Shown: positions 1 to 30,204 of the stretch, piece by piece
How positions within the stretch are numbered: position 1 is the stretch's first letter
Layout: each line of letters begins with the position of its first letter
From: a virus
Reading direction: 5' to 3' (one strand)
IMG/VR virus record: IMGVR_UViG_3300028287_000020
Span: 1 to 30,204 of that record
DNA: 30,204 bases
Notes under the pieces: model-generated
What the model was told of the DNA's origin: nothing
Database searches by the model: none
What the model saw: the letters and a program-made list of their open reading frames with translations, nothing else
Translations under genes and position numbers: made by a program

Positions 1-444
1 ACCAAGATAAGAGAACACCTCATTGCTAACAAGCAGGTGAACACCGTTACAGAAGGTGACATCTTTGAGGTAGACCTCAACAAGCAGACTATATTCCCCT
101 TGTCACATATTATGATAAATAGTGTGACCTTCAATGATGTGGGCATAACCTACTCTATGAGCATCCTCTTTATGGATGTAGCTGATGTGAGTAAGGAAGA
201 CCCAAGAGATGAAGACCAAATCTTCTATGGGGTAGACAATAGACAAGACATTCTAAACACCCAACTTCTGGTAGCTAACGATTTAGTGAGCAACTTGAAG
301 AGAGGTAGTTTGATGCAGGACAAATACCAACTCAATGGTACACCAAGTTGTGAGCCTTTTGAGGATAGGTTTGAGAACCTTCTGGTAGGTTGGAATCTAA
401 CCTTGTCTATAGACATTGCTAACACTATTACCACTTGTCCGTAG
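1..444 (+). CDS. Conserved phage structural protein, 5'-truncated by the window edge
   Basis: The frame is open from base 1 to a TAG at 442-444, so the gene begins before the window. A GTG at 37 is in frame, but the codons before it read as ordinary protein and I do not think it is the start. Recognisable blocks are VTEGDIFEVDLNKQTIFPLS, a central hydrophobic strand ending in FMDVAD, and CEPFEDRFENLLVGW near the C-terminus. I know this pattern from proteins in the tail/head-completion region of Bacteroidetes phages, where the exact role is not settled. It lies directly upstream of a gp10-like protein and overlaps its start by 10 nt, which supports a virion or assembly role. There is no membrane segment or signal peptide in the visible part. 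Confidence 0.75.
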   Translation, partial: TKIREHLIANKQVNTVTEGDIFEVDLNKQTIFPLSHIMINSVTFNDVGITYSMSILFMDVADVSKEDPRDEDQIFYGVDNRQDILNTQLLVANDLVSNLKRGSLMQDKYQLNGTPSCEPFEDRFENLLVGWNLTLSIDIANTITTCP

Positions 445-1001
445 TAACACAAAATACAGAGAGAGTCTTACGGCAATTTGCCGAGAGAGTAATCAAGGCA
501 GCGAGGCTGAATCTTGGTGCTACTCGTACTATTACTTACAATGATGGTAAGAAAAAGAGACGAAGACAAGTATCCTCTGGAAAGTTGAAGGATAGTTTAG
601 ACTACTCAATCACTACAGGTGTACACTTACTTATGTCTTTCACTATGGAGGACTATGGTAAGTATATTGATGAGGGGGTAGATGGTACGAAGTATAAAGT
701 GCCTAATGGATCAAGATTTGGTTTTGATGGTAAGCAACCCCCAAAGAGTTCTATAAGAACTTGGATGGCACAGAAGAAGGTAAAGGCGAGAGACCTAAAG
801 ACCAATAGTTTTGTGAAGCAGACAGAGGCGAACCTTGATAGAGCAGCCTTCTTAATAAGCAGAAGTATTAAGCAACGAGGGATTCCCAAGAGCGAGTTCT
901 TCCAAGCACCATTTAGATTAGAGTATGAGAAGTTACCAGAGGAGGTACTCAAAGCAGTCTCTATGGATGTAGATGAATTTTTGAAATTTACCAAACGATG
1001 A
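435..1001 (+). CDS. HK97 gp10-like tail-completion/neck protein
   Basis: The product is 188 aa if it starts at the TTG at 435, which overlaps the upstream stop by 10 nt; the next in-frame ATG (near 540) would remove the N-terminal helix. The sequence has an N-terminal helix, a basic stretch around residues 35-45 (KKKRRR), then the block MEDYGKYIDEGVDGTK, which resembles the central YG..ld.G..g motif of HK97-gp10-type proteins. Those proteins join the head-tail connector to the tail tube. The length is slightly above the usual 120-160 aa. It is translationally coupled to the next gene through an ATGA overlap at 998-1001. The family call rests on motif shape, position and size, not on a search. 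Confidence 0.6.
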   Translation: MSVVTQNTERVLRQFAERVIKAARLNLGATRTITYNDGKKKRRRQVSSGKLKDSLDYSITTGVHLLMSFTMEDYGKYIDEGVDGTKYKVPNGSRFGFDGKQPPKSSIRTWMAQKKVKARDLKTNSFVKQTEANLDRAAFLISRSIKQRGIPKSEFFQAPFRLEYEKLPEEVLKAVSMDVDEFLKFTKR

Positions 1002-2248
1002 GTATAATCACACCAACAAGTTTAGTAGGAGCAAGAAGCCCAATATATGTTACGGCTAACTATTCAGCCCTTGCTACATCTCTAACAGATGTACAGTTTG
1101 AAGTATACATATGGCAGGGGTCAAGGTCTTCAAGACCTGCATCAGCACAATACACTTTATTTAGAGATGTGTTTGCAGGAACTGATGTCTCCTTTGATAT
1201 TGCTCCTATGGTACAAGAGTACCTATCTAATGCTTATGAGAACCTTGATGGTACAAGTATAGCGTATGCTCCCGATGGTAGCGTAGTATGGGTACAGATA
1301 GACTACAATGTTAGCTACTATAATAAATCAGACCCTCCGACAATTTCTAACGATACAGGAAGCTCGGAAATCTTTGAGGCATCTAACGGATACCACATAT
1401 TTATTGAGGCGGCTAACAAAGAGGTGAACAAAGGATTCGCAAGTGTCAATGCAGTTAAATACATTAAAGACTCTGGCAATGAGGTTGTGCCTGTATATCT
1501 CGGTAAGTGGGGTGAGGGTTATGACATCTATTGGGCTTATAAGGATAGAGTATTGGCAGATGGTGGTACTGTTGAGGGAGGCACTCAATGTGCTAACATT
1601 GGATTAGATGTAGTTGAGGTATTAGGTGATGGTGGATACAATGTAGAGATAAGAATAACAGAGTCGGAACTACAAGGGCTACAAGCTGAAGAGAGAGTGA
1701 TGCTACTGCCTTGTGGGATCAACAACCTTACTGAATGGTTAGATAGCGTAGGTGAGTCACTCAACTACAACGAATACTACGACATAAGATTAAAGGACAA
1801 GGATGGTACGGTGTTAGACACTCGTAGATTCTATCCTACTTGTGAGAGTAAGTATTCACCAAGCGTTATGCAGTTCGTAAACAAGAATGGTGTATGGGAG
1901 AGTGTAACCTTCTTTAAAAGAAGTGACTCTACAATAAACACTACTACGAATGAGTACAGAAAGTCTTTAGGGAGTTCTGGTTCTACAGGGTTCACCTACG
2001 ACACGACTGCCCATAAGTATCAACGCATAAACACCAATGGTAGAAAGAGATTTACTCTTAATACAGGTTGGGTAGGCGAGGACTACGATACTATTATGGA
2101 GCAGATGTTAATGAGTGAGCGTGTGATGTTAGATGGTCTACCTGTCAATGTTACTACCAACTCATTGAACTTACAGAAGTCAGTTAACGATAGAATGATT
2201 AACTACATCATTGAGGTAGAAGAAGCATTTGATACAAGGTATGTATAG
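998..2248 (+). CDS. Putative distal tail / baseplate structural protein
   Basis: A 416-aa protein with no Cys-rich or membrane regions. It is rich in beta-forming residues, Gly and aromatic amino acids. The N-terminal blocks ITPTSLVGARSPIYV and VQFEVYIWQG, followed by FDIAPMVQEYL, match a protein type common in the tail modules of Bacteroidetes phages and prophages, usually next to the large protein that follows here. It begins at an ATG in an ATGA overlap and lies between a gp10-like gene and a 663-aa tail protein, so a place in the distal tail tip is likely. I cannot assign a specific enzymatic activity. There are no collagen-like repeats, so it is unlikely to be a fibre. Confidence 0.6.
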   Translation: MSIITPTSLVGARSPIYVTANYSALATSLTDVQFEVYIWQGSRSSRPASAQYTLFRDVFAGTDVSFDIAPMVQEYLSNAYENLDGTSIAYAPDGSVVWVQIDYNVSYYNKSDPPTISNDTGSSEIFEASNGYHIFIEAANKEVNKGFASVNAVKYIKDSGNEVVPVYLGKWGEGYDIYWAYKDRVLADGGTVEGGTQCANIGLDVVEVLGDGGYNVEIRITESELQGLQAEERVMLLPCGINNLTEWLDSVGESLNYNEYYDIRLKDKDGTVLDTRRFYPTCESKYSPSVMQFVNKNGVWESVTFFKRSDSTINTTTNEYRKSLGSSGSTGFTYDTTAHKYQRINTNGRKRFTLNTGWVGEDYDTIMEQMLMSERVMLDGLPVNVTTNSLNLQKSVNDRMINYIIEVEEAFDTRYV

Positions 2249-4229
2249 AGTAGACCTTTACATTGATGGTCAAAGAGGTGACCTATTCCAAGAGGAGAGC
2301 ATAGAGATCAACTTGAGTGTACAAAACATCAAGGACATCTCTAAAGTCTTTGGTGACTTCACCAATAGCTTTACTATTCCTGCATCTCCTGCTAACAACG
2401 CTATATTTAAGCACTACTATAATGTAGACATCTACGGAGGCTTTGATGCCAACTTGAGAGTAGACTCTTTCATAGAGGTGAACAACAACTTATTTAGAGC
2501 AGGTGTATTAGAGTTGGAGAGTGTACAAATCAAGGATAGCCAACCCTATGCATATCAAGTAGGGTTCTATAGCAATGTCACTTCTTTGAAGGATACCTTT
2601 GGTGAGGATAAACTTAACGACCTTGACTTATCAGCTCAAGACCATCAGTACAATGACACAAACATTGCAACAGGGTTTAATTCCTATGTGAGTGGTACAG
2701 ATAGTTCTATTATCTATCCTCTTATTTCACCTGTAGCCAATTGGTATTACAATAGTGCGAGTAACGACCACTCTCCTAACAACATTAGCTACCACAACGG
2801 ACACCCCGAACACGGAATATTCTACTACGACCTTAAACCTGCAATTAAGTTGCAGAAGATTATAGATGCGATAGAGACGAAGTATGGCATCACTTTCCAG
2901 AGTGACTTCTTTGATAGTGCCGACTTTGGTAAGTTATTTATGTGGTGTCATAGGAGAGCAGGGTATATGTTCAAAGACCAACCGATAGGTGCGACTTCAG
3001 AGCTTATAGAATTAGTCTCTGGAGATGCTGTATTTGACTCTACGCTGCATAGATTTCCTGTAACCTCTACCGCAAATCCTGCGTTAATATCTTACAGTCC
3101 TTCTGCAACTGCCTCTACTAATTATAGAGTAGATGTGTTTATTAACGATGAGCTTTTTAGCTCTAAAGAACATACAGGTAATGCATCTAATGTTTTTGTT
3201 TTCTTACCAACTCTTTCGGTAGGAGATTATGTAGATATGAGGTTAGCACCATCAGGTGATGGCGCAGCGGTAACCGTTGGGATGATTGCTAATTGGTATG
3301 CCGATGCAGCAGGGACAAATATATTAGCAGCTTCCGCCACTCCTTTGGCTACAACCACTTCAGGTATAGTAACTATATCCGACCAAATGCCAGAGCAGAA
3401 GATTAGTGATTTCATAGGAAGCCTTGTAAGGGCTTTCAACTTGGTTATAGTTCCTGTAGCTAATAATAAATACGACATTGAACCTTTAGACGATTGGTAT
3501 GCAGAAGGCACTACAAGAGATGTTACGGAATACATTGATACAGAAGAAATCACTATCCGTAAACCATCACTCTATCGTAGAATCAATCTTAAGTACAACG
3601 AAACAGAAGCGGTATTAGGTGAGCAGTATAGATTGCAGAATGACATTGGCTATGGCGATTTACGAGCCGACTTCACATTTGATGGAGAGGAGTTTAGTAT
3701 TGAAGTTGGCTTTGACCATATGCTCTTTGAAAGATTGTCCAACCAAAACGGAGGCACACTAACTACCATAAATGTAGGTAAGAGTATCACGAGAGAGATA
3801 GAGCCGTATATAGGCTCACCTCTCATCTTCTATGTAGCAGGGCAGATACGAGGCACACAATCTTTCAGCTATGTAAATATGGATACAGACAATTTCCCTT
3901 TTACTGACTTTCACCTTGTGAGTAATGTGAATGACACGGTTGCCTCAAGTGTAACCAAGACTTTGAACTTCGGTACAGAGGTAGACCCTTACTTACTGCA
4001 AGGATTTAGTCAAGGGTTGTATAGCACCTATTGGAAGGACTACATCACGGACTTGTACGACACGAGTAGAAGAACATTTATGTATAGTGGTCAGCTACCT
4101 CTTGGCTTAATGTTGGCATTGAAGATTAACGACAAGTTAACGATAGGTGAAAGAAACTACATTATCAACCAAATGAAGTTAAACCTATCTACAGGTGAGA
4201 CACAAATGGAATTACTCAACGATGTATAG
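2241..4229 (+). CDS. Large distal tail protein
   Basis: I place the start at the ATG at 2241, which overlaps the upstream stop through ATGTATAG and gives 662 aa. A TTG at 2229 would add four residues. The N-terminus (YRVDLYIDGQRGDLFQEES, then INLSVQNIKDISKVFGDFTN and FTIPASPANN) is a signature I recognise from tail proteins of Bacteroidetes phages. The protein is mostly beta-rich, has a variable Ser/Thr/Ala-rich insert around residues 270-390, and ends with a conserved-looking stretch about setting up coordinates of the tail tip (LKINDKLTIGERNYIINQMK). The role is probably distal tail or baseplate hub. It sits between another tail protein and the tape measure gene. There are no catalytic motifs that I can point to. 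Confidence 0.7.
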   Translation: MYRVDLYIDGQRGDLFQEESIEINLSVQNIKDISKVFGDFTNSFTIPASPANNAIFKHYYNVDIYGGFDANLRVDSFIEVNNNLFRAGVLELESVQIKDSQPYAYQVGFYSNVTSLKDTFGEDKLNDLDLSAQDHQYNDTNIATGFNSYVSGTDSSIIYPLISPVANWYYNSASNDHSPNNISYHNGHPEHGIFYYDLKPAIKLQKIIDAIETKYGITFQSDFFDSADFGKLFMWCHRRAGYMFKDQPIGATSELIELVSGDAVFDSTLHRFPVTSTANPALISYSPSATASTNYRVDVFINDELFSSKEHTGNASNVFVFLPTLSVGDYVDMRLAPSGDGAAVTVGMIANWYADAAGTNILAASATPLATTTSGIVTISDQMPEQKISDFIGSLVRAFNLVIVPVANNKYDIEPLDDWYAEGTTRDVTEYIDTEEITIRKPSLYRRINLKYNETEAVLGEQYRLQNDIGYGDLRADFTFDGEEFSIEVGFDHMLFERLSNQNGGTLTTINVGKSITREIEPYIGSPLIFYVAGQIRGTQSFSYVNMDTDNFPFTDFHLVSNVNDTVASSVTKTLNFGTEVDPYLLQGFSQGLYSTYWKDYITDLYDTSRRTFMYSGQLPLGLMLALKINDKLTIGERNYIINQMKLNLSTGETQMELLNDV

Positions 4230-4353
4230 CAAGTTAGGTTATCTTATAAAGGCTCTAAAGGAGACTAACGAGAAGAATGAGGATGTAAGGATTGCCAAAG
4301 GCAAGTACCAATACCCTCGTACTCTTAAAGAAGCATTAGGCAAATGGCAATAG
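4222..4353 (+). CDS. Small 43-aa basic protein between tail protein and tape measure
   Basis: A 43-codon gene starting at the ATG at 4222 and ending with TAG at 4351-4353. It fills the gap between the two large tail genes exactly: its start overlaps the upstream stop through ATGTATAG and its end overlaps the tape-measure start by 10 nt. The protein is Lys-rich (YSKLGYLIKALKE at the N-terminus, YPRTLKEALGKWQ at the end) and predicted to be helical. In many siphophages the gene before the tape measure encodes a tail assembly chaperone; this one is much shorter, so that role is only a guess. Perfect coupling on both sides is the main support for it being real. Confidence 0.6.
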   Translation: MYSKLGYLIKALKETNEKNEDVRIAKGKYQYPRTLKEALGKWQ

Positions 4354-6191
4354 AGAAGAACATAGTAATCGGTGCAGACCTCTCTGGTCTTGAGAAGAAG
4401 TTAGACGAACTCATTGATGCATTAAAGGCTTCCCAAACTCAAGCAGACAAGACTGCCGAGAGTATTAACGACATTGCCGATACTACTAAAGACATTGGTA
4501 AGAGTGCTGAAGATAGCCAAAAGGGTATCAAGGGACTTGGTACAGGCTTCAAGGGTTTAGGTGTAGCTATCAAAGCAGCAGGTATTGGTATCTTACTCCA
4601 AGCGATGGGTATACTTAAAGAGTTGTTTGATAACAACCAAAAGACAGTAGACTTCTTTAACACTACATTCAACACTCTACAGGTAGCTTTTAGCGACTTC
4701 ACTAAATGGATTAGTGGTAGTGGGGGTAGTAGTATTGTTAACTTTTTCAAATCCATATTTGAAGACCCTAAACAAGCCTTGTTAGACTTTGCTGATGCGT
4801 TCAAGCGTAACATCCAAGAACGCTTTGAGTCCTATCTTGATACATTAGGATACTTGGCAAGTGCCGTTAAGAAGGTATTTAGCGGTGACTTTGCAGGGGC
4901 AATGAAAGATGTGAAGAACGCAGGTAAGGAATCTTTAGATGTACTTACAGGTGTTAACAATTCTTTTGATAAGGGTAAGAAATTAGTTACCGAAGGGGCA
5001 AAGGCTATCTCTAACTATGTGGTAGAGACAGTTAAGCAAGGTGCGGCAATGACCGAGACTAACAAACAAGCAGAGATTGCAGAGGTATTGATGCAAGGCT
5101 TGATTGAGAAGTATGACCTACAAGCAGAGAAATTAAGACAAGTAAGAGACGATGAACGCTTTACTATTGAGGAGCGAATCAAGGCTAACAATGAACTCAA
5201 AGGAGTATTAGAGGAGCAAGAGAATGCAATGCTTGAGAATGCTCAACGGATCGTAGATGCCAAAGCTCGTCAGCTCTCTTTAGACAAGGATAACATTGAG
5301 TTCCAAAAGGAATACATAGCTGCACAGAATGAGCTTGTAGGAGTTCAAGCACAAGTAGCAGGATTCCGTAGTGAGCAGTTGATGAACGAGATGGCTCTAC
5401 AGAGAGAATTAGTAGACCTTGAAATCAGCAAAGCAGAGAACGCACAAGAGGTATCCGAGATAGAAGCAGAGGCTGCTATTGAAGCAGAGACCAATTTAAA
5501 AAAGCAGTTAACTCTGGAGGAGGAGTTAAACAAGCAGTTGTACGATAGTAGACTTGCAACATTAGAGCAACAAAAATCTCTATACGAAGAAGGCACTCAA
5601 GCCTACCAAGATATGGTTAGTGAAATCAATGTCTTGAATGCAGAGCGTACTGCTCAAGAGGGTGAGGAAGCTAAAAAGAGACGAGAACTTGAACAAGGTG
5701 TTCAACAAGCAAGACTACAGATGACAGGTGATGCCATAGGCGCACTTAATGACCTTGCACAAGCATTCTTATCTGGCAACGAAGAACAAGCAAAGAAAGC
5801 CTTTCAAATAAATAAGGCACTTGGTATTAGCCAAGCGGTAGTTAATACTGCACAAGCCGTTACTGCGGCACTTACGGCAGGAGGTAACCCTGTTAAGTTA
5901 GCTACAGGAGCGCAGTTTGTTGAGGCAGGTATTGCAGCAGCGACAGGTGCAGCACAGATAGCTACCATTGCAAGGCAACAATTCCAAACGAGTGGTAGTG
6001 TAGACACAAACATACAAACACCTACTGCACCAAGTACCTCGCCCCAATTCAATATAGTAGGGGCATCGGGTCAAAATGCTATATTGGAATCGCTACAAGC
6101 GAACCCTATGAGAGCATATGTAGTAGGTAGTGATGTTACCTCACAACAAGAATTAGATAGAAATAGAATTAACCAAGTATCATTCCCATAA
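4344..6191 (+). CDS. Tail tape measure protein
   Basis: A 615-aa protein that sets tail length and is ejected with the DNA. Residues 1-60 are a heptad-rich helix (LSGLEKKLDELIDALKASQ) with repeated polar/Ala spacing. Residues 69-92 form a Gly/Ala hydrophobic segment (GLGVAIKAAGIGILLQAMG) typical of tape measures. Long Glu/Gln/Ala/Lys-rich coiled coil fills residues 220-450, and a second Ala-rich hydrophobic region lies at 495-550. The C-terminal 60 residues are Ser/Thr/Pro-rich. With about 1.5 angstrom per helical residue, 615 aa suggests a tail near 90 nm, a siphovirus-like value. The start at the ATG at 4344 overlaps the small upstream gene; the stop shares TAATG with the protease gene. Confidence 0.85.
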   Translation: MAIEKNIVIGADLSGLEKKLDELIDALKASQTQADKTAESINDIADTTKDIGKSAEDSQKGIKGLGTGFKGLGVAIKAAGIGILLQAMGILKELFDNNQKTVDFFNTTFNTLQVAFSDFTKWISGSGGSSIVNFFKSIFEDPKQALLDFADAFKRNIQERFESYLDTLGYLASAVKKVFSGDFAGAMKDVKNAGKESLDVLTGVNNSFDKGKKLVTEGAKAISNYVVETVKQGAAMTETNKQAEIAEVLMQGLIEKYDLQAEKLRQVRDDERFTIEERIKANNELKGVLEEQENAMLENAQRIVDAKARQLSLDKDNIEFQKEYIAAQNELVGVQAQVAGFRSEQLMNEMALQRELVDLEISKAENAQEVSEIEAEAAIEAETNLKKQLTLEEELNKQLYDSRLATLEQQKSLYEEGTQAYQDMVSEINVLNAERTAQEGEEAKKRRELEQGVQQARLQMTGDAIGALNDLAQAFLSGNEEQAKKAFQINKALGISQAVVNTAQAVTAALTAGGNPVKLATGAQFVEAGIAAATGAAQIATIARQQFQTSGSVDTNIQTPTAPSTSPQFNIVGASGQNAILESLQANPMRAYVVGSDVTSQQELDRNRINQVSFP

Positions 6192-6805
6192 TGAGAATCG
6201 TAGAACTATTATTAGATGAGGAGAGCCTCCAAGCAGGTATCCAAGCCATCAGTATCGTAGAAGCCCCTGCTATAGAGGAGGACTTCGTAGCCCTCAAGGA
6301 AGAGGAGCGTGTAGAATTAAAAACCATTGACGAGGACAAGCGTGTTCTATTGGGTGCAGCACTTGTACCTAATAAACCTATCTATCGTAGAAGCGGTGAA
6401 GATGAGTATTACATCTACTTCTCGCAAGACACGGTTAGAAAGGCAAGTGAATTGTTCTTCATCAATGGCAACCAAAACAAAGCCACATTAGAACACCAAA
6501 TAGATATTACAGGCTTGAGTGTTGTAGAGAGTTGGATCATAGAAGGTGAGCAAGACAAGAGTAAGCTATATGGTATGGACTTACCTGTAGGCACTTGGAT
6601 GGTTAGTATGAAGGTTCACAACGATGAGATTTGGAACGACTATGTGAAGAGTGGTAAGGTTAAGGGCTTCTCTATTGAGGGTTACTTTGTAGATAAGGTA
6701 GAGGCATCTAAACAAGACCCAAAGGAGTTAGAAGCTGAAGAGAAGCTAACTGCTATTAAAGAGCTTATAATTAAAAACCTAACAAAGCAACCCCTAAACA
6801 ATTAA
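6191..6805 (+). CDS. XkdF-like prohead protease (Peptidase S78-type)
   Basis: A 204-aa putative head maturation protease. Diagnostic blocks are VLLGAALVPNKPIYRR (53-67), EYYIYFSQDTVRKASELF (72-89), the block around ATLEHQID (98-105), VVESWIIE (111-118), LPVGTWMVSMKV (131-142) and VKGFSIEGYF (157-166). These match the XkdF/Peptidase_S78_2 family, whose fold is related to the HK97 and herpesvirus assembly proteases. His102 and Ser161 are the likely catalytic pair by position in these motifs. The expected role is to trim scaffold and capsid proteins inside the prohead. It begins in a TAATG overlap with the tape measure stop and is followed by three genes likely to be scaffold or internal proteins. 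The C-terminal 35 residues are charged and helical. Confidence 0.85.
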   Translation: MRIVELLLDEESLQAGIQAISIVEAPAIEEDFVALKEEERVELKTIDEDKRVLLGAALVPNKPIYRRSGEDEYYIYFSQDTVRKASELFFINGNQNKATLEHQIDITGLSVVESWIIEGEQDKSKLYGMDLPVGTWMVSMKVHNDEIWNDYVKSGKVKGFSIEGYFVDKVEASKQDPKELEAEEKLTAIKELIIKNLTKQPLNN

Positions 6806-6811
6806 CATAAT

Positions 6812-7162
6812 ATGAAAAGAATATCGCTACATAAGGTGATGGCTAAATTAGCCGTAGAGCAGAAAGTAGAGCTATCGGTTTGGGACAAGACAAAGTCCGA
6901 CACTAACCTTAAGAAAGGCTACAACCTGTTTGAACAAGCAAGGTCAATAGTGGTTAAAGCTCAAAGAGCTTTTTCGGATGACATAAAAGACATCAAGGGT
7001 GATATTGATATGGTTAAAGACCTTCAAAGTAAAGCGAGAGAAATTGGTGCTGATGACTACGCAAAGTCAATGGATTCAGCGTTAAAAACTCTTAACGCAG
7101 TTTTAGACACCGCATCAATGGAGATGAAGAATTTAGAGAAAGCATTTCAAGCATTAAAATAA
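6812..7162 (+). CDS. Small helical protein of the head-assembly block, function unknown
   Basis: A 116-aa protein starting at the ATG at 6812, six bases after the protease stop. It is almost entirely predicted helix with heptad-like spacing from residue 35 to the end (DIKGDIDMVKDLQSKAREIG, then MEMKNLEKAFQALK), and is highly charged with no Cys or Trp-rich core apart from one Trp. The N-terminal motif VEQKVELSVWD resembles EEQKVELAVGD in the gene at 7748, two genes downstream. Position between protease and scaffold-like protein suggests an internal head protein or assembly factor. I do not recognise a named family. Confidence 0.6.
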   Translation: MKRISLHKVMAKLAVEQKVELSVWDKTKSDTNLKKGYNLFEQARSIVVKAQRAFSDDIKDIKGDIDMVKDLQSKAREIGADDYAKSMDSALKTLNAVLDTASMEMKNLEKAFQALK

Positions 7163-7166
7163 ACAT

Positions 7167-7748
7167 ATGAAATCACAAGAAACATTAGGTAAGATTATGG
7201 AACTGCTTAACCTCCAAGACGAGATTAAGTTAGAGTCTATGAAGTTAGACAACGGTACAGTCATTGAAGCTGAAGCCTTTGAAACTAACCAAGAGGTATT
7301 TATCGTAACTGAAGATGAGCGTATCGCTCTACCTGTAGGTGAGTACACATTGGAAGATGGTCGCATCCTTGTAGTAGCAGAAGAAGGTGTCATTGCAGAG
7401 ATGCGTGATGGAGGTGAAGAAGAAGCACCTGCTGAAGAACCTGCTCAAGAAGAAGCAACTGAAGAAGTAGAGGCTAACGAAGAAGAGATGAGCTACGCTA
7501 CTAAAGAAGAGTTATCTGCCGCAGTAGAAGAGATGAAGGCTATGATTGAAGAGATCAAAGCAATGATGTCTCCTAAAGAAGAAGAGATGGCTGAAGAGGT
7601 TAAGGAAGAGGAAGTAGACTTATCTGCTGACGAACCTGCTGCTAAACCTATCAAGCACTCTCCAGACACGAAACCTGCTGACTTACAGAAGTTCTCTAAA
7701 GGAGCAAGAAAAGACACTCTATCAAGAATCTTTGACAAATTAGGATAA
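7167..7748 (+). CDS. Putative capsid scaffolding protein
   Basis: A 193-aa protein with three parts. Residues 1-80 hold a short N-terminal helix and a beta-rich domain (DNGTVIEAEAFETNQEVFIV, then GRILVVAEEGVIAEM). Residues 82-107 are almost all Glu/Ala/Pro, an acidic linker. Residues 108-150 are a Met/Glu-rich coiled coil (EEMKAMIEEIKAMM). The last 30 residues contain KPIKHSPDTKP and a final amphipathic helix DTLSRIFDKLG. Very acidic, helical proteins with a short basic C-terminal helix directly upstream of the capsid gene are typical phage scaffolds, whose C-terminal helix contacts the capsid protein. The gene is coupled to the next by TAATG. The call depends on composition and position. Confidence 0.6.
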   Translation: MKSQETLGKIMELLNLQDEIKLESMKLDNGTVIEAEAFETNQEVFIVTEDERIALPVGEYTLEDGRILVVAEEGVIAEMRDGGEEEAPAEEPAQEEATEEVEANEEEMSYATKEELSAAVEEMKAMIEEIKAMMSPKEEEMAEEVKEEEVDLSADEPAAKPIKHSPDTKPADLQKFSKGARKDTLSRIFDKLG

Positions 7749-8218
7749 TGAAGAAAGTAGAATCTATTTGGGCTGAACTATCAGCCAAAGCATCTCAAGA
7801 AGTTGAGAACACTCAAGAGGTTGAGTTGAGCGAAGAGCAAAAAGTTGAGTTGGCAGTTGGTGACAATATGCCAAAATTGGCTAATGAAATTGAGTCTACA
7901 TTTAAAACAGTAGATAAACTTTTAGATGAAGCATTCACACCAATTCGTAGAATTGAGAAACAAGTTCAGGAGCTACTTGACCCAAGTTATTTTCAAAAAG
8001 AGTTTAAGACATTTACTACCGCTTTGATGAAGTTAGAGTCTGCTTATGCAGAGGCAAGACAAACGATTCAAAACGCAGAGAGCGATTTAGGCGTTAGCAT
8101 TCCAGAGCCTAAAAATGTTACTGAAGCAGTAAGAGTTTTAGAGGAATTTCAAAGAAGAGAGGAAATGTTAAGGAGAGAGATCAACGAATACTCTCAAGCA
8201 TACAAGAAGTTTAAGTAA
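7748..8218 (+). CDS. Helical head-module protein, function unknown
   Basis: A 156-aa, strongly charged protein starting in a TAATG overlap with the scaffold-like gene. Residues 1-40 hold an Ala/Ser/Glu-rich helix and the motif EEQKVELAVGD, which is shared in weaker form with the 116-aa protein at 6812. Residues 40-156 are predicted helical with a possible coiled coil near the end (VRVLEEFQRREEMLRREINE). It is the last gene before a strong terminator at 8225-8252, so it closes this transcription unit. An accessory scaffold or an internal protein cut by the upstream protease are both possible; I do not recognise a family. Confidence 0.6.
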   Translation: MKKVESIWAELSAKASQEVENTQEVELSEEQKVELAVGDNMPKLANEIESTFKTVDKLLDEAFTPIRRIEKQVQELLDPSYFQKEFKTFTTALMKLESAYAEARQTIQNAESDLGVSIPEPKNVTEAVRVLEEFQRREEMLRREINEYSQAYKKFK

Positions 8219-8224
8219 ATAAGA

Positions 8225-8252
8225 AAGGAGGGCAATGCCCTCCTTCTTTTTT
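8225..8252 (+). terminator. Strong intrinsic terminator, likely bidirectional, before the capsid gene
   Basis: A perfect 9-bp stem (AAGGAGGGC at 8225-8233 and GCCCTCCTT at 8237-8245, loop AAT) is followed by CTTTTTT. It starts seven bases after the stop at 8218. Read from the other strand the stem is followed by TCTTATTT, so it may also stop the convergent antisense gene, whose TAA overlaps the T-run at 8251-8253. Confidence 0.85.
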
Positions 8253-8475
8253 ATTCACCATATGCAGGTGGTATGTGTTTGCCATCGTGGGTTATTAAGT
8301 CTTCACCCTCCCAATGCGTGGAGTAATAGAAGTTTTGTCCATTAGAGTACATCTCAAAATGCTCCAAATAATCTTCTACGGTGTAAATGTCACTTGAATC
8401 AGTAACGAAGCCAGAGGCGCAATAAGGGTTGCTATCCATCTGCTTTAAGTGTTCAAGGTTGTCAATCAATTGCAT
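8251..8475 (-). CDS. Antisense small acidic protein (moron-like), function unknown
   Basis: This is the only minus-strand gene I accept. A GTG at 8508 gives 85 aa, but that codon overlaps the promoter -7 element at 8498-8505, so transcription would start inside it. I therefore choose the ATG at 8475, giving 74 aa beginning MQLIDNLEHLKQ. The protein has 14 Asp/Glu, only two Lys, no Arg and five His, so a net charge near -12. It holds aromatic clusters (YLEHFEMY, NFYYSTHWEGE) and ends HIPPAYGE. There is no membrane segment or signal peptide. It has its own promoter and converges on a terminator, the arrangement of a moron gene. The charge recalls small DNA-mimic anti-defence proteins, which is only an inference. 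I do not recognise the family. Confidence 0.6.
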   Translation of the reverse strand: MQLIDNLEHLKQMDSNPYCASGFVTDSSDIYTVEDYLEHFEMYSNGQNFYYSTHWEGEDLITHDGKHIPPAYGE

Positions 8476-8497
8476 AGTAATTTCGTTTTGGTTTCTC

Positions 8498-8527
8498 CAA
8501 ACATACACAAAAATCTAACACACACAA
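8498..8527 (-). promoter_or_regulatory. Bacteroidetes-type promoter for the antisense gene
   Basis: On the minus strand TTG (8527-8525) is followed after 19 bases by TATGTTTG (8505-8498), an exact match to the Bacteroidetes TTG-N19-TAnnTTTG consensus. The -7 box is preceded by TTTGTG, as in two other candidate promoters here (at 19065 and 25192). The predicted transcript starts near 8490, about 15 bases before the ATG at 8475. Confidence 0.65.
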
Positions 8528-8537
8528 CATTACATAG

Positions 8538-8555
8538 TTAACTTATAAAAGTTAA
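8538..8555. promoter_or_regulatory. Inverted repeat, candidate operator between antisense gene and capsid gene
   Basis: TTAACTT-ATAA-AAGTTAA is a perfect 7-bp inverted repeat, followed directly by a third half-site (AACTTAA at 8558-8564). It lies in the 70-base divergent region between the antisense promoter and the capsid ATG at 8579. It has no T-run and a weak stem, so a protein-binding site is more likely than a terminator. No TAnnTTTG box is visible for the capsid gene here. Confidence 0.4.
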
Positions 8556-8578
8556 TCAACTTAAAAAAGAAAATAAAG

Positions 8579-9499
8579 ATGGCTACATCAATCACAACTA
8601 CATATGCAGGAGAGTTTGCAGGAAAATACATCTCTGCCGCATTGTTATCAGCCGACACTATTGAAGGTGGCGGTATTACTGTAAAACCAAATGTTAAGTA
8701 CAAAGAGGTAATGAAAACTCTTTCTACTAACGCATTGGTAAAAGACGCTGCGTGTGACTTCGCTGACCAAAGCACAGTTACTCTTGCAGAGCGTGTTCTA
8801 CAACCAGAAGAGTTCCAAGTAAACTTGGAATTATGTAAGAAAGATTTCCACAACGATTGGGAAGCAGTTCAAATGGGTTACTCTGCATTTGATTCTTTGC
8901 CTCCTTCATTCGCTGATTTCTTAATCGGTCACATCGCTGCTAAAGTAGCACAGAAGACTGAAGAGAATATCTGGCAAGGTGTTACTGCTAACGCAGGTGA
9001 GTTTGATGGTTTTGAAACTCTATTGGCTGCTGACGGAACTGTAATTGATGTTACAGGTACTTCTGTTACTGCTGCTAATGTTATCACAGAGATGGGTAAA
9101 GTAGTTGATGCTATCCCAACTGCGGTTTACGGAAAAGAAGACCTATACATCTACGCTTCTTCTAATGTTGCTCGTGCATACATCCGTGCTTTGGGTGGAT
9201 TCGGTGCTTCTGGATTGGGTGCTAATGGTGTAAACAACGAAGGTACTACTTGGTTCAATGGTGGTGATCTTGCTTTTGATGGTGTTAAATTGTTCGTTTG
9301 TTCTGGATTGAGCGACAATACAATGGTAGCAGCACAGAAAGGTAACTTGTTCTTCGGTACAGGCTTGTTGGCTGACCACAACGAAGTGAAGCTAATTGAT
9401 ATGGCTGACCTTGATGGTTCACAAAATGTTCGTGTTGTAATGCGCTTTACTGCTGCGGTACAATATGGTATTGGTGCTGACATCGTACTTTACTCATAA
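8579..9499 (+). CDS. Major capsid protein
   Basis: A 306-aa protein forming the head shell. The evidence is position (after protease and scaffold-like genes), length, and composition: Ala/Gly/Val-rich, few Lys/Arg clusters, evenly mixed alpha/beta, with a long N-terminal arm (ATSITTTYAGEFAGKYISAA) and a C-terminal beta region (NVRVVMRFTAAVQYGIGADI). The fold is probably HK97-like, as in other tailed phages with an S78-type protease. Codon use differs from its neighbours: GCT, TCT, ACT and GTT dominate, as expected of a highly expressed gene. The start ATG follows an A-rich leader (AAAAAAGAAAATAAAG) without a Shine-Dalgarno motif. It is bracketed by terminators at 8225 and 9525, so it is probably transcribed on its own or at a higher level. 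Confidence 0.85.
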   Translation: MATSITTTYAGEFAGKYISAALLSADTIEGGGITVKPNVKYKEVMKTLSTNALVKDAACDFADQSTVTLAERVLQPEEFQVNLELCKKDFHNDWEAVQMGYSAFDSLPPSFADFLIGHIAAKVAQKTEENIWQGVTANAGEFDGFETLLAADGTVIDVTGTSVTAANVITEMGKVVDAIPTAVYGKEDLYIYASSNVARAYIRALGGFGASGLGANGVNNEGTTWFNGGDLAFDGVKLFVCSGLSDNTMVAAQKGNLFFGTGLLADHNEVKLIDMADLDGSQNVRVVMRFTAAVQYGIGADIVLYS

Positions 9500-9524
9500 G
9501 AGTTAGTTTAGTTAATAATTGAAG

Positions 9525-9558
9525 GGGCAGGTAGGCATATGCTTGTCTGCCCTTTTTT
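9525..9558 (+). terminator. Intrinsic terminator after the capsid gene
   Basis: GGGCAG (9525-9530) pairs with CTGCCC (9547-9552); the interior also pairs (AGGC with GCTT, loop ATAT). TTTTTT follows at 9553-9558. It lies 26 bases after the capsid stop and would lower read-through into the next gene. Confidence 0.8.
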
Positions 9559-9579
9559 ATAAAAAAAATAAAAGAAATT

Positions 9580-10119
9580 ATGGCTTGTGATTTAACTAAA
9601 GGTCGTGCGTTACCTTGTCGTGAATCAGTAGGTGGTCTTAAAGCGGTTTACTTTGTAAACTTCGGTGATTTAGGAACTATCTCTGTTACATCCGATGAGG
9701 TTACTGATATGACAGGAACATTCTCTGCTTACAAGTATGAGCTGAAAGGCACATCTTCAGTAGAGCAAACTATTAACGCTTCTCGTGAGAACGGAACAGT
9801 ATTCTTTGACCAAGCGGTTAGCCTTACTTTGCCTCAATTGAGCAAGGAGGATAACAACGAGATCAAGTTATTGTCTTACGGCAGACCTCACATTATTGTA
9901 GAGGACTACAATGGCAACGCTTACTTGGTAGGTCGTGAACACGGAGCAGATGTAACAGGTGGTACTATTGCCTCTGGAGCAGCTATGGGAGATATGAGTG
10001 GTTACACTCTTACCTTCAACGCTATGGAAGTAACTGCTGCTAACTTCATTGCAGGAGCAACTGATGGCAACCCATTCGCAGGGATGACTTCAGCTACAGA
10101 TACTATTGTTACTTCGTAA
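9580..10119 (+). CDS. Probable major tail (tail tube) protein
   Basis: A 179-aa protein starting MACDLTKGRALPCRESVGG, an N-terminus I associate with an abundant structural protein of Bacteroidetes phages. The C-terminal half contains HGADVTGGTIASGAAMGDMS followed by GYTLTFNAMEVTAANFI, which resembles the last strands of siphophage tail-tube proteins, where a GYTLTF-like strand ends the beta-barrel core. Codon use is biased as in the capsid gene (GCT, ACT, TCT), suggesting high expression, and the gene is flanked on both sides by terminators. A head-decoration protein is the main alternative. Position next to the capsid gene instead of the tape measure is unusual for a tail tube, which keeps confidence moderate. 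Confidence 0.55.
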   Translation: MACDLTKGRALPCRESVGGLKAVYFVNFGDLGTISVTSDEVTDMTGTFSAYKYELKGTSSVEQTINASRENGTVFFDQAVSLTLPQLSKEDNNEIKLLSYGRPHIIVEDYNGNAYLVGREHGADVTGGTIASGAAMGDMSGYTLTFNAMEVTAANFIAGATDGNPFAGMTSATDTIVTS

Positions 10120-10169
10120 GAAAGTAGTATATTAGCAACGGCACTTGACATAGGTGTTTTGGTTTGGTT

Positions 10170-10201
10170 AGGGCAGCTCTTCGGGGTTGCCCTTTCTTTT
10201 T
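10170..10201 (+). terminator. Intrinsic terminator with a UUCG tetraloop
   Basis: AGGGCAGCTC (10170-10179) pairs with GGGTTGCCCT (10184-10193), with two G-T wobbles, closing a TTCG loop; TTTCTTTTT follows. A C(UUCG)G tetraloop is unusually stable in RNA. It separates the tail-tube-like gene from the portal operon. Confidence 0.85.
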
Positions 10202-10237
10202 GATATAACACTTATACCTCTTGGTGGTTAACCTATT

Positions 10238-10570
10238 ATGCATATAGTAACTACAACAGACAAGAAGATATATTTCGTTCCGAGAGCGTTTGATACAAGT
10301 GTATCTGTTAAGATTACAGATGAAGAAACCAATGTATCCGCTACGGAGTCTCTAACGGCTACGAAGGAGGCGAATTACTTGCATATAACACCTGCTTATA
10401 CATTCGTAGAGGGCAAGTATTACACTATAAGAATAACAGGCTCTAACGAGATATATAGAGGTAAGGTTTATTGTACGAATCAAACCGACCTTGAGAAGTT
10501 TAGTGTCAACAATGGTGAGTTCACCTATTACGAGGATACTGATAATGATAATCAATACATTTACCGATGA
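10238..10570 (+). CDS. Conserved hypothetical protein upstream of the portal
   Basis: A 110-aa protein, mostly predicted beta strands with alternating hydrophobic residues (VSVKITDEETNVSATESL, YTIRITGSNEIYRGKVY), ending in an Asp/Asn-rich tail (EDTDNDNQYIYR). It looks like a single Ig-like or similar beta-sandwich domain. Proteins of this size and ending occur next to head genes in Bacteroidetes phages, but no function is known to me. It is the first gene after the terminator at 10170 and overlaps the portal start by ATGA (10567-10570), so it and the portal are co-translated. A minor head or neck role is possible. Confidence 0.6.
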   Translation: MHIVTTTDKKIYFVPRAFDTSVSVKITDEETNVSATESLTATKEANYLHITPAYTFVEGKYYTIRITGSNEIYRGKVYCTNQTDLEKFSVNNGEFTYYEDTDNDNQYIYR

Positions 10571-12318
10571 GCAATATACGCATCGTAAACCTTGCAACGC
10601 ATACTACCCCACAGGTTGTAGAAGACAATCGTAAGCAATGGGTAGCCTATGGCGAGGATAATAATTACTTCCAATACCTTATAGACAGGTACAATGGTAG
10701 TGCTACAAACAATGCCATTATAAATGGTATGAGTGAGCTTATCTACGGCAAGGGGCTATACGCTACCGATGCTCAAAGAAAGCCAGACCAATATGCACAG
10801 ATGAAGTCTCTGTTCTCTCGTACTTGTATGAGGAAGGTGACCTTTGATTTGAAAGCTATGGGTCAAGCAGCATTCCAAGTCATCTACAACAAAGACAAAA
10901 GTAAGATCGTACAAGTAGAGCATATGCCTATTGAGACCTTACGCTTTGAGAAGATGAACGAGGATGGTGATGTATGTGGTTACTACTACTCTAAAGATTG
11001 GACAAAGATTCGTAAGAAAGGCTTTGAGCCTGTACGCATCCCTGCGTTTGGTCACGGTGAGAAAGGTGAGGGTCTTGAGATTTATTGTATCAAGCCTTAT
11101 CGTAGTGGATTCTACTACTATTCACCTGTAGACTATCAAGGGGGATTGCCTTATGCAGAGTTAGAAGAGGAGGTAGCAAACTACCACATCAACAACATTA
11201 AGAACGGACTCTCGCCAAGTATGTTGATTAACTTCAACAATGGTGTACCAACGGAGGAAGAGCGTGAGCTTATAGAGAGACGAATCATACAGAAGTTTAG
11301 CGGTTCATCTAATTCTGGTAAGTTCATCTTGGCATTTAACGATAACAAGGAGATGGCTGCAAGTATTGAGCCTGTACAGTTATCGGATGCAAGTGAGCAG
11401 TATCAATTCTTGGCAGACGAGAGTATGCGTAAGTTGATGGTAGCCCATAGGGTTACTTCACCTATGTTGATGGGTATCAAGGACAATACAGGATTAGGTA
11501 ACAATGCTGATGAATTGAAGACTGCAAGTCTCTTATTCCACAACACGGTTGTTAGACCTATTCAAGAGTTGATCTTGGATGCTTGTGATGACATCCTTGC
11601 GGTGAATGAGGTGAGCCTTAACCTATACTTCAAGACACTACAACCTTTAGAGTTGCAGATTGATATGGAGGAGGAAGTAAAAGAAGAATTGTCTAAAGAG
11701 GATAGCCGCCCTTTTCTTGATGACGAGTTAGCCCACGAGATGTTAGATGCATTGGCTGACTTGGGTGAGGAAGAGCCAGAGGGCTATGAACTCATTGATG
11801 CAGAGATTGTAGGAGACGATGAACCAGAGGAGTTTGATACTGAAGAATACCTCAATGGATTAGTCAACTTATCCGCTACACAAGACAGTAACCAAGACTC
11901 CGAGATATACAAGGTAAGATACAAGTATGTAAAGGGTACAAAGAAGACTTCTAAAGGCTCTTCTCGTGCTTTCTGCAAGACTATGTTATCTCAAAAGAAA
12001 TTGTACCGCAAAGAGGATATTGGTATGATGAGTGCAAGAGGCGTTAACAAGAGCTTTGGACACAAGGGTAGAAACTATTCTTTGTTTAAGTACAAGGGTG
12101 GTGTAAACTGCTACCATAGATGGGAGCGTAGAATCTACAAGAAGAAAATGAAGAAGAATGGTGAACCTTATGGTGGCGATGCCCTACGAGGAACTAAATA
12201 TGTTAATGTTAACCAAGCGGTAAGAGCAGGATTTAAACTACCTAAAAACCCTAAAGAGGTAGCTACTGCACCGATTGATATGCCAAGACAAGGGCATCAC
12301 CCTAATTACGGAAAATAA
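10567..12318 (+). CDS. Portal protein with an extra C-terminal domain
   Basis: A 583-aa protein forming the dodecameric DNA-entry ring. The N-terminus (YGEDNNYFQYLIDRY, then ATNNAIINGMSELIYGKGL) and the central part (PSMLINFNNGVPTEEERE, then MRKLMVAHRVTSPMLMGIKD and TASLLFHNTVVRPIQELILD) match the usual order of an HK97-type portal: wing, stem helix and crown. Residues 380-450 are an acidic linker. From about 460 a second domain follows (KVRYKYVKG, RAFCKTMLSQKKLYRKEDI, FKYKGGVNCYHRWERR with Cys515 and His517, and a final PIDMPRQGHHP). I recognise this basic Cys/His domain from head proteins of Bacteroidetes phages, either free or fused. It may contact DNA or the neighbouring connector. Coupled by TAATG to the connector gene. 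Confidence 0.85.
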   Translation: MSNIRIVNLATHTTPQVVEDNRKQWVAYGEDNNYFQYLIDRYNGSATNNAIINGMSELIYGKGLYATDAQRKPDQYAQMKSLFSRTCMRKVTFDLKAMGQAAFQVIYNKDKSKIVQVEHMPIETLRFEKMNEDGDVCGYYYSKDWTKIRKKGFEPVRIPAFGHGEKGEGLEIYCIKPYRSGFYYYSPVDYQGGLPYAELEEEVANYHINNIKNGLSPSMLINFNNGVPTEEERELIERRIIQKFSGSSNSGKFILAFNDNKEMAASIEPVQLSDASEQYQFLADESMRKLMVAHRVTSPMLMGIKDNTGLGNNADELKTASLLFHNTVVRPIQELILDACDDILAVNEVSLNLYFKTLQPLELQIDMEEEVKEELSKEDSRPFLDDELAHEMLDALADLGEEEPEGYELIDAEIVGDDEPEEFDTEEYLNGLVNLSATQDSNQDSEIYKVRYKYVKGTKKTSKGSSRAFCKTMLSQKKLYRKEDIGMMSARGVNKSFGHKGRNYSLFKYKGGVNCYHRWERRIYKKKMKKNGEPYGGDALRGTKYVNVNQAVRAGFKLPKNPKEVATAPIDMPRQGHHPNYGK

Positions 12319-12818
12319 TGGCAAAGGTTTTATTCATAAAAAGAGACGATTTAGTACGCAATAGCGTAATCTCTGGAAATGTAGATAGCGATAAGTTCTT
12401 GCAATTTATAGAGATTGCACAGGAGATACACATTCAAAACTACTTGGGTACAAAGTTGTACGATAAGTTGCGTGAAGACATCATAGCAGATACGCTACCT
12501 GTTGCTTATGCAACTTTGTTAGATGACTATGTACAACCTATGTTGATCCATTGGGCTATGGTAGAGTATTTACCTCACGCTGCCTATACGATAGGTAATG
12601 GAGGTGCTTACAAGCACACGGCAGAGAACAGTATAGCGATGGAGAAGAACGAGGTGGACTTCTTAACGAATAAGCACAGAGATATAGCTGAACACTACAC
12701 TCGTAGGTTTATTGACTTTATGGCTTTTAACAACTCAAGCTATCCCGAATATAATGGAGCAACGAATGACGATATGTACCCAGACAAAGATGCGGTCTTC
12801 AACGGTTGGCAGTTGTAA
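12318..12818 (+). CDS. Head-tail connector protein (DUF6712-like)
   Basis: A 166-aa helical protein. The N-terminal half (FLQFIEIAQEIHIQNYLGTK, then LYDKLREDII) and the helix around VQPMLIHWAMVEYLPHA follow the pattern of the DUF6712/gp6-like connectors that bind under the portal and link it to the tail-completion protein. The start is in TAATG with the portal stop. The C-terminus (AFNNSSYPEYNGATNDDMYP) is polar and variable. The gene's place after the portal fits a connector. The family call is by pattern and context. Confidence 0.7.
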   Translation: MAKVLFIKRDDLVRNSVISGNVDSDKFLQFIEIAQEIHIQNYLGTKLYDKLREDIIADTLPVAYATLLDDYVQPMLIHWAMVEYLPHAAYTIGNGGAYKHTAENSIAMEKNEVDFLTNKHRDIAEHYTRRFIDFMAFNNSSYPEYNGATNDDMYPDKDAVFNGWQL

Positions 12819-12897
12819 GAAACGCTACGAGCCAAAGGAGGTTAACCTAAAAAGGCTACAGAAACTCGTAAAAAAATTAGAGAATAATGGCAAGTGA
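12790..12897 (+). CDS. Possible 35-aa basic protein filling the gap after the connector
   Basis: A 35-codon frame from the ATG at 12790 to TGA at 12895-12897. It overlaps the connector gene by 29 nt and the next gene by 11 nt, and covers the only non-coding bases between them (12819-12886). The peptide is very basic (KKRYEPKEVNLKRLQKLVKK) and would form one amphipathic helix. The same frame is open further upstream, but that part reads as a shadow of the connector. The tiling supports it; its small size and lack of a family do not. Confidence 0.4.
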   Translation: MRSSTVGSCKKRYEPKEVNLKRLQKLVKKLENNGK

Positions 12898-13201
12898 TGA
12901 AAAAGGATATGGAGCAATCTACGGCTCTACTTGGTGGGGTAGTGGTGATGCGTTCACTAACCAAATAGGTTGGGGAAGTGCAATGTTCTATATATTAGAC
13001 CCTGCACAATTCCAACAAAGAGTATTAGAGGACGGTGCAACAATGGAAGCCTTTGAGTGTGTTTCTAAATCATTGAGAAGATTCCCACAAGCGGATAGAG
13101 GCAGACAATTGATGGATGCCTATGATGTTAGGGTAGAAGCAGCAGGAGGTGATACCGAAGCGAGAACCTGTACTATTAACGAATTAAACGAATTGATATG
13201 A
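12887..13201 (+). CDS. Conserved hypothetical protein, Gly/Trp-rich N-terminus
   Basis: A 104-aa protein starting MASDEKGYGAIYGSTWWGSG, a Gly/Trp/Tyr-rich head, followed by a short hydrophobic segment (IGWGSAMFYIL) and a helical C-terminal half (AFECVSKSLRRFPQADRGRQ). There is no clear membrane anchor. Proteins with this N-terminus occur beside the adhesin-like genes of Bacteroidetes phages; the role is unknown to me. It begins at an ATG within the preceding small frame and its stop overlaps the next start by ATGA (13198-13201), so it is co-translated with the first adhesin. A virion or fibre-assembly role is possible. Confidence 0.6.
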   Translation: MASDEKGYGAIYGSTWWGSGDAFTNQIGWGSAMFYILDPAQFQQRVLEDGATMEAFECVSKSLRRFPQADRGRQLMDAYDVRVEAAGGDTEARTCTINELNELI

Positions 13202-14889
13202 GTCTGTATAAGGATGCCTCATTAGTAATGATACCTTCAGCAGTGAAGGATGGTAAGTTGTATAGCATACGCCCTACTGATGGTAGTGGGGATTTTACAT
13301 TTAGTAGGGGTTCAAATCTTGCTGCTACGAGGGTAGATGTTAATGGTCTTATTGAGAAGGGTAGAGAGAATCGCTTGCTGCAATCAAATCAGTTTGATAC
13401 TACTTGGAGCATTGGAAACTATACAAGTATAGTGAGCGGACAAAGTGGATACGATGGTACAAACAACGCTTGGCTATGGACTGCTGCAAATGGTACTTTT
13501 ACCAATATAAACCAAACCAATTTAATTGGTGGAGGAGTAGCAACATTGTCGGTTTATGTAAAAGCAGGAAATACGCATTTTGTTGCATTACAGCCTTACG
13601 GAAGTGGTTCGGCATATATTAAATTCAATCTATCTACAGGAGCAGTTCACGAAACATTTGGTTCTCCTATTGACTATGGAATTGAAGCCGTAAGTGGAGG
13701 ATGGTACAGATGTTATGTAACCGACAATTATACAAATTCTCAAACAAGTATTTACCTATTAGATGCTGCGGGTAATTTTGCCAACACATCAACCGATAGC
13801 ATCTACATCCAAGCCGCTCAATTAGAATCTTCATTAGTAGCAACTGACTACATTGAAACAGGAGCATCTACTGCACAAGCAGGTATATTAGAGGACTTAC
13901 CGAGATTAGATTATAGTGGTGGTGCTTCGTGTCCTTCTCTTTTACTTGAGCCATTGAGGACGAATTTTATACCTCATTCGGAATACATTAATGATGCCTC
14001 TTGGGGAAAGAGTGCTGTTGGTGCAACATTAAATGTCACTTCAAACTATGGAATTTCTCCTGATGGTTCTAAAAACGCTACAAGAATTGAAGCATCTTTA
14101 TCGGGCGGCTATGCAGACATAGTGCAAGTACTTGGTACTTCATCTGGAACGGCTTACACTTATTCTGTTTATCTTAAATCTTTAAGCGGAACACCAACCA
14201 TTTACTTCATATACGATGGAACTGCAAATAGATTGATAACTCTCACTACTGAATGGAAAAAATACACTTTTGAAATTCCAAGTGCGCCTACAATTGTTTA
14301 CCCTCGTTTTTTACTTGAAAATGGATTCACTTCATCAAGTGCTGATTTCTTGGCTTGGGGCGCACAACTTGAGCAAGGAAGTTACCCTACAAGTTACATA
14401 CCTACATATGGTTCTGCGGTTACGAGGTCTTATGATGTTTGTAAGAAAACGAATATAGACTCTTTAATTGCAGAAGAAGGTACTGCCTTTATAGATGTAA
14501 CTAATGGTGATGAAAATGAAGTAAATGCCTTTATGACAATTGCCGATTCTTCAGTATACCCCGACCATATTTGGATAGGTCAAAATGGAACTACTCTATC
14601 ATTATATGTTAAAGCCAATGATTCTTATAGCCTCATTGCGAACAATATTGTTTCTATAGAAGGCAGAAAAAAAATAGCAGTAGTTTATACAAATGAATCA
14701 ATAAAGGTGTTTGTAAATGGAACTAATGAGTATACAACATTAAACAAAACCTTACCAAGTCAATTAAATAGAGTTGAATTAAATGCATTTAATACATCTA
14801 TTAATACAGGTACTGCAAGATATGACCAAGCAATTCTATTCCCTACGGCATTAACTGATAGCGAGTGTATCGCATTAACAACTTTGTAA
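13198..14889 (+). CDS. Tail or head fibre/adhesin with carbohydrate-binding and LamG-like domains
   Basis: A 563-aa protein. Residues 1-57 are an N-terminal module with GDFTFSRGSNLAATRV. Residues 58-225 form a jelly-roll like a carbohydrate-binding module (YDGTNNAW, ATLSVYVKAGN, GGWYRCYV, IYIQAAQLE). A linker with PRLDYSGGASCPSLLLEP and RTNF follows at 235-256. Residues 265-410 repeat the jelly-roll (YTYSVYLKS, FLAWGAQLEQGSYPTSYIPT). Residues 425-563 look like a concanavalin/LamG-type sandwich (EEGTAFIDV, VFVNG, ALTDSECIALTTL). The family is common in phage fibres and spikes and is thought to bind surface glycans. It is the first of two tandem paralogs, so host recognition is the likely job. 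Start ATG overlaps the upstream stop. Confidence 0.7.
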   Translation: MSLYKDASLVMIPSAVKDGKLYSIRPTDGSGDFTFSRGSNLAATRVDVNGLIEKGRENRLLQSNQFDTTWSIGNYTSIVSGQSGYDGTNNAWLWTAANGTFTNINQTNLIGGGVATLSVYVKAGNTHFVALQPYGSGSAYIKFNLSTGAVHETFGSPIDYGIEAVSGGWYRCYVTDNYTNSQTSIYLLDAAGNFANTSTDSIYIQAAQLESSLVATDYIETGASTAQAGILEDLPRLDYSGGASCPSLLLEPLRTNFIPHSEYINDASWGKSAVGATLNVTSNYGISPDGSKNATRIEASLSGGYADIVQVLGTSSGTAYTYSVYLKSLSGTPTIYFIYDGTANRLITLTTEWKKYTFEIPSAPTIVYPRFLLENGFTSSSADFLAWGAQLEQGSYPTSYIPTYGSAVTRSYDVCKKTNIDSLIAEEGTAFIDVTNGDENEVNAFMTIADSSVYPDHIWIGQNGTTLSLYVKANDSYSLIANNIVSIEGRKKIAVVYTNESIKVFVNGTNEYTTLNKTLPSQLNRVELNAFNTSINTGTARYDQAILFPTALTDSECIALTTL

Positions 14890-14892
14890 GAT

Positions 14893-16677
14893 ATGAGCAT
14901 ATACGATAAATCAAGTTTGGTACTTATACCAAGCGGAACAAAGACAGGTAAAGTGTTTAGCCAAAAGCCTGTAAGCGGTGATGGTGATTTTACTTTCACT
15001 CGTGCAAGTGCTGCTACGAGAGTTAATGCAGATGGTAATATAGAGAAGGAGACAGGTAACCTGTTGACCTACTCTAACACATTTGATAATGCTGCTTGGG
15101 GTAATAGCGGAGCCTTCGTTACAGGTGGAGAGAGTGGTTATGATGGTACTAATAACGCTTGGAGATTAGGTGCAGTTAATTCATCTCCATACATTTCGCA
15201 AGGCAATTTTTCTACTTTGCGCACACATAGTCTTTATGTGAAAGCAGGTACTTATGACCAAGTTTCTATTATTATTGGGGGTTATGGTCAAGGGGTGCAG
15301 TTTGACCTTACAAGCGGAACAATCGTAGTAAATAGCAACCCATCTATATATTACCCAACCATTACATCCGTTGTTAGTGGGTGGTATCGCATTTCAGTTT
15401 TTGTAGCACCAAGTGCGCCAACATACGGATTTCTTATTGCTGCGCAAATTCTTTATAGTGGTGGAATTTCAGTTGGTGAATACATCTACATACAAGCCGC
15501 ACAAACGGAGCAATCACTTGTAGCAAGAGACTACATAGAAACAACTACTGCTGCCGTATACGGAGGTATTACAGACAATACTCCAAGATTAGATTATACG
15601 GATAGTTCGTGTCCTGCACTATTGTTAGAGCCTCAAAGGACTAACCTTTTATCACAAAGTGAGTATGTAAATGGTTCGCCAGATGTATCTAACTCAACAA
15701 TTACATCAAATGCTGCTACATCTCCCGAAGGATTAGTAAATGCAAGTAAAGTGGTTCCAAATACATCAAACACATTCCATTGGTTTGGTCAAGTTTTAAA
15801 CTCACAAACAAGCGGTAATTACACGCAAACTATTTTTGCAAAGGCAGATACATATAATCATTTATTTATGGTTATTCGTACTGATTCGGGTTCAAAAAGA
15901 TATGGTGTTAAATTTAACTTGTCTAATGGTACATTTGTAGATGACATAACATTTGGTTCACCAACGCAAACAAATTATTCTATTGAAGATTACGGCAACG
16001 GATGGTATCGTTGTAGCGCTTCTTCTAACCATAGTAGTGGAGCAGTTATTGCCTTATTTGGAGCTTCATTAGGCGGTGCTTTATCCGATATAAATAATAG
16101 TTTTCAAGGAGATGGCACATCTGGAATCTATGTCTACGGAGCGCAACTTGAAGCAGGAAGCTACGCAACATCCTACATACCTACCTATGGGAGTAGTGTG
16201 AGTCGTGTTGGTGATGCTTTGGTTAAAACTTCAGCATCTTCGCTAATCAACTCGGAAGAAGGTGTTGTATTTGTTGATATTACATTGAATGGTTTAACAA
16301 ATTTTGGAACGCCATTAGCCTTGAATGATGGCACTACGGGAAACTATATTTGGCTTACGATATTCGGAAACGGAAATTTAAGAGCCGAAGTATGGAATGG
16401 TAGTGTTCAAGCACAAATGAGTTATAGCGGTGCTGTTGTTGGTGGTCGTTACAAAATGGCATTTGCTTATGCTCCAAACGATTTTGCTTTATATGTAAAT
16501 GGAACGCAAGTAGGAACAGGTAATTCGGGAGCAACATTTAGCGCAAACACTTTGAGCCGTATTGATTCCAATCTTTTAACCCCCTCTCTTTCAGTGAGCG
16601 CGTATTTGAACAACCAAACCCTCTTATTCAAGACACGACTATCAAACGAAGAATTAGCAGCACTAACAACAATCTAA
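14893..16677 (+). CDS. Second adhesin, paralog of the preceding gene
   Basis: A 594-aa protein with the same domain order as its neighbour: N-terminal module with GDFTFTRASAATRVNADG (1-57), first jelly-roll ending IYIQAAQTEQSLVARDYIET (58-218), linker PRLDYTDSSCPALLLEPQRT (231-250), second jelly-roll ending VYGAQLEAGSYATSYIPTYG (262-425), and a LamG-like C-terminus ending TRLSNEELAALTTI. Fixed blocks are near-identical in both proteins, while the interiors of the jelly-rolls differ strongly. It starts three bases after the first gene stops, with no promoter between, so both are made together. Likely function is receptor binding, with either different glycan specificity or a heteromeric fibre. 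No hydrolase motif is visible. Confidence 0.7.
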   Translation: MSIYDKSSLVLIPSGTKTGKVFSQKPVSGDGDFTFTRASAATRVNADGNIEKETGNLLTYSNTFDNAAWGNSGAFVTGGESGYDGTNNAWRLGAVNSSPYISQGNFSTLRTHSLYVKAGTYDQVSIIIGGYGQGVQFDLTSGTIVVNSNPSIYYPTITSVVSGWYRISVFVAPSAPTYGFLIAAQILYSGGISVGEYIYIQAAQTEQSLVARDYIETTTAAVYGGITDNTPRLDYTDSSCPALLLEPQRTNLLSQSEYVNGSPDVSNSTITSNAATSPEGLVNASKVVPNTSNTFHWFGQVLNSQTSGNYTQTIFAKADTYNHLFMVIRTDSGSKRYGVKFNLSNGTFVDDITFGSPTQTNYSIEDYGNGWYRCSASSNHSSGAVIALFGASLGGALSDINNSFQGDGTSGIYVYGAQLEAGSYATSYIPTYGSSVSRVGDALVKTSASSLINSEEGVVFVDITLNGLTNFGTPLALNDGTTGNYIWLTIFGNGNLRAEVWNGSVQAQMSYSGAVVGGRYKMAFAYAPNDFALYVNGTQVGTGNSGATFSANTLSRIDSNLLTPSLSVSAYLNNQTLLFKTRLSNEELAALTTI

Positions 16678-16678
16678 T

Positions 16679-17062
16679 ATGAAAACATTTAGAAAATACT
16701 CATTCGGCTCTAAAGGAGCAGCAACTACGAAAATCAACGCATTGGGTACTGAAACAACTCCCGAAGGAGATGTTGTACCTAATCACCCTCACGCCATTGT
16801 TCATCTTGGACACTTGGTAGAGACTGAAGGTACATACGATGACGAAGGAAACGAACTCACCGCACCTGTACTATCTTCTACCTACCATATAGATGTTCTA
16901 TGGGATGGTGAGCCTGTAGAGTCTTGGGATAGTGCTATGGTATGGTGTCCGCCAATGGGTATTCATACTTTCGGTTCATCTTCTGCTATTGCGGAATGGA
17001 CTGCAGCCTGTAAGGAATTGCACCCTGAATACTTTCCAGAGCCAAGTGAAGATTTAATCTAA
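16679..17062 (+). CDS. Conserved hypothetical protein downstream of the adhesins
   Basis: A 127-aa protein beginning MKTFRKYSFGSKGAATTKIN, with a hydrophilic middle (NHPHAIVHLGHLVETEGTYD) and a C-terminal motif with WDSAMVWCPPMGIHTFGSSS, then AIAEWTAACKELHPEYFP. There are no membrane segments. This type occurs in phages of Flavobacteriaceae after fibre genes. It could be a fibre chaperone or an attachment cap, but I cannot show this. The start lies one base after the previous stop and its stop shares TAATG with the next gene (17060-17064), so it belongs to the same operon. Confidence 0.6.
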   Translation: MKTFRKYSFGSKGAATTKINALGTETTPEGDVVPNHPHAIVHLGHLVETEGTYDDEGNELTAPVLSSTYHIDVLWDGEPVESWDSAMVWCPPMGIHTFGSSSAIAEWTAACKELHPEYFPEPSEDLI

Positions 17063-17217
17063 TGAACGACAAGAACTACATACCATCTCGTACTTCCCCT
17101 AAAGGGGGGAGGCGAGGTTGCCTATGTTGGGAGACCTCAACATACTCAATAGACTGTTGTGATGGCTCTGTAAGAGCGCAAGGTGTAGGAAGCGTTTATT
17201 TGACAGATGAAGAATGA
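17062..17217 (+). CDS. Conserved 51-aa Cys-motif protein
   Basis: A 51-codon gene from the ATG at 17062 (TAATG with the upstream stop) to TGA at 17215-17217, overlapping the endolysin start by ATGA, so it is coupled at both ends. The protein reads SPKGGRRGCLCWETSTYSID, then CCDG and AQGVG. The order C-x-C, TYSI, CCDG, then a Gly-containing end is a pattern I recall from very small proteins in flavobacterial phages. The four Cys could bind metal. The function is unknown. Exact tiling between two real genes makes this one of the better supported small genes in the window. Confidence 0.7.
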   Translation: MNDKNYIPSRTSPKGGRRGCLCWETSTYSIDCCDGSVRAQGVGSVYLTDEE

Positions 17218-17669
17218 AGCTAACGGAGAATTTAAGCCTTGCAGAAGTGATATACTCTGCGACTGCTTTACGCAAGGGGATTGTAAACGAGCCAACAGTA
17301 TCTCACCTAATCAATTTGAAGGCAGTAGCCAACAGTATCTTTCAGCCTTGCCGAGAACATTTTGGAAAGCCTTTAAGAGTTACTTCTGGTTATCGGTCAA
17401 AGGAGTTAAACGAGGCTATAGGAGGTTCAAAGAACTCACAACATTCAAAGGGTGAAGCATTGGATATGCAATCTACAGATGGGTACACGAATCGTGACCT
17501 CTTTATGTATATCAAAGATCACTTAACCTTTGACCAACTCATAGGTGAGTTTCCCGATAATATGGGTGAGTATGCTTGGGTACATTGTTCGTACAAAGAA
17601 GAGGGTAATAGAGGCGAGGTACTCGTAGCGTATAAGGATAACGGAAAGACACGATACAAAAAATGGTAA
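17214..17669 (+). CDS. Endolysin, M15A-type D-Ala-D-Ala peptidase
   Basis: A 151-aa peptidoglycan peptidase. The diagnostic run is RVTSGYRSKELNEAIGGS (55-72), SQHSKGEALDM (75-85) and WVHCSY (122-127). His77, Asp84 and His124 are the three expected zinc ligands of the Peptidase_M15A family, which cleaves peptide bonds in the peptidoglycan stem or cross-bridge. There is no signal peptide, so export to the cell wall would depend on a holin, consistent with the membrane proteins encoded directly downstream (17663, 18037, 18491). Full-length for the single-domain members, with no separate cell-wall-binding domain. Coupled to the previous gene by ATGA and to the next by a 7-nt overlap. Confidence 0.85.
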   Translation: MKLTENLSLAEVIYSATALRKGIVNEPTVSHLINLKAVANSIFQPCREHFGKPLRVTSGYRSKELNEAIGGSKNSQHSKGEALDMQSTDGYTNRDLFMYIKDHLTFDQLIGEFPDNMGEYAWVHCSYKEEGNRGEVLVAYKDNGKTRYKKW

Positions 17670-18055
17670 AGCGTTGTTTAGGTAATCTCAAGGACATTTT
17701 TCTCTATGCCGATAGTCAGCCTACGGAAATTATGTTGGGTGCGTTAAACTTCGTCCTATTGCTTCCTGCGACTATTATTGAGTTGGGTTGGATACCTATC
17801 TACCAAATCTATGGATTGTTGGTTGGAGGTTTTCAACTCTTTGCAGTTGCTAACAAGAACATCAACCTACGCAAGACTGCCTCATTGCTCTCATTTACAG
17901 TCTTTAGTACAACCGTAACATTTTACGCTCTTGAAGGTTATCTTAATAACTCTGCATCGCATTGGGGTTGGGTAGTATTATGGCTATCCTCATTGAGTAG
18001 TGTAAAAAGAGTACATAGCGAATTTTGGCATAGACAATGGAACAACAAGGAATAA
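17663..18055 (+). CDS. Multi-pass membrane protein of the lysis module
   Basis: A 130-aa protein with about four hydrophobic segments: residues 22-40 (EIMLGALNFVLLLPATII), 47-63 (IYQIYGLLVGGFQLFA), 73-90 (ASLLSFTVFSTTVTFYAL) and 99-112 (HWGWVVLWLSSLS). Basic residues lie at both ends. It sits directly after the endolysin and overlaps its stop. A holin is a plausible role; a membrane protein for superinfection control is the alternative. I do not recognise a specific family. The next gene starts within its last 19 bases. Confidence 0.6.
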   Translation: MVKRCLGNLKDIFLYADSQPTEIMLGALNFVLLLPATIIELGWIPIYQIYGLLVGGFQLFAVANKNINLRKTASLLSFTVFSTTVTFYALEGYLNNSASHWGWVVLWLSSLSSVKRVHSEFWHRQWNNKE

Positions 18056-18321
18056 TCATTGCAGTAGTTACTGCGTTAACAAGCGGTGCAGCTTGGAAGT
18101 TTTGGGAGACGAGACTCAAGACCAAGCAGCAAGAGAAAGAGATCAACAGAGAAGAGGACTTCGCATATCGTGATGACCTTAAATCTCGTGTACAACGGTT
18201 AGAAGACTTGCTTACAGAAAGTAACGAGAAAGTATTAGCTTTGACCGCAGAGGTACACGCTCTACGCACGGAGGTACACTTCTTAACTAAAGAAAACGAA
18301 AGACTAAAGAACATACGATGA
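18037..18321 (+). CDS. Small membrane protein with a coiled coil (spanin- or holin-accessory-like)
   Basis: A 94-aa protein. Residues 5-22 are one membrane-spanning segment (GIIIAVVTALTSGAAWKF), followed by a charged, heptad-rich helix from 25 to the end (RVQRLEDLLTESNEKVLAL, then EVHFLTKENERLKNIR). One N-terminal anchor and a long periplasmic coiled coil are the design of an inner-membrane spanin (Rz-like), but the same build occurs in phage proteins with other roles. No outer-membrane lipoprotein partner (lipobox) was seen nearby. The gene overlaps the previous one by 19 nt and the next by ATGA. Confidence 0.6.
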   Translation: MEQQGIIIAVVTALTSGAAWKFWETRLKTKQQEKEINREEDFAYRDDLKSRVQRLEDLLTESNEKVLALTAEVHALRTEVHFLTKENERLKNIR

Positions 18322-18443
18322 ACGACACCGACTTCGGGTTTGCAGACTCCTTTGAGGACTTTGTAGATGAGATGACTAATGACAAGGCTAACGAGAAAGC
18401 CTGTAACATTGATAACCCAGATTGCGAGGCTTGTGGTTCGTAG
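18318..18443 (+). CDS. Small acidic Cys-motif protein, 41 aa
   Basis: A 41-codon frame from the ATG at 18318 (ATGA with the upstream stop) to TAG at 18441-18443. The protein is acidic (FADSFEDFVDEMTND) and ends with CNIDNPDCEACGS, a C-x6-C-x2-C arrangement. This ending resembles small proteins I have seen in flavobacterial phages, though the function is unknown. It fills most of the gap between the coiled-coil membrane protein and the holin. The tight coupling and conserved-looking Cys end support it. Confidence 0.5.
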   Translation: MNDTDFGFADSFEDFVDEMTNDKANEKACNIDNPDCEACGS

Positions 18444-18490
18444 GTGGTGCGAATTAGAACCAAAGGAATGTACCTGTAAAAAGAATTGTA

Positions 18491-18856
18491 ATGAATCCAC
18501 TAATAACAAAACTACTCGGAAAAAGCGCACAGGAGACGATAGAAGCCGTTTCTAATGTCGTAGATAGGTATGTATCAACTCCAGAGGAGAAAGCCGCTCT
18601 AAAGGCTTCTATTGAGTCCGAGATTAGTAGTAGGTGGAAATCCGATATGACATCGGACTCTTGGTTAAGCAAGAATGTAAGACCACTAACCTTGATTGTA
18701 GTGATTAGTTTTCTGGTAGTTACTACTTTCTTTGATGGGTTGGGCTACCTACAGGTAGACCCTGCTTGGATAAGTCTATGGAATATGTTAAGTGTTACAG
18801 TTGTAGGAGGTTACTTCGCAGTAAGATCACTTGACAAGAGAGGTAATGTTAAATAA
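18491..18856 (+). CDS. Holin of the 3TM (GTA-holin) type
   Basis: A 121-aa protein. An N-terminal soluble helix region (residues 1-55, with EEKAALKASIESEISSRWKS) is followed by a conserved SWLSKNVRPLTLI, a membrane segment (VVISFLVVTTFFD), a short loop with a second hydrophobic piece, and a last membrane segment ending VGGYFAVRSLDKR. The W-x-x-x-x-RP start of the membrane region and the GGY.A.RS.(D/E)K end match the holin family first described from gene-transfer agents (PF11351-like). It would permeabilise the inner membrane and release the endolysin encoded at 17214. It is the last gene before the hairpins at 18885, closing the late region. Confidence 0.75.
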   Translation: MNPLITKLLGKSAQETIEAVSNVVDRYVSTPEEKAALKASIESEISSRWKSDMTSDSWLSKNVRPLTLIVVISFLVVTTFFDGLGYLQVDPAWISLWNMLSVTVVGGYFAVRSLDKRGNVK

Positions 18857-18884
18857 TCGTTGATAACATATAGTGTTTAAGTTT

Positions 18885-18911
18885 GGTGGGTTATCCCACC
18901 TTTCTTTTTTT
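18885..18911 (+). terminator. Intrinsic terminator ending the late operon
   Basis: GGTGGG (18885-18890) and CCCACC (18895-18900) form a stem with loop TTAT, followed by TTTCTTTTTTT. It lies 28 bases after the holin stop and is the first of three hairpins in this junction. Confidence 0.8.
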
Positions 18912-18921
18912 ATATATATAT

Positions 18922-19014
18922 TATATATAGAGATATTATATATAGTAATATATAGAGACCTATAGGTCTCTTATTATATATATATAGAGATATAGATATA
19001 TTTATATATAGAGG
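18922..19014 (+). repeat. Four 12-bp direct repeats in an AT-rich junction (candidate origin or regulatory iterons)
   Basis: Four near-identical 12-mers are spaced 25, 32 and 24 bases apart: TATATATAGAGA at 18922-18933, AATATATAGAGA at 18947-18958, TATATATAGAGA at 18979-18990 and TATATATAGAGG at 19003-19014. The block between 18904 and 19010 is almost entirely A/T outside the GAGA cores and one palindrome. This is the only long non-coding stretch in the window (235 bases between the holin and the next start). Iterons in an easily melted region are typical of replication origins; binding sites for an early regulator are the alternative. Confidence 0.5.
18954..18971. repeat. Perfect 18-bp palindrome inside the AT-rich junction
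   Basis: AGAGACC-TATA-GGTCTCT is a perfect inverted repeat. Its left arm is part of the second 12-bp repeat. It is followed by TTATTATATA and not by a clean T-run, so it could be a weak terminator, a cruciform or a dimeric protein-binding site. Confidence 0.5.
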
Positions 19015-19033
19015 CATTCGCCTCTTTTTTTTT
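19011..19033 (+). terminator. Second intrinsic terminator of the junction
   Basis: GAGGC (19011-19015) and GCCTC (19020-19024), loop ATTC, are followed by an unbroken run of T to 19033. Its 5' arm uses the end of the fourth 12-bp repeat. It would stop any late transcript that passed the hairpin at 18885 and insulates the early promoter just downstream. Confidence 0.75.
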
Positions 19034-19043
19034 GCTCTCTATG

Positions 19044-19072
19044 TTGGTTGTAAATAAATTTGTGTACATTCG
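19044..19072 (+). promoter_or_regulatory. Candidate early promoter, Bacteroidetes type
   Basis: TTG (19044-19046), 18 bases, then TACATTCG (19065-19072), a TAnnTTnG box preceded by TTTGTG. Positions 19047-19072 match 20 of 26 bases of the promoter region at 25174-25199. A second overlapping option is TTTG (19031) with 20 bases to TAAATTTG (19055-19062), an exact -7 box. Either would serve the gene at 19092. Confidence 0.6.
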
Positions 19073-19091
19073 TATCAAATCAAAAACAACT

Positions 19092-19271
19092 ATGGATATA
19101 AAAGACCAATACTTGAGCTTGTGCGAGGCACGAGTTGAAGCTCTCACCAAAGAGATGAACCACCTAAAAATGTTTATCATTAGAGACTATGCTCGTAAGA
19201 GTATAGATGCAGAAACCGTTATGGATATGTTTAAAGCATACAAGATCAATGAAGACCGTAGTAAAAATTAA
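19092..19271 (+). CDS. First gene of the early operon, 59-aa helical protein
   Basis: The frame is open from 19032, but upstream codons lie inside the promoter, so I start at the ATG at 19092, about 20 bases after the -7 box. The 59-aa product starts MDIKDQYLSLCEARVEALTK and continues as one or two amphipathic helices with basic patches (RDYARKSIDAE). It has no recognisable domain. As the first gene after the late terminators and an early promoter it is expected to be expressed immediately on infection, a position that often holds host-takeover or anti-defence genes, but nothing in the protein shows such a role. Confidence 0.6.
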   Translation: MDIKDQYLSLCEARVEALTKEMNHLKMFIIRDYARKSIDAETVMDMFKAYKINEDRSKN

Positions 19272-19440
19272 GCAAACTGAATACCCAGAACAATATGAAA
19301 TCAACGAACAAACCTTACAAGACCACTTCTACCTACACTTCGGATTTCCCGATGACAGAAGACTCTTCAAACGATTCAACGGCAATGCCCTCTCCAAGTA
19401 CCACAAGCCAGAGGTTGACACCAAGTTACTATTTAGGTAA
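19249..19440 (+). CDS. Early hypothetical protein, 63 aa
   Basis: I take the ATG at 19249, which overlaps the preceding gene by 23 nt, giving a 63-aa product. The protein is polar with aromatic residues (VVKIKQTEYPEQYEIN, DHFYLHFGFPDDRRLFKRFN) and ends LLFR. I recognise no family. The overlapping +1 frame (see the gene at 19385) also reads through here, but this frame has more protein-like composition in the overlap, while the other is low-complexity Ser/Thr there. It probably belongs to the early operon starting at 19092. Confidence 0.5.
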   Translation: MKTVVKIKQTEYPEQYEINEQTLQDHFYLHFGFPDDRRLFKRFNGNALSKYHKPEVDTKLLFR

Positions 19441-19669
19441 GTACAAAGGCATTGAGGCTTTTGATGTGTGTATGGACTTTGCAAGTGACTCTTACAACAT
19501 TGGTGTAGCTATCGCCTACTTGCTACGAGCAGGTAAGAAACCAAACAATCCTATGGTAACTGATTTGTTTAAAGCCATAGATCACATAAACAAAGAAATA
19601 GAATACATTGGTTATGATATTGAACGAGCTCAACTTAAATCTCAAGCTACCGAAGACGATAAGTCTTAA
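19385..19669 (+). CDS. DUF3310-like protein
   Basis: A 94-aa product from the ATG at 19385. ATGs at 19352 and 19295 are alternatives, but they would place a Ser/Thr-rich, low-complexity N-terminus entirely over the preceding gene. The body, YYLGKYKGIEAFDVCMDF then IGVAIAYLLRAGKKP and DLFKAIDHINKEIEYI, fits DUF3310, a small helical domain found in many phages near nucleotide-metabolism or replication genes, with the conserved G..KYL.R.GkK core present here as AYLLRAGKK. The molecular role of the family is not established as far as I know. The next gene overlaps its end by 56 nt. Confidence 0.65.
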   Translation: MPSPSTTSQRLTPSYYLGKYKGIEAFDVCMDFASDSYNIGVAIAYLLRAGKKPNNPMVTDLFKAIDHINKEIEYIGYDIERAQLKSQATEDDKS

Positions 19670-19976
19670 TAGCCTGTATGCAGGTAAGCATTGGACATTT
19701 AGAAAAAAAACTAAAGATGAATATAAAAAAATCGTTGAAGCAGAATTGGCTCGTTATGACCACCATTTTGCAGAGAGTATGTCTATCCATATTAGGTACA
19801 ATACTCGTGCCGATGTGGACAATCTTGTTCTTGTTTCAAAATTTACTGCTGATACTCTCGTTGCTAACGGATGGATTGCAGACGATAGTCCTAAATACTA
19901 TCACAGGCTCACTATCACTTTTGACAAGAGCGTTGAAAAGAATTATTGTGAAGTTGAGGTTAGACTAAAGTTATGA
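19614..19976 (+). CDS. RusA-like Holliday junction resolvase
   Basis: A 120-aa product using the ATG at 19614; a TTG at 19608 would add two residues. Motifs are LPKTISLNSLYAGKHW (12-27), TRADVDNL (64-71), KFTADTLVANGWIADDSPKY (76-95) and a final beta strand. The acidic residues Asp67, Asp69, Asp80 and Asp90/91, with Lys76, follow the RusA active-site layout, in which clustered Asp residues bind magnesium and cut four-way DNA junctions. Phages use it to resolve recombination or replication intermediates, often before packaging. It overlaps the DUF3310 gene by 56 nt and the methyltransferase by 4 nt (ATGA at 19973-19976). Confidence 0.85.
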   Translation: MILNELNLNLKLPKTISLNSLYAGKHWTFRKKTKDEYKKIVEAELARYDHHFAESMSIHIRYNTRADVDNLVLVSKFTADTLVANGWIADDSPKYYHRLTITFDKSVEKNYCEVEVRLKL

Positions 19977-21121
19977 AAGAGATTAACCAATTAGACTTAT
20001 TCTCTGGTATTGGAGGATTCCATTTGGGATTTGAGAGAGCAGGGTTTAAGGTCAATAGTTACTTCTCGGAAGTAGATAAACACGCAGTAGCGGTATACCA
20101 ACACCAATTTAAAGATAGCACCTATGTCGGATCAGTTACAGATGTTCGGGGAGCAGACCTCCCAAGAATTGACCTCATCACTTTTGGAAGTCCTTGCCAA
20201 GACTTTAGCCAAGCTGGAAGTCGCAAGGGTCTCACAGGAGACCGAAGCAGTCTTATCGCTCAAGCAATACGGCTTATCGGAGAATGTAGACCAAGAGTTT
20301 TTATTTGGGAAAATGTTAAAGGAGCATTCTCCTCAAACGATGGGGCAGACTTTGCGGCAATCCTCCAAGCCTTTGTTGACATTGGGGGCTATAGACTTGA
20401 ATGGCAACTGCTTAATACATCGTGGTTTCTACCCCAAAATAGAGAGCGGATATACCTTGTCGGACATCTTGCAGAAACCAGAGGAGATTGGGGCGGAGTT
20501 TTTCCTATCACAAAAAATGATAGAGTACCTACAGAACTCAACTCATATGAAGAAGAGCAACACGGAAAAGAGGAGCTTTCAAGTGTATCCGCAAGAACAA
20601 TAAGTAGTGCAACCGCAAAGATGGCTCGTGACCAAACTTACATAAAAGTAAAGTCAGCCACTTCTACAGGCTATGACATAGCAACTGAAGGAGATGCTAT
20701 TAACCTTACTGCTATTAACTCTACGACAAGAAGAGGGAGAGTGGGTAAGCAACAAGCCCAAACGCTTGATACATTATGTGAACAAGCGGTAGTCACTCCC
20801 AAGATCATAGGATATTCAAGAGATGCTAAAGGGAAGGTTGTAGACCGACACCTAAAAGACGAGGCAGGAACAATACATACAGGAAGTGGTGGAGGTGGTA
20901 ACACCGACCAATTTGTACAAGACTACCGCATCCGTAGACTAACTCCTATAGAGTGTGAGAGGCTACAGGGATTTCCAGATAACCACACCTCCAAAGGTAT
21001 TTACGATGGAGAGGTCAAGGAGATGAGCAACACTCAACGCTACAAGCAATGTGGCAATGCAGTAACTGTAGATGTAGTACAAGCGATAGCAGAAAAACTA
21101 CATCCAATGTTTGAGCAGTAA
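19973..21121 (+). CDS. DNA (cytosine-5) methyltransferase
   Basis: A 382-aa SAM-dependent enzyme. Motif I DLFSGIGGFHLGFERAG is at 8-24, motif IV GSPCQDFSQAG at 72-82 with catalytic Cys75, motif VI ENV at 113-115, motif VIII QNRERIYLVG at 155-164, motif IX RRLTPIECERLQGFPD at 321-336, and motif X around GNAV at 361-364. The region from about 170 to 315 is the target-recognition domain. It is complete and probably active. No cognate restriction enzyme is recognisable next to it, so a solitary phage enzyme protecting DNA from host restriction is likely. It starts four bases inside the resolvase end. Weak hairpin and promoter follow its stop. Confidence 0.9.
   Translation: MKEINQLDLFSGIGGFHLGFERAGFKVNSYFSEVDKHAVAVYQHQFKDSTYVGSVTDVRGADLPRIDLITFGSPCQDFSQAGSRKGLTGDRSSLIAQAIRLIGECRPRVFIWENVKGAFSSNDGADFAAILQAFVDIGGYRLEWQLLNTSWFLPQNRERIYLVGHLAETRGDWGGVFPITKNDRVPTELNSYEEEQHGKEELSSVSARTISSATAKMARDQTYIKVKSATSTGYDIATEGDAINLTAINSTTRRGRVGKQQAQTLDTLCEQAVVTPKIIGYSRDAKGKVVDRHLKDEAGTIHTGSGGGGNTDQFVQDYRIRRLTPIECERLQGFPDNHTSKGIYDGEVKEMSNTQRYKQCGNAVTVDVVQAIAEKLHPMFEQ
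20124..20603 (+). other. Long nested open frame inside the methyltransferase gene, possible overprinted gene
   Basis: A 159-codon ATG-started frame in the +1 register lies wholly within the conserved half of the methyltransferase. Its translation is not low-complexity (MSDQLQMFGEQTSQ, GYTLSDILQ, EFFLSQKMIEYLQ). However, the methyltransferase motifs force much of this sequence, and long shadow frames are frequent in this window. I list it as a candidate only. Confidence 0.2.
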
Positions 21122-21130
21122 ACATTTTTA
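21106..21130 (+). terminator. AT-rich terminator-like hairpin at the end of the methyltransferase gene
   Basis: AATGTTT (21106-21112) and AAACATT (21120-21126) are a perfect 7-bp inverted repeat around a 7-base loop that holds the gene's last codons; TTTTA follows. The stem is AT-rich and weak. It overlaps the -33 box of the promoter for the next gene. Confidence 0.45.
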
Positions 21131-21139
21131 TTAACTTTG
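21110..21139 (+). promoter_or_regulatory. Candidate promoter for the SSB-like gene
   Basis: TTTG (21110-21113), 18 bases, then TAACTTTG (21132-21139), an exact TAnnTTTG box. Transcription would start near 21146, about 14 bases before the ATG at 21160. It lacks the TTTGTG extension of the other promoters here. Confidence 0.5.
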
Positions 21140-21159
21140 AATCATTAACTAAATTATAT

Positions 21160-21648
21160 ATGATGACTAAAACATCTATTGTCAAGGACATTAAGTCCGC
21201 AGGAGAGCCGTACAACGGTCAGTATGGAACACTTTATGGGTTCTATGTAACATTTGAAAATGGAGATAACGGTAAGTACAACTCCAAAGACCCGAACCAA
21301 ACAAAGTTTGAAGTAGGTCAAGAGGCTACTTACGATTACATCCCAAGAGAGTACAATGGTAAGACCTACTACACGGTCAAGCCTGTTAACCCACAATACG
21401 CAAATGTAGCATCTGGCACATCTGCTCCAAGTGGTACACATACCTCTAAAGACGAATCAATCATTCGCCAAACGGCTCTCAAGGCAGCAGCCGAGATTGG
21501 TGGAACACCGCAAGTAGTTATTGCGAATGCTCAACTCTTTGCTGATTGGGTAATGAAGAAGGGCGCAGCCCAAGCCCAAGCGACTCATCAGCAACACTTT
21601 CAAGGTAGAGAAGAACCTCAACCTGTAGCGGATGGTTTGCCATTCTAA
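21160..21648 (+). CDS. Single-stranded DNA-binding-like protein
   Basis: A 162-aa protein; ATGs at 21160 and 21163 are both possible. The N-terminal 75 residues are beta-rich with many aromatic residues (YNGQYGTLYGFYVTFENGD, KTYYTVKPV), consistent with an OB-fold. Residues 95-130 are helical, and the rest is a Gln-rich, disordered tail ending in VADGLPF. An acidic or polar tail with a final hydrophobic-Pro-Phe is the hallmark of SSB proteins, whose tip recruits replication and repair partners. It would coat ssDNA during phage replication. Own promoter at 21110 and a terminator at 21667 suggest separate, strong expression. The family call is by architecture and tip, not by a whole-length match. 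Confidence 0.65.
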   Translation: MMTKTSIVKDIKSAGEPYNGQYGTLYGFYVTFENGDNGKYNSKDPNQTKFEVGQEATYDYIPREYNGKTYYTVKPVNPQYANVASGTSAPSGTHTSKDESIIRQTALKAAAEIGGTPQVVIANAQLFADWVMKKGAAQAQATHQQHFQGREEPQPVADGLPF

Positions 21649-21666
21649 AGAAAGAACTATATTAGG

Positions 21667-21691
21667 GGGGGCGCACTTGCGCTCCCTTTTT
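21667..21691 (+). terminator. Intrinsic terminator after the SSB-like gene
   Basis: GGGGGCGCA (21667-21675) pairs with TGCGCTCCC (21678-21686), one G-T wobble and a 2-base loop, followed by TTTTT. It would reduce read-through from the SSB-like gene into the helicase-like gene 15 bases further on. Confidence 0.8.
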
Positions 21692-21705
21692 AACTTAAAC
21701 CAACT

Positions 21706-22626
21706 ATGTCAAAAATATCTTATGCCGATGTATTCGGTAAACTTGACGATGTCCGAATGGGCAAAGTTAAAGAAGGTCTCAAGTTCGGGCAATGGAATTT
21801 GGATCAACACCTCCGCTTTAAGCGAGGTAATTTCAATGTAGTATTAGGACACGCAAATGTTGGTAAGACCTCCGTGATGTTGTACCTAATGTTATTGCAA
21901 ACCATAGTCAACGATATTAAGTGGCTTGTATTCAGTTCCGAGAACACACCTGTATCTATCGCAAAGAAGCTCTCCGAGTTCTTCTTGGGTAAGCCCATAA
22001 ATAAGATAGATGAAGATGAGTTCCAGATGGCTCTTGATTTAGTTCAAAGATATTTTGTTATCATTGACACCGATAAGAAGATGTACACCTACAAGGATTT
22101 GATTGAGGAGGCTACAGACATCTACCACGAAGAAGGCTTTGATGGATTCTTGATTGATCCTTACAACTCGTTAACGAAGGACAAAGAGATGTTTAAAACA
22201 CTTGGCGGTCACGAGTACGACTATGAGGTGAGTACCCACTTTAGGAATTGGGCAAAGCAACACAATGTAAGTATCTGGCTTAATGCTCACGCAGTAACCA
22301 ATGCTTTAAGAATGAAGCACTCCGCAGGACACGAGTATGCAGGTCACCCTATGCCACCAAGCGCAGCAGATATTGAGGGCGGTGGTAAGTTCGTTAACAG
22401 GGCTGATGACTTTGTAGTGATACATCGTTATATTCAACACCCTACGGAATGGATGTACAACCAAGTACACATACGCAAGGTGAAAGAGGTGGAGACAGGT
22501 GGTAGACCTACACCATTAGATGAGCCTGTAAGATTTAGAAGTATACCTAACAATGTAGGTTTTGAGATACACGGTGAGAATCTAATCACCAAGAAAGAAA
22601 AGAAACAAAGCAATTTACCTTTTTAA
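21706..22626 (+). CDS. DnaB-like (RecA-fold) replicative helicase, short form
   Basis: A 306-aa ATPase. Walker A is GHANVGKTS (48-56), the catalytic Glu is likely Glu79 in FSSEN, and Walker B is DGFLIDPYNSL (146-156) with Asp151. The later NAHAV and DIEGGGKFVNRADDFVVIHR (223-242) fit motifs H3/H4 of the DnaB C-terminal domain. The usual N-terminal primase-binding domain is absent, so it consists of the motor alone. It ends in KQSNLPF, an SSB-like tip. It should unwind DNA at the phage fork, with host primase and polymerase. The gene follows a terminator, so expression may depend on read-through or on a promoter I do not see. No separate loader gene is apparent unless the DnaA-like protein at 22963 serves as one. 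Confidence 0.8.
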   Translation: MSKISYADVFGKLDDVRMGKVKEGLKFGQWNLDQHLRFKRGNFNVVLGHANVGKTSVMLYLMLLQTIVNDIKWLVFSSENTPVSIAKKLSEFFLGKPINKIDEDEFQMALDLVQRYFVIIDTDKKMYTYKDLIEEATDIYHEEGFDGFLIDPYNSLTKDKEMFKTLGGHEYDYEVSTHFRNWAKQHNVSIWLNAHAVTNALRMKHSAGHEYAGHPMPPSAADIEGGGKFVNRADDFVVIHRYIQHPTEWMYNQVHIRKVKEVETGGRPTPLDEPVRFRSIPNNVGFEIHGENLITKKEKKQSNLPF

Positions 22627-22627
22627 T

Positions 22628-22966
22628 ATGGATGAATTAAAGCAAGAAGATTACGGATGGGTAAGAGGGGGTAGTAAGAGTATAGCCCTCTTATGGTTAA
22701 GACAAAAGAATCAAGACCTAATGCAGATTGCTAATGCTCTTAAACCTCAAGACACAAGCAATGAGTATGAGATGGATATATTCATTGACCTCATTAGTAT
22801 CTACTCTGCTATAGATGCCTCCATAGGTATGGTAGAGGATGTTCAGCAGATGGTATGGGAGGCAGAAGCAAAGAACGCTGACCTCAAGCTAACGATACGA
22901 AACCTAACAAGAAAGATAAACGCTTACGAAGAACGATTTGATAACCTTAACGAACATCTAAAATGA
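22628..22966 (+). CDS. Helical protein between helicase and DnaA-like gene
   Basis: A 112-aa, largely helical and acidic protein that starts one base after the helicase stop. The N-terminus (MDELKQEDYGWVRGGSKSIA) is followed by a helix bundle and a terminal coiled coil (EAEAKNADLKLTIRNLTRKI). I recognise no family. It is sandwiched between the helicase and a DnaA-domain-IV-like protein and overlaps the latter by ATGA (22963-22966), so a role as a replication accessory or loader adaptor is conceivable but not supported by motifs. Confidence 0.55.
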   Translation: MDELKQEDYGWVRGGSKSIALLWLRQKNQDLMQIANALKPQDTSNEYEMDIFIDLISIYSAIDASIGMVEDVQQMVWEAEAKNADLKLTIRNLTRKINAYEERFDNLNEHLK

Positions 22967-23403
22967 GAGCAACGATATTACAATTACAAGAGGAGTACGA
23001 TAACTATACAGGAAACCATAGAATCTCACCCTCCAGAGAGCGTAGGAATGTTATGGCAAGGTTTGCCTTTATGGTAGCCGCAAGAGACTTGTACACAACA
23101 CTTGAGATCGCACGAGTATGTAAGAAGAATCACGCTACTATCATACACGCAACAAAGGGACACGAGATGAACATAAAGTTTGATAGGGACTATATGCAGT
23201 TCTTCAACCAATGTTGTGCGATTATGGACAAGCTACGAGGCTCACAGGAGGAAGGAATGGATTGGGGACTGACCAAGCAGAATGCCTTACTAACCGAGCG
23301 TTTACAAAAAACTCGTGAGGAACTGTCAATAACTCGTGAAAAGTTGTATATTATGGAGCAAGAAATCAAGCAATTACGAAAAGAATATGAACTTTGCGAT
23401 TGA
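22963..23403 (+). CDS. DnaA domain IV-like DNA-binding protein with a coiled coil
   Basis: A 146-aa protein. Residues 25-70 (RRNVMARFAFMVAARDLY, then LEIARVCKKNHATIIHATKG) match the helix-turn-helix of bacterial DnaA domain IV, with KNHATIIHA in place of the DnaA signature around DHTTVLHA. That domain recognises DnaA boxes. There is no ATPase domain. Residues 105-143 form a coiled coil (RLQKTREELSITREKLYIM) likely for dimerisation. It could be a phage origin-binding protein acting with the DnaB-like helicase two genes upstream, or a competitor of host DnaA. The repeats at 18922 are candidate targets, an inference only. Confidence 0.7.
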   Translation: MRATILQLQEEYDNYTGNHRISPSRERRNVMARFAFMVAARDLYTTLEIARVCKKNHATIIHATKGHEMNIKFDRDYMQFFNQCCAIMDKLRGSQEEGMDWGLTKQNALLTERLQKTREELSITREKLYIMEQEIKQLRKEYELCD

Positions 23404-23548
23404 CATAGCACCCCTTGCAGGGATTCTAATAGGTGTTAACTATTGGAACTCCACTATGAATGAAGACTTTGAGAATCCCAAGTACCACTCTTTGCAGTTG
23501 TGCTTTGGGATTTTTGCTTTAGTAGTCACTTGGTCAACTGAACAATGA
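23387..23548 (+). CDS. Small membrane protein, 53 aa
   Basis: The frame is open from 23336, but the upstream part is a shadow of the preceding gene, so I start at the ATG at 23387, overlapping that gene by 17 nt. The product has two hydrophobic segments, IAPLAGILIGVNYW and LQLCFGIFALVVTW, separated by a polar acidic loop (NEDFENPKYHS). It is probably an inner-membrane protein with two spans. The function is unknown. It is coupled to the sigma-factor gene by an ATGA overlap (23545-23548). Confidence 0.55.
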   Translation: MNFAIDIAPLAGILIGVNYWNSTMNEDFENPKYHSLQLCFGIFALVVTWSTEQ

Positions 23549-24081
23549 TAACTGTATTAGACCTTCTTGCAGGGCATCATAAGGAATGGATCAAGATGGT
23601 TCACAAGTTCGGTGCAGGTAGCTATGCCGAAGACATAGTGCAAGAGATGTACATACGACTCAATAAGTATGTAGAGAACCCAGAACGCATTATGTACAAG
23701 AACCAACCCAACAAGCTCTTTGTGTGGGTAACCCTTCGTAATATGACGAGGCAGTTCCAAAACAAGAAAGACTTGATGGTATACACAGGCGATATGGTTG
23801 AGTACGATATTGCAGAGGAAGAGTTTGACCGAGTACAAGCAGAGGGCTTTGAGAAGTTAATAGACAAGGTTTGGGAGGTTATGGAAGACCTCCATTGGTA
23901 TGACCAAAAGATGTTTGAGGTATACCACAAAACCGATATGTCAATGAGAGACATAGAAAAGGAAACAGGCATTAGTCTATTCTCCATATTTGATACACTT
24001 AAAAATTCTAAAGAATATGTCCAAGAAAAAATCAACGAAGACTACGAAGACTACCAAAACGGTGAAAGCGAAAGAATCTAA
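23545..24081 (+). CDS. RNA polymerase sigma-70-like (ECF-type) factor
   Basis: A 178-aa protein. Residues 27-73 (YAEDIVQEMYIRLNKYVEN, then LRNMTRQFQNK) fit sigma region 2, with the ED-x-VQE-x-(F/Y) motif that binds the polymerase clamp. Residues 107-162 (YHKTDMSMRDIEKETGIS, then FSIFDTLKNSKEYVQEKI) fit region 4, the helix-turn-helix that reads the -35 box. The linker is acidic and the C-terminal tail (EDYEDYQNGESERI) is charged. It is the best candidate for redirecting host RNA polymerase to late promoters, consistent with the absence of host-type promoters before the structural genes. A transcription-factor role without full sigma activity is the alternative. The next gene overlaps it by 65 nt. 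Confidence 0.75.
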   Translation: MITVLDLLAGHHKEWIKMVHKFGAGSYAEDIVQEMYIRLNKYVENPERIMYKNQPNKLFVWVTLRNMTRQFQNKKDLMVYTGDMVEYDIAEEEFDRVQAEGFEKLIDKVWEVMEDLHWYDQKMFEVYHKTDMSMRDIEKETGISLFSIFDTLKNSKEYVQEKINEDYEDYQNGESERI

Positions 24082-24445
24082 AGGTTTAGGAGATGACATT
24101 GAGAAGATCACAAAGGCTACAGGAATCAAGAAAGTAGTAGACACCTTTGCTGAACTTACAGGTATAGACTGCGGATGTGATGCTCGTAAGGCAAAGCTCA
24201 ATAAGTTGTTCCCAAGAAGAACACAACCATTGTGTTTGGAAGAAGGGGAGTACACGACCCTCAAGCAGTTCTTTAATGACTTTAATGGTAGAGAGGTTAA
24301 AGAGATGTACCAAGAGCCATTGAGCAGGATACACTCAAGAGTATTCCAACACAAGTATTACATTCCTTGTTCTTGCAATCCGAGAGAATGGTCAACACAC
24401 ATAGCAGACTTGAGAAAGATATATGGAGAATACGAAAGTAAGTAA
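24017..24445 (+). CDS. Conserved Cys-motif protein of Bacteroidetes phages
   Basis: I start at the ATG at 24017, which overlaps the sigma gene by 65 nt; the frame is open from 23990. The N-terminus is Lys/Thr-rich (MSKKKSTKTTKTTKTVKAKE), followed by GLGDDIEKITKATGIKK, TGIDCGCDARKAKLNKLFP, QPLCLEEGEYTTLKQFF and a C-terminal PCSCNPREWSTHI. The run GDxIEKI.KATGIKK...DCGCD.RK.KLNKLFP is one I recognise from many flavobacterial phage genomes, function unknown. Two Cys pairs (C-G-C and C-S-C) plus a third Cys suggest metal binding. The basic tail suggests nucleic-acid contact. It is co-transcribed with the sigma factor. Confidence 0.65.
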   Translation: MSKKKSTKTTKTTKTVKAKESKGLGDDIEKITKATGIKKVVDTFAELTGIDCGCDARKAKLNKLFPRRTQPLCLEEGEYTTLKQFFNDFNGREVKEMYQEPLSRIHSRVFQHKYYIPCSCNPREWSTHIADLRKIYGEYESK

Positions 24446-24656
24446 GTTGCTTCTTGTATGGCTTTGGACTCAAGGTCATAAGGTGAAGGAGTACAAAGAG
24501 GCTGAAGGCATCACGACAATACACGACACAGACGAGTATAAGTTTGATGTTAGTGGCTCTTACGGAGGCTTTCGTGTAGAGTATACACATAACAGGTTCT
24601 CATTCTATGATGGGGACAAGAAACTAAAAGACACAGACCTCAATGAGTTCCGATAG
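24423..24656 (+). CDS. Hypothetical protein, 77 aa
   Basis: A 77-aa protein starting at the ATG at 24423, overlapping the previous gene by 23 nt. It begins with VSKLLLVWLWTQGHKVKE, too short and Lys-rich after it to be a sure membrane anchor, and continues with beta-type alternation (SGSYGGFRVEYTHNRFSFYD), ending DLNEFR. I recognise no family. It overlaps the next gene by 14 nt (24643-24656), placing it in the same operon as the sigma factor and a nuclease-like gene. Confidence 0.5.
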   Translation: MENTKVSKLLLVWLWTQGHKVKEYKEAEGITTIHDTDEYKFDVSGSYGGFRVEYTHNRFSFYDGDKKLKDTDLNEFR

Positions 24657-25173
24657 CCTAAACACATATCTCAAGAAAGGATTGAATCAATCCGATGAAA
24701 GAACTGACCATTGCATCTCTATAGGTAAGGATGGTGAGGAGTTGTTTAAGGCTCTTACAGGAGCAGTCAAGTCCGAACTTGAAGATGACAAGAAGCACAT
24801 TGATTTTTATTGGGGTGATAAGTTCGTAGATGTCAAGGGACTCAAGCCGATGCATAAGCACGGATTCATTCTTCTGGAGTTTCTTAATGTATGGGGCTAT
24901 CACGGATGGTGTGCTAAAGATTCTAAAGCAGAGTACATCGCCTTTCAGTTTCCCGATAGGTTCTATGTGATGGAGAAGGACAAGTTGAGGTTGAAGGCTA
25001 TAGAGTTGTGTGATAAGTTTACCCAAGAGAATGTTACCAGAAAGAACAGGATCAAACCTTCACAGGGTTTGTACAAATGGATAGGCAGATTCGGTAAGCA
25101 GGATGTGTTTACATACTTGAGGATAGAGGATGTGCAAGACATAATCTTTCAAGAAATTTCTATCCCTATGTAA
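24643..25173 (+). CDS. PD-(D/E)XK nuclease-like protein
   Basis: A 176-aa protein. Motifs in order: helix with GKDGEELFKALTG (29-40, Glu32/Glu33), then HIDFYWGDKFVDVKG (52-66) giving Asp54 and Asp63-x-Lys65, the signature of the PD-(D/E)XK fold, and AFQFPDRFYVM (position of the motif IV Gln). The later part is helical and basic (ENVTRKNRIKPSQGLYKW). I recognise it as a conserved phage protein of unknown substrate; the core motif suggests a magnesium-dependent DNase, as in restriction endonucleases or recombination nucleases. It is the last gene before the promoter region at 25174. Confidence 0.65.
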   Translation: MSSDSLNTYLKKGLNQSDERTDHCISIGKDGEELFKALTGAVKSELEDDKKHIDFYWGDKFVDVKGLKPMHKHGFILLEFLNVWGYHGWCAKDSKAEYIAFQFPDRFYVMEKDKLRLKAIELCDKFTQENVTRKNRIKPSQGLYKWIGRFGKQDVFTYLRIEDVQDIIFQEISIPM

Positions 25174-25199
25174 GTTGTTAACTTATTTGTGTATATTAG
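25174..25199 (+). promoter_or_regulatory. Candidate promoter for the second early block
   Basis: The 26 bases from GTTG to TATATTAG match the region at 19047-19072 at 20 positions and share TTTGTG-TAnnTTnG. The -7 box TATATTAG (25192-25199) differs from the consensus at one position; the TTG at 25175 is closer (14 bases) than usual. The start ATG of the next gene is at 25217. Confidence 0.5.
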
Positions 25200-25216
25200 C
25201 AGAAACCAAAATTATT

Positions 25217-25336
25217 ATGTCAAAGAAAATCTACACCCTTAAAGAAGACCTCCTGTACGGAGGCACACTATTCATCGCTTCTGCTATAGGCATAGCGTTC
25301 TTTCTATTTATCTACGAACTAATAGAGAGAATATAA
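25217..25336 (+). CDS. Single-span membrane protein, 39 aa
   Basis: A 39-codon gene from the ATG at 25217 to TAA at 25334-25336, sharing TAATG with the next gene. After a short polar N-terminus (MSKKIYTLKEDLLYGG) comes one long hydrophobic segment (TLFIASAIGIAFFLFIYEL) and a basic end (IERI). It is the first gene after a candidate promoter, with an 18-base leader and no Shine-Dalgarno motif. The clean start, span and coupling support it. The function is unknown; such small early membrane proteins are often superinfection-exclusion or host-modifying proteins in other phages. Confidence 0.55.
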   Translation: MSKKIYTLKEDLLYGGTLFIASAIGIAFFLFIYELIERI

Positions 25337-25518
25337 TGTACTATTTAGATAGAGAGTTAGCTTCGTACCAAGAGGATCAAGCAAGGCAATGTGACATCTG
25401 CTATGAGTATTGTGACGATAGTTGGGTATGTAACTGTTGCCACGATTGTGAGAAGGAGAGTTGCGAATGCGATGACGAAGAGCAGATAATCACACGACAA
25501 ATAGACTACCAGAAATGA
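25336..25518 (+). CDS. Cysteine-rich putative zinc-binding protein, 60 aa
   Basis: A 60-aa protein with nine Cys in about 27 residues: CDICYEYCDDSWVCNCC, then CEKESCEC. The pairs C-x2-C, C-x-C-C and C-x3-C with one His suggest two zinc sites, as in small zinc-ribbon or RING-like domains. The flanks are acidic (DDEEQII). It is coupled at both ends: TAATG with the small membrane protein and ATGATGA with the next gene. A role in protein-protein contact or in modulating a host factor is possible; I recognise no named family. Confidence 0.6.
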   Translation: MYYLDRELASYQEDQARQCDICYEYCDDSWVCNCCHDCEKESCECDDEEQIITRQIDYQK

Positions 25519-25760
25519 TGACACACACTCAAGCTATTTACAAGGCACAGATTGTCTTTGAGGAAGCGTTAAGCGACAAAGAGACGATAGACCAACTCTT
25601 GCACATAGATGCCCAGATGTATGCAAATACAGGAAGTGACACAAGCAAGGCAGAGATGGAATCTATCAAGAGGGCATCCGCCTTTATCTACCGACTTATA
25701 AAAGGCATTGACTATGATAAGGGTCAACGCTTTATTCAAGCTATGGGATTGACACGATGA
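25515..25760 (+). CDS. Hypothetical helical protein, 81 aa
   Basis: An 81-aa protein; ATGs at 25515 and 25518 are both possible, overlapping the previous stop. It is predicted almost wholly helical (HTQAIYKAQIVFEEALSD, then KAEMESIKRASAFIYRLIKG) and mildly charged. No family is recognised. It overlaps the PP-loop gene by ATGA (25757-25760) and is thus co-translated with it; a partner of that enzyme is possible but unproven. Confidence 0.5.
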   Translation: MMTHTQAIYKAQIVFEEALSDKETIDQLLHIDAQMYANTGSDTSKAEMESIKRASAFIYRLIKGIDYDKGQRFIQAMGLTR

Positions 25761-26614
25761 AAACATTAAATAGTTTATCGGGAGGGAAGACATCAAGTTA
25801 TATCGCAGCGAACTATCCTGCGGACTATGATGTGTTCTCTCTTGTGCGTATAGAGGATAACAACTGTAAGTTCCCAGACGAGAAGATTCGCAAGGAGGTT
25901 GAGGATCGTATCCAAGCTCCGTTCATTGGAACGGCAGAGGACGATATGATTATCTATACTATGCTTGACCTTGAGCAGTATATCGGCAGACCCATCACTT
26001 GGGTTACAGGTAAGACCTTTGAGGATACCGTAAAGTCTTATCGTATGAAGAATGGTGGCTACTACCTACCGAACAAGGTTACGAGATATTGCACTACCGA
26101 TATGAAGACTATTCCTATTGCAGAATGGAGGTACAAGAACATTGAGGGAGATGTCGCTATGCGTTTTGGCTATCGTGCTAATGAGCAAGGAAGGGCAAAG
26201 CGTATGATGGAGAAGACTAATGACAATGGTATGACTGAAGTCAAGATTATTGTTGGCAGAACAAAGACAGGAACTCAAAACAAATGGAAGACTATTGAGT
26301 ATTGTAAACCAGAGTTTCCTCTAATAGATGCTCATTTGTTTAAAGACACGATTGAAGAGTATTGGAAAGACAAGCCTGTACGATTCGCTTATATGAATAA
26401 TTGTGTTGGGTGTTGGTGGAGAAGTCCATTACTCTTAAAGAAGATGCACGAAAAGCAACCAAAGAAGATGGAATGGTTTGCAGCGTTAGAAGAAGAGGCA
26501 GGGAGTACCTTCCGTTCCGATGTTAAGTATTCGGATATTATTAAATGGAAACCACAGGTAACTCTCTTTGACGATGACTTCAATGAGTGTGACTCTGGAT
26601 ATTGCGGATTATAA
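25757..26614 (+). CDS. PP-loop (PAPS reductase/CysH-like) protein
   Basis: A 285-aa adenine-nucleotide alpha-hydrolase-fold protein. The PP-loop is SLSGGKTSSYIA (6-17), matching SGGxxS, which binds the pyrophosphate of a nucleotide. TRYCTTDMKTIPI (109-121) corresponds to the substrate-contact block of CysH-type reductases, NNCVGCWWR (214-222) supplies a CxxC, and the C-terminus is CDSGYCGL, like the ECGLH tip that carries the catalytic Cys of CysH. The family includes PAPS/APS reductases, DndC-like and tRNA-modifying enzymes. In phages it may serve sulfur or nucleotide chemistry on DNA, tRNA or defence signals. Only one Cys is present where APS reductases have two. It starts inside the previous stop. 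Confidence 0.75.
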   Translation: MKTLNSLSGGKTSSYIAANYPADYDVFSLVRIEDNNCKFPDEKIRKEVEDRIQAPFIGTAEDDMIIYTMLDLEQYIGRPITWVTGKTFEDTVKSYRMKNGGYYLPNKVTRYCTTDMKTIPIAEWRYKNIEGDVAMRFGYRANEQGRAKRMMEKTNDNGMTEVKIIVGRTKTGTQNKWKTIEYCKPEFPLIDAHLFKDTIEEYWKDKPVRFAYMNNCVGCWWRSPLLLKKMHEKQPKKMEWFAALEEEAGSTFRSDVKYSDIIKWKPQVTLFDDDFNECDSGYCGL

Positions 26615-26632
26615 TTACTAAATTAAAACACT

Positions 26633-27442
26633 ATGTCAAAACAAATCACAATGCTCAATGGAGAGCAACACTCTCAAGAATGGCTTGTAGAACAAGCTAT
26701 TGAAGATGACTTCTACTATGGCTATCTCGGTAAGGTAGCGTTCAGTTCATCTAACCTAAAGAAACTTCTGGACTCTCCAAGAACCTACTACAATCTAATG
26801 CAGTATGGTGAGGAGACCAATAGCCAAGCTCTACGAGATGGTAGGCTAATACACACAATGGTATTAGAACCTCATAAGATCAACGAGATGACCTTCATAG
26901 ATGTAGCAAGTAAGAACACCAAGAAGTGGAAAGATGCGAAAGCAATCCACCCCAACCACTTACTATACACTACAAAGGAGCGTAAACTTGCAGAGCGTAT
27001 GACTGAAGCCCTGTTCAAGAATCACCAAGCAGTAGAGCTACTACGAGACTCTACCTTTGAAGTACCTGCCGTAGACTATGTAGAGGGGTATCCATTTAGA
27101 GGCAAAGCCGACATCATAAAGAACGATGGTACTATCATTGACCTCAAGACTACAAGTGACCTACGCAACTTTGTGTATTCCGCAAGACACAAATACTCCT
27201 ACGATGTACAGGTGTATCTATACTGCCGACTATTCAATGTAGACTATACCAAGTTTAAGTTCTTGGTCATAGACAAACTCTCGTGTGATGTAGGAGTCTA
27301 CTCCGTTAGTGAGGAGTTCTTCAACAAGGGAGAGGAGAAGGTAATGTTTGCTTTGAATCAATACCACGACTTCTTTGAGAATAGACCTCTGGAAGAGATA
27401 CAAGAAATGATTAACAACTATACCATTAGTGGAGAGTTGTGA
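26633..27442 (+). CDS. RecE-like exonuclease (PD-(D/E)XK, DUF3799-type)
   Basis: A 269-aa nuclease. FSSSNLKKLLDSPRTYY (37-53), then DGRLIHTMVLEP (69-80) with His74, GKADIIKNDGTIIDLKTT (157-174) with Asp160, Asp170 and Lys172, and the YDVQVYLYCR (190-199) helix with Gln193 are the usual order of exodeoxyribonuclease VIII/RecE C-terminal nuclease domains. It would digest 5' strands of duplex DNA to produce 3' tails for annealing-type recombination. I see no RecT or Erf-like annealing protein in the window; the SSB-like protein may partly fill that role. The 18-base gap before it is the only break in this block, and it is coupled to the HNH gene by GTGA. Confidence 0.8.
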   Translation: MSKQITMLNGEQHSQEWLVEQAIEDDFYYGYLGKVAFSSSNLKKLLDSPRTYYNLMQYGEETNSQALRDGRLIHTMVLEPHKINEMTFIDVASKNTKKWKDAKAIHPNHLLYTTKERKLAERMTEALFKNHQAVELLRDSTFEVPAVDYVEGYPFRGKADIIKNDGTIIDLKTTSDLRNFVYSARHKYSYDVQVYLYCRLFNVDYTKFKFLVIDKLSCDVGVYSVSEEFFNKGEEKVMFALNQYHDFFENRPLEEIQEMINNYTISGEL

Positions 27443-27684
27443 AAAAGCACACCAAGATATATATGGACTACTTCGGCTATGTGTTAGATGACTTCATAGG
27501 GTGTGAGGTTTGTGGGACACGAGCCAACGACATTCACCACATAGACAATAGAGGTAGTGGAGGCAGTAAGTCAAAGGATGTCATAGAGAATCTAATGGCG
27601 GTCTGCCGCCCTTGCCATATCAAGTATGGTGATTACCCACAGTACAAAGAGATGTTACAAACCATTCATAACAAATTACTATGA
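27439..27684 (+). CDS. HNH-family endonuclease-like protein
   Basis: An 81-aa protein starting at the GTG at 27439 in a GTGA overlap with the exonuclease stop (an ATG at 27463 is an alternative). CEVC (22-25), DIHHID (31-36), ENL (50-52) and CRPCH (56-60) give the HNH layout with two Cys pairs for a structural zinc and His33/His34, Asn51 and His60 around the active metal. It lies about 1 kb upstream of the terminase genes. In several phages an HNH protein next to the terminase is needed for cos cleavage, so a packaging role is plausible; a homing-type role is less likely because no self-splicing element is seen. Confidence 0.75.
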   Translation: MKKHTKIYMDYFGYVLDDFIGCEVCGTRANDIHHIDNRGSGGSKSKDVIENLMAVCRPCHIKYGDYPQYKEMLQTIHNKLL

Positions 27685-27830
27685 ACAAGTTTAGAGTATT
27701 CGTTAAGGACAAATTTGATGTAGTCTTTGACACAATAGAGAAAGCCAGAGAATGCCGTAGAGCATTAAAACAACTCAAGTATACAGGCATTGAGATTATC
27801 ATAACCCAAGAAGATATAGACCCACGATGA
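27681..27830 (+). CDS. Hypothetical protein, 49 aa
   Basis: A 49-codon gene from the ATG at 27681 (ATGA with the HNH stop) to TGA at 27828-27830. The protein is likely beta-alpha-beta (KFRVFVKDKFDVVFDT, then IEKARECRRALKQLKY, then TGIEIIITQEDID), a sensible small fold. No family is recognised. It starts a run of very small, overlapping genes before the terminase block. Confidence 0.5.
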   Translation: MNKFRVFVKDKFDVVFDTIEKARECRRALKQLKYTGIEIIITQEDIDPR

Positions 27831-27892
27831 AAGACACGCTCCTTGAACTAATGAACCGAGACCTTAACGATAACGGCATAGAGAATGATTAG
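27827..27892 (+). CDS. Possible 21-aa peptide gene
   Basis: A 21-codon frame from the ATG at 27827 (ATGA with the previous stop) to TAG at 27890-27892, acidic (DTLLELMNRDLNDN). It fills the gap before the next small gene, which it overlaps by 8 nt. It may be only a translational bridge. Size alone makes it doubtful. Confidence 0.3.
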   Translation: MKDTLLELMNRDLNDNGIEND

Positions 27893-28013
27893 TCTAATCA
27901 TTGTTACCATAATGGTACTATATATGCTCCGCAGGGAATACCTTCGCTGCCAAGCGTTAGAGAAAATACTGAAAAGATATGAAGACGATACTACGAAAAA
28001 GAAAACACATTAG
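27885..28013 (+). CDS. Small single-span membrane protein, 42 aa
   Basis: A 42-codon gene from the ATG at 27885 to TAG at 28011-28013. Its N-terminus is a clean membrane segment (MISLIIVTIMVLYML), followed by a basic helix (RREYLRCQALEKILKRYE) and a Lys/Thr-rich end. It would sit in the inner membrane with the basic part in the cytoplasm. It overlaps the preceding frame by 8 nt and the following gene by 35 nt. No family is recognised. Confidence 0.5.
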   Translation: MISLIIVTIMVLYMLRREYLRCQALEKILKRYEDDTTKKKTH

Positions 28014-28173
28014 AGAACTACAGAAGTTTCTGGAGATGCTAATGATTGACAATGTGAACCTGTCTATACAGGCAAGTAGATTCGGTTGGAGTACAGAGTT
28101 GCAAGACACGATTACCAACAACGCTCTACTCATACGCAAATACCAAAGAAGACTACGACTAATTAGAATGTAA
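27979..28173 (+). CDS. Small basic protein, 64 aa
   Basis: A 64-aa protein from the ATG at 27979. It is strongly basic (ILRKRKHIRELQKFLEM, then IRKYQRRLRLIRM), helical, and has no Cys. DNA or RNA binding is possible by charge alone. It overlaps the membrane-protein gene by 35 nt and the next gene by one base (TAATG at 28171-28175). No family is recognised. Confidence 0.5.
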   Translation: MKTILRKRKHIRELQKFLEMLMIDNVNLSIQASRFGWSTELQDTITNNALLIRKYQRRLRLIRM

Positions 28174-28409
28174 TGGAAAGTAAAAGCTCAAATGTCCTAA
28201 TCAATAGGAACAACCTAAACAACCTCTTTGAGTTGTTAGTACAAGTACACTTAAGAGGGCAACTCTCAAGAGATGAACAAGCCTTCGTGAGGAACTTCAT
28301 AGAACTACCAGATGCTCCTACACGGGAGAACAGACAGGCTCGTAGAGCTAACACCCAAGCAATCAAGAAGCTATTTAGAGAAGAGGCTAAACGCAAGAGA
28401 GAAGAGTAG
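28173..28409 (+). CDS. Hypothetical protein preceding the terminase genes, 78 aa
   Basis: A 78-aa helical protein starting in TAATG. The first half is uncharged-polar and Leu-rich (NRNNLNNLFELLVQVHLRG), the second half basic (RENRQARRANTQAIKKLFRE), ending KRKREE. The basic C-terminal helix could bind DNA. A 29-base gap separates it from the small terminase gene. No family is recognised; an accessory packaging role is possible from location only. Confidence 0.5.
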   Translation: MESKSSNVLINRNNLNNLFELLVQVHLRGQLSRDEQAFVRNFIELPDAPTRENRQARRANTQAIKKLFREEAKRKREE

Positions 28410-28438
28410 GTTAACATTATAAACAATAACGATTTATA

Positions 28439-28744
28439 ATGGGATTCAAGAAAGGAGAGGTAAGTAATCCAAAGGGAAGACCAAAGGGTAAACCCAACAA
28501 GACTACTGCCGAGATCAGAGATGCATACCAAAAGTTAGTAGAGGATAACCTTACTAATATGACCGAGTGGCTTGTACAAGTTGCAGCAGAGAATCCAGAG
28601 AGAGCGATGGACTTGATGCTCAAGTTAAGTGAGTATATGATTCCTAAACTTGCGAGGCAAGAGGTTACAGGTGCAGATGGTGCAGACTTATTCAAGAACA
28701 TTAAGTTTGAGTTTGGTACACCAATCAATGAAAGAGACGAATGA
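28439..28744 (+). CDS. terS: Small terminase subunit (putative)
   Basis: A 101-aa protein. Its N-terminus, GFKKGEVSNPKGRPKGKPNK, is the Gly/Lys/Pro arm of a DUF5681-like group of phage proteins found just before terminase large subunits; residues 22-75 are helical (AEIRDAYQKLVEDNLTNM), and the end is a polar strand (GTPINERDE). It would recognise the packaging site on phage DNA and stimulate the large subunit. It overlaps the large subunit gene by ATGA (28741-28744). Assignment comes from position and the N-terminal motif; it is short for a terminase small subunit. Confidence 0.65.
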   Translation: MGFKKGEVSNPKGRPKGKPNKTTAEIRDAYQKLVEDNLTNMTEWLVQVAAENPERAMDLMLKLSEYMIPKLARQEVTGADGADLFKNIKFEFGTPINERDE

Positions 28745-29958
28745 CAGTAACAGGGTTCAACCCTCATAAGGTTCAAGCAGAACTATTACAATCTATTGTA
28801 GGGGGTAATGAGAAGTACCACATAGCTTCCATAGGAAGGCAGTTCGGTAAGTCTATGATGGGTATGAACCTTGCATTGTATTGGGGCTTCAACAATAGCC
28901 CCTGTAAGATACTATGGGTATCACCTGTATACTCACAAGCGAACAAGGTGCAGAAAGAGTTGATGTCTGCTATTGCAGCCTCTGGAATAGTCAAGTCTAA
29001 TAATTACTCCTCTTCGGAGTTGGAACTAAAGAACGGCAGTACCATCTACTTCCGTAGTGCAGAAAGATACGATAACATAAGGGGTATGACTTTGGACTAT
29101 GCCATCATAGATGAGGCAGCGTTCATTAAAGACGATGCTTGGAGTGAGGCTATCAAGCCGACCCTACTTGTAAGAGGTAAGAAAGTATTATTCATCTCTA
29201 CACCTAAAGGTAAGAATTGGTTCTACGAGTTATTCCAATATGGGCAGAGTGAAGACTACCCTAACTACAAATCCTATAAGGGCAGTTCATACGACACACC
29301 CTTTATCTCACAGGAGGAGATAGACGATGCCAAGAGAACAGTTCCAGAACTTATATTCAAGCAAGAGTATTTAGCAGAGTTCATAGATGGTGGTGGCGAG
29401 GTCTTCGCTAACATAGATCAATGCACATTCCCTTCTTACCCTAAACCACAAGGTAGGGTATTCGCAGGATTGGATATAGGTAAGCAAGAGGACTACACAG
29501 TTCTTACACTAATGGATTCTAAAGGTAGGGTTGTAGACATCTATAGGGACAATAAGAACCAATGGAGTGTAATGATTGCGGAGGTAGTGAAGAGGGTTAG
29601 GCAGTTCAATGCCTCTTTGATGGTTGAGGTGAATGGTGTAGGTGACCCTATCTTTGAGCAGATAAAGAGTCAGTATGCAAACACCCATCCATTTGTTACT
29701 ACGAACAAAAGCAAGAACGAAATCATAGAGGGGCTTATATTGGACTTTAACGAGGCGAGTGTACACATACCATCAAAAGAATTATTCAGTCCCTTATATA
29801 GCGAGTTAAGCTACTTCACATACGAGTATAGCCCAAAGACACGAAGCATTAGATACGGACACCCTACAGGACTACACGATGACACGGTAATAAGCCTGTC
29901 ATTATGCAACTACAATAGAAAGAAGAACAAGACATATGGCACATACGCAGTTAGGTAA
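28741..29958 (+). CDS. terL: Terminase large subunit
   Basis: A 405-aa DNA-packaging motor. The ATPase half has Walker A GRQFGKS (32-38), Walker B YAIIDEA (120-126, Asp124-Glu125) and the coupling motif STP (153-155). The nuclease half has AGLDIGKQEDYT (242-253, Asp245), VEVNGVG (295-301, Glu297) and HDDTVISL (379-386), the three acidic positions of an RNase H-like nuclease. It docks on the portal, pumps DNA into the prohead and cuts the concatemer. The length is full for the compact terminase families. It is coupled to the small subunit by ATGA and overlaps the next gene by 23 nt. Confidence 0.95.
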   Translation: MTVTGFNPHKVQAELLQSIVGGNEKYHIASIGRQFGKSMMGMNLALYWGFNNSPCKILWVSPVYSQANKVQKELMSAIAASGIVKSNNYSSSELELKNGSTIYFRSAERYDNIRGMTLDYAIIDEAAFIKDDAWSEAIKPTLLVRGKKVLFISTPKGKNWFYELFQYGQSEDYPNYKSYKGSSYDTPFISQEEIDDAKRTVPELIFKQEYLAEFIDGGGEVFANIDQCTFPSYPKPQGRVFAGLDIGKQEDYTVLTLMDSKGRVVDIYRDNKNQWSVMIAEVVKRVRQFNASLMVEVNGVGDPIFEQIKSQYANTHPFVTTNKSKNEIIEGLILDFNEASVHIPSKELFSPLYSELSYFTYEYSPKTRSIRYGHPTGLHDDTVISLSLCNYNRKKNKTYGTYAVR

Positions 29959-30204
29959 GGAGGTAAAGGTTATACTACCAGAGAGTGCAAGGGAGCTGAC
30001 TATAGAGCAGTACCAAAAGTTCCTCAAGGTTGAGGGAGATGAAACCTTTACAATGCTCAAGGCATTAGAGATATTCGCTAACATACCTCTCAAGGTAGCC
30101 TATGCTATGAAGGCAGATGACATAATGGATATTGGCAATAGCATCTTTACAATGATAGGTGCTAAACACCCACTCACAAGAAGGGTAACCTTTAGAGGCA
30201 GAGA
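29936..30204 (+). CDS. Conserved phage protein, 3'-truncated by the window edge
   Basis: The gene starts at the ATG at 29936, overlapping the terminase by 23 nt, and is open to the end of the window (89 codons and two bases). The visible part, VKVILPESARELTIEQYQKF, then FTMLKALEIFANIPLKVAYA and DDIMDIGNSIFTMIGAK, is predicted helical. The LPES..ELT..QYQ.FL start is a pattern I know from proteins next to terminase or tail genes in Bacteroidetes phages, where a tail-assembly-chaperone role is sometimes proposed. The end is missing, so I claim no more than a conserved phage protein. Confidence 0.7.
   Translation, partial: MAHTQLGKEVKVILPESARELTIEQYQKFLKVEGDETFTMLKALEIFANIPLKVAYAMKADDIMDIGNSIFTMIGAKHPLTRRVTFRGR

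Follow-up and report, generated by a model that had tools for sequence, protein, structure and literature searches.

The DNA analysed here (the window) is an IMG/VR virus record of 30,204 bases. Its host is probably a Bacteroidetes bacterium, because the nearest cultured relative that we found, the phage P12024S (GenBank JQ823122; 35% capsid identity), infects Nonlabens/Persicivirga, with IMCC12024 as its laboratory host, and because a relative of the capsid protein (78% over residues 9-137) sits in a MAG titled Bacteroidetes bacterium (G001). The features discussed below are collected in Table 1. In phrog_24921 the N-terminal part matches the protease gene and the C-terminal part the scaffold-like gene. 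Between the variable head gene and the capsid gene lies a small gene on the minus strand, to which we gave the family label YGE; the other long open reading frames that we take as genes all read rightward, as the sequence-only reading had stated.

Table 1. Positions of genes and sequence elements in the window
Feature	Position	Strand	Basis
Head maturation protease gene (Peptidase_S78_2)	6191..6805	+	E 2.5e-14
CTAACA-N16-ATTAAC, predicted late promoter (second copy); ATG 6812 follows after 5 nt	6779..6806	+	motif
Acidic scaffold-like gene	7167..7748	+	aligns with the C-terminal part of phrog_24921
Upstream gene, N-terminus conserved, rest hypervariable; left border of the insert	7748..8218	+	sequence comparison
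Terminator-like hairpin, near-symmetric, readable on both strands	8224..8246	both	sequence and folding
74-aa acidic accessory gene (YGE), stop included	8251..8475	-	six distinct variants, mostly synonymous divergence
Predicted A-rich leader, 18 nt; transcription start predicted at 8493	8476..8493	-	inference from the -7 box at -12 to -5
TATGTTTG, -7 element	8498..8505	-	sequence; TANNTTTG kept in most capsid-site cassettes
CTAACA-N16-GTTAAC, predicted phage late promoter into the capsid gene, overlaps the minus promoter	8515..8542	+	motif
TTG, possible -33 element; 19 nt separate it from the -7 box, and it falls within the plus-strand element's spacer	8525..8527	-	sequence
Major capsid protein gene	8579..9499	+	inferred from phrog_11320 (unknown function), phrog_1623 (virion structural protein) and the position between protease and portal genes
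Terminator-like hairpin downstream of the capsid gene	9530..9551	+	sequence and folding
Terminator-like hairpin before the third late-promoter copy	10170..10193	+	sequence and folding
ATAACA-N16-GTTAAC, predicted late promoter (third copy); a terminator precedes it and ATG 10238 follows after 5 nt	10205..10232	+	motif
Sigma-70/ECF-like factor gene, candidate reader of the late promoter	23545..24081	+	TIGR02937, near full length

The minus-strand gene had been proposed from its open frame, and its relatives confirm it as a real gene. Besides the protein of the window there are three distinct variants with 81-95% and two with 50-54% identity to it. Pairwise dN/dS is 0.11-0.48 in 14 of the 15 pairs, the remaining pair being saturated. 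Since the frame is kept in the relatives with mostly synonymous change, the YGE gene is, as judged from this pattern of substitution, protein-coding and under purifying selection; the lack of homologues and of synonymous bias that had been named beforehand as speaking against a gene was thus not what we found. In the scans made, homologues turned up in this phage group only, immediately upstream of the capsid gene and in reverse orientation. No homologue was detected at E 1 among 50,697 phage records or, by a scan of genome contigs, in cells. A further search found none in 395 genomes of the phylum of G001, a weak result as it had no positive control.

For the promoter of this gene the sequence-only reading had claimed an exact match to the Bacteroidetes type. 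The arrangement TTG-N19-TATGTTTG is present, but the -7 box carries G at position -9 and the match is not significant on its own: TANNTTTG occurs 29 times in the window against 27.4 expected, which is chance level, and TTG-N19-TANNTTTG twice against 0.55 expected. The weight of the match therefore comes from its conservation in relatives, where TANNTTTG is present in 11 of 14 capsid-site cassettes (12 of 17 when L084, L099 and L105 are added) and TTTCTTTG takes its place in three (five of 17). For the promoters of F. johnsoniae the accessible text of PMC6847099 describes G as virtually absent at -10 and -9 (TAHHTTTG), so that the G at -9 is disfavoured by that standard; only two of the 14 cassettes (L029 and L065) fit TAHHTTTG. 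The transcription start was predicted with the position of the -7 box found in the accessible text of PMC9723704. It is plausible that the minus-strand gene would be transcribed with a host sigma factor before the late genes. The leader pattern GAAACCAAAAC was tried as a cassette-specific signature and rejected: the pattern scan (16 stretches) also matched L085, L088, L092, L093, L094 and L095, which are not slot sequences.

On the other side of the gene, the hairpin had been described as a strong and near-symmetric terminator. This description holds: 46-nt stretches fold with -19.6 and -20.2 kcal/mol (z about -5), and the hairpin is terminator-like on both strands.

An exchangeable insert before the capsid gene

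A search of viral contigs found relatives of the capsid protein in at least 595 stretches, and the 80 best loci were taken into a scan of the capsid site. The spacer could be measured in 70 of them and was 21-41 bp long in 54 and occupied in 16; minus-strand genes were present in ten of the occupied loci and in six there was none. One of the 19 long spacers, L058, was left out as an artefact because its contig starts inside the capsid gene, and the scan holds near-duplicates (L002 is like L003, L080 like L081).

We then counted distinct loci, meaning that identical stretches were dropped while close relatives remain. A strict first count (perfect stems, a 70-codon rule for the upstream gene) gave 6 loci with both the terminator and the plus-strand motif, 49 with neither and 11 with the promoter motif only among 66; it was replaced after misses had been noticed that involved G-U stems and chance ORFs. 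The revised rules, changed after this first result, allowed G-U pairs and a G as the final letter of the first box, and demanded ATG ORFs of 95 codons; the terminator was tested in the plus direction only, the minus direction being added in a later test. Under these rules 71 distinct loci, the window included (74 minus three without an upstream border), comprise 47 with a short spacer (<100 bp) and neither element, 23 with a long insert and both elements, and one artefact (L005), where a long spacer without either element arises because the upstream gene is 88 aa long. A third count was confined to 70 distinct loci with near-complete capsid genes, which dropped partial-capsid loci (among them L084, L099, L101, L105 and L107), and gave 49 empty sites, 13 cassettes, 6 scars without a gene and 2 truncated loci; in the 71-locus and the 70-locus count alike the occupied share is inflated, as some loci had been fetched because they carry the block.

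Each of the 23 bordered inserts has, at the far end, a hairpin that passes as a terminator in the plus direction, and at the capsid end [CA]TAAC[AG]-N16-[GA]TTAAC on the plus strand. The layout from end to end is terminator, minus-strand gene or genes, Bacteroidetes-type minus promoter and the overlapping plus-strand element. As a minus-direction terminator the hairpin passes in 14 of 15 gene-bearing inserts (not in L105) versus none of 8 scars, and this is the pattern expected if the signal acts for the minus-strand gene and erodes once that gene is gone.

The inserts carry either no gene (the scars) or one of five cargo sets, in our own labels YGE alone or with SFNQL, EITKRF, VIHCEI, MKTPFQ with FKYNGA, and MKTAMQ with FKYNGA, two sets thus sharing a gene. 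The cargo is swapped behind similar promoter flanks. Over five cargo families dN/dS is 0.07-0.31 in 24 of 28 pairs; one further pair has 0.48, two have about 1.05 with low dS and one is not computable. Some relatives have a second insertion site before the scaffold-like gene, filled by MKPTIE with VIHCEI (L015/L016) or by MSVIHF (L027), so that the VIHCEI family is common to both sites. There too a similar hairpin stands at one end, and at the other the plus-strand motif lies 35-36 nt before the start codon. In L015 and L027 the plus-direction terminator is present; a minus-direction terminator was not found in a test that clipped the tail. The scars, this second site and the promoter-like element on the plus strand of the insert had no place in the sequence-only reading.

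In a quick capsid tree of 68 rows the site changes between empty and occupied at least eight times, seven of the changes being forced by strongly supported branches, and the sister row of the window (L009) is empty. The layout of a moron, which had been suggested for the region, is supported because the same site is empty, differently filled or emptied in relatives; presence and absence of the gene between the scaffold-like and capsid genes, proposed as a check by synteny, are both found, and between the same two genes in close relatives. By sequence and folding the insert also has a terminator of its own. We regard it as nearly certain from these comparisons that the insert is an exchangeable accessory cassette, and its architecture is well supported by them.

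The plus-strand element

The motif [CA]TAACA-N16-[GA]TTAAC occurs three times in the window, always on the plus strand, against 0.05 expected. With other spacers from N8 to N25 the window holds no plus-strand match and one minus-strand match (N14). Within the capsid loci, N16 gave 75 distinct sites on the plus strand and no site on the minus strand. The distance to the following start codon is 5 nt for 53 of these sites and 35-43 nt for 21, and one site has no start codon after it. For the capsid site and the first-variable-gene site there is some circularity in this result, since the motif was derived from part of the loci later used for the spacing. Other spacers gave 19 matches at N10, which we take to be a tandem TAACA-C-TAACA repeat, and 2 at N8. 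Whole records contain the motif in 12 of 14 cases (not in G400 and G403), with one of 31 matches on the other strand (G408:15993) and none for a reversed-pattern control. In many relatives the conserved block beside the minus promoter recurs at the first variable head gene, 5 nt upstream of its start codon, and at these copies no antisense gene was found.

Two boxes with a fixed spacing on one strand upstream of late genes are what one expects of a late promoter. Since a terminator is placed before the capsid gene, a new start would be needed behind it, and a restart promoter would explain why both elements are found in every bordered insert and in the scars. We consider it very likely that the element is a promoter, and its simplest reading is a phage late promoter. 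Two observations count against this. At two sites of the window the element stands 5 nt from the ATG, which implies a leaderless or nearly leaderless mRNA, whereas leaders longer than 10 nt are given for 87% of the predicted transcripts of F. johnsoniae in the accessible text of PMC6847099. Further, the hairpin at 9530 precedes a gene at 9580 that has no plus-strand element, so that readthrough may suffice.

If the two signals were what matters, the insert might be kept for its terminator and promoter, which would allow the capsid gene to be transcribed independently; the antisense gene would then be a passenger. The scars, which lack a gene and keep the plus-direction terminator and the promoter motif (6 of 70 loci; 8 of 23 inserts), are in line with such a regulatory module. 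Nevertheless we think it unlikely: the YGE gene is under purifying selection, the promoter shell is constant while the cargo varies, and the module is missing from 47 of the 71 loci. Alternatively the motif could be a recombination linker or a regulator-binding site that marks module borders. It does lie at the borders of exchanged modules (at the capsid site, the scaffold site and that of the first variable gene), and copies resembling one another would promote homologous recombination; but a linker would hardly call for two boxes at a fixed 16-bp spacing on a single strand in the loci, nor for the 5 nt to the ATG seen at two conserved sites, of which one follows a terminator, and a comparable box stands at a fixed distance from the ATG in P12024S. 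This explanation is therefore quite unlikely too, and we retain the late promoter.

The window encodes a candidate for reading such a promoter. The sigma-like protein matches TIGR02937 with E 9.5e-10 and 38.3 bits, under the curated cut-off of 42.9, and Pfam Sigma70_r2 with E 0.055 only. We lean towards the view that this factor of the phage itself reads the plus-strand element.

Comparison with the Nonlabens phage P12024S

Within its late region, which is on the plus strand, P12024S carries four small genes on the minus strand (_04, _07, _40 and _43). Three of the four have TATATTTG, and opposite each lies a divergent plus-strand gene that has a CGTTA[AC]TA box. This box, picked after the upstream sequences had been read, starts exactly 12 nt before an ATG in all six of its plus-strand occurrences (1.4 expected on this strand; 3 minus-strand matches). 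A terminator was detected by our test at two of the four antisense genes only, and the plus-strand motif of the window is absent from P12024S. A gene annotated as Sigma-70 region 2 in P12024S is a homologue of the sigma-like gene of the window (24% identity, E 1e-9).

Gene _07 matched 41 records, 37 of which are not Nonlabens phages. Among the 21 non-Nonlabens matches listed, 14 lie on or beside a DNA primase annotation, all of these in Klebsiella or Escherichia phages. This suggests that slots of such a kind may carry early-type genes.

P12024S therefore resembles the phage of the window in its small antisense genes in the late region, in the divergent promoter-like box and in the sigma-70-like gene, and it differs in the cargo (as far as family scans tell), in the sites and in the upstream half of the promoter. 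From its sequence it would be a partly independent replicate of the layout with other cargo. Late plus-strand transcripts of this phage are predicted to start just downstream of CGTTAATA, early minus-strand transcripts downstream of TATATTTG.

Possible role and working of the cassette

The composition noted for the 74-aa protein (14 Asp/Glu, 2 Lys, no Arg) was confirmed, and a strong negative charge is conserved, with a pI of 4.05-4.33 in all six variants. A likeness to acidic DNA mimics or anti-CRISPR proteins, which imitate DNA or block a nuclease, had been proposed on this ground. The small size and the family-wide acidity agree with the proposal, and anti-CRISPRs are among the swappable accessory genes in region G of Pseudomonas Mu-like phages (accessible text of PMC4378225). 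However, no known member was matched by sequence or fold. The family search gave no usable match, the best being phrog_7563 (unknown function) with E 0.0021-0.017, the lower value for one variant. A model from the six sequences has a low confidence (mean pLDDT 69); Foldseek found no match for it at E 0.001 or better in the PDB and a viral library, and a second fold comparison with 17 chains gave a best Z of 3.2. The absence of a fold match says little, because the confidence of the model is low. The other cargo of the slots varies in charge: in four of the eight other families K+R exceeds D+E (EITKRF, VIHCEI, FKYNGA and MSVIHF), in SFNQL and MKTPFQ the two are equal, and in MKTAMQ and MKPTIE D+E exceeds K+R. 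Most of the other cargo is thus neutral or basic, and acidity is not what the slot selects. We consider the identification as a DNA mimic or anti-CRISPR improbable. None of the cargo proteins searched had a functional match, and the four of the nine families that were searched in the 50,697 phage records had no match there.

It is very improbable that the cassette makes an antisense RNA to regulate a neighbouring late gene, as the minus orientation within a plus-strand operon might suggest: the predicted transcript (8493 to about 8224) lies between the genes ending at 8218 and starting at 8579, is complementary to neither, and the protein frame is conserved.

Our preferred reading, which we hold with a probability of roughly 0.7, is that of a reversed moron cassette between the variable head gene and the capsid gene, equipped with a restart promoter. 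The minus-strand gene would be transcribed from TTG and TANNTTTG by the host RNA polymerase, and for this reason early. The transcript would be short and overlap no plus-strand gene. The hairpin would end it and would also stop the upstream late transcript, and the late promoter on the plus strand, perhaps read by the phage sigma-like factor, would restart transcription into the capsid gene, which would make the insertion cheap for the phage. The two predicted promoters overlap (8498-8527 for the minus and 8515-8542 for the plus promoter), so that a polymerase on one would exclude a polymerase on the other and the cassette would be switched off as late transcription starts; we give this early/late exclusion an even chance. 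In some hosts the cargo may be of use early in infection, with host defences or host physiology as its most likely targets. By analogy with the accessory genes of other phages, as presented in the accessible text of PMC4378225, a role in counter-defence or host takeover would be the likeliest, though for counter-defence as such we stay just short of even odds.

Compared with known morons, the cassette has the one or two accessory genes, the promoter-like and terminator-like signals of its own and the presence or absence between conserved genes. It is unlike a classic moron in the reverse orientation, the bidirectional hairpin and the added plus-strand restart element. A base composition deviating from the neighbours is usual for morons, not universal; here the GC content shows no such deviation (0.404 in the YGE gene, 0.405 in the window, 0.420 in the capsid gene and 0.369 in the upstream gene).

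In the Pseudomonas Mu-like phages region G adjoins the head genes. Like the phage of the window, these phages have swappable small genes, and their gene h lies between the protease-scaffold and major head genes (accessible text of PMC4378225); the likeness is one of location and swappability, and no relationship of region G or gene h to the cassette was found. The exclusion genes of phage Fc02, as far as the accessible text of PMC9936078 describes them, are a different arrangement. Neither the matches listed nor the accessible texts describe antisense cassettes with restart promoters in flavophages, and among these matches there was no transcription study of these phages. We read the cassette as a moron in an unusual form, reversed and apparently self-repairing.

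Possibly this form is general. We put forward, as a tentative extension, that flavophages may use a platform of reversed morons in which early genes sit in the late operon between a terminator and a host sigma-A promoter, the latter overlapping a divergent promoter for the phage late sigma factor. The overlap would then act as an automatic switch from early to late transcription, and the late promoter would repair the operon so that cargo could be swapped cheaply. P12024S would follow the same logic with different DNA.

For the aquatic Bacteroidetes phages, which are well sampled, the cassette slot predicts where fast-changing accessory genes, perhaps counter-defence genes, sit, and it offers a sequence handle for finding them. 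A late promoter and a likely sigma factor are predicted for these phages as well, and this prediction can be tested in a cultured phage.

Scars and variant predicted promoters of the cassette

At eight related viral loci the exchangeable insert before the capsid gene, the cassette, has left only a scar, as read from the sequence: the promoter block survives only in its upstream half, which is fused to the hairpin, and the gene is absent along with the -7 box of its predicted minus-strand promoter. The minus-direction terminator is lost in all eight. The usual -7 box, TANNTTTG, is replaced by TTTCTTTG in the cassettes of L054, L099, L105, L108, L109, L115 and L118, and at the presumed start site of L054, L099 and L108 this variant creates an inverted repeat, GTTTC..GAAAC.

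Features of the window and its relatives
Feature	Position or loci	Remark
Scars	L059, L061, L071, L075, L080, L101, L103, L107	sequence reading
Variable head genes	7748-8218 and 6812-7162	also at equivalent positions in relatives
Additional predicted late promoter copies	6779-6806 and 10205-10232	start codon exactly 5 nt downstream
Sigma-70/ECF-like gene	23545-24081	homologue in P12024S (cultured Nonlabens phage)

Variable head proteins

In the window and its relatives the genes that lie between those for the protease and the capsid protein have a conserved N-terminus in common (MKKVESIWAELSAK.. or MKRISLNKVMAKLA..), the remainder being hypervariable. Single-linkage clustering of BLASTP matches (E 1e-5) sorted the 98 distinct proteins chosen by this N-terminal signature into 40 families according to their C-terminal part. 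This layout is reminiscent of the T4 internal proteins, which carry capsid-targeting sequences.

Predicted late promoters, a candidate regulator and a possible methyltransferase

The long ORF 19973-21121 may encode a DNA cytosine methyltransferase, judging from a sequence motif. Because the predicted late promoter copies at 6779-6806 and 10205-10232 lie 5 nt from start codons, late mRNAs starting from them are predicted to be leaderless or nearly so. The sigma-like gene is a candidate regulator of the late genes.

Follow-up and report, generated by a model that had tools for sequence, protein, structure and literature searches.

Origins of the iteron type, as in the lambda ori and in iteron plasmids, carry short direct repeats in AT-rich DNA. 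The iterons of plasmids are generally helically phased, and a disturbance of the phase can inactivate the origin (review, PMC5043065). In tandem Rho-independent terminators, which end the late or lysis operons of phages, GC-rich stems are capped by 4-nt loops and run into U-tracts; they are placed directly after the holin gene and ahead of the next promoter. The sigma-A promoter of Bacteroidota has the consensus TTTG / TAnnTTTG (PMC6847099, PMC9723704).

A virus record of 30,204 bp from IMG/VR (the window) was analyzed here. The junction between its lysis and early genes shares features with each of these systems, and a first-pass annotation had proposed that it is an iteron-like origin of replication. 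Based on its sequence and that of its relatives, the stretch is probably transcription punctuation (probability of about 0.78), in which tandem intrinsic terminators would close the lysis operon, a Bacteroidota-type early promoter would follow, and the repeats would be slippage filler.

Organization of the lysis/early junction

Endolysin and holin genes are located upstream of the junction, on the late side, while genes for a methyltransferase, a DnaB-like helicase, an exonuclease and terminase are located downstream, on the early side. This gene content agrees with the late/early boundary and the phage-encoded DnaB-like helicase of the first-pass annotation. The junction is also the AT maximum of the window, as had been described: residues 18904-19033 are 81.5% A/T, and no 130-bp stretch is more AT-rich. 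Its description as the longest non-coding stretch (235 bp) depends on the minus-strand ORF at 8251-8508 being a gene, since the stretch 8219-8578 would otherwise exceed it. This lone minus-strand ORF (85 aa) has TTG-N18-TATGTTTG upstream and a weak PHROG match (E=0.02).

A search of IMG/VR with the holin protein provided 80 related loci. Their junctions, from the stop codon of the holin gene up to the early genes, sort into interchangeable cassettes of types A-F. Type A is as in the window, type B has other AU-rich hairpins, type C has a long structured RNA, type D has a long perfect hairpin, and E and F are further types.

Table 1. Positions of the junction features and related elements in the window
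Feature	Position	Strand	Remarks
Holin gene	18491..18856	+	Last of the lysis/late operon; PHROG holin E=4e-17
Terminator T1	18885..18911	+	GGTGGGTTATCCCACC stem-loop and U-rich tract; stem kept in type A relatives
AT-rich tract	18911..19009	not assigned	Contains TATATAGAG repeats; slippage-prone arms and spacers
TATATAGAG repeats	18922-18933, 18947-18958, 18979-18990, 19003-19014
18-bp palindrome	18954..18971		AGAGACCTATAGGTCTCT; GC tip of the middle hairpin; compensatory change in relatives
Terminator T2	19010..19033	+	AGAGGCATTCGCCTCT stem-loop and U9; loop variants in relatives
Bacteroidota-type promoter	19031..19062	+	TTTG-N20-TAAATTTG; consensus from PMC6847099
Conserved 22-bp promoter/operator (putative)	19049..19070	+	TGTWAANWWTTTTGTKTAYATT, 1 mismatch
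First early ORF	19092..19271	+
DnaA-domain-IV-like protein	22963..23403	+	Long C-terminal helix; candidate regulator
Second copy of the 22-bp element	25176..25197	+	Ahead of the next operon

The repeat array

The four 12-bp direct repeats are found at exactly the positions that had been claimed for them, with the pattern [TA]ATATATAGAG[AG] matched at 18922, 18947, 18979 and 19003. In 300 dinucleotide-preserving shuffles, the exact pattern never occurred in more than one copy, and a 12-mer of any sequence with at least four copies (at most one mismatch) occurred in 4 of the 300 (~1%). The repeat family is above chance, yet it is attainable by low-complexity sequence. The copy at 18947 extends into the 5' arm of the palindrome hairpin, and the copy at 19003 into that of the second terminator.

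The spacing of the repeats, which is 25/32/24 in the window, is not kept among type A relatives, where it is 41/32/24, 31/32/24 or 25/50, or a single spacing of 44-106. The number of copies is 1-4 in type A and 0-2 in type B, and there are none in types C to F. Helical phasing of the repeats was observed neither in the window nor in type A relatives. Between nearest type A pairs, 30 of 40 indels have an even length, which points to TA slippage, as slippage would give even lengths. The repeats are probably the AU-rich arms of the hairpins and the spacers between their tips, lengthened and shortened by TA slippage and swapped between phages as an entire cassette.

Putative terminators and hairpins

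The perfect 18-bp palindrome and the two terminators of the first-pass annotation are both present. T1 and T2 come straight after the holin gene and before the promoter, each with a GC-rich stem, a 4-nt loop and a U-tract, as in intrinsic terminators, whereas no U-tract is found after the palindrome. The GC tips of all three hairpins are kept in type A while the loops change, and the stems of T1 and T2 follow the pattern of conserved stem and variable loop seen with intrinsic terminators. The compensatory change in the middle hairpin is from AGAGACC...GGTCTCT to ATAGACC...GGTCTAT. The tandem hairpins, two of them with U-tracts, would end transcription of the lysis/late operon. In comparison to the tandem Rho-independent terminators of other phages, the stems here are flanked by AU-rich slippage arms, and the whole cassette is exchanged between close relatives.

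The AU arms were also considered as a co-varying stem, in RNA or as a cruciform. An initial permutation p value of 0.0014 came from mixing two subtypes, and the signal is gone inside each of them. Swaps of hairpin arms within one subtype do not weaken the folding (p=0.97, n=17; p=1.0, n=7), and pairing of the AU arms is therefore not under constraint.

The junction region folds better than shuffled sequences, with a z score of -5.7, and the terminators alone may not account for such excess folding. In several cassette types, the junction has a long, GC-tipped AU hairpin. This recurrence may reflect selection for something beyond termination.

The probable early promoter and the 22-bp element

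The promoter match overlaps the second terminator, with its -33 TTTG being the end of the U-tract of T2. Both boxes of the Bacteroidota sigma-A promoter (TTTG and TAHHTTTG) are found here with a suitable spacing of N20, and there is no G in the two free positions. Full matches to TTTG-N(17-23)-TAnnTTTG are found only twice in 30 kb, at 19031 ahead of the early genes and at 21110 ahead of the replication genes. This host-type promoter, located directly after T2, would start the early operon.

There are differences from the sigma-A promoter, however. The match is located within a longer 22-bp element, the flanks of which are better conserved than the TA of the -7 box. Among relatives, the TTTG of this box is kept, but the TA is missing in many (TTATTTTG, CAATTTTG), and the longer element is kept instead. 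Given the poorly kept TA, this may be a separate, phage-specific promoter class, or a promoter that overlaps an operator.

The 22-bp element is common to junctions of types A, B and C, despite their differing upstream cassettes. At up to 3 mismatches, exactly two copies are found in the window (19049 and 25176), compared to 0.06 expected, and the type A-C relatives with loci spanning both places have the element at both. This putative promoter/operator overlaps the predicted early promoter, which is probably regulated.

The DnaA-domain-IV-like protein

The fold assigned to the 22963 protein by the first-pass annotation is borne out by its predicted structure (pLDDT 90.5). The best Foldseek matches are 3pvp and 1j1v (probability 0.97-0.99, E 0.1-0.2), and the top matches are DnaA domain IV on DnaA-box DNA. 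The sequence matches Pfam Bac_DnaA_C with an E value of 5.5e-6, its 26.8 bits being below the gathering cut-off of 31.5. In contrast to DnaA, the protein stands alone, with no AAA+ domain and a long C-terminal helix in its place, an architecture that would fit a regulator better than a full initiator.

Proteins of this type are found in relatives of types A to F. They mostly have the signature NHAT, with DHAT in several type D phages, and its His57 is invariant in 25 sequences. The signature resembles the DHTT of DnaA. Over 61 loci, DnaA boxes cluster in the region of the gene with 2.2-fold enrichment. This is evident mainly among the closest relatives and is partly imposed by conservation of the protein, so that it is only a lead.

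Structured RNA in type C junctions

Type C junctions, which occupy this site in relatives of the window, have a conserved non-coding stretch of ~500 nt. It is located at 6416-6938 in L004, and it is also found in L007, L024, L029, L031, L050, L070, L073, L144 and L147. The RNA has 15 consensus pairs with kept two-sided changes. A loop-loop (kissing-loop) contact remains 97% paired across nine sequences in spite of changes in both of its sides, with the variants CCTCAAC/GTTGAGG, CGTGACT/AGTCACG, CTTCC/GGAAG and CCGTGA/TCACGG. The motif TAHHTTTG precedes the RNA in 10 of 10 type C junctions. No Rfam family matches the window or nine relatives at gathering scores, and the weak sub-threshold matches of the window junction and L004 are read as chance. 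A phi29-like packaging RNA, considered for its loop-loop pairing, was dropped as close relatives with the same genes do not have the RNA. This structured RNA is the part of the relatives worth following.

In type B junctions (for example L006, L017 and L061), three subtypes that differ in their spacers have TTG-N20-GAACTTTG ahead of the hairpins, a possible internal promoter of a short RNA.

We propose only tentatively that alternative cassettes of structured RNA, with related jobs, are exchanged for one another at the lysis/early junction. The array in the window would be one of these, and type C would be an undescribed class of phage ncRNA of ~500 nt with a covarying kissing-loop (pseudoknot) contact.

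Alternative readings of the junction

In an iteron origin, the TATATAGAG repeats would be bound by an initiator of the phage, namely the 22963 protein, with melting of the AT-rich DNA. The four repeats are indeed inside the most AT-rich stretch of the window, and the phage encodes both a DnaB-like helicase and the DnaA-domain-IV-like protein. However, neither the copy number, the spacing nor the presence of the repeats is conserved among the 80 relatives, while the repeat unit and copy number of iteron origins are conserved with the replicon. The repeats are absent from type C relatives with near-identical replication genes. One of these, L004, is 97% identical to the window in the holin, 97% in the helicase, 94% in the 22628 protein and 87% in the 22963 protein. 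On the other hand, L022 (type A) has kept the repeats with a 22963 protein that is only 57% identical. The repeats and this candidate binding protein therefore segregate independently, unlike iterons that are inherited together with a cognate initiator. The repeats are also out of helical phase, which sets them apart from plasmid iterons generally (PMC5043065). The GC skew is positive throughout the window, with no turning point at the junction. The first-pass annotation had allowed that simple TATA slippage would explain the repeats if the repeat units were not conserved, and this is what the relatives show. An iteron origin is thus very unlikely, and the tempting origin call invited by AT-rich repeats beside replication genes is removed. 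Attention shifts to the conserved parts, the putative 22-bp promoter/operator with its two copies in the window and the candidate regulator with the DnaA domain IV fold.

In an origin of another design, host DnaA or the 22963 protein would bind pairs of DnaA-box-like sites at the early promoter, and the adjacent AT-rich DNA would melt. Most type D junctions (for example L078, L032 and L065) have DnaA-box-like 9-mers in tandem, with a spacing of 12 bp, immediately ahead of the promoter; the sites in L078 are TTATCCACA-GAC-TTATACACA. A pair with this spacing and a total of at most 2 mismatches is found nowhere else in 85 kb. On the minus strand, the 22-bp element of the window contains a weaker pair at this spacing (3 mismatches in all), the only such pair in the window. 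Together, the type D pairs and this weaker pair make the 22963 protein or host DnaA a candidate binder of the early promoter, for transcription or replication. However, the exact TTATNCACA box is not found anywhere in the window, and the pairs are missing from types E and F and partial in B and C. Moreover, this 22-bp element has a further, promoter-like copy at 25176, and a role in transcription is equally explanatory. We consider such an origin unlikely. It is likewise improbable, if slightly more so, that the tract is transcribed as a multi-hairpin regulatory RNA, one among a set of RNA cassettes that substitute for each other here. The excess folding of the junction, the GC-tipped long AU hairpins of other types and the covarying RNA of type C in the same position are consistent with such an RNA, but T1 is located before the tract, the T1-T2 interval has no promoter match in type A, the AU arms do not covary inside subtypes, and the Rfam search at gathering scores was negative. 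Transcription punctuation is the preferred reading of the junction.

The host

The source is an uncultured marine phage, probably of Bacteroidota, based on the type of the promoter and on distant relatives of the helicase, most of them in phages of Maribacter, Cellulophaga and Tenacibaculum. No close isolate phages were found by megablast of a phage collection. A scan of host genomes gave no match with the helicase, and with TerL only matches of 33-35% in MAGs of Verrucomicrobiota and Aminicenantes.

Residues 23545-24081 of the window encode a 178-aa protein with weak helix-turn-helix/sigma matches (Pfam UPF0122, E=0.005; PHROG 8794 sigma factor, E=0.05), which could be a sigma-like regulator of the phage.
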